The notes under the pieces: model-generated | Told to the model about the DNA's origin: nothing | The model's database searches: none | What the model saw: the letters and a program-made list of their open reading frames with translations, nothing else | DNA from: Candidatus Bathyarchaeota archaeon B26-2 | GTDB lineage: Archaea > Thermoproteota > Bathyarchaeia > Bathyarchaeales > B26-1 | Direction of reading: 5' to 3' | Length of the DNA: 39,755 nt | Assembly (NCBI GenBank): GCA_001593935.1 | Contig: LUCE01000011.1 | Coordinates: forward strand, 1-39,755 | Shown here: positions 1-39,755 of the stretch, piece by piece | Position numbering within the stretch: position 1 is the stretch's first letter | How the letters are laid out: each line of letters opens with the position of its first letter | Translations under genes and position numbers: made by a program

Positions 1-157
1 CCATGCCGCGAGGCCCAAGAGTCGTCCTAATCGCCTCAGCAATTATACGCGCCGCCATAATGTTGTTCCTCTGAGCCTCCCTACCACGACTCCGCGAAGT
101 ACCCTCCTTCAAGATGAGAACAGGCTGCCCACTCTGAGTCTGCGCCAAATACGCCAT
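1..157 (-). CDS. Thermosome (group II chaperonin) subunit, N-terminal part, cut by window edge
   Basis: About 52 N-terminal residues are visible. They begin [19 protein letters not shown] and run into [12 protein letters not shown], the conserved chaperonin segment that leads to the ATP-binding loop. Thermosomes are double-ring ATP-dependent protein-folding machines of the archaeal cytosol. The ATG at 157 is preceded by a GAGGAG Shine-Dalgarno motif and, further up, by a clear TATA box at 216-224, so the start is secure. The gene continues beyond the left edge, so the paralogue type cannot be told. It is the most downstream minus-strand gene here and has its own promoter, separate from the tRNA gene behind it. 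Confidence 0.93.
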
Positions 158-192
158 ATTTAATCTCTCCTCTTGTTCATCTTCCAAATTTT

Positions 193-224
193 TAGGTTAG
201 TTGAACCTAGAAGGGTATTTAAGT
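193..224 (-). promoter_or_regulatory. Thermosome promoter: TATA box plus candidate operator palindrome
   Basis: On the minus strand ACTTAAATA (216-224) is a good archaeal TATA box. The expected transcript start, about 26 nt downstream, falls near 190, which leaves a leader of about 34 nt containing the GAGGAG ribosome site. Immediately downstream of the TATA box lies a perfect inverted repeat, TAGGTT-N5-AACCTA (193-209). A repressor bound there would block initiation. Heat-shock repressors such as Phr bind in this position in other archaea, but no link to a specific regulator can be made from sequence alone. Confidence 0.6.
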
Positions 225-295
225 TTTACTAAGATTATGAACTGTAAACAAGTAGACTTTGAGTTATACTTGTTTGGTCAATCTTTCTATAAGTT

Positions 296-389
296 TGGTG
301 GGCCCGGCCGGACTTGAACCGGCGACCAGCAGGTCTCTCCTCAAGGGGAATATGAGCCTGTCGCTCTGACCAAGCTGAGCTACGGGCCC
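296..389 (-). tRNA. tRNA-Ile2 (anticodon CAU) with a 16-nt intron
   Basis: The reverse complement folds as a full cloverleaf: acceptor GGGCCCG/CGGGCCC, D stem GCTC/GAGC, T stem GCCGG/CCGGC with loop TTCAAGT, discriminator A299 and an encoded CCA at 296-298. The anticodon CAT lies at 352-354. An intron of 16 nt (335-350) sits at the canonical site after position 37. The GGGCCCG acceptor and TGGTC variable loop resemble archaeal isoleucine tRNAs whose CAU anticodon C is modified to agmatidine to read AUA, rather than elongator Met. The pair 27:43 reads A-C, a mismatch in the anticodon stem. The Met alternative cannot be fully excluded. Confidence 0.85.
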
Positions 390-491
390 TTTTCCTCCTT
401 ATATCTTGCTGAGTTCTTACTTAAGGATTTTTCTGTTGTCAACCCCTTTCCACACCACGTTAAGCGGCCAGCATAACTTGAGTGGGTTAAG

Positions 492-500
492 TTTAAATAT
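492..500 (+). promoter_or_regulatory. TATA box for tRNA-Asn
   Basis: TTTAAATAT predicts a transcript start near 520-525, that is, a 5' leader of about 30 nt before the tRNA at 554. The leader contains CAGAG and CTCTG (536-552 region), which can pair as a small hairpin. Confidence 0.55.
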
Positions 501-553
501 CTGCTGCTGTTTTTTTGTTGAGGGGGCGCCGCTGTCAGAGTGTGAGCCTCTGA

Positions 554-739
554 GCCGCCGTGCATATACGCCGCAACCGGCGTGTATGGACGAGAGCTCA
601 GTAGGTAGAGCAGCGGATTCCTGAAAGGGCTTATACGTCCTTTCAGGAGGCTGAGGCTGTTAACCCGTTGGTCGACGGTTCGAGTCCGAGGGCGGTGACC
701 ACTCCTAGGAGGTCCCGCCCGGCGAATCCGGCGGCGCCA
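554..739 (+). tRNA. tRNA-Asn (GUU) interrupted by three introns
   Basis: Joining 554-561, 595-616, 656-688 and 727-736 gives a perfect 73-nt tRNA: acceptor GCCGCCG/CGGCGGC, positions 8-9 TA, D stem GCTC/GAGC, anticodon stem GCGGG/CCCGT with loop CTGTTAA (anticodon GTT at 659-661), T stem GACGG/CCGTC with loop TTCGAGT, discriminator G736, and CCA encoded at 737-739. Intron 1 (562-594, 33 nt) lies between positions 8 and 9 and holds an 11-bp hairpin. Intron 2 (617-655, 39 nt, or shifted by one base) splits the 5' strand of the anticodon stem and holds CCTGAAAGG/CCTTTCAGG. Intron 3 (689-726, 38 nt) splits the 3' strand of the T stem and holds GGGCGG/CCGCCC plus GACC/GGTC. All three are at non-canonical positions. 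A splicing endonuclease gene lies at 31689. Confidence 0.95.
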
Positions 740-758
740 CCCACTAAAAACTTCTTTT

Positions 759-956
759 CTACCTCGTCTTGGCTATCGTTAAGACAGCTCCAACCAGGAA
801 GGTTGCGACACCCAAGAAGATGAAGAACCAAGCTGCGATACCGGCTGCCTTCACGTTCTCGTAGGTCTGGTACGTCAAGATCACTCCGATAATCATCATC
901 ACTATGCCTACCATCTTCTCTAGAACGCTCAAACCGGAGGTCGGCTTCTTACTCAG
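759..956 (-). CDS. Small two-helix membrane protein, unknown function
   Basis: A 65-residue frame starts 26 nt after the topoisomerase VI A gene, probably in the same transcript. Residues about 15-28 (MVGIVMMIIGVIL) and about 38-62 are hydrophobic and would form two membrane helices, with a short polar link (TYQTYENVKAAG). The N-terminus (SKKPTSGLSVLEK) and the C-terminal IAKTR are basic. An AGGAGG ribosome site lies 8 nt before a CTG codon at 954-956, and no ATG, GTG or TTG stands at that spacing, so a CTG start is the best reading. A TTG at codon 9 or an ATG at codon 15 would be less well placed. I do not recognise the family. Confidence 0.6.
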   Translation of the reverse strand: MSKKPTSGLSVLEKMVGIVMMIIGVILTYQTYENVKAAGIAAWFFIFLGVATFLVGAVLTIAKTR

Positions 957-982
957 ACCTAACGCCTCCTATCCACGCTCTT

Positions 983-2074
983 CTATGCCCCGAGCTCCTT
1001 AAGCCTCTCGGGGAGGTACTTGTCCACTATGTGGGTGAGCCCGTACCTTGAGAACGCCTCGAGCTCACACTTCTTCTTAATCTTCATGAACATTTTGATC
1101 TCCCTCTGCCAGAGTTTGCCCTTGTATCTAGGGTCCCTACTGAGTTCGTGAAGCCTCTTTATGTCGATGTCGCTCAGTCCCTCGCTCGGCAGCTTATAAC
1201 TGTTTATGTCTGAGGCCCAGACCCCGGCCCACTGGGCGTCCGGAGTCGTTAAGTCTCTCAGGTGAGCTGCGTTAGCAGACCCAGAGATTATGACCATGGC
1301 TATGTGCATCCCCCAAGGGTCGGCGTCGCTGAATATGTATACCGGAAGCTCCAGCTCCTGGTTCAGCCTCCTGATGAAGTACCTCGTCGAGCGTGGGGCC
1401 TGACCAGCCGTGTAGATGAGTATAGCGTTGAACTTCTCGTATACGCGTTCCTCCACAAACCTCGTGAACATCGCACCCTTCTCTATGACTATGACCTTGT
1501 CGGCACCCGTCTTGACGAGCCTCGCGTTCGTCAGGGCCGGCCCTATCATAAGCCCGTCAGGGTGAGACGTAAGGTTCAGCCTCCTACCCTCATATCCGGG
1601 GACAGTGTACTCGATCGTCAAGTCTCCGAAGACCGCTGAACGTTCTTCAGGAAAGACGTTCAAGTCTTCTCGGGGAAACCCAGTAACGGTCTCCAGGTCG
1701 GTTATTATGTTATCCGACTCAGCCTGGTCCTTGAAGAAGATGTCGTACGCTTGGGCAGAGTAGTACACGTCCCTTAAAGTGCTCGTCTTCCTCTGCTGGA
1801 TCAGCTCCTTCACGAAGTAAGCGGTCCAGACCATCTGAGTGAAGGGTCGAAGGTGTCTGACGATCCTCGAGCTCCTACGGACAACGCGTTCTCCTAGGAC
1901 GTACTGCCTCAGCTCCGGACTGTAGAAGATGTTGTCGGTCGATCTGCTTTTCATCTCGACCCACGGGAAGACCCCCTTATCTATCTGTTCGCAGAATCTC
2001 CTCCCTAAGCCTTCCAAGCTCTCGAGGACGATCTCCTTCCTATCGAGACTTTTGCTCTTGACGTTTCTTTCCAA
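983..2074 (-). CDS. top6A: DNA topoisomerase VI subunit A
   Basis: This is the DNA-cleaving subunit of the type IIB topoisomerase, related to Spo11. It forms a tyrosyl-DNA link and works in the cytoplasm as an A2B2 tetramer with Top6B to relax and decatenate DNA. The 363 residues match the usual length. The winged-helix part carries STLRDVYYSAQ with the tyrosine pair at 104-105, one of which is the catalytic tyrosine. The Toprim part has VIVIEKG (Glu198) and FSDADPWG (Asp250, Asp252), which bind Mg2+. Start is TTG at 2074 with a GAGGAG ribosome site. It follows Top6B after 32 nt, so the two are made together. Confidence 0.97.
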   Translation of the reverse strand: MERNVKSKSLDRKEIVLESLEGLGRRFCEQIDKGVFPWVEMKSRSTDNIFYSPELRQYVLGERVVRRSSRIVRHLRPFTQMVWTAYFVKELIQQRKTSTLRDVYYSAQAYDIFFKDQAESDNIITDLETVTGFPREDLNVFPEERSAVFGDLTIEYTVPGYEGRRLNLTSHPDGLMIGPALTNARLVKTGADKVIVIEKGAMFTRFVEERVYEKFNAILIYTAGQAPRSTRYFIRRLNQELELPVYIFSDADPWGMHIAMVIISGSANAAHLRDLTTPDAQWAGVWASDINSYKLPSEGLSDIDIKRLHELSRDPRYKGKLWQREIKMFMKIKKKCELEAFSRYGLTHIVDKYLPERLKELGA

Positions 2075-2106
2075 ACTCTTCTCCTCTCCTCACAACCACA
2101 AAAATC

Positions 2107-3906
2107 TTACTCGCTTAAGCCGTCAATGAACGCTTCGAAGATTCCAGGCTTGTTCCGCGCCGCGGACTTGACCTGAATCTTCACGAGTCTCACCTTCTTG
2201 GTCAACATCTCGTAGAACTCGGCTCCCGCCTCCAACGTAACCTCCGGTATGAGAACCCTCCACCTGGACCCTGTGAGGCCTAAAACTCTCAAGATGACCG
2301 AGTTGCTCTCATGCTTGTTCTTGGCCATTACCAGTATCGTCTTGTAGGGTTCAGCGTTGAAGGCTTCACCGTCAGTGTAACTGTTCCCGGTCTCGTAGTC
2401 TCGAAATACCATCTGCCTCTTATACAACTTGTTTATGTCGGGCATCTCCTTCAAGCCTCCGAGCTGAGCCGAGAAGGTGGCGATCTTCGGGAGATACCTC
2501 GAGAAGATTGTGAGTCTCCTCCTCTGCCTCTCCACTTGTTTCCTACGCATCAGATACCTCCGGAGGCGGCGTGCAACCTCGCGGATGCCGTTCAGTATCT
2601 CCCTGCTTATCTCAGGTATATCGGCGATCAGCTCCTTCCCCACAGTCTTGTAGGGTATCTTAGTGCTGCAGAGATGAACCAAGACCGCTATGGGCATGCC
2701 CGGAGAGACCCCGTAACGTCTCCAGTTGATCGACCTCAAGATCTTCCATGAGACGTCTCCTGACTCGTCGTACATCAGGGGAATCTTGTTTGCGAACCTG
2801 TAGAGGGTTATGTCGTTTCTGGTTGGAACCTTGCCTCCGTAGGCTATGGCTACCTCTACGATGAATGGGTGGCCTGAGTATGCTGAAGGTTTACGTTGAG
2901 AGACGGCCATGAACCTTGGTTCCAGCTCCTTCAATATTCCCGTTCTCATCAGGTCCTCGCCTATCGGTGAGAGGCAGTTCGCGTCCGGCGGTAGGAACTC
3001 GTTGAAGCTCTTCATCGCCCTCACGAGGTCGACGAGATCGTTTGGCCTCAGCCTCTTCGGGTTTAACCTCTCATCGATCCCGGCGAACTTCAAGAATTGG
3101 CGGGCGGTCTGCTCCCCAACTCTATGGAAGTGCTCCTTCATGAAGTTTAGCATGTTGGTGCACGAGGTCGACCTTATTATCCTCTGCAAGGTCTCGACGT
3201 CGACCCCGTGTGGGTGAGGCAGCGTCTCCACAGGAGGGGGAGGCACCTCCTCAGACTTCCGCTCAAACCTGTATAGGCGGCCCCTCGGATCGACGAACGT
3301 TATGTTGGCGTAGGGGTTCACGATCGCCGTCAACTTGAGGTATTCCAAGATTCGAGGCATGGCCTTCGGGTAGTCCCCTTCGAGGTGGAACTCCACGATC
3401 GTCCCGTGCCACTTCCACCTGTTCTTTTGAACCTTCCTGTCCAAGATTACCGGACGGTTCTTCTCGATGTCGATCATCAGGACGTACTTGAAGATTCTGG
3501 AGCCTCCCGTGCTCGAGATTATGCGGACGGGCTTGTTCGTCGTTATCTGGCCGTAGAGGATGGCCATAGTTCCGCCGAGTCCGAATGTTCCGCGGGCCTG
3601 CCTCAACTTGTACTTGGAGCTGACGAGAAACTGTCCGAAGGATAGAGGGACCTGTTGGGGAGGTATGCCCGAACCGTTGTCCTCAACTCTGAGGGTGTAA
3701 GTTCTAGAACCTTCGCTGTCCTCGTCCCGGGAGAGCCTTATGTATATGTCTGGAGGAACCTGTATCGCCTCAGCTGCGTCGAGGGAGTTCTCGATGAGCT
3801 CCCTTATCGCCGAGAAGATCGCCCTAGTCGGGTTCGTGAAGCCTACTATCTCCTTGTTTCTGTAGAAGAAGTCAGCTGGGCTGATCTCTTGGAACGTCTG
3901 CGTTAT
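2107..3906 (-). CDS. top6B: DNA topoisomerase VI subunit B, probable AUA start
   Basis: This is the ATPase subunit that clamps DNA and drives Top6A. The GHKL ATPase fold is plain: N-box RELIENSLDAAEA, then VEDNGSGIP, then ARGTFGLGGTMAILYG, followed by the H2TH and transducer regions, about 599 residues in all. The reading frame upstream of the first NTG codon (TTG at 3606) encodes the conserved start of the family, QTFQEISPADFFYRNKEIVG, so that TTG cannot be the start. Between the in-frame TAA and this conserved block there is no ATG, GTG or TTG. An ATA at 3904-3906 lies 9 nt after a GGGAGGG ribosome site (3915-3921) and is the best candidate. Either AUA initiates or the base call is wrong. 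Confidence 0.93.
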   Translation of the reverse strand: MTQTFQEISPADFFYRNKEIVGFTNPTRAIFSAIRELIENSLDAAEAIQVPPDIYIRLSRDEDSEGSRTYTLRVEDNGSGIPPQQVPLSFGQFLVSSKYKLRQARGTFGLGGTMAILYGQITTNKPVRIISSTGGSRIFKYVLMIDIEKNRPVILDRKVQKNRWKWHGTIVEFHLEGDYPKAMPRILEYLKLTAIVNPYANITFVDPRGRLYRFERKSEEVPPPPVETLPHPHGVDVETLQRIIRSTSCTNMLNFMKEHFHRVGEQTARQFLKFAGIDERLNPKRLRPNDLVDLVRAMKSFNEFLPPDANCLSPIGEDLMRTGILKELEPRFMAVSQRKPSAYSGHPFIVEVAIAYGGKVPTRNDITLYRFANKIPLMYDESGDVSWKILRSINWRRYGVSPGMPIAVLVHLCSTKIPYKTVGKELIADIPEISREILNGIREVARRLRRYLMRRKQVERQRRRLTIFSRYLPKIATFSAQLGGLKEMPDINKLYKRQMVFRDYETGNSYTDGEAFNAEPYKTILVMAKNKHESNSVILRVLGLTGSRWRVLIPEVTLEAGAEFYEMLTKKVRLVKIQVKSAARNKPGIFEAFIDGLSE

Positions 3907-3980
3907 GGTTCTATCCCTCCCTTCACTTTAGGTCCCTCTCACGGCCAAAGGCTTACTAGAGAGTTATCAAAGGGTCAAAT

Positions 3981-3989
3981 TATTTATTT
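3981..3989 (-). promoter_or_regulatory. Candidate TATA box for Top6B-Top6A
   Basis: AAATAAATA on the minus strand lies in the 95-nt gap between the KH-protein gene and Top6B. The predicted transcript start near 3955-3960 would give a leader of about 50 nt carrying the GGGAGGG site. This suggests the topoisomerase pair can be transcribed apart from the upstream aIF1A-Rio1-KH group. Confidence 0.45.
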
Positions 3990-4001
3990 CCGTCGTCTCC
4001 C

Positions 4002-4574
4002 TTAACCCGGAGTCTCCCAGAGTTCGAGTTTCCTCCTCTTGAGCTCCTGCCTCTTCCTGTAGAGGAACTTGTACACAGTTCTGTGCGAGCTCCCTTTTAT
4101 CAAGAGCCTTATCGCGTCCCGGGCGATCTCAACCTCATCTAGGTCACCTATTATGGACGCCGTATGCCCATAGACGGAGACTACGGCTCCGCTCATCTCC
4201 TCTATGATCCGCCGGGTCTTACCGTCCTTCCCTATGATTCTCCCTTTCACCCTTCTGATGTCCGACTGGGAACGGCCGAAGACCTCCCTCAAATCGATGA
4301 TCTCAAGCATCTTATCCTCGTCCTCTAGGAGTCTGAACGCGTTCTCTGGTGAGAAACCCCTCCCGATCGCTAAGACTACCTCCTTCGCCCTGAAGATGAG
4401 GGATGGGTCGTCAGCCTTCTCATCGAGAATGATCTCCACGTCGCCGGTTCTACTGTCCACGTCCAATTTGACCTTAAGCCTCTTCTCTATGGTCTCCTTG
4501 ACCGAGCCCTTAGGCCCTATCAGGACGCCTATCCTCTCTTTAGGTATCTTCACGAAGGTGCTATACTTGGCCAC
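4002..4574 (-). CDS. KH-domain RNA-binding protein, archaeal Dim2/Pno1-like
   Basis: This 190-residue protein has two KH domains. The first carries IGVLIGPKGS at about 15-24, and the second IIGKDGKTRRIIEE at about 112-125, both with the GxxG loop that contacts RNA. Archaeal homologues of Dim2/Pno1 act in 3'-end maturation of 16S rRNA and cooperate with Rio kinases and aIF2 subunits. Start is GTG at 4574 with GGAGG 7 nt upstream. The gene overlaps the last 14 nt of the Rio1 gene, so translation is probably coupled, which fits a shared role in small-subunit assembly. Confidence 0.92.
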   Translation of the reverse strand: MAKYSTFVKIPKERIGVLIGPKGSVKETIEKRLKVKLDVDSRTGDVEIILDEKADDPSLIFRAKEVVLAIGRGFSPENAFRLLEDEDKMLEIIDLREVFGRSQSDIRRVKGRIIGKDGKTRRIIEEMSGAVVSVYGHTASIIGDLDEVEIARDAIRLLIKGSSHRTVYKFLYRKRQELKRRKLELWETPG

Positions 4575-5361
4575 CTGTGATCCTCCTCAACAGATCATCT
4601 ACCGGTGTGACCTCGACGCCTAACCTTCTGAAGAATCGGTTCAAGTTGTTGAGGTCCCTTATAAGGTATTGAACAGAGTTTGGATGCTCTATCGGGACGG
4701 CTTGGGAGACGTCGAAGATCACGGGTTTACCATCCCATATCATAACGTTATACTCGCTTAGGTCTCCATGCACAAGTTTGGCCTTCTTATAGAGTTTATC
4801 TACATACGAGATGAGGGTTCGATAGATGGATTTAGGCCTCTTGATCTCAGCCTCTCTTAGGGTTGGGGCGCTTATCCCCGCTTCACCTATAAACTCCATT
4901 ATCAGGACGTTATTTGAGACCGCGATCGGTTTTGGAACCCTAACCCCAGCCTCGTAAGCCAGATGGAGGTTCTTGAACTCCTTCTGGGCCCAAGCGTAGA
5001 TTAGGGCTCGGCTGCTCCTTCGGATGTTCTTGAAGCGTGGGTCGCCCATTATGTACGGGAGCATTCCTCTCCTGAACTCGGCTGAGACCGTCAAGTAAAT
5101 CTTTATGGCCAGGTCTTCACCTTCTTGCGAGACTCCCCAATAGATTCTGGACTCCTTCCCGGCCTTCACAACCCCGCGCATCTCCGCTATGACTCCCTTG
5201 TTCATGAGGTCGTATATGGTCATGAGGGTTGACCTGTCGAAGACCTCCTCTAGGACTTCGTACTCGTCACTATGCTTCTCCTTCATGAGCTGTTGAATCT
5301 CGTAGGCCCTCTCTTCACGTTCGATCTTCTTCTTAACCCGCCTATGAACGTCTATAGACAT
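4561..5361 (-). CDS. rio1: Rio1-type serine/threonine protein kinase/ATPase
   Basis: The RIO1 kinase acts in late maturation of the small ribosomal subunit. The 266 residues show the nucleotide loop GVVKAGKESRIYWG (about 62-75), the ATP lysine in LAIKIY, the catalytic loop LVHGDLSEYNVMIW and the metal-binding Asp in VIFDVSQAV. These are the RIO1 forms rather than Rio2 (no N-terminal winged helix). It begins with ATG at 5361, 66 nt after the aIF1A stop, and its end overlaps the KH-protein gene by 14 nt. The order aIF1A-Rio1-KH-Top6B-Top6A is a recurring archaeal cluster. Confidence 0.95.
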   Translation of the reverse strand: MSIDVHRRVKKKIEREERAYEIQQLMKEKHSDEYEVLEEVFDRSTLMTIYDLMNKGVIAEMRGVVKAGKESRIYWGVSQEGEDLAIKIYLTVSAEFRRGMLPYIMGDPRFKNIRRSSRALIYAWAQKEFKNLHLAYEAGVRVPKPIAVSNNVLIMEFIGEAGISAPTLREAEIKRPKSIYRTLISYVDKLYKKAKLVHGDLSEYNVMIWDGKPVIFDVSQAVPIEHPNSVQYLIRDLNNLNRFFRRLGVEVTPVDDLLRRITGGQV

Positions 5362-5427
5362 CTACCATCATTCCAACGTCTTACAACGCTTACCATTACG
5401 CTCCTACTCAACGTTATGGACATACCT

Positions 5428-5733
5428 CTATATCGTTAGGAGCCCTTTCTTACGGAGGAGTTCAGCCTGACCACGAGTGTAGCGCCAGAAGATGTCGCCC
5501 CTAGTGTCGTATTGGAAGTCCCAAGGGGAGACCAAGACGACGTCGCCGACCCTTATCCACACCCTACGCTTCATCTTCCCCCTGATTCTGCAGATCCTCT
5601 CTCTGCCATCTTGGCACTTAACTAGGAACCTATCGAAGCCCAGCATCTTAACGACTATCCCTAGTACGTCGTTTGGGGACGGTAGGACCATCTCGTTGAG
5701 TTCCTGCTCGCTGATTACCTTCTTCTTTCCCAA
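5428..5733 (-). CDS. Translation initiation factor aIF1A
   Basis: This is the archaeal counterpart of eIF1A and bacterial IF1. It binds the ribosomal A site and helps start-codon selection. The 101 residues form one OB fold: MLGFDRFLVKCQDGRERICR, then IRGKMKRRVWIRVGDVVLVS, and PWDFQYDTRGDIFWRYTRGQ, the typical family blocks, with a basic N-terminal region. ATG at 5733 is preceded by GGGGTGA about 5 nt upstream. It is the promoter-proximal gene of the minus-strand ribosome-assembly and topoisomerase cluster. Confidence 0.96.
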   Translation of the reverse strand: MGKKKVISEQELNEMVLPSPNDVLGIVVKMLGFDRFLVKCQDGRERICRIRGKMKRRVWIRVGDVVLVSPWDFQYDTRGDIFWRYTRGQAELLRKKGLLTI

Positions 5734-5784
5734 GGGTTCACCCCGGATGGTCGGCTGGTCTTCTACTGAAGATGAGGAACTCTC

Positions 5785-5799
5785 ACTTAAATATAATAT
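5785..5799 (-). promoter_or_regulatory. TATA region for the aIF1A-Rio1-KH operon
   Basis: The minus-strand sequence ATATTATATTTAAGT holds one or two overlapping TATA motifs. A transcript start about 26 nt on, near 5765, gives a leader of about 30 nt with the ribosome site. Between here and the next gene (5982) there is no further gene that I can support. Confidence 0.6.
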
Positions 5800-5981
5800 G
5801 GTCTAACTTTAGCGGAGTTAAGCCCTAAGTTTCATACTCTTTTCGGGTTTTACTTGTGGGCAGAGGGTGCTGACGTCTGAGCGACGTTAGACAGGATGAA
5901 AACCCTTAAAAGTGGAGGCTGAAGAACGTAAGGCTAATATCCCCTATAGCGTAAATCTGTCTGTGGAGGGAAGGTTCAGTC

Positions 5982-6284
5982 TTGAAAGCCCAAAAAGTTA
6001 GGAAGTTGCAAGGCAAGGTTGTAGAGATCGAGAGGACGGGTGAGTACATTACCGACGAGGAGGGCGACCGGTGGGAGAAGTGCATCTTCACGGTGGAGCT
6101 GACGGGATTCTCAAAACGCACGCCAGACGAGGTTCTACCCGAGAACTTGAAAGGTAAGAGGGTTAAACTCGTCAGATACTGTTGCTTCGACTGGCATTAC
6201 AAACTCGGCGTCAGGAAGACCCTTGAACCCGACGAGACAGAGGCAGTCCTAAGGGGCGAATCCACCGAGACAGTATATTTTTAG
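5982..6284 (+). CDS. Conserved-looking small protein, function unknown
   Basis: A 100-residue acidic/basic soluble protein with no membrane segment or signal. The N-terminal half alternates like a small beta barrel (LQGKVVEIERTGEYITDEEG, then KCIFTVELTGF). The middle holds a distinctive VRYCCFDWHYKLG with paired cysteines and histidine, and the C-terminus ends in ETVYF. Start is TTG at 5982 with GGAGGGAAGG about 8 nt before it. A TATA-like CTTAAAAG lies about 75 nt upstream. An OB-like fold is possible but not shown. It is convergent with the next gene. Confidence 0.7.
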   Translation: MKAQKVRKLQGKVVEIERTGEYITDEEGDRWEKCIFTVELTGFSKRTPDEVLPENLKGKRVKLVRYCCFDWHYKLGVRKTLEPDETEAVLRGESTETVYF

Positions 6285-6370
6285 CATCCTTAGCATCCAA
6301 CCCTTCCTCGACCAATTAGGGGTTAATAGTCACTACGCAAGTTCGCTCGAATGAGCGTCTTCGATAACCT

Positions 6371-7219
6371 TCATGTCTTCCTAAGTTCTGGGCGTCCGCT
6401 GCTGAAATCCATGATGTACGTGTGCTCTGTGCAAGGTAATATGGTACTGTCTTTTCGGGAGAAGTCGTCTTCACCCTCCACGCGGCGGGTTAGGAGGTCT
6501 TCTGTGGCATGTTTGATCGTTGCCTCCATCCTTGTAGTCGTCGGGGTCAAGAAGTGGTCTCCTTCGGGGTAATAGTGGGCTTCAACCTCCTTTCCGGATT
6601 CCCTAAGAACAGCCTCTAAGGTGTAGCTCTGCTCTATATCCACAACTTTGTCTCTGCCTCCGTGGAAGATTATCACTTTATTTCTGATCTTGTCAACGAA
6701 CCTTCTGGCGTCCCTTATCTCGAACTCGGCTCCTTCACCGCGCCATCCGGCCTTCTCCCAGAAACCGTCAGTCGGGTAGACTATGCCGCAAGCGTCTACC
6801 GTTAGGGCGAACGTGTTCGGTGCAAACTCTGTGGCGAGGAGGGCTATATGGCCGCCTTGGCTTCCTCCCCAGATGAAGGACCTCCTCCATTCAGCGCATT
6901 TATACCGCGACCTAACGGACTGGAAGGCGGTTAGAGCGTCTACGACTTGTAGGTGGCTGAAGTCGTAGGGTTGCCTTATCCCCGAACCGGTCGGCGAAGC
7001 GTCGAAGCCCGAGTCCCTATACTCAGGCGAGATGCAGACTACGTTGTACCTATTCGAGAAGTCCAAGATCATCTCTCTATACTGGTAACGATTCCCACCC
7101 CAACCATGGAGAACTAACATAAAGCCCGTGTTCTCATTAATCTTCTCCGGGTTGACCACAAGGACATCTATCCTCTTTCCACCTTGAGAGACAACCGAGA
7201 CCTCGTATTCCCGTTCCAT
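6371..7219 (-). CDS. Alpha/beta hydrolase, peptidase- or esterase-like
   Basis: About 282 residues with the hydrolase order: oxyanion region VLHGWGGNRYQYRE, nucleophile elbow FIWGGSQGGHIA (Ser), acid in FHGGRDKVVD and the histidine in YPEGDHFL. These make a complete catalytic triad of the prolyl-oligopeptidase/dienelactone-hydrolase type. No signal peptide is seen, so it acts in the cytosol, and the substrate is unknown. ATG at 7219 has GGTTGGGGAT about 7 nt upstream and is preferred over an in-frame TTG at 7234. A TATA box ACTTTTAAAGT lies at 7273-7283. The last 30 residues (after EDLLTRR) are polar and look like an extra tail. Confidence 0.85.
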   Translation of the reverse strand: MEREYEVSVVSQGGKRIDVLVVNPEKINENTGFMLVLHGWGGNRYQYREMILDFSNRYNVVCISPEYRDSGFDASPTGSGIRQPYDFSHLQVVDALTAFQSVRSRYKCAEWRRSFIWGGSQGGHIALLATEFAPNTFALTVDACGIVYPTDGFWEKAGWRGEGAEFEIRDARRFVDKIRNKVIIFHGGRDKVVDIEQSYTLEAVLRESGKEVEAHYYPEGDHFLTPTTTRMEATIKHATEDLLTRRVEGEDDFSRKDSTILPCTEHTYIMDFSSGRPELRKT

Positions 7220-7331
7220 CCTCAAAATCCCCAACCACCGAATTGATGCGAATAACTACAATCTTTCTGGTAACTTTAAAAGTTTTCACATAAGCGAAGC
7301 CTCTCCTTCGGGGTTTATCTCCACTCGCCCT

Positions 7332-7913
7332 CTAGATCAACGCCACGTTTATCATCGCTCTGAGGATGAAGATGACCCCGAAGAGTACGAAGAGGAGAGA
7401 GGCCCCCATCTTCAGATATTTTTCAGGTAACATTCTCAAGAGTTTTCTCCCGAAGAGTACCCCAATCCCGGTCACAAGGGAAAACGCCAACATAATCCCC
7501 GCCAACACAATGAAGGGAGACTCCAGTTCCCCAGCCAAGACTATCGAGGCAATCTGTGTCTTGTCACCCAGCTCCATGAGAGAGACAACCGAGAACGTCT
7601 TGAAGAAGCTTACCCTTTGATCCTCGACTTCGATCTTTTCGTCCCTACGGATAAAGGAGAGCACTCCAAAGATCACGAATATTACGCCTGAGCTTAGACT
7701 GATCCACCTGTAGGGGAGAGAACCAATCAGTTCTCCCCCTATCAAGGCACTCATACCGTCCACCAAGAAGAAGGCCAGCATAGACCCTGCAAAAACAGAG
7801 GCTGCAGAACACTTCGAGGAAAGTATGATTGCGGCGATCTGTGTCTTGTCACCTAACTCTGCTAAAAAGACGAATGTGAAAGCGGCTACCAGCGGAACCA
7901 TATCTAGGCCCAT
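7332..7913 (-). CDS. GDT1/UPF0016 family membrane cation transporter
   Basis: A 193-residue, six-helix protein made of two repeated halves. Each half bears the family signature E-x-G-D-K-T in its first helix: LAELGDKTQIAAI (Glu19, Asp22) and LMELGDKTQIASI (Glu114, Asp117). Relatives include yeast Gdt1, human TMEM165 and bacterial MneA, which move Mn2+ or Ca2+ across membranes. In archaea the protein sits in the cytoplasmic membrane and probably exports Mn2+ or Ca2+. The halves are joined by a charged loop (RRDEKIEVEDQR). Start is ATG at 7913. A TATA-like AATATTATAG lies about 40-50 nt upstream. Confidence 0.93.
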   Translation of the reverse strand: MGLDMVPLVAAFTFVFLAELGDKTQIAAIILSSKCSAASVFAGSMLAFFLVDGMSALIGGELIGSLPYRWISLSSGVIFVIFGVLSFIRRDEKIEVEDQRVSFFKTFSVVSLMELGDKTQIASIVLAGELESPFIVLAGIMLAFSLVTGIGVLFGRKLLRMLPEKYLKMGASLLFVLFGVIFILRAMINVALI

Positions 7914-7964
7914 CGTCTGAACCTTGGCTTATCTCCTCCAGTCTCACGCTATAATATTTTACGT

Positions 7965-9689
7965 TCAAGGTATCCATGGGAGATGTAGCCTCGAAGGGTA
8001 TCGACCGCCATGGTAGACAGTCTGATGGGCTACAGCCAAGCGAGGGTCAGCATTGTCGTCCAGCCCAGTATTGTGATTCCGATCGTAGTTGGGGAAGTCG
8101 CTACTTGTTATGTCGAGGCGGATGCGGTGGCCAGCCTTAAACCTGTTCGATGTGGGCCCGAGACGTATGGTGAACTCTGTCACCTTGCCAGGCTCCAGTA
8201 GGGTCGGCCTCTCGAGAGACTCTCTGTACCGGGCGCGGACAACACCCATACAGATGTCCAACGCCCTACCGTCGGGGTGAACGTCGATGAGGCGAGCGAA
8301 GAAGTCCGTGTCGGGAGCCGAGGAAGAAGCGTATAGGACCACCTTTGGATAACCCGTCACCTCCAAGTCTTCTTTCAGAGGCTCAGTCTGGTAGACTAGA
8401 ATGTCCCTGCGGTGGGCTAGGGCACGTTGGTCTGCCGGCATAGTGAACATCCGTTCACCATAAAGGCTCATAACAGGATCACGAGGATCATAGACGTATC
8501 TGTCCTGTTTTTGGTCTGGAGGAACCTCCTTCACCAAGCGGCCGTCTCCAAAAGGTGTATTCGCCTCGCCGTTGCTTGTGAGGAAGAGAGTCAAGTCTCG
8601 GGAACTTGGAGGCCACCGATCGTAGGACTTCCACCTGTTCTCACCCATGACGAAGAGCTTGACAGCCGGTTCTCGGTCCACTCCGTTTGGCACCCCCTTG
8701 AGCCAGTAATCGAACCACCTTACCATAACTGCGTTGAGGTCCATCTGGGCCTGAGGTCCAAAGTCCACCTCGCCGATCTTCCGTTTGCCGAAGCCCCCGC
8801 CGTGGTTCCACGGACCTATGATCAACTTTTGACCCTTACGCGCCAACTCCGTTCTCCCATGGGCAACCATGCCGGTAAAGTGGTCGAGGCAAGGATTACA
8901 GTGGTCATACCACCCCGTGATGTGGAGGTTCGGAACCTCTATCTCCGAGTAAAGCTTATCCAGCTGCCAAGGATCGGTGTGAGGATGGCGGAGCCACTCA
9001 CGAAAATCTTCAGCGGCATCCTCCAGAACGTAAGCCGGCAGGTCGACCCACGGGAGGAACCAGAGCCACTTCCCGCGGTCTCTCTTCCACTCCTCCCTTG
9101 CCTCCTCCGGCGTATAAGAGCCGGGTTGGCCAGCTCGTCGACGCATATCCGGAGCCATCGAACAAGCCCACCAATAGAGTCTACGACCCGGCCGGATCGA
9201 ACCGGGTCCTTCAAGGTCCGTGTAACGTGCCGGAATGCTGTAAGCGAACATGGCGACGAGAGACGGAGGCCTCAGTGCAGCGAGCTTCCATTGAAGCCAA
9301 GCGCAGTATGAGCCGCCGAAGGTTCCAACCTTGCCTGTTGATCCTGGCAGTCGCGCTGCCCACTCAACAGTGTCGTAGCCGTCCTCAGCCTCATGGTTGT
9401 CGGGGCGTAGGAAAGATTCAAACTCGCCGTCGGATGCGTATCGACCACGTATGTCTTGAACCACAACTATGTAGCCAGCTCGGACTAGCGCATTCACGTT
9501 CGCCCCAGCCTTATTGTAGGGCGTGCGCATAACCAAGACTGGAAAGGGCCCCGGTGCGTCAGGCCGGTAGACATCGGCTCGGAGTATCGTTCCGTCGCGC
9601 ATGGGCGCCTCAACATCACGCTCAACTATGATGTTGAAGGGGCCGTGCATCCAGGGGTCGTTCGAGTTATCCCGCATAAATCTCCCCAT
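7965..9689 (-). CDS. CocE/NonD family hydrolase (X-Pro dipeptidyl-peptidase S15 type)
   Basis: This 574-residue serine hydrolase matches the family length. After an N-terminal strand segment (EAPMRDGTILRADVYRP) come VVQDIRGRYASDGEF and the nucleophile elbow GTFGGSYCAWLQW (Ser127, in place of the usual GxSYxG with G at +2). The lid region follows, then IIGPWNHGG and a C-terminal jelly-roll domain ending in LDITSSDFPNYDRN-type strands, normal for cocaine-esterase and glutaryl-7-ACA-acylase relatives. No signal peptide, hence a cytosolic hydrolase of peptides or esters. ATG at 9689 is taken, though a second ATG four codons later is preceded by GGGGAG. GC content is slightly higher than in its neighbours. 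Confidence 0.9.
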   Translation of the reverse strand: MGRFMRDNSNDPWMHGPFNIIVERDVEAPMRDGTILRADVYRPDAPGPFPVLVMRTPYNKAGANVNALVRAGYIVVVQDIRGRYASDGEFESFLRPDNHEAEDGYDTVEWAARLPGSTGKVGTFGGSYCAWLQWKLAALRPPSLVAMFAYSIPARYTDLEGPGSIRPGRRLYWWACSMAPDMRRRAGQPGSYTPEEAREEWKRDRGKWLWFLPWVDLPAYVLEDAAEDFREWLRHPHTDPWQLDKLYSEIEVPNLHITGWYDHCNPCLDHFTGMVAHGRTELARKGQKLIIGPWNHGGGFGKRKIGEVDFGPQAQMDLNAVMVRWFDYWLKGVPNGVDREPAVKLFVMGENRWKSYDRWPPSSRDLTLFLTSNGEANTPFGDGRLVKEVPPDQKQDRYVYDPRDPVMSLYGERMFTMPADQRALAHRRDILVYQTEPLKEDLEVTGYPKVVLYASSSAPDTDFFARLIDVHPDGRALDICMGVVRARYRESLERPTLLEPGKVTEFTIRLGPTSNRFKAGHRIRLDITSSDFPNYDRNHNTGLDDNADPRLAVAHQTVYHGGRYPSRLHLPWIP

Positions 9690-9840
9690 AATAAATTAAG
9701 GAACCCTTCTCTTAACAGTTTGGATTCTCCCATTGAAGAGCATTTTTGGGAGACGCTTCTCCCCTTCGGGTATGCTTAAATCTGACTCTACCCAAGAGTA
9801 AAGTGTAAGAGGCTCTTACACGTGTCGGAGGCGGCTTAGG

Positions 9841-10257
9841 ATGCCCTTAATGGTCTACACTTTCTTGAAGAACGCCGTAGAGAAGCACGGTCGCCCAGTT
9901 ACGACCTCTGAGGTTGAGAACGTTGCTAGAGAGGTTCTCCCCATGTGTGCCGACCACGTAGTTCACCACCTTGTGGAGCTCCATGCAAAGGGCTTAGTTG
10001 AGAGGAGGTGGGACAGCGAGAGGAGGTCCTTCATCTGGAACCCAACGGGAGAATACACAGTTGAGGAACTGGCTGAGAAGCATCCGGAGCTCTACACCGA
10101 CTCGATCTATTACCACGCCGTCAGAGAGGCCCTAGGCCGACCAGTCACCATGGAGGACGTTATCAAAATACTCCACAGAATCTCAAGGGGGTCCCCCAAA
10201 CGGCCATCCGTCGACGAGATCAAGAGAAGGCTCGAGGAGGAACGTAGGTCAAGTTGA
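9841..10257 (+). CDS. Winged-helix-like protein, unknown target
   Basis: 138 residues. The first 65 read as a winged helix: helix AVEKHGRPVTTSEVENVAR, recognition-like CADHVVHHLVELHAKGLV, and wing RRWDSERRSFIW. A second alpha-helical part follows (YYHAVREALGRPVTMEDVIK), partly echoing the first GRPVT element, and a basic tail RRLEEERRSS. It may be a transcription factor or a small structural DNA-binding protein. ATG at 9841 lies 9-12 nt after CGGAGG, and a TATA-like TGCTTAAATC is about 65 nt upstream. It precedes the HMG-CoA reductase gene by about 100 nt but has no evident link to it. Confidence 0.7.
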   Translation: MPLMVYTFLKNAVEKHGRPVTTSEVENVAREVLPMCADHVVHHLVELHAKGLVERRWDSERRSFIWNPTGEYTVEELAEKHPELYTDSIYYHAVREALGRPVTMEDVIKILHRISRGSPKRPSVDEIKRRLEEERRSS

Positions 10258-10362
10258 TTTCCCCGTTTGTTCTATCTAGAGTGTCTCGAGACGTTCCAGA
10301 TTCTCCGTCTTTTCGTTAAACTCTTATGTCGATTCTGTGTAGTCTCTACTAGAGGAGTCTAT

Positions 10363-11643
10363 ATGAGAACGTCTAGGATTTCGGGATTCTATAAGCTAAG
10401 TCCAGAAGAGAGACTTCGCATCGTTAAGGAGTTCGCAAGCTTAACCGACGAAGAGGTATCCCTCTTACGGGACACGGGCTCCCTAAAGATCGACCTAGCC
10501 GACCGCATGATCGAGAACGTGATCGGAACCTTCCCGATACCGCTTGGAGTAGCAGTAAACTTCTTGATAAACGGCAAGGACTATCTGATTCCCATGGCGA
10601 TAGAGGAACCGTCAGTAGTCGCGGCCGCAAGCTACGGCGCCCGGATGGCTAGGGAGGGCGGAGGAATCTTCACGAGCAGCACAGAACCCGTGATGATAGG
10701 ACAGATCCAGTCGGTGGGGATCAAAGACCCATATAGGGCGAAGATGAGCATCCTAGAAGCCAAAGAGAAGATTCTCCAGAAGGCCAATGAGCAGGACCCC
10801 GTCCTCGTCTCCCTCGGCGGCGGCGCAAAGGACCTCCGAGTCAAGGTGATCGACACGATCGTTGGTCCGATGGTGATCACTGAGCTGTTGGTGGATTGTA
10901 GGGACGCTATGGGAGCGAACGCCGTTAACACTATGGCTGAGGCTGTAGCCCCCCTGATTGAACGTGTAACGAAGGGGAGGGTCTACCTGAGGATAATCTC
11001 GAACTTGGCTACTATGCGCCTAGCGAGAGCTTGGGCGGTCATCCCCAAAGAGGCGGTCGGAGGAGAAGAGGTCGTCGACGGCATAGTGAACGCCTACGCC
11101 TTCGCTGCAGCAGACCCATACAGGGCTGCAACCCACAACAAGGGAATCCTAAACGGCGTGATAGCGGTCGTCATCGCGACGGGTAATGACCACAGGGCGG
11201 TTGAGGCCGGGGCGCACGCCTACGCCGCCATCTCAGGCCGATACCTTCCGCTCTCAGTCTGGGAGAAGAACGAAGACGGCGACCTCGTCGGCTCGCTCGA
11301 GATGCCGATGCCCGTCGGAACGGTTGGCGGAGCGACCAAGGTCCACCCGATCGCCAAGATCGCGCTGAAGATACTAAGCGTCAAGTCGGCCCGTGAACTG
11401 AGCGAGGTCATAGTGGCCGTCGGATTAGTTCAGAACTTAGCGGCCTTAAGAGCCTTGGCGCACGAGGGTATCCAGAGAGGACACATGTCGCTCCACGCTA
11501 GGAACATAGCGATCATGGCGGGAGCGACCGGAGACCTCATCGACATAATAGCCGAGAGGATGGTTGAGGAGAGGAAGATCCGGGTCGACAGGGCGAAGGA
11601 GCTTCTAGAAGAGTATACACGAGAAGCCGGGACAACCACCTAA
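10363..11643 (+). CDS. mvaA: Hydroxymethylglutaryl-CoA reductase, class II
   Basis: It reduces HMG-CoA to mevalonate, the committed step of isoprenoid lipid synthesis in archaea. The 426 residues match class II enzymes. Landmarks are ENVIGTFPIPLGVA (51-64), catalytic Glu in EEPSVVAAAS (81-82), DAMGANAVNT (181-190), Lys260 in ATHNKGI, Asp276 in GNDHRA, GTVGGATKVHP (319-329) and His378 in SLHARNIA. Class II is typical of bacteria but also occurs in several archaeal lineages, where it may have been transferred. ATG at 10363 follows AGAGGAG by 6 nt, while the upstream in-frame codons carry no homology. Trm-G10 follows 47 nt later. Confidence 0.95.
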   Translation: MRTSRISGFYKLSPEERLRIVKEFASLTDEEVSLLRDTGSLKIDLADRMIENVIGTFPIPLGVAVNFLINGKDYLIPMAIEEPSVVAAASYGARMAREGGGIFTSSTEPVMIGQIQSVGIKDPYRAKMSILEAKEKILQKANEQDPVLVSLGGGAKDLRVKVIDTIVGPMVITELLVDCRDAMGANAVNTMAEAVAPLIERVTKGRVYLRIISNLATMRLARAWAVIPKEAVGGEEVVDGIVNAYAFAAADPYRAATHNKGILNGVIAVVIATGNDHRAVEAGAHAYAAISGRYLPLSVWEKNEDGDLVGSLEMPMPVGTVGGATKVHPIAKIALKILSVKSARELSEVIVAVGLVQNLAALRALAHEGIQRGHMSLHARNIAIMAGATGDLIDIIAERMVEERKIRVDRAKELLEEYTREAGTTT

Positions 11644-11690
11644 AGACGCTCTGGAAGAGAGAGTTCGGAGTCTTCCAGGGAGACCAAGAA

Positions 11691-12734
11691 GTGTCCATAC
11701 TATTCTTTCTGCTCTCCGGTGAGAACCCTACGTTGCCCAAGTCTGAAGTCAGATCGATACTGGAGGCCGAAGGCTTCAGGTACGAGGTGCTGGAAGAACT
11801 AACCCAGCTCCTGAGGGTTGAGGCAGATCCCAAGTGTGCAATGCATATCGCATTCAGGTCTTCTCTAGCCAGGGTCTGCGGCCTAGAACTCTTCAACTGC
11901 AAGGCCGATCTGAAGGAAATCCTCGAGGAGGCCAGAAAAGTGGGCTTCGACCTCCTGATTGGGAACGAAGAGACATTCGCCGTTAGAGTTAGGAGGGTTA
12001 GAGGTGCTTCGCGTAGGGTCAGAGGCATGGAGTTGGAGAAAAAGATCGGCGGAGTTATCCTAAGTAAAGTCGGTAGCGCCAAGGTGAACTTAAAGAGTCC
12101 TGAGAAGACCTTCTTCGGAGTCTTGACCGACGATCGCTTCGTCTTCGGTTTGAAGCTAGCCGAGGTTAAGCCGAAGGAGTTTGTGGAGAGAAGCCCACGG
12201 AGGAGGGCCTTCTTCCATCCTGCAGCCATGCCCTCAAAACTCGCGAGGTGCATGGTGAACCTAGCCCAACCGAGGAGGGGTGAGGTAGTTCTAGACCCCT
12301 TCTGCGGGACAGGTAGCATACTCTTAGAGGCGGGCCTTATAGGATGCGAGGTTCTGGGGCTCGATGTGAAGAGACAAATGGTCGAAGGGACACTAAAGAA
12401 CCTAACCAATTACGGAGTGGACCCCATCGGGGTCTTGGTTGGCGACGCCCGTCGCCCGCCGCTTATCAGCCTCAAGGTAGACTGCATCGTAACGGATCCG
12501 CCTTACGGGGTCTCAGCGACGACTCTGAGGCTGGACCCACACGTCGTCTATGAGTCTTTTCTCTCTTCCATAATCGACCACTTGAGGAGAGGTAGAAGAA
12601 TCTGCCTAGCGGCCCCGGAGACTCTGCGTGTAGGCGAGCTCGGGGCTTCCTTGGGCCTGAGACACATCGAGTCGCACTTCATATACGTCCATAGGAGACT
12701 GACTAGGGAGGTAGCGGTCTTCGAGAGGGCCTAA
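11691..12734 (+). CDS. tRNA (guanine-N2) methyltransferase Trm-G10, THUMP domain
   Basis: The enzyme methylates N2 of G10 in tRNA. Residues about 1-160 form the N-terminal ferredoxin-like and THUMP region (FRYEVLEELTQLLRVEAD, FDLLIGNEETFAVRVRRVRG). The C-terminal Rossmann methyltransferase has AdoMet motif VVLDPFCGTGSILLEAG (199-215), GLDVKRQMVEGTLKN, and catalytic VTDPPYG (267-273). Length 347 fits the archaeal family. Start is GTG at 11691 after a GGGAG site. The gene runs directly into RNase Z (3-nt gap), so two tRNA-maturation enzymes share one transcript. Confidence 0.93.
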   Translation: MSILFFLLSGENPTLPKSEVRSILEAEGFRYEVLEELTQLLRVEADPKCAMHIAFRSSLARVCGLELFNCKADLKEILEEARKVGFDLLIGNEETFAVRVRRVRGASRRVRGMELEKKIGGVILSKVGSAKVNLKSPEKTFFGVLTDDRFVFGLKLAEVKPKEFVERSPRRRAFFHPAAMPSKLARCMVNLAQPRRGEVVLDPFCGTGSILLEAGLIGCEVLGLDVKRQMVEGTLKNLTNYGVDPIGVLVGDARRPPLISLKVDCIVTDPPYGVSATTLRLDPHVVYESFLSSIIDHLRRGRRICLAAPETLRVGELGASLGLRHIESHFIYVHRRLTREVAVFERA

Positions 12735-12737
12735 CAT

Positions 12738-13658
12738 ATGAGCATGAGGATAATCTTTCTAGGAACCTCCGCGAGCGTACCAACGGTTGAGAGGAGCCTC
12801 CCAGCGATAGCCATACGTAGGGAGGGCGAACTCATACTCTTTGACTGCGGCGAGGGAACTCAACGCCAGATGATCCGAGCCAAGATAGGCCTCAACCGAG
12901 AGACGAAGGTTCTCATTACGCATATGCACGGAGATCATGTCCTAGGCTTGCCCGGAGTCCTCCAGACAATGTCTCTCTACGGGAGAACCCGAACCCTGAA
13001 CGTCTACGGCCCCCCGGGAGTAAAAGCCTTTCTTGAGGCGATTGTGGAAACAGTTCGCTTTAGGCTAGGCTTCCAGATACTCGTCCACGAAGTGGGTGAA
13101 GGAACCGTCTGCGAAGGAGAGGGTTACAAGATACACGCGGCGTGGGCTGAACACACCGTCCCAACACTGGCCTACGCCCTCGTAGAAGACCCTCGTCCAG
13201 GGAGGTTCAACCCTGAGAAAGCGGCCTCACATGGAGTTCCCGAAGGCCCGTTATGGTCCAGACTTCAACGCGGCCTAACGGTTAGGCTCGAAGACGGCCG
13301 CGTCGTCAAGCCTGAGGACGTTCTAGGGCCTCCGCGTTCCGGGAGGAAGATAGCGTACATAAGCGATACGAGGCCCTCCGAGAGGTTGTTGAGACTGGCT
13401 GAGAACGCTGACGTTCTGATCCACGAGGCCACGTTCTCGGACGAGTTGGCCGAGAGGGCGCGTGAGGATATGCACTCAACCGCAGGTGAGGCCGCCCTCT
13501 TCGCAAGTAAGGCCGGCGTTAGGCTTCTGGTACTGACCCATATAAGCGCCCGATACACGGACCCGACGATCCTATTCCAGCAAGCTAGGAAGGTCTTCCC
13601 AAACGTCAAGGTAGCCGAAGACTTGATGAGCATAGATGTCCCCCTCCGTGAGGAGTAA
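12738..13658 (+). CDS. rnz: Ribonuclease Z (tRNA 3'-end processing)
   Basis: This metallo-beta-lactamase-fold endonuclease cuts pre-tRNA after the discriminator. Length 306 fits the short RNase Z form. Metal ligands are in THMHGDHVLG (His62, His64, Asp66, His67). Further ligands fall in WAEHTVPTLAYAL, the YISDTRPSE aspartate, and near the end in MHSTAGEAALFASKAG and LTHISARY. The helical exosite part (RFNPEKAASHGVPEG) is present. Notably, the tRNAs in this window encode CCA, a feature that in some organisms makes RNase Z less needed. The start ATG at 12738 abuts the Trm-G10 stop. Confidence 0.96.
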   Translation: MSMRIIFLGTSASVPTVERSLPAIAIRREGELILFDCGEGTQRQMIRAKIGLNRETKVLITHMHGDHVLGLPGVLQTMSLYGRTRTLNVYGPPGVKAFLEAIVETVRFRLGFQILVHEVGEGTVCEGEGYKIHAAWAEHTVPTLAYALVEDPRPGRFNPEKAASHGVPEGPLWSRLQRGLTVRLEDGRVVKPEDVLGPPRSGRKIAYISDTRPSERLLRLAENADVLIHEATFSDELAERAREDMHSTAGEAALFASKAGVRLLVLTHISARYTDPTILFQQARKVFPNVKVAEDLMSIDVPLREE

Positions 13659-13719
13659 GTTTATACTGCAAACGACGTTACCAGTTCTCAAGTTCAGCTG
13701 ATTCTTGCGAGGCAGCGAC

Positions 13720-14646
13720 ATGTCTAACGGAAGATTCAAACCAACTTGTGGTTCAGTTGGCTCGAAGAAAGTCAAGCATCCCTTGGGTGTCTGGACAAGA
13801 ATAACGGAGAAGGCCGCTTTCAGTCCACGTGATACCGCTGAAGACTTGGTGTTCGACGGTAAGATGTGGTTGAGCAACGGGTACTACCACGGAAACGTCT
13901 TGTCGAGGGACCTCTGGTCTTCGACAGACGGTAAGACCTGGAGCCTCGTCAATTCCGGTACTCCCTATGATCCTTACAGCGAGATGGCGGTCTATAAGAA
14001 CGAGATGTGGGCCATTAAGGGCAGCGTCTGGCGCTCGACCGACGGCTTGGCTTGGACTAAAGTGGCGGACCGCACGCCATTCGGCGTCAGAGCCTATGGG
14101 GAAGTCGTCGTGCACGACGACAAGATGTGGCAGTTGGGCAGCGGTGCGGATGTCTGGCATTCCACAGATGGCATTAACTGGACATGCGCAACTGAACGTG
14201 CGCCTTACGGGCCTCGATACGCGTGCGCAGTTGTAGTTTTTAAGGGTAGAATCTGGGTTATGGGAGGCAGCGTCCCTAGAGCCAATACTCCTCTTGAGAA
14301 GGGCTACCCAAACCTAACCACTTACAACGATGTCTGGTGTTCATCCGACGGGGCGAACTGGACCTGTATCTCGCAGCATGCACCTTGGACCCCTAGGATG
14401 TGGTTCATCTCCAAAGTCTACAAGAATAAGATGTGGATCATAGGCGGGTACGACAACATGCACCACACTAACCTTGGGGATGTCTGGTTCTCGGAAGACG
14501 GCGTGAACTGGCACAAATTCGTTTCTGAGAGAAGTTTCTCCGCACGGCATGAACCCGCGTGTTATGTCTTCGACGGCAGCCTCTGGGTGGTGGCTGGAAA
14601 CTCATGGCCGGTTCAGAACGATGTTTGGAGATTGACCCTCCCCTAG
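13720..14646 (+). CDS. Kelch-like beta-propeller protein
   Basis: 308 residues made of about six repeats of 45-55 residues, each with a pattern like DVWxSxDGxNWT preceded by an xMWxxGG-like strand (for example MWLSNG, MWAIKG, MWQLGS, IWVMGGS, MWIIGGY, LWVVAGN). This is the layout of a Kelch or galactose-oxidase-type propeller. No signal peptide or membrane anchor is seen, so it appears cytosolic. Binding or scaffold roles are common for such propellers, and no catalytic residues are evident. ATG at 13720 has GAGG about 9 nt upstream. TATA-like AGTTTATAC overlaps the end of the RNase Z gene. Confidence 0.83.
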   Translation: MSNGRFKPTCGSVGSKKVKHPLGVWTRITEKAAFSPRDTAEDLVFDGKMWLSNGYYHGNVLSRDLWSSTDGKTWSLVNSGTPYDPYSEMAVYKNEMWAIKGSVWRSTDGLAWTKVADRTPFGVRAYGEVVVHDDKMWQLGSGADVWHSTDGINWTCATERAPYGPRYACAVVVFKGRIWVMGGSVPRANTPLEKGYPNLTTYNDVWCSSDGANWTCISQHAPWTPRMWFISKVYKNKMWIIGGYDNMHHTNLGDVWFSEDGVNWHKFVSERSFSARHEPACYVFDGSLWVVAGNSWPVQNDVWRLTLP

Positions 14647-14747
14647 ATGGAGGTGTCTCATGGATTTTATCACGCCGATAAAGGATTGATGAAAGATTTA
14701 GATACTTGAAGGTAATGTGAAGCTAAACGCGTCTGTTCCGCAGTGCC

Positions 14748-15869
14748 ATGGTGGAAGACTTGCTCACTCATAGGGAACGCTGTGTAAGGAGCATACTGCT
14801 TGAGGAGCCCGATAGGGTTCCTCTCTCGTTGAACATCCGAACTGAACCCTACGAGGTTCTGAAGAGAGCGTTAGGTGTCACAGAGAAAGGCGAAGGCGGC
14901 CACGTAGAGGTCTGCGAGAAGTTGGGCGTTGACATACTCAACACCGGCTTGAGGCTTAGGGGAGGCTACCTACCTGAAAACGTCGAGTTGAAGGAAGGGC
15001 CGTACGGACCAGCCTATACAACCGGGTTCAAAGGGAGATTCGAGGTCAGGATGAACATCTGGGGAGTCGAGAGCATATGGGCGCCAGACCACACATACAC
15101 CTACACCTTCGTGAGCCATCCCCTGAGGAAGATCGGCCTAGAGGACTACGTATGGCCTGAAGTCGATGAGACGGCGGCCTACGGTGTGAGGAGGCTCAGA
15201 AGAAGATACGATGATTACTGCATCCGGGGCGGGGTCACGCACTTGTGGGAGGTCGCGTGGCAGCTAACAGGCTTCAACGAGATAATCAAGATGATGTTCA
15301 CAGACCCGCGTTACGTAGAACACGTCTTGGACGGGCTCCATAAGATAAGGATGGAGGAGGCGTCCATCCTCTGCGATGAGGGGGTCGATATAATAGTTGA
15401 TGGGGACGATGTTGGGATGCAGAGAGGGATGATGATGTCGCCTAGTATGTGGAGGCGCTTCCTGAAACCCAGATACGCGGAGCTGATCGACCTATGCCAC
15501 AGGAAAGGTGTCTTCTTCCACTTCCATAGCGACGGATGGATCGAACCAATCATACCTGACCTCGTTGAGATCGGTGTGGACATCCTCAACCCGGTCCAGC
15601 CTGAGTGCATGAACCCAGCCGAAGTGAAGAGGCTCTACGGCGACGAACTATGCCTCGACGGAACTATAGGCGTACAGAGCACTCTGCCCTTCGGCACGCC
15701 GGAAGATGTAGCCCGAGAGGTTAAGGAACGGATAGCGACGCTGGGGCCGTCGGGCCTAATCCTAGGGCCTACACATGCCATGCAACCAGACGTGCCCGTA
15801 GAGAATATCCTAACCATGTATAGGACGGCCCTCAAGTACGGTTGGAACGCCCGGAGAAAGGTGAGATAG
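14748..15869 (+). CDS. Uroporphyrinogen-decarboxylase-family (URO-D) protein, probable methyltransferase
   Basis: 373 residues of the URO-D fold found in HemE and in methylcobamide:CoM methyltransferases. It opens with the usual LTHRERCVRSILLEEPDRVP. It contains VDGDDVGMQRGMMMSP, then GVFFHFHSDGWIEPIIPDLV and ILNPVQPECMN, with His and Cys placed like the zinc site of the methyltransferase branch. The uroporphyrinogen-binding arginines of HemE are not apparent, and no haem genes lie nearby. A methyl transfer or demethylation role on an unknown substrate is likely. ATG at 14748 lacks a strong ribosome site. TTTAGATA about 50 nt upstream may be its TATA box. Confidence 0.87.
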   Translation: MVEDLLTHRERCVRSILLEEPDRVPLSLNIRTEPYEVLKRALGVTEKGEGGHVEVCEKLGVDILNTGLRLRGGYLPENVELKEGPYGPAYTTGFKGRFEVRMNIWGVESIWAPDHTYTYTFVSHPLRKIGLEDYVWPEVDETAAYGVRRLRRRYDDYCIRGGVTHLWEVAWQLTGFNEIIKMMFTDPRYVEHVLDGLHKIRMEEASILCDEGVDIIVDGDDVGMQRGMMMSPSMWRRFLKPRYAELIDLCHRKGVFFHFHSDGWIEPIIPDLVEIGVDILNPVQPECMNPAEVKRLYGDELCLDGTIGVQSTLPFGTPEDVAREVKERIATLGPSGLILGPTHAMQPDVPVENILTMYRTALKYGWNARRKVR

Positions 15870-15882
15870 ATCCGCTGTCGCC

Positions 15883-16752
15883 CTAACCTCGAGGACGCTC
15901 CACCAGTATATCGAGAACAATCTGGTAAAACCTTGGGCCCACGGTCCGAACGACCCTGCCGGAGGATACGGTAAACTCGGCCTTGAGGCTTCTAAGCCTC
16001 TTAGAGAGCTTTTCCTTAACCTTCTTTATTGGGTCTTCACCCCTAAGGGCCCGTTCGAAGTCGTAATAGTGAATCCAGCCTCCACATTCCTTGAGGGCCT
16101 TCAAGGCGTATTCTACGTACTCGTAGGCCTTCTCTGGTAGGGGCATGAGGACGCGGTCAGCGACTCCTCTCAGCCTCTCCAGGATCACGTCTCGGGCGTC
16201 TCCTTCAATCGGCTCGACTGTGTTCTCGACCCTGTTCAACTTCGTGTTCTCTCTCATGTAACGTACGGCCTCAGGGTTTATGTCGATCGAGTAGACTTTT
16301 CTGGCCTTGGAGTGTTTGGCTATTATTATGGAGTAGCAGCCGACTCCTGCGAACATGTTGATGACGGTCTCTCCTTCCTCGACAAGGTTGGCTATCCGCA
16401 TCCTCTCGTGTAAGAGCCTAGGTGAGAAGTAACAACGCTCCAAGTCGACCTTGAAGATGCACCCGTACTCCTTATGGATGGTCTCGGTCCGCTTCTCGCC
16501 GGCAACCCATTCGAGGCCGCGTATACGCAGGTCGCCGCGGACTGGAGTAGCCTGCCTAAGAACAGTCTTCACATGCTTATGGGTTTCCATAACCGCCTCT
16601 GCTATGAGGCGGCTCTTCTCGACGAGACGGTCTGGAACCCTTATGACGGCTATGTCCCCCACAATATCGTAGGACCTATACACAAGATTCAGCTCAGAAG
16701 GGCTGAGTATGTCCTTCAATTTCTCCTTTAAACCGTGTTTGGCTTTAGGCAT
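15883..16752 (-). CDS. trm5: tRNA (guanine37-N1)-methyltransferase Trm5
   Basis: It adds the methyl of m1G37, which prevents frameshifting, and which in archaea also starts wyosine synthesis on tRNA-Phe. Family blocks: HKHVKTVLRQATPVRGDLR, then TIHKEYGCIFKVDLERCYFS-PRLLHER, the AdoMet motif INMFAGVGCYSI, YSIDINPEAVRYMREN and VLMPLPEKAYEY. The YFSPRL signature favours Trm5 over Taw2. At 289 residues it starts almost directly at domain D2, so the N-terminal D1 domain that grips the tRNA elbow in Trm5b seems missing. Start ATG at 16752 follows GGAG by 11 nt. It follows the ADP-ribosylglycohydrolase gene by 37 nt. Confidence 0.9.
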   Translation of the reverse strand: MPKAKHGLKEKLKDILSPSELNLVYRSYDIVGDIAVIRVPDRLVEKSRLIAEAVMETHKHVKTVLRQATPVRGDLRIRGLEWVAGEKRTETIHKEYGCIFKVDLERCYFSPRLLHERMRIANLVEEGETVINMFAGVGCYSIIIAKHSKARKVYSIDINPEAVRYMRENTKLNRVENTVEPIEGDARDVILERLRGVADRVLMPLPEKAYEYVEYALKALKECGGWIHYYDFERALRGEDPIKKVKEKLSKRLRSLKAEFTVSSGRVVRTVGPRFYQIVLDILVERPRG

Positions 16753-16789
16753 CTTGTCAGATACTCCGTCCAGTAGGATGTAAGGAGGG

Positions 16790-18133
16790 TTAATTTAAGC
16801 CTCTTCTACGGATGCTCTTCGCCAATTTTAAGGTTCTTCTAGCTAGGTCTGAGATTCTATTCCTACCGAACCCGGCTACGTAGCTCTCAACAGTGTCGTT
16901 TATGGGCTTTGTCCACTTCTCCGGTAGGGCGTCCGCTCCTAGCGTGGCGCCGAGGATGGAACCGACGGTTGCTCCGTTACAGTCTGTGTCGAGTCCAGAC
17001 ATCACGCTTATGGTTATGCTCCTCTCGAAGTCTCCATCTCCATAGAGGAGCCCCAGCGTCACGACCGCGGCGTTGTTGATCGTGTGCACAGGGTGGTAGT
17101 GGCCATACTTCTCCATAATCCTCTCCCAAGAGTCCCTCCAATCTGAGAACCTCTTACTCCACCTCATAACATCCCTCACAGCCTCAGCCAGCCTAGACCG
17201 CTGAGGCACCTCAGACAAGCCTATCCGCAGAATCTCCTCCAAGTCATCCGTCACGAAGGAGGCTGAGAGCATGGCGCTAACGAACATCTCACCGTAGATA
17301 CCGTTCTTCACGTGGGAGAGGGATGCATCCCTGTAAGCGAGCTCGGCTCCAAGCTCAGGCATGCCTGGAGTAACGTAACCCCAGATGTCAGCCCTTATCT
17401 GGGCTCCTATCCACTCACGGTAAGGATTCATGTAAACCGCAGTTTTAGGAGGCTTAAGTCCGTTAACGAGGTTCCTGTAGGCAGCCCGTTCAGCCGTGTA
17501 GACGCATAGGTAAGGTAGGTGAGTGAGCCATTCCTTGGCAACGTCCTCGGTGGTGAAGTCGACGCCGTAGGTCTCCAACACATGTAAGCCTAGGATTGTG
17601 TAATCGAGGTCATCGTCACGAACCATCATCTCGATGTTGCCCAACGTACACCTGACAAGGTCGCCCTTAATCCTCTGGGCGTACTTCTCAATGTTCGGGG
17701 CTAAGGGTACGTAATTCTTCAAGGGGTAGGCCCCGGCGAGCCTAAGGTACTCCTCGATTTCTCCTCTGCTCCAACCCTCAACAGGCTTGCCCAGCAGACA
17801 CCCTGCGGAACGCCCAAGCCATGCTCCGTAAATCTTATCGAGGAGGCTGCTCTCTGAGAGGTTCACATCCAACCTTCTGGGTCCTCTAGGTCTCATCCGC
17901 CTGATCTCAGGGAGTGATGAGGGTTCAACGTAGGGGAACTCTGGGTTGGGGGTTAATGCCGCCGTCTCTTCTAGAAGCCTCTCGAGCGTTGAAGGGTCCT
18001 TGCTCTTCAGATTTAGGAGCTTCCGCTCTATCCGTGAGACTTCGCAGCCCTCCTCTCTCCTCTGGCGAATCTCCTCCCTGAGAATCTCTTCCAGTCCGGC
18101 ATAATCAAACAAGTTTTGTCGGCTCCTCCTCAC
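16790..18133 (-). CDS. ADP-ribosylglycohydrolase family protein
   Basis: 447 residues. The ARH/DraG-like domain begins near residue 98 with SLLDKIYGAWLGRSAGCLLG. The metal-binding acidic blocks are VRDDDLDYTILGL and the C-terminal ISVMSGLDTDCNGATVGS, which hold the two Mg2+ ions in known enzymes. The family removes ADP-ribose from proteins or related ligands. A 95-residue N-terminal extension, rich in Arg and Glu, is of unknown use. Start is GTG at 18133. A TATA box (AATTTAAGG) about 25 nt upstream suggests a leaderless or nearly leaderless message. It is divergent from the transketolase pair and probably cotranscribed with Trm5. Confidence 0.9.
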   Translation of the reverse strand: MRRSRQNLFDYAGLEEILREEIRQRREEGCEVSRIERKLLNLKSKDPSTLERLLEETAALTPNPEFPYVEPSSLPEIRRMRPRGPRRLDVNLSESSLLDKIYGAWLGRSAGCLLGKPVEGWSRGEIEEYLRLAGAYPLKNYVPLAPNIEKYAQRIKGDLVRCTLGNIEMMVRDDDLDYTILGLHVLETYGVDFTTEDVAKEWLTHLPYLCVYTAERAAYRNLVNGLKPPKTAVYMNPYREWIGAQIRADIWGYVTPGMPELGAELAYRDASLSHVKNGIYGEMFVSAMLSASFVTDDLEEILRIGLSEVPQRSRLAEAVRDVMRWSKRFSDWRDSWERIMEKYGHYHPVHTINNAAVVTLGLLYGDGDFERSITISVMSGLDTDCNGATVGSILGATLGADALPEKWTKPINDTVESYVAGFGRNRISDLARRTLKLAKSIRRRGLN

Positions 18134-18192
18134 GTCCTCTTTGAGACGTCCCCGCCTTAAATTTTTGGTTCCACTTGAGAACTTGAAAAAGG

Positions 18193-18236
18193 GTTTTAAG
18201 TTGAGAGCCTTCTCTAATCAATTGTCCGATTAGAGA
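18193..18236 (+). promoter_or_regulatory. Transketolase promoter with palindromic operator candidate
   Basis: GTTTTAAG (18193-18200) is the likely TATA box. A perfect 9-bp inverted repeat, TCTCTAATC-N8-GATTAGAGA (18211-18219 and 18228-18236), covers the predicted transcript start near 18225. AGAGCCTT is also repeated directly on both sides of it. The spot fits a repressor operator. A 5'-leader hairpin is the alternative. Confidence 0.6.
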
Positions 18237-18264
18237 GCCTTGACGCGATGAGGCGAATGTACCT

Positions 18265-19131
18265 ATGGTCAGGTTAGGGTGTGAAGGTGAGAGCGAGACC
18301 TTACATAGCGACGAGTTGGTGACTAGACTCTGTAGGATCGCCCTCCAGCTTAGACGTGACGTCCTAAAAATGACGACAAAAGCCGGCTCAGGTCATCCCG
18401 GAGGATCCCTCTCAGCAGCCGACATCATCACTGCCCTATACTTCCATCATCTACGCCACGACCCGAAGAACCCAAGGTGGGAAGACCGAGACAGATTTGT
18501 ACTCTCGAAGGGCCACTCATGCCCGGTCTTGTATGCTGCTCTAGCCCGGTGTGGATACTTCCCGGTGGAGGAGCTCTGGAGACTTAGGAAGGTAGGGAGC
18601 ATGTTACAGGGTCACCCGGACATGCTCAAGACGCCGGGAGTTGAGGCTTCCACGGGGAACCTCGGTCAAGGCCTCTCCATAGGAATAGGCATGGCCTTGG
18701 CGGCAAGGCTCGACGGGAAGACCTATCGAGTCTACGTGATGTTGGGTGACGGTGAACTCGATGAGGGACAGGTCTGGGAGGCCGCCATGGCTGCTTCACA
18801 CTTCCGCCTAGGCAATATAATAGCCATAGTCGATTACAACGGGTTGCAGCTCGACGGATATACCGAGGATATTATGTCGTTGCAGCCTCTAGCCGATAAG
18901 TGGAGGGCCTTCGGGTGGCACGCCGTAGAGATCGACGGTCACAATATGCGTCAGATACTTGATGCCCTCGATATGGCCGTCAGGGTTAAGTACAAGCCGG
19001 CTGTGATCATAGCTCACACGGTTAAGGGGAAAGGCGTCTCCTTCATGGAGAACCAGGTTGAGTTCCACGGAAAAGCCCTGACAGAGGAACAGCTCAGAAA
19101 GGCCCTAGAGGAGTTGAGGTGGGAAGATTGA
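18265..19131 (+). CDS. Transketolase, N-terminal (thiamine diphosphate-binding) subunit
   Basis: Half of a split transketolase as found in many archaea. It moves two-carbon units between sugar phosphates with thiamine diphosphate and feeds ribose and aromatic synthesis. The 288 residues show KAGSGHPGGSLSAADI (39-54), the conserved LSKGHSCP histidine, STGNLGQG, and the cofactor-binding GDGELDEGQ (161-169) through VDYNG. ATG at 18265 is used. The upstream stretch holds a weak GAGG site. The stop overlaps the start of the C-terminal subunit gene. Confidence 0.95.
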   Translation: MVRLGCEGESETLHSDELVTRLCRIALQLRRDVLKMTTKAGSGHPGGSLSAADIITALYFHHLRHDPKNPRWEDRDRFVLSKGHSCPVLYAALARCGYFPVEELWRLRKVGSMLQGHPDMLKTPGVEASTGNLGQGLSIGIGMALAARLDGKTYRVYVMLGDGELDEGQVWEAAMAASHFRLGNIIAIVDYNGLQLDGYTEDIMSLQPLADKWRAFGWHAVEIDGHNMRQILDALDMAVRVKYKPAVIIAHTVKGKGVSFMENQVEFHGKALTEEQLRKALEELRWED

Positions 19132-20093
19132 GTGGTAAAGCCGCGACCCGAGACGCCTACGGGAAAGCCTTACTCGAACTAGGCCGGACCCACAGAGACA
19201 TCGTCGTTCTAGACGCCGACTTGTCCACGTCGACGAGAACAGCCTGGTTCGGGAAAGAGTTTCCAGACCGCTTCTTCAACTTCGGGATCGCCGAGGCGAA
19301 TATGATGTCTGCAGCTGCGGGTTTGGCTGCGAGCGGAAAGATACCCTTCGTCAGCACATTCGCCGTCTTCGCCAGTGGGAGGGCCTACAATCAGTATAGA
19401 ACCTCAATAGCGTACCCAAACCTGAACGTGAAGATAGTCGCGACCCATGGCGGGATAAGCATCGGCGAGGACGGACCAACCCACTTCTGTATAGAGGACA
19501 TAGCCCTCATGAGGGCCTTACCTAACACGACGGTTCTAGTTCCAGCCGACGCGGTGGAGACGGAGGCCGCCATAAAGGCTTGCGTAGAGCATTACGGACC
19601 CACATACATCCGCCTCGGCAGACCTAAGGTTCCAATAATCTACGAAGAAGGCTACAAATGGAGAGGTGAAGAGTTAACCTTCCGCATCGGAGGAAGCGTA
19701 ACCCTAAGGGAGGGCGAAGACGTAGCTCTCGTGGCGTCGGGTCTGATGGTCTCCAGAGCCTTAGACGCTGCTGAGGCCCTTGCAAGGGAAGGCATAAAAG
19801 CAACCGTAATCGACCTCTACTCAATCAAGCCGATAGACCGCAAGACTCTAACCGAGGCTGCGGAGAGGACTGGGGCCGTAGTGACATGCGAGGAACACAA
19901 CATATACGGAGGTGTCGGTAGCGCCGTAGCCGAGGTTCTGGTTGAGACTACGCCCGTCCCCATGGAGATGGTTGGGGTGAAGGACACCTTCGCCGAGTCT
20001 GGACCGATGGAGGAACTCCTAACAAAGTACGGCCTAACAGCCAAGGACATAGTGGAAGCGGCCAAGAAGGTCATAGAGAGAAAGGGGAGGTGA
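19128..20093 (+). CDS. Transketolase, C-terminal subunit
   Basis: The second half of the split enzyme: pyrimidine-binding and C-terminal domains, 321 residues. It has VLDADLSTSTRT, FFNFGIAEANMMSAAAGLA with the glutamate that activates thiamine diphosphate, GEDGPTHFCIEDI and RLGRPKVP. TTG at 19128 is preferred over an in-frame GTG at 19119 because GAGGTG lies 6 nt before it and its bases form a TTGA overlap with the stop of the N-terminal subunit. That overlap implies translational coupling and equal amounts of the two subunits. Confidence 0.94.
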   Translation: MSGKAATRDAYGKALLELGRTHRDIVVLDADLSTSTRTAWFGKEFPDRFFNFGIAEANMMSAAAGLAASGKIPFVSTFAVFASGRAYNQYRTSIAYPNLNVKIVATHGGISIGEDGPTHFCIEDIALMRALPNTTVLVPADAVETEAAIKACVEHYGPTYIRLGRPKVPIIYEEGYKWRGEELTFRIGGSVTLREGEDVALVASGLMVSRALDAAEALAREGIKATVIDLYSIKPIDRKTLTEAAERTGAVVTCEEHNIYGGVGSAVAEVLVETTPVPMEMVGVKDTFAESGPMEELLTKYGLTAKDIVEAAKKVIERKGR

Positions 20094-20111
20094 GACTTCT
20101 TCCCCCTCTGC

Positions 20112-20570
20112 TTATTCTTCTATTGTGATCTTCCCCATGTTCTCGGTTACCTTCGCCATGAGTGCTCCGTAGATTTCCTTGGTAGGTACCGTTATCTTGC
20201 CGTAGTTTCTGATCTCTTTAACCTTCTGCATTATCAGTTCTGGGGTGACATCGCCACTGATCTGCAACTTTCCGGCCTGCAATATGCTTATTGGCTCCTC
20301 TAGGCTCTTCAGCATATCAGCGTTCATCAAAGTCTCTCCAGCGTAGATTCTCATACCCTCGACGTAGGGCACAAATACACCGACGTTCTCAAGCTTTATG
20401 TCGGCAAGTCTGCCCATAAGATTCTTCGGCACGATCAGAATTCCGGTGTTCTTTATCGCCCTTAACCCTATAATGCCCTCCTCGGGAACATCCTTGAGGT
20501 TCAGTACGCCGACATTCTTCAGGACGCCAGCCTCTATCTTGGTTTCGGCCCCTTCTTCCTCTTCCGCCAC
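20112..20570 (-). CDS. Repeat protein of solenoid type, unknown function
   Basis: A 152-residue soluble protein with a short acidic N-terminus (AEEEEGAE). Quasi-repeats share the pattern N-x-G-x-(I/V)-x-V: LKNVGVLNLKD, IKNTGILIVPKNLMG, LENVGVFVPY, IRNYGKITVPTKEIYG and TENMGKITIEE. The rhythm suggests a small parallel beta-helix or bactofilin-like solenoid. I do not recognise a named family. Start is GTG at 20570, with GGAGGTGAT, a near-perfect ribosome site. It is 12 nt downstream of an ArsR-type regulator gene and is probably its cotranscribed partner. Confidence 0.75.
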   Translation of the reverse strand: MAEEEEGAETKIEAGVLKNVGVLNLKDVPEEGIIGLRAIKNTGILIVPKNLMGRLADIKLENVGVFVPYVEGMRIYAGETLMNADMLKSLEEPISILQAGKLQISGDVTPELIMQKVKEIRNYGKITVPTKEIYGALMAKVTENMGKITIEE

Positions 20571-20582
20571 TCTATCACCTCC

Positions 20583-20864
20583 TTAAAGGTTAAACACGAT
20601 CCTAGATGAGGATGCCCTGTAGTACTTGATCCATCTCGGACCATGCTCAACGAACCTACTCTCGCTCTCGATGAGGTCCACGAGTTCCAGTCTAGCTAGG
20701 TGATAAAAAGCTGTGGTTAGGGGTATTCCCAACCTCTTAGAGATCTGGCTCGCCGACATAGATTCCTCCAAGAGAAGGCTCAGGATTCGCCTCCCTACAT
20801 CGCTTGCAAGTTCCAAAGCCACGATCTTCGCCTGCCAAGAGTCCGCATCAACCTCGTACGGCAA
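20583..20864 (-). CDS. ArsR-type winged-helix transcription regulator
   Basis: 93 residues with one winged helix: LASDVGRRILSLLLEES, then SASQISKRLGIPLTTAFYHL (helix-turn-helix) and the wing LIESESRFVEHGPRWIKYYR. No metal-binding cysteines are present, so a metal-sensing role is not indicated. Start is TTG at 20864 with GGAG 8 nt upstream. The next gene, the solenoid protein, begins 12 nt after its stop, and autoregulation of the pair is plausible. The region 20865-21094 upstream holds promoters but no further gene that I can support. Confidence 0.85.
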   Translation of the reverse strand: MPYEVDADSWQAKIVALELASDVGRRILSLLLEESMSASQISKRLGIPLTTAFYHLARLELVDLIESESRFVEHGPRWIKYYRASSSRIVFNL

Positions 20865-21094
20865 TTAGGGCTCCTCTAGAGTCTTAAGGCTTGTTTTCAT
20901 AAATTTGTTATGACTTCTTCGAAAAGTTTGGAAGTTTGTCTTTGTGATAGGACTGGCTTGAAAGTTGGGAAAAAGGCTGTCAGCAAGATAAAATATAAGG
21001 ATCGACAAGAACCTAACGATCACTCACTAGAAATGCTTGCCATCTGGGAAAAACTTTAAACAATCGGTCTACACTTCTATTTGGGGTTTTCCAG

Positions 21095-22117
21095 TTGAGG
21101 AAGGTTGGTTTAGGGGTTATAGGTTTAGGGGTCTTCGGCCAGAACCACGTAAAGGTTTATGCAGAACATCCGGAAGCCGACCTCATAGCTGTGTGTGACA
21201 TAAAGGAGGAGCTCGCCAAGTCGACTGCTGAGAAGTATGGGGTCAAGTATTACGTAGATTATCGTGAGATGCTAGAGAACCCGGAGATCGAAGCCGTCTC
21301 GGTTGTTACCCCGGACTTCCTCCACAGAGATATAGTTGTAGACGCGGCTGAGGCTGGTAAGCATATCCTCTGTGAGAAGCCTCTCGCAACAAGGGTTGAG
21401 GACGCCGAGTCCATGGTGAGGGCGGCTGAGAAGGCTGGAGTCATCCTCATGGTAGACTTCCATAACCGCTGGAACCCTCCATTCGCCCTAGCCAAGGAGG
21501 CGGCCGAGAAAGGTGAACTTGGGGAACCCCTCTACGCCTATCTGAGGCTCAACGACACGATCTACGTCCCAACCAAGATGCTGAGCTGGGCTGACCGGTC
21601 CTCGGTCCTCTGGTTCTTAGGAAGCCACATAACGGACCTAGCAAGGTGGCTCTTCAACAGCGAGGCTGATGAGGTCTACGCCACCTCGAGTATGAAGGTT
21701 CTGGCAGGTATGGGCATAGAGACCCCGGACTCTTATCATTACGTGATCCGCTTTAGGAACGGAGCCTCAGCGACGTTAGAGAATAGCTGGATACTTCCTG
21801 AGACTCTGCCGACGATAGTGGACTTCTTGGCCGAGTTCGTGTTCACGGAAGGGTGCCTATACATGAACCCCATCCAACACGGAGTCTTAAGGAAGTTCAC
21901 GAAGGACACGTGGAGCTACCCAGACGTTATGGTCGGACCGGTTGAGGTCCAAGGGAAGTTTATAGGGTTCGCCAAAGAGTCCATCTCACACTTCGTCGAG
22001 TGCGTAGCGAGGGGAAGTGACCCCATCTCAACAGGGAGAGACGGTCTAGCCGTCACGAAGATTCTATGCGCCGTCGAGGAGTCAGCCAATACGGGGAAAG
22101 TCGTAAAGATCACTTAG
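21095..22117 (+). CDS. Gfo/Idh/MocA family NAD(P)-dependent oxidoreductase
   Basis: 340 residues. The N-terminal Rossmann fold has GVIGLGVFGQNHVKVYAEHP and VCDIKEELA. EKPLA (in CEKPLATRVEDAE) carries the catalytic lysine. The C-terminal alpha/beta domain includes GSHITDLARWL with the expected His and Asp. Family members oxidise or reduce sugars, inositols and related polyols in the cytosol, and the substrate cannot be told from sequence. The start TTG at 21095 is only about 12 nt downstream of the transcript start predicted from ACTTTAAA (21053-21060), so the leader is very short. Confidence 0.93.
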   Translation: MRKVGLGVIGLGVFGQNHVKVYAEHPEADLIAVCDIKEELAKSTAEKYGVKYYVDYREMLENPEIEAVSVVTPDFLHRDIVVDAAEAGKHILCEKPLATRVEDAESMVRAAEKAGVILMVDFHNRWNPPFALAKEAAEKGELGEPLYAYLRLNDTIYVPTKMLSWADRSSVLWFLGSHITDLARWLFNSEADEVYATSSMKVLAGMGIETPDSYHYVIRFRNGASATLENSWILPETLPTIVDFLAEFVFTEGCLYMNPIQHGVLRKFTKDTWSYPDVMVGPVEVQGKFIGFAKESISHFVECVARGSDPISTGRDGLAVTKILCAVEESANTGKVVKIT

Positions 22118-22207
22118 GAAGCTAAGCCAACCCAAGGCTAAGAAGAAGATACCATACGCTGGAAAAGCCCTCGAACAGCGAAGCGTATAACTCACGCATG
22201 CGGGTCT

Positions 22208-22855
22208 TCAGTCCTCGAGCTCGTACTCTTCTCCGGGCTTCAGTATGATGACCTTGATGTGAGGCGAGGTCGACTCGACGATCCTTCTGAACTCTCCTGG
22301 GTCTGCACCAAAGTGGTGCATCGGGATCACTGCCTTCGGGTTTATCGCTATGGCCGCCTCAGCTGCTTCAGGGTTGTCCATCGTGTACGTTCCTCCGATG
22401 GGCAGTAGTGCTAGGTCGATATCCTTCAGTTCTTTCATCTCCGGGATGAAGTCCGTATCTCCCGCGTGGTAGATCCGTCTACCCTCAACCGTTACCACAT
22501 ACCCGACTCCCAGCCCCTTAGGGTGAAACGGTCTTCCAGGAGCCCTGAACCTCTTGTAGTTGTAGGCTTGGACAGCCTCAACGACGACGCCGTCTACAGA
22601 GATTTTCTCACCCGGTCTTATCGCCTTAGCTCCATCTATCCTAGAGGCGCACTCCGGAGGAGCAACGATCACAGTTCCATCCTTCCGTGCCCTGCTGATC
22701 TTCGATGTGTCACAATGGTCGTAATGGGAGTGCGAGACCAATATGAGATCGGCTTTCTCGGTATAGTCGCCCTCGTAAGGGTCTATGTAGACGACTTTGC
22801 CCTCACCCTTGATCATGAAGCTTGCGTGGCCCAGCCACCTAACCTTGAGACCCAA
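22208..22855 (-). CDS. Metallo-beta-lactamase-fold hydrolase (UPF0173-like)
   Basis: 215 residues of the MBL fold. It starts VRWLGHASFMIKGEGK and carries SHSHYDHCD (His42, His44, Asp46, His47), YHAGDTDFIPEM and IPMHHFGADP, giving a full dinuclear metal site. It belongs to the UlaG/UPF0173-type metal-dependent hydrolases. The physiological substrate is unknown. Start is TTG at 22855 with AGGTGT close upstream. It converges on the oxidoreductase gene. Confidence 0.9.
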   Translation of the reverse strand: MGLKVRWLGHASFMIKGEGKVVYIDPYEGDYTEKADLILVSHSHYDHCDTSKISRARKDGTVIVAPPECASRIDGAKAIRPGEKISVDGVVVEAVQAYNYKRFRAPGRPFHPKGLGVGYVVTVEGRRIYHAGDTDFIPEMKELKDIDLALLPIGGTYTMDNPEAAEAAIAINPKAVIPMHHFGADPGEFRRIVESTSPHIKVIILKPGEEYELED

Positions 22856-23108
22856 CCTTCACACCTAAAATTCTTATGAGACTCAGTCTTTAATTAATTT
22901 TCACCTGTATCATCTCAGAGACGAGAGCTATAGGTTTACTGAAGAACCGAAAATGGAGAATGCACATACATCGAAGTTCTTTGTTATGTTACGGAGAGCT
23001 CCTGTGTGGGACAATCTCCTCATAAGCATTTCAGACCTACAATGGAGGATAGTCAGCAAAGGTATAATTTTTAGTTAGATGTCAATAGTATAGTCCAAGT
23101 ATGATTGT

Positions 23109-24488
23109 GTGGTGCGCGGGGTCTTGCAGAAGTTCGACGTCGTCGTAGTGGGGGCTGGAACGGGTGGATGCACAGTTGCGAAGAAACTCTCATCCTACGG
23201 GTTTGGAGTCTGCCTAGTGGACTACAAGGCGAAGGGTTCCATAGGCGACAAGGTCTGTGGGGACGCTGTCGGTAAGCACCACTTCGACGATCTAGGCTTA
23301 GCATACCCGAGTGGGGACGAGCTCGAGAGGCTGATCTCAGGGGTCAAAATCTACTCACCGGACATGGAGACCATCTTCTACATCATAGGTGAAGGGCTGC
23401 ACGGCTTTATGATAAACCGTCGCATCTTCGGGCAGAGGCTGCTGAAGGACGCCTTAGATGCGGGAGCAACCCTCCTAGACTCAACGAAGGTTGTCGGGCC
23501 CATAATCGAGGATGGATACGTAAGGGGAGTCATAGCCAAGGCCATCGACTCGAACGAGACTGTAGAGCTGAAAGGAGAAGTCGTAGTAGATGCGAGCGGA
23601 GTCTCATCCGCCATCAGAAGTAAGCTCCCTCCTCAGATGGAGATCGAGACTAAAATCGACCGAGAAGACCTGATAATTGCTTACAGGGAGATACGTAAAG
23701 TAAAGGAGACCCCGCCTGAACCCGACCTCTGCGAGATATACCTTAACCTCGAAGCAGCCCCCGGCGGATACTATTGGATCTTCCCAAAAAGCGACACGAC
23801 GGTAAACGTCGGTTTAGGTGTGGTCGTATCGAGCCTCCAGAACCCAAAGGAGCTCCTCTACAGATATGTCTTCCAGAGATTCCACAAACGCTTCTTCGAT
23901 GATTCGTCCCCAATACACGGTGGAGGAGGATTCGTCCCAACTAGGAGGCCCCTCGGCTCGATTGTGGGAAACGGGTTTGTTGTCATCGGAGATGCGGCGT
24001 GCCATGTTAATCCGATCCACGGCGGGGGAATAGGTCCCTCCATGGTGGGCGGGACCATAGCGGCAGACGTCATCTCGAAGGTCTTGGAGGAAAGCAGGCC
24101 GAGCCGTGAGGAACTCTGGCCGATAAATGTCAAGTACATGCAGAGCTACGGAGCCAAACAGACCAGTCTCGACGTCTTCCGCATCTTCCTCCAAGGGCTG
24201 ACCGATGACCTCCTGAATTACGGCATGAAATACCGGCTGATAAAAGATGAAGACGTCTTGAAGGTGAGCTTAGGCGAGGAGCTCCATCTAAACATAACCG
24301 AGGTAACTAGGAGAATCTTCAGGGGTATGGGGAGGCTCCAGTTCCTAAATAGGCTCCGGAGGATGGCGAATCTTCTAAAGGAGGCGAAGGCTATCTGCCA
24401 AGATTACCCGGTCTCACCAGAAGGCTTCCCTGAATGGAGGATGCGAGTTCAAAGAGTTTTCGAGAGAGCGAAAAGCCTAGTCGAATAG
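23109..24488 (+). CDS. Geranylgeranyl reductase family flavoprotein
   Basis: 459 residues. The FAD-binding N-terminus is DVVVVGAGTGGCTVAKKLSS, followed by GDKVCGDAVGKHH and the second FAD motif GDAACHVNPIHGGGIG. These are hallmarks of digeranylgeranylglycerophospholipid reductases, which saturate archaeal membrane isoprenoid chains. Membership in the family is clear, and the exact substrate is inferred. Several starts are possible: GTG 23109, GTG 23112 or TTG 23124. A TATA box GGTATAATTTTTAG at about 23061-23074 gives a transcript start near 23095, so the leader is very short. Dph6 follows after 32 nt. Confidence 0.9.
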   Translation: MVRGVLQKFDVVVVGAGTGGCTVAKKLSSYGFGVCLVDYKAKGSIGDKVCGDAVGKHHFDDLGLAYPSGDELERLISGVKIYSPDMETIFYIIGEGLHGFMINRRIFGQRLLKDALDAGATLLDSTKVVGPIIEDGYVRGVIAKAIDSNETVELKGEVVVDASGVSSAIRSKLPPQMEIETKIDREDLIIAYREIRKVKETPPEPDLCEIYLNLEAAPGGYYWIFPKSDTTVNVGLGVVVSSLQNPKELLYRYVFQRFHKRFFDDSSPIHGGGGFVPTRRPLGSIVGNGFVVIGDAACHVNPIHGGGIGPSMVGGTIAADVISKVLEESRPSREELWPINVKYMQSYGAKQTSLDVFRIFLQGLTDDLLNYGMKYRLIKDEDVLKVSLGEELHLNITEVTRRIFRGMGRLQFLNRLRRMANLLKEAKAICQDYPVSPEGFPEWRMRVQRVFERAKSLVE

Positions 24489-24520
24489 GCCTAAACCCCG
24501 CGGTTGCGTGGTGTTATCGC

Positions 24521-25195
24521 ATGGACGTAGCGGCCTTAGTTACGGGTGGAAAGGACTCGGCTCTAGCCTTGTATAGAGCTATGAAAGCCGGTCACAGAGT
24601 GAAGTATCTCGTCACGATCATCCCGCGGAGGGCGGACAGCTGGATGTTCCATTATCCAAATATAAGGTTGGCCGGGCTCTTCGCCGAGGCTGTCGGCATT
24701 CCTCACGTTGAGGCGGAGACTGAAGGGCTCAAGGAGAAGGAGCTCAAAGACTTGAAGAGGGCTCTAGAAATGTTAGATGTTGAAGGGATAGTTTCGGGGG
24801 CCGTCGCCTCTGAGTATCAGAAGAGCCGAATAGAGAGCGTCTGTAGAGACCTCGGGCTCAAGTCGATAACCCCTCTCTGGCACGAGGACCCCGTGAAGCT
24901 CATGAAGGAGCTCATCGGCCTAAACTTCGACATAATTGTCGTCGGCGTCTACGCATATGGCCTCGGCTGGAGGTGGCTTGGTAAGAGAATCGACCAAGCA
25001 GCCCTCCAAGAGCTCATAGAGTTGAACAGGACGCTTGGAATCTCCGTGGTTGGTGAAGGAGGAGAATACGAGACCCTTGTCTTGGACGCTCCCTACTTCA
25101 GAAGGAAGATCAAGGTTCTCGATGCTGAGGTTGTCTGGAACGGTCAGAGCGGGTACCTAAAGATCGGGAGGGCTGAACTCGTGGAGAAGCCGTAA
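24521..25195 (+). CDS. dph6: Diphthine--ammonia ligase (Dph6-like ATP pyrophosphatase)
   Basis: It performs the last step of diphthamide synthesis on elongation factor 2. The 224 residues start with the PP-loop VTGGKDSALALYRA, then VSGAVASEYQKSRIE, and end with the family signature VVGEGGEYETLVLDAPYF. ATG at 24521 is chosen because upstream in-frame codons overlap the preceding gene and carry no homology. It lies in line with geranylgeranyl reductase and HypE, with small gaps on both sides. Confidence 0.93.
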   Translation: MDVAALVTGGKDSALALYRAMKAGHRVKYLVTIIPRRADSWMFHYPNIRLAGLFAEAVGIPHVEAETEGLKEKELKDLKRALEMLDVEGIVSGAVASEYQKSRIESVCRDLGLKSITPLWHEDPVKLMKELIGLNFDIIVVGVYAYGLGWRWLGKRIDQAALQELIELNRTLGISVVGEGGEYETLVLDAPYFRRKIKVLDAEVVWNGQSGYLKIGRAELVEKP

Positions 25196-25258
25196 CCCGT
25201 AAACGTCGCCCTCAACATAACCTTATTTAGTTGGGGATCAGCCTCCATATTTTGGGCG

Positions 25259-26320
25259 GTGGTCGACCTGTCAGCAGAAGTTGTAACTATGGCTCACGGG
25301 GCCGGCGGAGCTCTAATGCAGAGGCTAATCAAGGAGTACGTCCTCAAATATCTCGGAGGAAGTGGCGTCGAGGTTCCGCTTGAGGCTCTAGACGATGCAG
25401 CCGTGGTCGATGATATAGTTCTCAAGTCGGATTCGCATACGGTTAAGCCTCTCTTCTTCCCCGGAGGAGATGTGGGTAGGCTCGCTGTAGCCGGGACCGT
25501 CAATGACATAGCCGTCTTGGGAGCCAAACCCGTCGCCCTCTCTCTGGGCTTGATACTGGAGGAGGGCTTCCCAATCCGAGACCTGGAGAAGATAATGAAG
25601 AGCATAAAGGAGACGTGTAAGGAGGCGAGAGTCCACATCGTGACCGGGGACACGAAAGTCGTAGAGAGAGGCTCCCTAGACGGATGCATCATAAACACCT
25701 CTGGGATCGGGAGGCGAAGCGAAGAGCTCGAGAGAAACCTCCAGATTGTCAGAAAGTATAGACGTCTCGAAGCCCGCTGGATACTCGACTCGAACCTGCG
25801 CCCGGGCGACAAGATAATCCTCTCTGGACCGATAGGAGACCATGGCTTGGCGGTCCTCTCCTCGCGGGAAGGTTACGGCTTCGGAAGCCAGATCAAGTCG
25901 GATGTAACGCCCCTAAACCTAGTAGTAAGCCGCATACTCGAGGTTGGCGGAGTCACGGCGATGAAGGACCCGACTAGGGGCGGCCTCTCAAACGCCCTCA
26001 ATGAGTGGAGCGAGAAATCCGGCGTCGGCATCCATATCTACGAGGAGAGGATACCCATACATGAAGACGTGAAAGTTGCATGCGAGATGCTCGGGATAGA
26101 CCCCTTCGACGTCGGAAACGAGGGAAAACTCATCATAGGGGTGGTTCCCCAAAAGGCAGAGGAGGTCCTAGAAGAACTCAGGATGACAAAGGAAGGGAAG
26201 GAAGCCCAGATCATCGGTGAAGCAACAAAGGACTTCAGAGAAGTAGTCTTGGAGACCGTTATCGGAGGGAAGAGGATAATAACGACGCCGATCGGAGATC
26301 CAATCCCGAGAATCTGTTAA
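25259..26320 (+). CDS. hypE: HypE, hydrogenase cyanide-ligand maturation protein
   Basis: HypE dehydrates the thiocarbamoyl on its own C-terminal cysteine to thiocyanate, the source of CN ligands of [NiFe] hydrogenase. The 353-residue PurM-like protein has MAHGAGGALMQRLI, VPLEALDDAAVV, VAGTVNDIAVLGAKP, KDPTRGGLSNALNEW and ends in the diagnostic PRIC with terminal Cys353. It is therefore intact. Start is GTG at 25259, near a CTTATTTAG TATA box. No other hyp gene is in this window. The only hydrogenase sequence here is a truncated remnant at 36.8-37.3 kb. Confidence 0.95.
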   Translation: MVDLSAEVVTMAHGAGGALMQRLIKEYVLKYLGGSGVEVPLEALDDAAVVDDIVLKSDSHTVKPLFFPGGDVGRLAVAGTVNDIAVLGAKPVALSLGLILEEGFPIRDLEKIMKSIKETCKEARVHIVTGDTKVVERGSLDGCIINTSGIGRRSEELERNLQIVRKYRRLEARWILDSNLRPGDKIILSGPIGDHGLAVLSSREGYGFGSQIKSDVTPLNLVVSRILEVGGVTAMKDPTRGGLSNALNEWSEKSGVGIHIYEERIPIHEDVKVACEMLGIDPFDVGNEGKLIIGVVPQKAEEVLEELRMTKEGKEAQIIGEATKDFREVVLETVIGGKRIITTPIGDPIPRIC

Positions 26321-26401
26321 AGGCTTGGGTAACGCCCCGCGCAAGCCAACAATAAAATACTTAAATTTCCCGCATCACTACTTTTAGAAAGGACGACCCT
26401 A

Positions 26402-26479
26402 GGGGCTGTCGGCTAGCATGGTCTAGGCTCCGAGCTTCGGGCGTTCGGGACCCCGGTTCAAATCCGGGCAGCCCCACCA
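26402..26479 (+). tRNA. tRNA-Pro (anticodon CGG)
   Basis: Acceptor GGGGCTG/CAGCCCC, T stem CCCGG/CCGGG with loop TTCAAAT, anticodon stem CGAGC/GTTCG around TTCGGGC (anticodon CGG), discriminator A26476 and encoded CCA at 26477-26479. No intron. The D stem GGCT/AGGC holds one G-G mismatch, otherwise the fold is regular. A TATA box (ACTTAAATTT, about 26359-26368) lies about 35-40 nt upstream. Confidence 0.92.
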
Positions 26480-26513
26480 CAGGAGAACCACGGTTTCGGC
26501 GATTCCCTTCGTT

Positions 26514-26882
26514 TCATACCGTGAGTTTTGGTTGAGTATCATGTGGAGAGGTTTCCCTAAGGACCTCCCATAGAAAACTTAAGACCTTTTCTGAGTTGTG
26601 GAAAAGGGCTTCTATGTAATCAAGGCCTTTGGATGTGATTCTGTAGATTCTTTTTCTTCCCTTTGATCTGCCTTCTATTAACCCTTCTCTCTCTAGGGAG
26701 TATAGAGTTGTGTATATGGTTCCAGAACTTATGAGAACTTTGTTCTTCTGGTATATGTACCGGATTATGTCGTATCCCGAGGAGGGGGCGATTCTCAATC
26801 TGCCAAGGATGATGATATCTATGAACTCTTTTATGATCCGAGTTTTGAATTTTAACAGAAACTTGGAGTCTAACATCAGCAA
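26514..26882 (-). CDS. PadR-family transcription regulator
   Basis: 122 residues with the PadR winged helix: KEFIDIIILGRLRIAPSSGY, then SSGTIYTTLYSLEREGLIEG and the wing RSKGRKRIYRITSKGLDYI. The C-terminal helix (LFHNSEKVLSFLWEVLRE) would mediate dimer contact. PadR proteins usually repress nearby or divergent genes in response to a small ligand. Start is TTG at 26882 with GGAGGAG 6 nt upstream. It is divergent from the small secreted-peptide gene, with about 125 very AT-rich bases between that could hold its operator. Confidence 0.9.
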   Translation of the reverse strand: MLMLDSKFLLKFKTRIIKEFIDIIILGRLRIAPSSGYDIIRYIYQKNKVLISSGTIYTTLYSLEREGLIEGRSKGRKRIYRITSKGLDYIEALFHNSEKVLSFLWEVLRETSPHDTQPKLTV

Positions 26883-27007
26883 CTAAATCTCCTCCACTTT
26901 CGATGAAGTTATTATTCTAATATTTTTTACAGATTACATCTTAATAAATTTTATCTTTTCATACCAAATAAACAATTTTTTTATGAAATATTAAGGAGGT
27001 GATAAAA

Positions 27008-27208
27008 GTGAATGTGAAAACCCTGCTTTTGATGGTCCTAGTTGCATCATCTATCATAACGATGATCGCTGCAGCCATAGCTTCCGCGCCAGATATCGGT
27101 AACGTATCAGCAGCGGACAAGAATAATGTTGTTGAGAGTCAAGGGAGTCGCACCGATCGTGTAACAAAACCGTTACTAGGAGACCCGAAAGGTGGAGCCT
27201 GGGGATAA
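27008..27208 (+). CDS. Small secreted or membrane-tethered peptide with signal sequence
   Basis: 66 residues from GTG at 27008, set 4 nt after GGAGGTGAT. The N-terminus is MNVKTLLLMVLVASSIITM followed by AAAIASAPD, a short basic start, a hydrophobic core of about 20 residues and an Ala-x-Ala cleavage site. This is a textbook Sec signal peptide. The mature part would be about 39 residues, hydrophilic, without cysteines, and ends KPLLGDPKGGAWG. I recognise no family. It lies between divergent PadR and a two-unit winged-helix regulator in an AT-rich segment. A signalling, antimicrobial or envelope role is possible but unproven. Confidence 0.65.
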   Translation: MNVKTLLLMVLVASSIITMIAAAIASAPDIGNVSAADKNNVVESQGSRTDRVTKPLLGDPKGGAWG

Positions 27209-27222
27209 AAATATAAAATTAA
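27208..27222 (+). promoter_or_regulatory. TATA box for a leaderless regulator gene
   Basis: AAAATATAAAATT lies about 26 nt before the ATG at 27244, and no ribosome site precedes that ATG. Transcription would begin at or next to the start codon. The box overlaps the stop of the secreted-peptide gene. Confidence 0.55.
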
Positions 27223-27243
27223 AAAATAAAATAGTAACTTGTA

Positions 27244-28347
27244 ATGCCACAATTTAACTCAGTAGACATAAAAATCTTAGAGTATCTAGGGAGATGCGGG
27301 CCGAGGAACATTACTAGAATAGCAAGGAAACTGGGTATGCACAGAGAAACTGTGAGAAAAAGAGTTAAACGTTTAAAATCCAAGTTTTTTTTAAATTTTT
27401 ATGCGAACCCGTATCATACTTTTCTAGGTCTTAAAAAAGCTTTCATTTTCGCCGATGCTGTTCTTGGTTACGAAGAGACTCTCTTTAAGTGCTTGGAGGT
27501 CAATGACTTCTGGATATATCTGGGCAGATATTACGGTAGAGGCGAGGGTTGTTATGGCATATACACAGTCCCGGTCGACCATCTATCCCAATTCGAGAAC
27601 TTCGTGGAGGAACTAAAGAAGTTAGAAATCACCAGGAACGTGCAACATTTCTGGTCGACATGCTTACATACAGTGAACTTGACCGAAAGATGGTTCGACC
27701 ACAACTCTAAAACTTGGATTTTCCCTTGGGAAGAGTGGGTGAACGAGGTGCAAAACGAATCAACGGAGCTGCCTTACACCTTGAAGGATCCAGAGGGTTT
27801 CCCTATGAAATTCTCCGACGCCATCGACCTATACATCATAAAAGAACTTGAGAAAGATGCAACGATCAGTTTGAATAAAATCGCTTCGATGCTTAATATG
27901 ACTCCTGAAAGCATACATTACCATTATAAAAGACATGTTCTGGAAAATAATCTGATTGAGAGTTTCCAGATATTTCTACCCCGTTTCAAAAAGGAAGTCT
28001 CCGATTTCTACGTCTTCATCTTTACGTTTGACGACGGAGATAAGATGGCTCGTTTCGCAAACTCCTTGGTTGACAAACCCTTCGTTTACTCTCTAGGAAA
28101 AATCCTTGGGAAAAACGCGTTGGTTGGACATCTATATCTCCCCAAAAATGAATTTAGGGGGTTCATCTCCAGTTTGGGGCAGCTGGTGAGAAGAGGATTG
28201 TTGAAAACCTATGAGTACGTAATCGAAGATTTCTCAAAGAGAAAATCTCAAACGATCTCCTACGAATTTTACAGAAATGGTATGTGGATTTACGAGCACG
28301 AAAAACATATCAAAAAGCTTAGAGAAATAGCAGGAAACGCGCAGTGA
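27244..28347 (+). CDS. Transcription regulator with two tandem winged-helix plus RAM-like units
   Basis: 367 residues built as a duplication. Unit 1 has an Lrp-like helix-turn-helix (DIKILEYLGRCGPRNITRIA, then GMHRETVRKRVKRLK) followed by a strand-rich part with LGRYYGRGEGCYGIYTV. Unit 2 has DLYIIKELEKDATISLNKIA, NMTPESIHYHYKRHV and a similar second part (GKILGKNALVGHLYL). The ligand-binding halves recall RAM domains of AsnC/Lrp proteins. It is probably a DNA-binding sensor acting on local genes. The codons are richer in A and T than in flanking genes, matching the rest of the island. The start is ATG without a ribosome site, consistent with a leaderless message. Confidence 0.83.
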   Translation: MPQFNSVDIKILEYLGRCGPRNITRIARKLGMHRETVRKRVKRLKSKFFLNFYANPYHTFLGLKKAFIFADAVLGYEETLFKCLEVNDFWIYLGRYYGRGEGCYGIYTVPVDHLSQFENFVEELKKLEITRNVQHFWSTCLHTVNLTERWFDHNSKTWIFPWEEWVNEVQNESTELPYTLKDPEGFPMKFSDAIDLYIIKELEKDATISLNKIASMLNMTPESIHYHYKRHVLENNLIESFQIFLPRFKKEVSDFYVFIFTFDDGDKMARFANSLVDKPFVYSLGKILGKNALVGHLYLPKNEFRGFISSLGQLVRRGLLKTYEYVIEDFSKRKSQTISYEFYRNGMWIYEHEKHIKKLREIAGNAQ

Positions 28348-28557
28348 AATCTCTCGGAAATCTACTCGCTTCCCATTCTTCTGAGATCGCCTACAACTTC
28401 AAGTTTAAGAGTAGAGGCCATAGAGTGCAGTTACAGACGGTTCATGCTTAAATGTTGATTCCATAGTCTATAAGGGAGAGTGAGTATTTACTATTTTTCT
28501 GATTTTTCCAAGTATTCAGTAAAATTTAAATATTCCGGTTCTTCTATCTTCTAGAGA

Positions 28558-28830
28558 ATGAAAACGATGTGTACAGATAAAAGTGAAGCGTGCTGCCCTC
28601 CATCAACTTGCTGCAAACTAGATGCACTAGTTTCCATCGACGAGAGGGGCCAGATCGTGCTGCCCAAAGAGATCAGGATGAGAGCTGGGATAAAGGCTGG
28701 AGACAAACTGGCCATAATAACATGCGAGAAAGAAGGAAGAATCCACTGCATCTCTATCATAAAAGCTGAAGAGTTCAGGGAGGCCATCAAGAAAGCCTTC
28801 GGACCCCTACTTGAAGAGTTGCTACGATGA
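28558..28830 (+). CDS. AbrB/SpoVT-type protein with N-terminal cysteine cluster (HgcC-like)
   Basis: 90 residues. A short N-terminal region holds Cys5, Cys12, Cys13, Cys18 and Cys19, followed by a swapped-hairpin AbrB domain (ALVSIDERGQIVLPKEIRMR, then AGIKAGDKLAII). The layout resembles the protein annotated as HgcAB-associated, also found near metal and arsenic genes. No hgcAB lies here. The cluster may bind a metal or thiophilic ligand and modulate DNA binding. ATG at 28558 is about 26-30 nt after TTTAAATAT, so the leader is absent or short. Confidence 0.78.
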   Translation: MKTMCTDKSEACCPPSTCCKLDALVSIDERGQIVLPKEIRMRAGIKAGDKLAIITCEKEGRIHCISIIKAEEFREAIKKAFGPLLEELLR

Positions 28831-28871
28831 AAATCTAAGGCATTCTAAAAAATACCTGTCCAAACTTTGCA

Positions 28872-28900
28872 GAAGCTCCCTGAGAGCTTCGCCCTTTTTT
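28872..28900 (+). terminator. Hairpin with T-run
   Basis: GAAGCTC-CCTGA-GAGCTTC (28872-28890) forms a perfect 7-bp stem and is followed by TTTTTT at 28895-28900. It lies 42 nt after the AbrB-type gene and fits an intrinsic terminator, although archaeal termination usually needs only the T-run. Confidence 0.55.
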
Positions 28901-29052
28901 GAGGGACCAATCTTGACCTAAATATTTCGTCCCATTATACCCAAAGGTCAGCGCATGCCATGAGAAGTGATGAACCTCCAAGATTGCTAGACTTAGATGA
29001 AGATTTAAGAGTCTAAGCCGCATTTATGGTGATATGTAGCTGGGGAAGAGAT

Positions 29053-30807
29053 ATGAAGCCGTCCGACAAGTATGAGCTGGTGAGTGAGCTGGCCCGCCGC
29101 AGAGGTTTCTTCTGGCCGGCCTGTGAGATATACGGTGGCGTAAGTGGATTTATGGCCTTCGGCCCGCTCGGCACAATCCTCAAGAGGAAGATCGAAGACA
29201 AGTTTAGAGACCTCTTCCTGCGGAGGCTCGGTCTATACGAGATCGAGTCCCCCGTGATAGTTCCGGGTAGGGTCTTCAAGGCTTCAGGCCACGTAGAACA
29301 CTTCAAGGAGCCGATGGTCGGATGCACAAGATGTAACCGGAGGTTCAGAGCCGACCACCTGCTCCAAGAGTTCGCTGGAATATCGTCCACAGAGGCCGAG
29401 AAGATGAGCCTAAGAGAGATCGGAGAAGCGATAGAGAGCCGAAATATTAAGTGTCCGGAGTGTGGCGGAAACCTAACGGAGCCCAGATACTTCTTGACGA
29501 TGTTCCAGACGACGATCGGTCCGTACGCTGAGGCTGTAGGGTACGGAAGGCCTGAAGCCGCCCAAGGGATATTTGTTGAGTTCAAGCGTTTGTATGAGCA
29601 GGCTCGCGGACGGCTGCCCATGGGAGTAGCCCAGATCGGCCACGCCTTAAGGAACGAGATCTCGCCGAGGCAGGGACCCATAAGGCTTAGGGAGTTTACC
29701 ATAATAGACCTTGAGTTCTTCTTCGATCCTGAGAGGCCTGAATGTCCCCTCATCGGGGAGGTTGAGGACGAGGTTCTGAGGTTGATTCCCGCCGAGGTTA
29801 GGCTTAAAGACTCTGAGGAGCCGGTCGAGATAACGGTCAAGGAGGCCCTTGAGAAGGGTTACATCAAGATGGAGTGGCTAGCCTTCTTTATGGCTTTGGC
29901 TAAACGTTTCTTAGTGGAGTTGGGGGTCCCTGAGGATAGGCAACGCTTCATAGAGAAACTCAAGTGGGAGAGGGCTCACTACTCGGTCCAAGGTTTCGAC
30001 CAAGAGGTTTACTTGGACCGTTGGGGGTGGACCGAGGTCTCGGGACACAACTACCGGACCGACTTCGACCTGAAGAGTCACATGGAGGAGAGCGGCGTCG
30101 ACATGAGGGTCTTCAAGGAGGACGGCCGAGTTGTAGAGAGGGTCGAAATCTCAGCGAGGCCTAGAATGGACAAGATCGGGAGGGCCTTCAAAGAAGAGAC
30201 CCCGAAGGTTGTGAGTCTAATCTCCAAGGTTGACCCGGAGGAACTCGAAGAGGCCTTGAAGGAGAAAGGCTTCTATACGCTCAAGGGCTATAAGATATTG
30301 CCCGACCACGTCGAGATCGTTAGAAGGAGGCATGTCGAGAGAGGGCGCCGGTTCATTCCTCACGTTATAGAACCGAGCTTCGGCTCGGATAGGCTCGTCT
30401 ACGTGCTTCTGGAGTATGCCTATACAAAGAGGGATACGAGAACTATCCTCAAGATACCTAGAGACTTGGCGCCCATCGAGGTGGCTGTCTTGCCTCTAGT
30501 GAGCAGAGACGGCTTACCTGAGAAGGCCCAAGAGGTTCACCGCATGCTGCTCGACGAGGGGTTCTTAGTAGAATACGACGAGTCAGGGTCGATAGGGAGA
30601 CGCTACGCAAGGTTCGACGAGGTTGGAACCCCTATCTGCATCACCGTCGATTACCAGACCTTGGAAGACGAGACCGTAACCCTGAGGGATAGAGACACGT
30701 GGAGGCAGGTAAGAACAGAAGTTAGGCGGCTCCCGCAACTACTAACTGAGTACTTACACTGGAAGAGGGGGTTCGAAGACCTAGGAACTCCTACGGAGGG
30801 TTGTTAA
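29053..30807 (+). CDS. glyS: Glycyl-tRNA synthetase, archaeal/eukaryotic class II type
   Basis: It charges tRNA-Gly. About 584 residues in the dimeric alpha2 form. It starts DKYELVSELARRRGFFWP and IYGGVSGFMAFGPLG. The class II motif 2 area is RNEISPRQGPIRLREFT, and motif 3 is EPSFGSDRLVYVLLEYAY. A zinc-ribbon pair, CTRCNRRF and CPECGGN, lies between. The anticodon-binding domain closes the protein (PIEVAVLPLVSRDGLPEKA). ATG at 29053 with GGGGAAG upstream is preferred. An in-frame ATG at 29026 would be leaderless from the TATA-like GATTTAAGAG. Confidence 0.96.
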   Translation: MKPSDKYELVSELARRRGFFWPACEIYGGVSGFMAFGPLGTILKRKIEDKFRDLFLRRLGLYEIESPVIVPGRVFKASGHVEHFKEPMVGCTRCNRRFRADHLLQEFAGISSTEAEKMSLREIGEAIESRNIKCPECGGNLTEPRYFLTMFQTTIGPYAEAVGYGRPEAAQGIFVEFKRLYEQARGRLPMGVAQIGHALRNEISPRQGPIRLREFTIIDLEFFFDPERPECPLIGEVEDEVLRLIPAEVRLKDSEEPVEITVKEALEKGYIKMEWLAFFMALAKRFLVELGVPEDRQRFIEKLKWERAHYSVQGFDQEVYLDRWGWTEVSGHNYRTDFDLKSHMEESGVDMRVFKEDGRVVERVEISARPRMDKIGRAFKEETPKVVSLISKVDPEELEEALKEKGFYTLKGYKILPDHVEIVRRRHVERGRRFIPHVIEPSFGSDRLVYVLLEYAYTKRDTRTILKIPRDLAPIEVAVLPLVSRDGLPEKAQEVHRMLLDEGFLVEYDESGSIGRRYARFDEVGTPICITVDYQTLEDETVTLRDRDTWRQVRTEVRRLPQLLTEYLHWKRGFEDLGTPTEGC

Positions 30808-31032
30808 CCGAGATAACCGTTCCATTCCGGTGCCAGAAAAGATTTGAGAGGGCTTATGGAGGGTGAGGCACCCGGCCCTCCAATCATATGATATCGATAG
30901 TCTAACGTTATCCGTCGGGTATGAAAGTTGAGGATAGGATATGCGAAGTTATAGACGAATTCTTCGTTATCTTTTTTAGGTTCTTCTACTTATCTATCTC
31001 GAAGTCGTTTAGAGTTTATGTGAGGCGGAAGG

Positions 31033-31692
31033 ATGGTCTTCTCGACCGAGACTGAGCAGAGGGCTAAGGTTAGGGCGTTAAGCGTTTCACAAGACCATCT
31101 CCGGAAGGTTGTTGAGATATCGCGTAAGGTAGCTCAGCTCGTCGACAGATTTTTGAACGAGGATGAAGCCTCGGTCAAGAGCCTCTACGCCGAGATACAG
31201 ACTTTGGGAGACGAGATCGACGAAGCTAAGCGAAGGGTTGCCCGTGAACTCGTCGAGATAGGAGCTATCTTGATGAACCGAGAAGACTTCCTCCGCTTCA
31301 CAGACTTGACGAGCGAGGTAGCTGACTTCTGTAAGGGCATAGCGTTCCGCCTCCTAGAGATTATGGAACGGAGATGGGATGTCCCGCTCGAGGTAAAGAC
31401 GGGATTAAGCAAACTCACGGACGCCGTCTTTGACACGGTCTTAAGACTGAGGGAGACCCTACTCGTACTGAACTATGGTTCACCGAGGGTGTTAGAGAAG
31501 GCCAAGAACGTAGAGATGGCGGAGAGAAACGTCGACGACCTCTATAGGGGCCTCGAGATCGAGATACTGAGCAGTAAGATGGAGACTCCAGCCCTGCTCC
31601 TGATGAGAGACGTCATCCAGCTCCTAGAGGACACGGCTGACAAGGTTGAAGACGCGGCTGATGCTGCGCGTATACTGGCGTTCAGTATGTGA
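31033..31692 (+). CDS. DUF47 / PhoU-like protein
   Basis: 219 residues, nearly all helical, with the repeated acidic patterns of the PhoU/DUF47 fold (for example LYAEIQTLGDEIDEAKRRVA and DVIQLLEDTADKVEDAADAA). Such proteins bind metal clusters and accompany Pit-type phosphate transporters or regulate polyphosphate, but no phosphate gene is close by. ATG at 31033 is preceded by GAGGCGGAAGG. Its last codon overlaps the start of the tRNA-splicing endonuclease gene. The 225-nt region before it holds a GGGTG-AGG-CACCC hairpin near 30860-30880 and no gene I can firmly support. Confidence 0.88.
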   Translation: MVFSTETEQRAKVRALSVSQDHLRKVVEISRKVAQLVDRFLNEDEASVKSLYAEIQTLGDEIDEAKRRVARELVEIGAILMNREDFLRFTDLTSEVADFCKGIAFRLLEIMERRWDVPLEVKTGLSKLTDAVFDTVLRLRETLLVLNYGSPRVLEKAKNVEMAERNVDDLYRGLEIEILSSKMETPALLLMRDVIQLLEDTADKVEDAADAARILAFSM

Positions 31693-32276
31693 CGGAGAGT
31701 CTCGAAGGCATGAACGGGAAGATCGAAGCTGAGTTCGTAGAGAACTTCTTGGTGGTGTGGAACCCAAAGGAGGGCTCCGAACTCTACAAGCTCGGGTTTT
31801 ACGGTAAGCCTGTTGGGATACCTAAACCTAAAGTAGCTGACTTCGATGTCCCGCTTATATTGGACGTGATGGAGGGGCTGTACCTACTAGAGAAGGAACT
31901 GATAACGGTCTTCGAGAGAACCAAACAGAAGAAGAGAACGAAGGTCAAGTTTGAGAGGCTTCGAAGGAGAGCGAGGAAACTCTACGAAGAGTTCGACCTC
32001 AAATACGCCGTCTACAAAGACTTGAGAGATAGAGGTCTCATAGTCACTCCAGGAGTCAAGTATGGTTGCGACTTCGCTGTCTACAAGTATGGACCCGGGA
32101 TAGACCACGCCCCTTACCTCGTCTCGGTTAAGAGCCGAAAGGACGAGATAACAGCCGCCGAGATCGTGAAGGCTGGAAGGCTCGCAACCACAGTGCGGAA
32201 GAGGTTCATAATAGCGGTTCCAGACTTAGAGAAAGACTCGGTAGAGTACCTCATCTTTAAATGGTTCAAGGCGTAA
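31689..32276 (+). CDS. endA: tRNA-splicing endonuclease (EndA)
   Basis: It cuts bulge-helix-bulge introns from pre-tRNA and pre-rRNA. The 195 residues hold an N-terminal domain (SELYKLGFYGKPVGIPKP) and the C-terminal nuclease domain. The catalytic tyrosine is in GVKYGCDFAVY, the histidine in GIDHAPYLVSV and the lysine in TTVRKRFIIAVPDL, so the active site is complete. Length fits a single catalytic subunit, which can act as a homo-oligomer or pair with a structural subunit coded elsewhere. GTG at 31689 overlaps the DUF47 stop. An ATG at 31710 (residue 8) is an alternative. The intron-bearing tRNAs at 0.3 and 0.6 kb are likely substrates. Confidence 0.95.
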   Translation: MTESLEGMNGKIEAEFVENFLVVWNPKEGSELYKLGFYGKPVGIPKPKVADFDVPLILDVMEGLYLLEKELITVFERTKQKKRTKVKFERLRRRARKLYEEFDLKYAVYKDLRDRGLIVTPGVKYGCDFAVYKYGPGIDHAPYLVSVKSRKDEITAAEIVKAGRLATTVRKRFIIAVPDLEKDSVEYLIFKWFKA

Positions 32277-32411
32277 AAGACGAAGGCGGAACGGAGCCCT
32301 TCAGCCTCTTGAACCGGGCAGAACCGACTTATAATTCAGTTCTATCGCACGAGTCTTTAATAAAAGAGCTTAAAAACGAATAGGTGCAGTATCTTCTTGG
32401 AGGAGAGAGAT

Positions 32412-33191
32412 TTGAAGATTGACGTCCACTGCCATGTAGCGAAGAGGGCTAATCGTGCTTCTAGGGGATGGACCAACGCAGACCTTATCGAGGCGGCCGA
32501 TAAGCTCGGAATCGATAAGCTCCTATGCTCCACACCGGTCTCCAGAGGTCAACCCACCATGAAGATGGTGCGGGAATGTAACGATATCACGTACGAGGCT
32601 ATGAAGGAGTATCCCGACAGAATATTGGGGTACGCCTTCGTCAATCCGGGCTACTTCACTGAGGCGATAGAGGAGGTTGAGAGGTGCATAAACGAGCTTG
32701 GGATGATCGGTATCAAACTATACAACCAGTACCGAGCCGATGAACCTGTGGTGCTTCCTCTTATAAGGAAGGCGGCCGAGATGCAGGTACCAGTCCTCTG
32801 GCATGCAGGCCACCCTCCCAGCCCGGAAGAGGCTCTCCGATGGGGGCAGCCGAGGATCTCAGATGGGGTTCACATCGCTGCCCTCGCGAGAAAGGTGCCC
32901 GACGCAATCTTGATCAACGGTCATATAGGTGGGGGTGGAGACTGGGAGTGGAGTATCAAGGCCTTAAAGAACGTTCCAAACGTCTACGTCGACACGAGTG
33001 GAAGCGTCGTCGATGAGGGTATAGTCGAGATGTGCGTCAAGTACCTAGGAGCTGAGAGGGTTCTCTTCGGAACCGACCTCTCCATGGAGGCGGGTGTTGG
33101 TAAGATACTCGGCGCCGATCTAACCGACGAGCAGCGTGAACTTATCTTCTGGAAGAATATAGACGGCATCCTCAGGAGGCGGAAGGTATGA
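32412..33191 (+). CDS. Amidohydrolase (COG2159-like), with full metal site
   Basis: 259 residues of a metal-dependent TIM barrel. It starts KIDVHCHVAK with the His-x-His pair (His6, His8), then VPVLWHAGHPP, ILINGHIGGGG and the Asp in VLFGTDLS, so all expected ligands are present. Relatives hydrolyse or decarboxylate cyclic substrates. TTG at 32412 is used because GGAGGAG lies 6 nt before it. The TATA candidate is TTTAATAAAAG near 32355. Its stop overlaps the ATG of a second, related gene (ATGA), so both are made in equal amounts. Confidence 0.88.
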   Translation: MKIDVHCHVAKRANRASRGWTNADLIEAADKLGIDKLLCSTPVSRGQPTMKMVRECNDITYEAMKEYPDRILGYAFVNPGYFTEAIEEVERCINELGMIGIKLYNQYRADEPVVLPLIRKAAEMQVPVLWHAGHPPSPEEALRWGQPRISDGVHIAALARKVPDAILINGHIGGGGDWEWSIKALKNVPNVYVDTSGSVVDEGIVEMCVKYLGAERVLFGTDLSMEAGVGKILGADLTDEQRELIFWKNIDGILRRRKV

Positions 33192-33973
33192 TAATCGACG
33201 CAAGTACGTATATCGGTCATTGGCCGTTTCGAAGGCTTCGTCACAACACCGCTGAGGGTCTGATCTCTCTGATGGACCGAAACGGCATCGACAAGGCCGT
33301 TGTATCATCGATCAACGCCGTCTTCTACAAGAACTGTCAAGAGGGGAACGAAGAACTCGCCGAGGAGATCGAGCCTTACAGAGATAGGTTGATTCCCTTC
33401 GCAACGTTGAACCCCAAGTACGTTGCGTGGAGAGAAGACCTAGAGAGATGCGTTGAAGACCTAGGTATGAGAGGGCTACGCCTATACCCCGTCTACCACA
33501 AGTATGGGCTTCTAGAGCGTGAGAGCAGTGAACTCCTACGCGAAGCGGCTAGGATGAGGCTTCCCGTCGAGTTGCCGGTTACACTCGTAGACCCGAGGCA
33601 GCACCACTGGTTGGACGTTGATACTGGACTTCCCTTAAACCAAGTGTTGGAGGCTGCTAATCGATACCGCGAGAACGTATTCATAATCCTAAACGCGAAA
33701 ACCGTCTCCCCGATAATTGAGAGAAAAGGGGCCGCTGCTCCTCCCAGAAACGTTTACGTAGAGATGTCCCGTCTCTCCGCTGTTCTAAACAAGTCTATAC
33801 AAGCCGTCATCTCCCGTCTTGGTGTTGAAAGGGTTGTCTTCGGCACAGGGATGCCCTTCCACTACGCCAAGCCGGCGTTGCTGAAGATGGAGATACTTGA
33901 CATAAAAGAGGAGGAGAAGGAAGCGATCTACTGGAAGAACATGGCTGAGCTACTTGGCCTACAGGGAGGTTAA
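33188..33973 (+). CDS. Amidohydrolase-like protein lacking the metal ligands
   Basis: 261 residues with the same barrel outline as the preceding gene (LRLYPVYHKYGL, then VERVVFGTGMPFHYAKPALL). The ligands are replaced: the N-terminal His-x-His becomes Ser-x-Tyr (DASTYIGHW), the usual His after strand 5 becomes NAKTVSP, and the final Asp of FGTD becomes Gly (FGTGMP). It is probably not catalytic alone and may be a structural or regulatory partner of the upstream enzyme, with which it overlaps by 4 nt (ATGA). Confidence 0.82.
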   Translation: MIIDASTYIGHWPFRRLRHNTAEGLISLMDRNGIDKAVVSSINAVFYKNCQEGNEELAEEIEPYRDRLIPFATLNPKYVAWREDLERCVEDLGMRGLRLYPVYHKYGLLERESSELLREAARMRLPVELPVTLVDPRQHHWLDVDTGLPLNQVLEAANRYRENVFIILNAKTVSPIIERKGAAAPPRNVYVEMSRLSAVLNKSIQAVISRLGVERVVFGTGMPFHYAKPALLKMEILDIKEEEKEAIYWKNMAELLGLQGG

Positions 33974-33990
33974 CGGGAGTAACCGGGAGG

Positions 33991-34212
33991 CTACACCGTT
34001 TCCAACTTGTAGATAGCCCTCGTCCCCTTCAAGGTCTCGTGGAGTCTGTTGGCGAGTTCGAGAACCTCCTCGAGTGAGGGTTCTCTTCCCCAGTCGTAGA
34101 CGTGGTCATAGTGCCCCTTGATGGGCTTGAATCCCATGTTTAGGATTCTCCTCACAACCTCTGTTGGGGGAGAACCCTCGCTGCTAAACCATATGGTTAG
34201 GTACGTCTTCAT
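33991..34212 (-). CDS. Small protein coupled to flavodiiron protein, unknown function
   Basis: 73 residues, soluble: MKTYLTIWFSSEGSPPTEVV, then RRILNMGFKPIKGHYDHVYDWG and a C-terminal helix ELANRLHETLKGT. It looks like a compact alpha/beta (ferredoxin-like) fold. No cysteines are present, so no redox centre is indicated. ATG at 34212 lies 7 nt after GGGTGA, a ribosome site that overlaps the flavodiiron stop codon, so its translation depends on that gene. It may assist or regulate the flavodiiron protein. Confidence 0.75.
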   Translation of the reverse strand: MKTYLTIWFSSEGSPPTEVVRRILNMGFKPIKGHYDHVYDWGREPSLEEVLELANRLHETLKGTRAIYKLETV

Positions 34213-34219
34213 CTGAGGG

Positions 34220-35404
34220 TCACCCTATCTTCTCGGCTATCTTCTCGCCGAACTCTTTACAACTCTGCAGTTCTTCCTTGGAGGGCGCGTATCTGATCGA
34301 TAGACCGGGCTCTAGAACGTCGAGATTTGCTTCCTTGAGAATGCGGTTGATCTTTCTCACTGCCCCTCCTCCCCACCCGTAGGAGCCGAAGCTCGCCCAG
34401 ACCTTCCCTTTCGGCCTCAACCCAACTATATAGGTGAGGAAGGAGCCTATCGCTGGTAACATGGAGTTGTTCAGCGTGGGAGACCCCACGACTACCGCCT
34501 TAGCCTCCAAGACCTCTTTCACAACCTCAGCTAAGTCTGTTCTTCGTATATGGAGGAGACGAGTCTCCACGCCACGGCTCGAGAGGGCGTCCAAAATTGC
34601 GTACGCCATCCTACGGGTGCTCCCCCACATGGTGTCGTAGATGATCACGGCCTTCCTTCCAGTTACGCCCATACTCCACTTCACATAGGAGTCGACGATC
34701 TTCTTCGGGTTCGACCTCCAGATAACGCCGTGGCTCGGGGCGATCATCCGAGGTTCTATGCCTAAATCAGAGAGCTCCTCGACCTTCTTGAGGATGAGGG
34801 ATGCGAAAGGCATCAAGATGTTGGCGTAATACTTCGCAGCCTCATCCATGAGAACGGCTTGATCGACCTCGTCGTCAAACCTCTGAGACGATGCTAGATG
34901 CTGGCCGAAAGCGTCGTTAGGCATAAGTATCTCGTCTTCTTTCAGGTAGGTGAACATGCTGTCGGGCCAATGCAGCATCGGCGCCTCTACAAAACTCAGA
35001 GTTCTTTTTCCAAGGTTAAGCTCGTCCCCGGTCTCGACGATCTTGAATGTCCAGTCTCCTCCCCCATAATACTTGGTGAGCCCATCTCTACCCCTCCGTG
35101 TGGACACTATGGTGGCGTTTTTAGCGTATCGCATGATTGAGGGCAGTGAGCTTGAGTGGTCTTTCTCGACGTGGTTGACGACCACGTAATCTACATCCCT
35201 TAGGCTCGTTAACTCTTGAATGTTCCCCACCAACTCGTTCTGAAAGGCATGTTTAACAGTGTCGATGAGAGCCGTTTTCTCGTCTATGACAAGGTAGGCG
35301 TTGTAGGTTGTACCCCTCCTCGTCTCGTAGCCGTGAAAATCTCTAACGTCCCAGTCCACGGCCCCAACCCAGTATACGTTCTTGGATAATCTCACGGGAC
35401 TCAT
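34220..35404 (-). CDS. Flavodiiron protein (FprA type)
   Basis: About 394 residues. It reduces O2 or NO with electrons from reduced cofactors (F420H2 in methanogens) and protects anaerobes. The MBL-fold diiron domain has VNHVEKDHSSSLP (His, Glu, Asp, His), MLHWPDSM, NDAFGQH and APSHGVIW, all ligands present. The FMN-binding flavodoxin domain follows: IIYDTMWGSTRRMAYA and GSPTLNN. No rubredoxin domain is fused. ATG at 35404 is preferred over a GTG at 35419 because a TATA-like GTATATTACC near 35440 puts the transcript start at about 35415. Confidence 0.95.
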   Translation of the reverse strand: MSPVRLSKNVYWVGAVDWDVRDFHGYETRRGTTYNAYLVIDEKTALIDTVKHAFQNELVGNIQELTSLRDVDYVVVNHVEKDHSSSLPSIMRYAKNATIVSTRRGRDGLTKYYGGGDWTFKIVETGDELNLGKRTLSFVEAPMLHWPDSMFTYLKEDEILMPNDAFGQHLASSQRFDDEVDQAVLMDEAAKYYANILMPFASLILKKVEELSDLGIEPRMIAPSHGVIWRSNPKKIVDSYVKWSMGVTGRKAVIIYDTMWGSTRRMAYAILDALSSRGVETRLLHIRRTDLAEVVKEVLEAKAVVVGSPTLNNSMLPAIGSFLTYIVGLRPKGKVWASFGSYGWGGGAVRKINRILKEANLDVLEPGLSIRYAPSKEELQSCKEFGEKIAEKIG

Positions 35405-35514
35405 AACCACTTCCACCACAGACGTTCAATAGGTAATATACATTTGGTAGATAATAATATGTAGTACTGCAGCAGAGGACGTTGTTGAGTTTTGTTAATG
35501 TTGTTAAACTCTTT

Positions 35515-35811
35515 TCAAGATGTCCATAAGGCAAATGAAACAGAAGTCTGACAAGTGAAGTGTCCCCCGGTTCTTCCAGCACTCATACGCCTAACCTCAT
35601 AGTCCCAATCCTCTAAAACCGTAAAAAGGAGAATCCCTCCTTTCCTAACCAAAAGATCGTTATAAACATCCAATTCACGAAAAGAATCCTTAGTTTGACG
35701 GTCCAATCTCTTCATGGTTGGTATGGACGCTGACTTAGCACCAACATATCTAAAGACAATAACAAGATAAGTATCAGGAACTACGATGCCTTCACAGAGA
35801 ACCTTGATCCA
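35515..35811 (-). pseudogene. Open frame without a start, possible gene remnant
   Basis: In the 425-nt gap between the ZIP and flavodiiron genes a minus-strand frame stays open for 98 codons from a TGA at 35812-35814. It looks coding (CEGIVVPDTYLVIVFRYVG, then SFRELDVYNDLLVRKGGILL and FTVLEDWDYEVRRMSAG). No ATG, GTG or TTG occurs before an ATG at 35713-35715, about one third of the way in. No family is recognised. It may be the remains of a decayed gene, or chance. The rest of the gap holds only the flavodiiron promoter. Confidence 0.35.
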
Positions 35812-35829
35812 TCAACTCCAGAAGAGACC

Positions 35830-36573
35830 TCATTTGAAGATAGTATCTAGAAACATCATGAGGATGAAGCCGACTATCAACCCTAATGTTGCCTCTCTCG
35901 CGTATTCCTTACGATGACTTTCAGGGATCAACTCGTCACTAACAACGAAGAGCATCGCTCCCGCGGCGAAGGCCAAACCCCAAGGTAAGAGCTGGCTGGA
36001 AACAGAGACTATGACCACGCCCAGTAGGCCCCCGAGGGGTTCAACGAGTCCTGTGAGGGTTGCATACATCAAGGATCTTCCCCTACTGTATTTTTCGCGT
36101 AGTAGGGGCATGGCCACAGCCAATCCTTCAGGTACGTTCTGAAGCCCTATCGCCATAGCGACGATCAGACCGGAGGAGACGTCTCCGATGCCGAAGCTCA
36201 CCCCTACAGCCATGCCCTCCGGAAAGTTGTGGATTGTTATGGCGATTATGAAGAGCCATATTCGTGCAAGTCTTGAAGGAGGGCCTTCCAACCCCGATAT
36301 GAAGTGCCTGTGAGGGACGAAACGGTCTATTAAGTGCATCACCGAGGCACCCATCGCGATCCCCAAGACACTTACCGGTAATCCACCTATCTCCAAGGCT
36401 GGAATCAGTAGACTGAATGACGTCGCGGCGAGCATGACGCCGGCCGAGAAGCCCAACATGATATCCAACGCTCTATCCGAGACTTCTTTGGTGAAGAGGA
36501 CCGGAAGAGCTCCAGCCCCAGTAGCGAGTCCCGCAATTAAGCTGGCAGATACACCTATCATGATGATGTTCAT
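35830..36573 (-). CDS. ZIP family metal transporter
   Basis: 247 residues, about eight membrane helices, in the cytoplasmic membrane. The metal-binding signatures are IHNFPEGMAVG in helix 4 and LQNVPEGLAVA in helix 5. A His-containing loop, RFVPHRHFISG, lies between helices 3 and 4. ZIP proteins import Zn2+, Fe2+ or Mn2+, and the preferred ion is not evident. ATG at 36573 is about 26-30 nt from a TATATA box (36597-36604), so the message may be leaderless. A GAGGT 6 nt before the ATG could alternatively serve as ribosome site. Confidence 0.94.
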   Translation of the reverse strand: MNIIMIGVSASLIAGLATGAGALPVLFTKEVSDRALDIMLGFSAGVMLAATSFSLLIPALEIGGLPVSVLGIAMGASVMHLIDRFVPHRHFISGLEGPPSRLARIWLFIIAITIHNFPEGMAVGVSFGIGDVSSGLIVAMAIGLQNVPEGLAVAMPLLREKYSRGRSLMYATLTGLVEPLGGLLGVVIVSVSSQLLPWGLAFAAGAMLFVVSDELIPESHRKEYAREATLGLIVGFILMMFLDTIFK

Positions 36574-36615
36574 AACAAAACCTCATAGTCGCGCCAATAT
36601 ATAAAGGAGACCGAG

Positions 36616-36750
36616 ATGCTTAACGCGCCATCTACGGATGCCTGTAAAGCTGAACAAGGTGGGCTGGCTCCGAGATTAAGCCAAAAACTTCATTTGAGGG
36701 ACCCAAAAGGCTGGGACAACTTAGAGAGGTTTCTGGACGATCATCGATAG
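36616..36750 (+). CDS. Short candidate protein (44 residues)
   Basis: ATG at 36616 follows AAAGGAG by 6 nt, a well-placed ribosome site, and opens a 44-codon frame (MLNAPSTDACKAEQGGLAPR, ending in a polar helix WDNLERFLDDHR). It is divergent from the ZIP gene. The TATA-like ATATATAAAG is only about 15-20 nt upstream, rather close. One cysteine, no membrane segment, no known family. It could be a genuine small protein or a chance frame. Confidence 0.35.
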   Translation: MLNAPSTDACKAEQGGLAPRLSQKLHLRDPKGWDNLERFLDDHR

Positions 36751-36820
36751 GAATGGAGCATACTACGTGCGGCGTAGCTGCTGTTCCCTTAGAGAATGAA
36801 AGTTACATCATGTTTCAGTC

Positions 36821-37277
36821 TCAACTGATTCTCCGGATAATCTTTCCTTCTTGATCTATTATCTCCATAATTATCCGGTCGGTTATGGATCGGGTTGCAC
36901 ACTTTATGCATGGGTCGTACGCGCGGATCATCATCTCTACGCTGTTTAGAAGTCTAGGTTTTATCACGCCGTTCTTTATGAACTTTGAGGCTGCGTCCTT
37001 TACGCTCATATTTATCGCGGCGTTGTTCACCTGAGTAGGTATAATCATTTTTATCTCTTTCAGTCTTCCGGTTCTCGTTAAGGTGTATCTGTGGGCGAGG
37101 GTGCCTCTCGGCGCCTCAACTATCCCTATACCTTCTCCAGCCTTCGGTTTCACCTTGACTCTCACGTAGGGCTTCGTTATCTCGTCCTCTTCAAGGAGGC
37201 TCTTCGCCTGCGTTTAGAAGCGAGGAGACGCATCCAGCACAACAAGTTAAGGAGACGACGCTCGCCTTCAACTGCAT
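36821..37277 (-). pseudogene. Hydrogenase remnant: small-subunit start fused to large-subunit end
   Basis: Two fragments in different frames. From ATG at 37277, with GGAG 7 nt upstream, 28 codons read as the start of a [NiFe]-hydrogenase small subunit, with SVVSLTCCAGCVSSLLNAGE including the CxxC cluster motif, then stop at 37191. Overlapping this, the frame open from 37213 to 36821 is the C-terminal about 130 residues of a group 3-type large subunit: AKSLLEEDEITKP, GEGIGIVEAPRGTLAHRY, NNAAINMSVKDAA and the nickel-binding RAYDPCIKCATR. The large-subunit N-terminal CxxC and most of both proteins are absent. An internal deletion in a small-large operon would create this. Confidence 0.85.
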
Positions 37278-37399
37278 TTAACTCTCCATATCGACAGAGA
37301 GATATCTTAAACTCTCTCCCTTAATAAACTCGTGGAACCGCGTTTATTGCCCTTTCCTTTTAACCGCAAATCTTATAAATAACTTGATACATTCTTCAT

Positions 37400-37672
37400 A
37401 TGAAGATTTTTCAATATGGGAGCGCGCCGAAGATGGAGAAACCCAGCCAAGGATACGACGAAAAAGGACTCGAGGAAGACCACAAATTCATAATCTTCTT
37501 CCTTAAGGATGACGAGGACCAGAGCGTCCAAGTGGAGGAGGTTGAAGAGATAGACTTCCTCGAAGTCTCGAGGCACCTAAACCTAGGTGAATCAGTCTTC
37601 ATAGCTCACAGAAAGCCCAAGATCGGAGTCGAGAACGAAGATGAGGTTCTTAACGAGGCATCCGTCAGTTAG
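37400..37672 (+). CDS. Small acidic protein, unknown function
   Basis: 90 residues, strongly acidic in the middle (KDDEDQSVQVEEVEEIDFLE), with a beta-like FIIFFLKDD core and an ESVFIAHRKPKIG segment. No signal or cysteine. ATG at 37400 lies about 25 nt after the TATA box TCTTATAAATAAC (near 37370-37380), so the transcript is leaderless or nearly so. It stands 79 nt before an ArsR-type gene that has a separate promoter. No family is recognised. Confidence 0.65.
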   Translation: MKIFQYGSAPKMEKPSQGYDEKGLEEDHKFIIFFLKDDEDQSVQVEEVEEIDFLEVSRHLNLGESVFIAHRKPKIGVENEDEVLNEASVS

Positions 37673-37751
37673 TGATGCCTCTAGTCGACAAAAGGGTTTA
37701 TAGGAACACCCTTAAAATTACACTTAAATGAAAGATCGAGGGTGAGGTGCA

Positions 37752-38063
37752 GTGAAGAAAGGGCTCAGCAAAGCGTGTTACCGGTTCTTCTCCACATTGT
37801 CCAACCCAACCCGTTTAGCCATCCTAGAACTTCTAAGGGAGGAACCCAAAAACGTGACCCAGATCTCTGAGGCGCTAAACCAAGACCAGAGCATGATCTC
37901 GCATAACCTTAAACCCCTAGTCCGATGCAGATTCGTCTTCGTTGAGAGAAGATGGAGAGAACACGTATACTCAATTAATAGAGAGACGATGGAAGCAGTC
38001 TTTGAGATAGTCCAAAACCACATGAAGAAGTACTGCCCTCCCAAAGAAAAATGCCATGCCTAA
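37752..38063 (+). CDS. ArsR-family regulator with cysteine-rich tail
   Basis: 103 residues with the ArsR/SmtB winged helix: RFFSTLSNPTRLAILELLRE, then NVTQISEALNQDQSMISHNL and the wing VFVERRWREHVYSINR. The C-terminus MKKYCPPKEKCHA, together with Cys9, offers thiols for a metal or redox signal. Start is GTG at 37752, just after GGTGAGG. A likely TATA element CACTTAAATG lies about 25-30 nt upstream. Its targets are unknown; the acidic-protein gene upstream or the radical SAM gene downstream are nearest. Confidence 0.87.
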   Translation: MKKGLSKACYRFFSTLSNPTRLAILELLREEPKNVTQISEALNQDQSMISHNLKPLVRCRFVFVERRWREHVYSINRETMEAVFEIVQNHMKKYCPPKEKCHA

Positions 38064-38186
38064 GAAACTCGGTTGACCGCCAGATTCCCAGAGACATATC
38101 CACATCTCTTGAAAAGATGTTATAAACTCTAGGTTCATTACTGACGCCAAGAGTCGATGAAAGGTAAATAAGAAGCAAGTGTCATC

Positions 38187-38957
38187 TTGGTCCAGAAAAA
38201 GGTGAATGACGTCGTGAAGGTCAGAGAGGTTACAGCGAAGACGATCTTATCGAGATCGAGAGTCTCCGATTACACGATCAACCCCTACATTGGTTGTGAG
38301 CATGGATGCACCTACTGTTACGCACGGTTCATGAAGAGATACACAGGACATAGAGAAGAATGGGGTGAATTCGTCGATGTCAAGATAAACGCTGTAACCC
38401 TCTTAAAACGTGAGATAAAGAGGAGACGCGTTGGCAAGGTATGGATAAGCGGTGTCTGCGACCCGTACCAACCGCTCGAGAATAGATACAAACTGACGAG
38501 AGGATGCCTTGAAGTACTGCTGAGAGAAGGCTGGCCCGTCACGATACAGACGAAGTCTCCCCTCATACTCCGAGACATAGAGATCCTCAGAGAATTCAGA
38601 GAGATCGAGGCCGTCCTTTCAATAACCACCTCCGACGACGAGATCAGGAGAATCTTTGAACCCAATTCGCCCCCGATCGAGGAAAGGATAGAGGCACTCG
38701 GGAGGCTACATTCTGAAGGTATAAAGACCTACGCGATGATAGCTCCCCTGTTACCGAAGGCCGAAGAACTGGTCAAACAATTAGAAGGGAAAGTGGACCA
38801 TGTCTTAATCGATAAGATGAACTACCACTACGCGGACTGGGTATACCGGAAATACGGACTCGAGTACGCGATGAGCTGGACTTTCTTTAACCAAAAGAAG
38901 GTGGAACTCGGTAACGCGTTGAGGGAGAGGGGGATACCCTACCAAGTTCTCTTCTAA
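38187..38957 (+). CDS. Radical SAM protein, spore photoproduct lyase-like family
   Basis: 256 residues. The iron-sulfur motif is INPYIGCEHGCTYCYARF (CxxxCxxC). WISGVCDPYQPLENRYKLTR and VTIQTKSPLILRDIE are typical of the SPL-like group (COG1533), whose members outside spore formers are of uncertain function and may act in DNA repair. The AdoMet-binding part (LSITTSDDEIRRIFEPN) and a C-terminal end WTFFNQKKVELGN are complete. TTG at 38187 is used. Being about 22-25 nt after GGTAAATAAG, it may be a leaderless start. Confidence 0.9.
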   Translation: MVQKKVNDVVKVREVTAKTILSRSRVSDYTINPYIGCEHGCTYCYARFMKRYTGHREEWGEFVDVKINAVTLLKREIKRRRVGKVWISGVCDPYQPLENRYKLTRGCLEVLLREGWPVTIQTKSPLILRDIEILREFREIEAVLSITTSDDEIRRIFEPNSPPIEERIEALGRLHSEGIKTYAMIAPLLPKAEELVKQLEGKVDHVLIDKMNYHYADWVYRKYGLEYAMSWTFFNQKKVELGNALRERGIPYQVLF

Positions 38958-39156
38958 CGCTTGTATGTTAACATGTGGCCCAGAGAAAGACCGAATAACA
39001 CCTGCAGAGGGTTTCTCTATAACCACGATCATGACAGATTCTCATCAGTATGAACAACGGGGCGACGACGTGATGATCTTTTCAGCACCACGGCTAAAAA
39101 GGAAGACGTCGGAAACCTCTAGAACAATCTAAATACCCCAGACAGCTTAAATACAA

Positions 39157-39181
39157 GTTTTATAACTATACAATTATAGTT
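39157..39181 (+). promoter_or_regulatory. Promoter and palindrome before the DUF151 gene
   Basis: GTTTTATAAC (about 39157-39166) is a TATA candidate. It overlaps a perfect palindrome AACTATA-CAAT-TATAGTT (39164-39181) just before the AAAGGAAA ribosome site. A regulator bound there could stop both TATA recognition and initiation. Confidence 0.5.
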
Positions 39182-39190
39182 TAAAGGAAA

Positions 39191-39652
39191 TTGAGAGTAT
39201 TGGAAGACTCTACCAAGGTCCAGATATATGGAATCGGTCAGGTCAAAACCCCTTATGGACCCGTTCCCGCGCTTCTACTCGAAGACAATAGGGAGAGAGT
39301 TTTGGTTGTTATTATCGGTAATTTCGAAGCCTCGTCCATAGCGGCAGCACTTCAGGGATTCAAATTTCCCGCTCCAAACACCCACGATTTTATGATGAAC
39401 GTTCTCAAAGAGCTGAACGCAACGATTAAACGCGGAGAAGTCTACGGCCTTCAAGAAAACAGGTTCCTTGCAAAGCTTGTACTCGACGTTTCTGGAGAGG
39501 AAATAGAGATCGAAGGAAGGCCCAGCGACGTTATAGCCCTGACCGTAAGGGCTGGAGTGAATATATACGTCGCAGAGAAGGTTATGAAGGAGACCTCCGT
39601 AAAGAAGTCGACATTAATGAAGGGAACCGAGAAGAACGAGAATCTTGAATAA
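39191..39652 (+). CDS. DUF151 / bifunctional nuclease-family protein
   Basis: 153 residues of the BFN (DUF151) fold. Blocks: VLVVIIGNFEASSIAAALQG, then NTHDFMMNVLKELNATIKRG, FLAKLVLDVSGEEIEIEGRP, and PSDVIALTVRAGVNIYVAEK. Plant and bacterial homologues have weak DNase and RNase activity; for archaeal ones this is inferred. TTG at 39191 follows AAAGG. A lysine- and glutamate-rich tail closes the protein. It is the last gene in the window, and the 100 nt after it hold no clear feature. Confidence 0.9.
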   Translation: MRVLEDSTKVQIYGIGQVKTPYGPVPALLLEDNRERVLVVIIGNFEASSIAAALQGFKFPAPNTHDFMMNVLKELNATIKRGEVYGLQENRFLAKLVLDVSGEEIEIEGRPSDVIALTVRAGVNIYVAEKVMKETSVKKSTLMKGTEKNENLE

Positions 39653-39755
39653 GACTGAAATCTAAAAAAAGAAACGAATGACACCGCCTCGTTAGTAAGA
39701 ACCCGAAGGCGCACCGAATACATTCAGAGCCTAAAGGCTCATTGATAACGGTAAA

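Follow-up and report, generated by a model that had tools for sequence, protein, structure and literature searches.

A tRNA-Asn gene with three non-canonical introns in a Bathyarchaeia genome, and the introns of its relatives

Introduction

Can a gene of 186 nt specify an ordinary 73-nt tRNA-Asn, and how would the intervening sequences be removed from its transcript? The question arises from an earlier note on a 39,755-nt stretch of DNA from Candidatus Bathyarchaeota archaeon B26-2 (the window), in which positions 554 to 739 were read as a tRNA-Asn carrying three introns, all at non-canonical positions. Three introns are the known maximum for an archaeal tRNA; they occupy many sites and are found chiefly in Thermoproteales (PMC4033280, PMC4090602, PMC8450103). 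The note had described three introns in one tRNA as rare, and multi-intron tRNAs as known mainly from Thermoproteales and a few related lineages; multi-intron tRNAs are not confined to Thermoproteales (PMC4033280, PMC8450103, PMC11291895). Multi-intron tRNAs are also described in Caldiarchaeum (PMC3293823) and in two Asgard groups (PMC11291895).

A multi-intron archaeal tRNA gene was expected to yield a complete, normally paired tRNA after intron removal, to form a bulge-helix-bulge (BHB) or relaxed BHB motif with symmetrical cuts in 3-nt bulges at each junction, to be the sole gene for its tRNA in the genome, and to be accompanied by a splicing endonuclease (EndA) of a kind able to process relaxed motifs.

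Results

The window corresponds to the whole of C38, one of the 73 contigs of a draft genome of 1.89 Mb. The completeness of this genome is estimated at 99.82% and its contamination at 3.2%. The tRNA-Asn(GUU) gene, its genomic CCA included, lies on the plus strand at 554–739. Exon 1 (554–561; mature positions 1–8) is followed by intron 1 (562–594; 33 nt) at site 8/9, exon 2 (595–616; mature positions 9–30) by intron 2 (617–655; 39 nt) at site 30/31, and exon 3 (656–688; mature positions 31–63, with the anticodon GTT at 659–661) by intron 3 (689–726; 38 nt) at site 63/64; exon 4 (727–739) holds mature positions 64–73 plus CCA, and all of these features are on the plus strand. The span, intron lengths and insertion sites reported before were recovered exactly on re-analysis. 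When spliced in silico, the exons gave a 73-nt tRNA in which all 21 stem pairs were formed, with U8, anticodon GTT, G73 and the encoded CCA, so that the perfectly paired tRNA-Asn predicted for removal of the three introns was indeed obtained; ARAGORN and the orthologues described below agree with this assignment. The four exons are contiguous and in order within 186 nt, and the gene is neither split nor permuted. Each intron contains its own hairpin, of 11 bp in intron 1 and 6+4 bp in intron 3 as previously described; that of intron 2 is 13 bp long (two of the pairs being G-U) and not 9 bp. Moving intron 1 by a single base, which would put G at position 9, breaks the splice motif, and this placement was discarded. 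The three-intron gene is thus a confirmed observation, and its earlier reading as a tRNA-Asn with three non-canonical introns is supported as essentially right.

Upstream of the gene, a TATA-like box, TTTAAATA (492–499, plus strand), is a possible promoter element as judged by sequence alone. Another tRNA, either Met or Ile2 by its CAU anticodon, has an intron in the anticodon loop and is encoded divergently at 299–389 on the minus strand.

The junctions were scored against a 3-4-3 BHB layout (a 4-bp central helix whose two strands, exon bases written first, are each followed by a 3-nt bulge, with the intron helix between), with cuts placed after the second base of each bulge (slashes below). 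The fit at 30/31 was perfect; the strict motif of intron 2 (CAGC GG/A ... GCTG AG/G) has four central pairs and two outer pairs (A23-U33 and G24-C32). At 8/9 the motif of intron 1 (CGCC GT/G ... GACG AG/A) has two outer pairs (G1-C11 and C2-G10) and one C.A mismatch in the central helix, and the perfect helix of CGCC with GGCG is found in the orthologous loci L044 (G006), L052, L094 and L111. The motif at 63/64 is relaxed (AGTC CG/A ... GGCG AA/T), with three central pairs, one of them G-U, an A.G and one outer pair; a perfect helix, AGTC with GACT, is found in L104. Junctions unable to form any BHB had been named as a finding that would speak against the reading, and this is not the case: all three can form one with symmetrical cuts in 3-nt bulges, by sequence though not by energy. 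The observed motifs of introns 1, 2 and 3 were reached by 0, 0 and 7 dinucleotide shuffles, respectively, per 20,000; these counts, together with orthologue introns at the same three sites, argue that the introns are not a product of chance.

Pairing at 30/31 was followed through 25 distinct orthologous sequences. The central helix was paired in 100% of cells, as CAGC/GCTG, CAAC/GTTG or CGGC/GCCG with one G-U, and compensatory exchanges (A-U/G-C and G-C/A-U) were present. For the entire 10-pair structure, 98.4% of cells were paired, against 24–56% in slid controls, which preserve relatedness; the covariation score was reached by none of 500 shuffles, a comparison that relatedness inflates. RNAfold and its partition function, on the other hand, gave the BHB registers almost no weight, in local segments and in the whole precursor alike, and returned an alternative fold of lower energy. 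We attribute this to the standard energy penalty on 3-nt bulges; the caveat is weak but real. The register preferred by RNAfold for intron 2 was rejected, as it includes a pair that is impossible in 14 of the 25 sequences.

The gene adjoins that of topoisomerase VI subunit A in the window, and in the genomes of several named relatives a tRNA-Asn gene lies, as here, no more than a few hundred bases from it, which identifies these as the same locus. At the level of topoisomerase VI-A, the window shares 93% identity with its nearest named relative, Candidatus Bathyarchaeota archaeon B26-1 of the same genus, and 67–84% with other Bathyarchaeia. Across 38 Bathyarchaeia tRNA-Asn loci (the window's included), 31 have introns: three in 4 loci, two in 11, one in 16, and none in the remaining 7. 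The sites occupied are 8/9, 30/31, 49/50, 59/60 and 63/64; positions 48/49 and 57/58, considered for two relatives, were rejected since the motif places those introns at 49/50 and 59/60. Besides the window, three introns are present in G010, which has the identical 8/9, 30/31 and 63/64 set and belongs to another family, in B24-2 (8/9, 30/31 and 49/50) and in bin30 (8/9, 30/31 and 59/60). Two-intron loci combine 8/9 with 30/31 (nine) or 30/31 with 63/64 (two), and single introns are at 30/31 in thirteen loci, 63/64 in two and 59/60 in one.

In a tree of eleven topoisomerase VI-A sequences, the window pairs with B26-1 as its sister (97/97), and the only difference between their tRNA-Asn introns is the one at 8/9, absent in B26-1. 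As the next relative of the pair (L068) has this intron, the simplest reading is its loss in B26-1. The sisters bin30 and CSMAG_2176 (99/99) likewise differ only at 59/60. Among these relatives the intron content of tRNA-Asn turns over one intron at a time. One genome (G034) has two tRNA-Asn genes, one with introns at 8/9 and 30/31 and the other at 30/31 only (L033 and L181), which may reflect a duplication or a mixed bin.

A predicted processing enzyme, the catalytic (alpha) subunit of EndA, is encoded in the window at 31689–32276 on the plus strand (PF01974, 7.9e-30; Aeropyrum pernix EndA, 3p1z_B, E=1.6e-40). It aligns with the A. pernix enzyme over almost its full length and keeps the catalytic Tyr, His and Lys as well as the lysine of the Crenarchaea-specific loop aligned to K44, the residue that confers broad specificity on A. 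pernix EndA (PMC6379350). A second EndA gene, on contig C44, lacks a histidine at the catalytic position and is therefore assigned as the structural beta subunit. An alpha subunit with triad and loop lysine and a separate beta gene predict, by sequence, an endonuclease able to act on relaxed motifs. Two EndA genes were found in most of the Bathyarchaeia genomes searched, and the present genome also contains an RtcB ligase gene (2.8e-177). The alpha gene lies 31 kb from the tRNA-Asn gene, its predicted substrate, on the same contig, and nothing indicates that this linkage is other than fortuitous.

In the processing route that we propose, the precursor would be transcribed with all three introns. 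In the 4-bp central helix at each junction, the exon bases immediately upstream would be matched by intron bases lying shortly ahead of the 3' splice site, leaving two 3-nt bulges next to the hairpin of the intron itself. EndA, presumably an (alpha-beta)2 heterotetramer of broad specificity, would cut both bulges behind their second base, after which RtcB would join the exons. Removal of the introns could follow any order, plausibly while the RNA is still emerging. The three motifs lie on mature nucleotides 1–11, 23–33 and 56–66, each being drawn from sequence local to its own intron; because these sets are disjoint, each motif can form independently and no order of splicing appears to be forced. 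It had been proposed that stems must form before BHB sites exist, which these positions do not support: the motifs are disjoint and local, and it is the stems of the finished tRNA (acceptor, D, anticodon and T) that compete with them. This competition makes early, local and possibly co-transcriptional cutting plausible.

On another reading the introns are genuine but are removed in a fixed order, the formation of one motif having to await the loss of another intron. Dependence of this kind is known from certain archaeal tRNAs whose several introns lie close together (PMC8450103), and it would be in keeping with the failure of RNAfold to show the motifs in the whole precursor. We consider it unlikely here, since the three motifs are disjoint and adjoin their own introns, and since relatives exist with the intron at 30/31 alone, at 63/64 alone, at 8/9 and 30/31, and at 30/31 and 63/64. 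From these relatives, the 30/31 and 63/64 motifs stand without the others, and that at 8/9 without 63/64.

The unspliced gene was called neither by ARAGORN nor by the Rfam tRNA model, whereas ARAGORN called tRNA-Asn(gtt) after removal of introns 1 and 2 and, likewise, of all three. The expectation that a standard search would miss the gene therefore holds for these two programs; tRNAscan-SE 2.0 in archaeal mode is, however, designed to find multi-intron tRNA genes (PMC8450103). This invisibility would also suit a decayed pseudogene with insertions, the work being done by a normal copy elsewhere. No such copy was found by BLAST and an anticodon-arm pattern in the 99.82%-complete genome. BLAST of the genome with the whole gene gave, beyond the locus itself, chance word matches only, and the pattern had a single zero-mismatch match across the genome, at 554–739. 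Several one-mismatch matches were inspected; two were tRNA-Ile and tRNA-Lys, and the others yielded no spliced tRNA-Asn. The uninterrupted second tRNA-Asn(GUU) that had been named as evidence to the contrary was thus looked for in the genome and was not found. With all mature pairs intact, and with introns kept at the same sites in other genera with compensatory changes, the pseudogene reading is already largely refuted, and we regard it as very improbable. Being the only gene found for tRNA-Asn in the genome, the locus must be functional.

Other tRNAs of the same genome that were missed by Rfam or scored low were also spliced automatically; several solutions were ambiguous, and the clear ones alone were used. 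A tRNA-Lys(CTT) (L202; G000:C17, near 47434–47562) has introns at 30/31 (36 nt) and about 37/38 (20 nt), and its spliced form was called by ARAGORN. Apparent non-canonical introns are present in L191, L197, L205, L207, L213 and L215, the clearest being in tRNA-Leu(TAA), tRNA-Gly(TCC) and tRNA-Ile(GAT); L191 may hold two or more.

An assembly artefact or a contaminating contig, for which the 73 contigs and the 3.2% estimated contamination might be cited, has next to no chance of being correct, given a neighbouring topoisomerase VI-A 93% identical to that of B26-1 and the tRNA-Asn gene that B26-1 has at the corresponding position, where two of the three introns are present.

Discussion

We conclude with high confidence that the locus is a working tRNA-Asn(GUU) gene in a Bathyarchaeia archaeon, with three BHB introns that would be cut by EndA and the exons joined by RtcB; its transcription and splicing are inferred. 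The phenomenon is already known in archaea; the gene adds a further case, and its orthologues a useful series for comparison. With the three-intron tRNAs of Thermoproteales (Pyrobaculum, Thermofilum; for example P. islandicum tRNA-Pro(UGG), 25/26, 37/38 and 56/57) the gene shares three short introns per tRNA, BHB or relaxed BHB junctions and a two-gene EndA; it differs in its lineage and in leaving the canonical 37/38 site unused. Sites 8/9 and 63/64 are not in the site list of one review (PMC4090602), a list that is not exhaustive. The Asgard Atabeyarchaeia and Freyarchaeia (PMC11291895) also have multiple non-canonical introns in uncultured archaea outside Thermoproteales, but they belong to a different phylum and 92–95% of their tRNA genes are interrupted (PMC11291895), whereas many are intronless in the present genome. 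In Caldiarchaeum subterraneum tRNA-Thr(GGU) (PMC3293823), as here, the disruption of one tRNA gene varies among close relatives; there the variants come from a single population and are associated with plasmid-like insertions, while in tRNA-Asn the variation is between species and concerns short BHB introns only. No report on tRNA introns of Bathyarchaeia was found in the literature searched, most subscription journals being outside its scope.

With this gene the range of triple-intron tRNAs comes to include Bathyarchaeia, an uncultured lineage widespread in sediments. It also illustrates that an indispensable gene, the only tRNA found for its amino acid, can escape common tRNA finders entirely. 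The orthologues, with zero to three introns, make gain, loss and splicing order directly testable by in vitro EndA assays. There is about an even chance that tRNA introns turn over unusually often in Bathyarchaeia, a hot spot that would have gone unreported, with at least five sites used in one orthologous tRNA-Asn, in differing combinations, and precise loss or gain of single introns between sister genomes. If so, these loci would provide a series from which to decide by what routes archaeal tRNAs acquire and lose introns.
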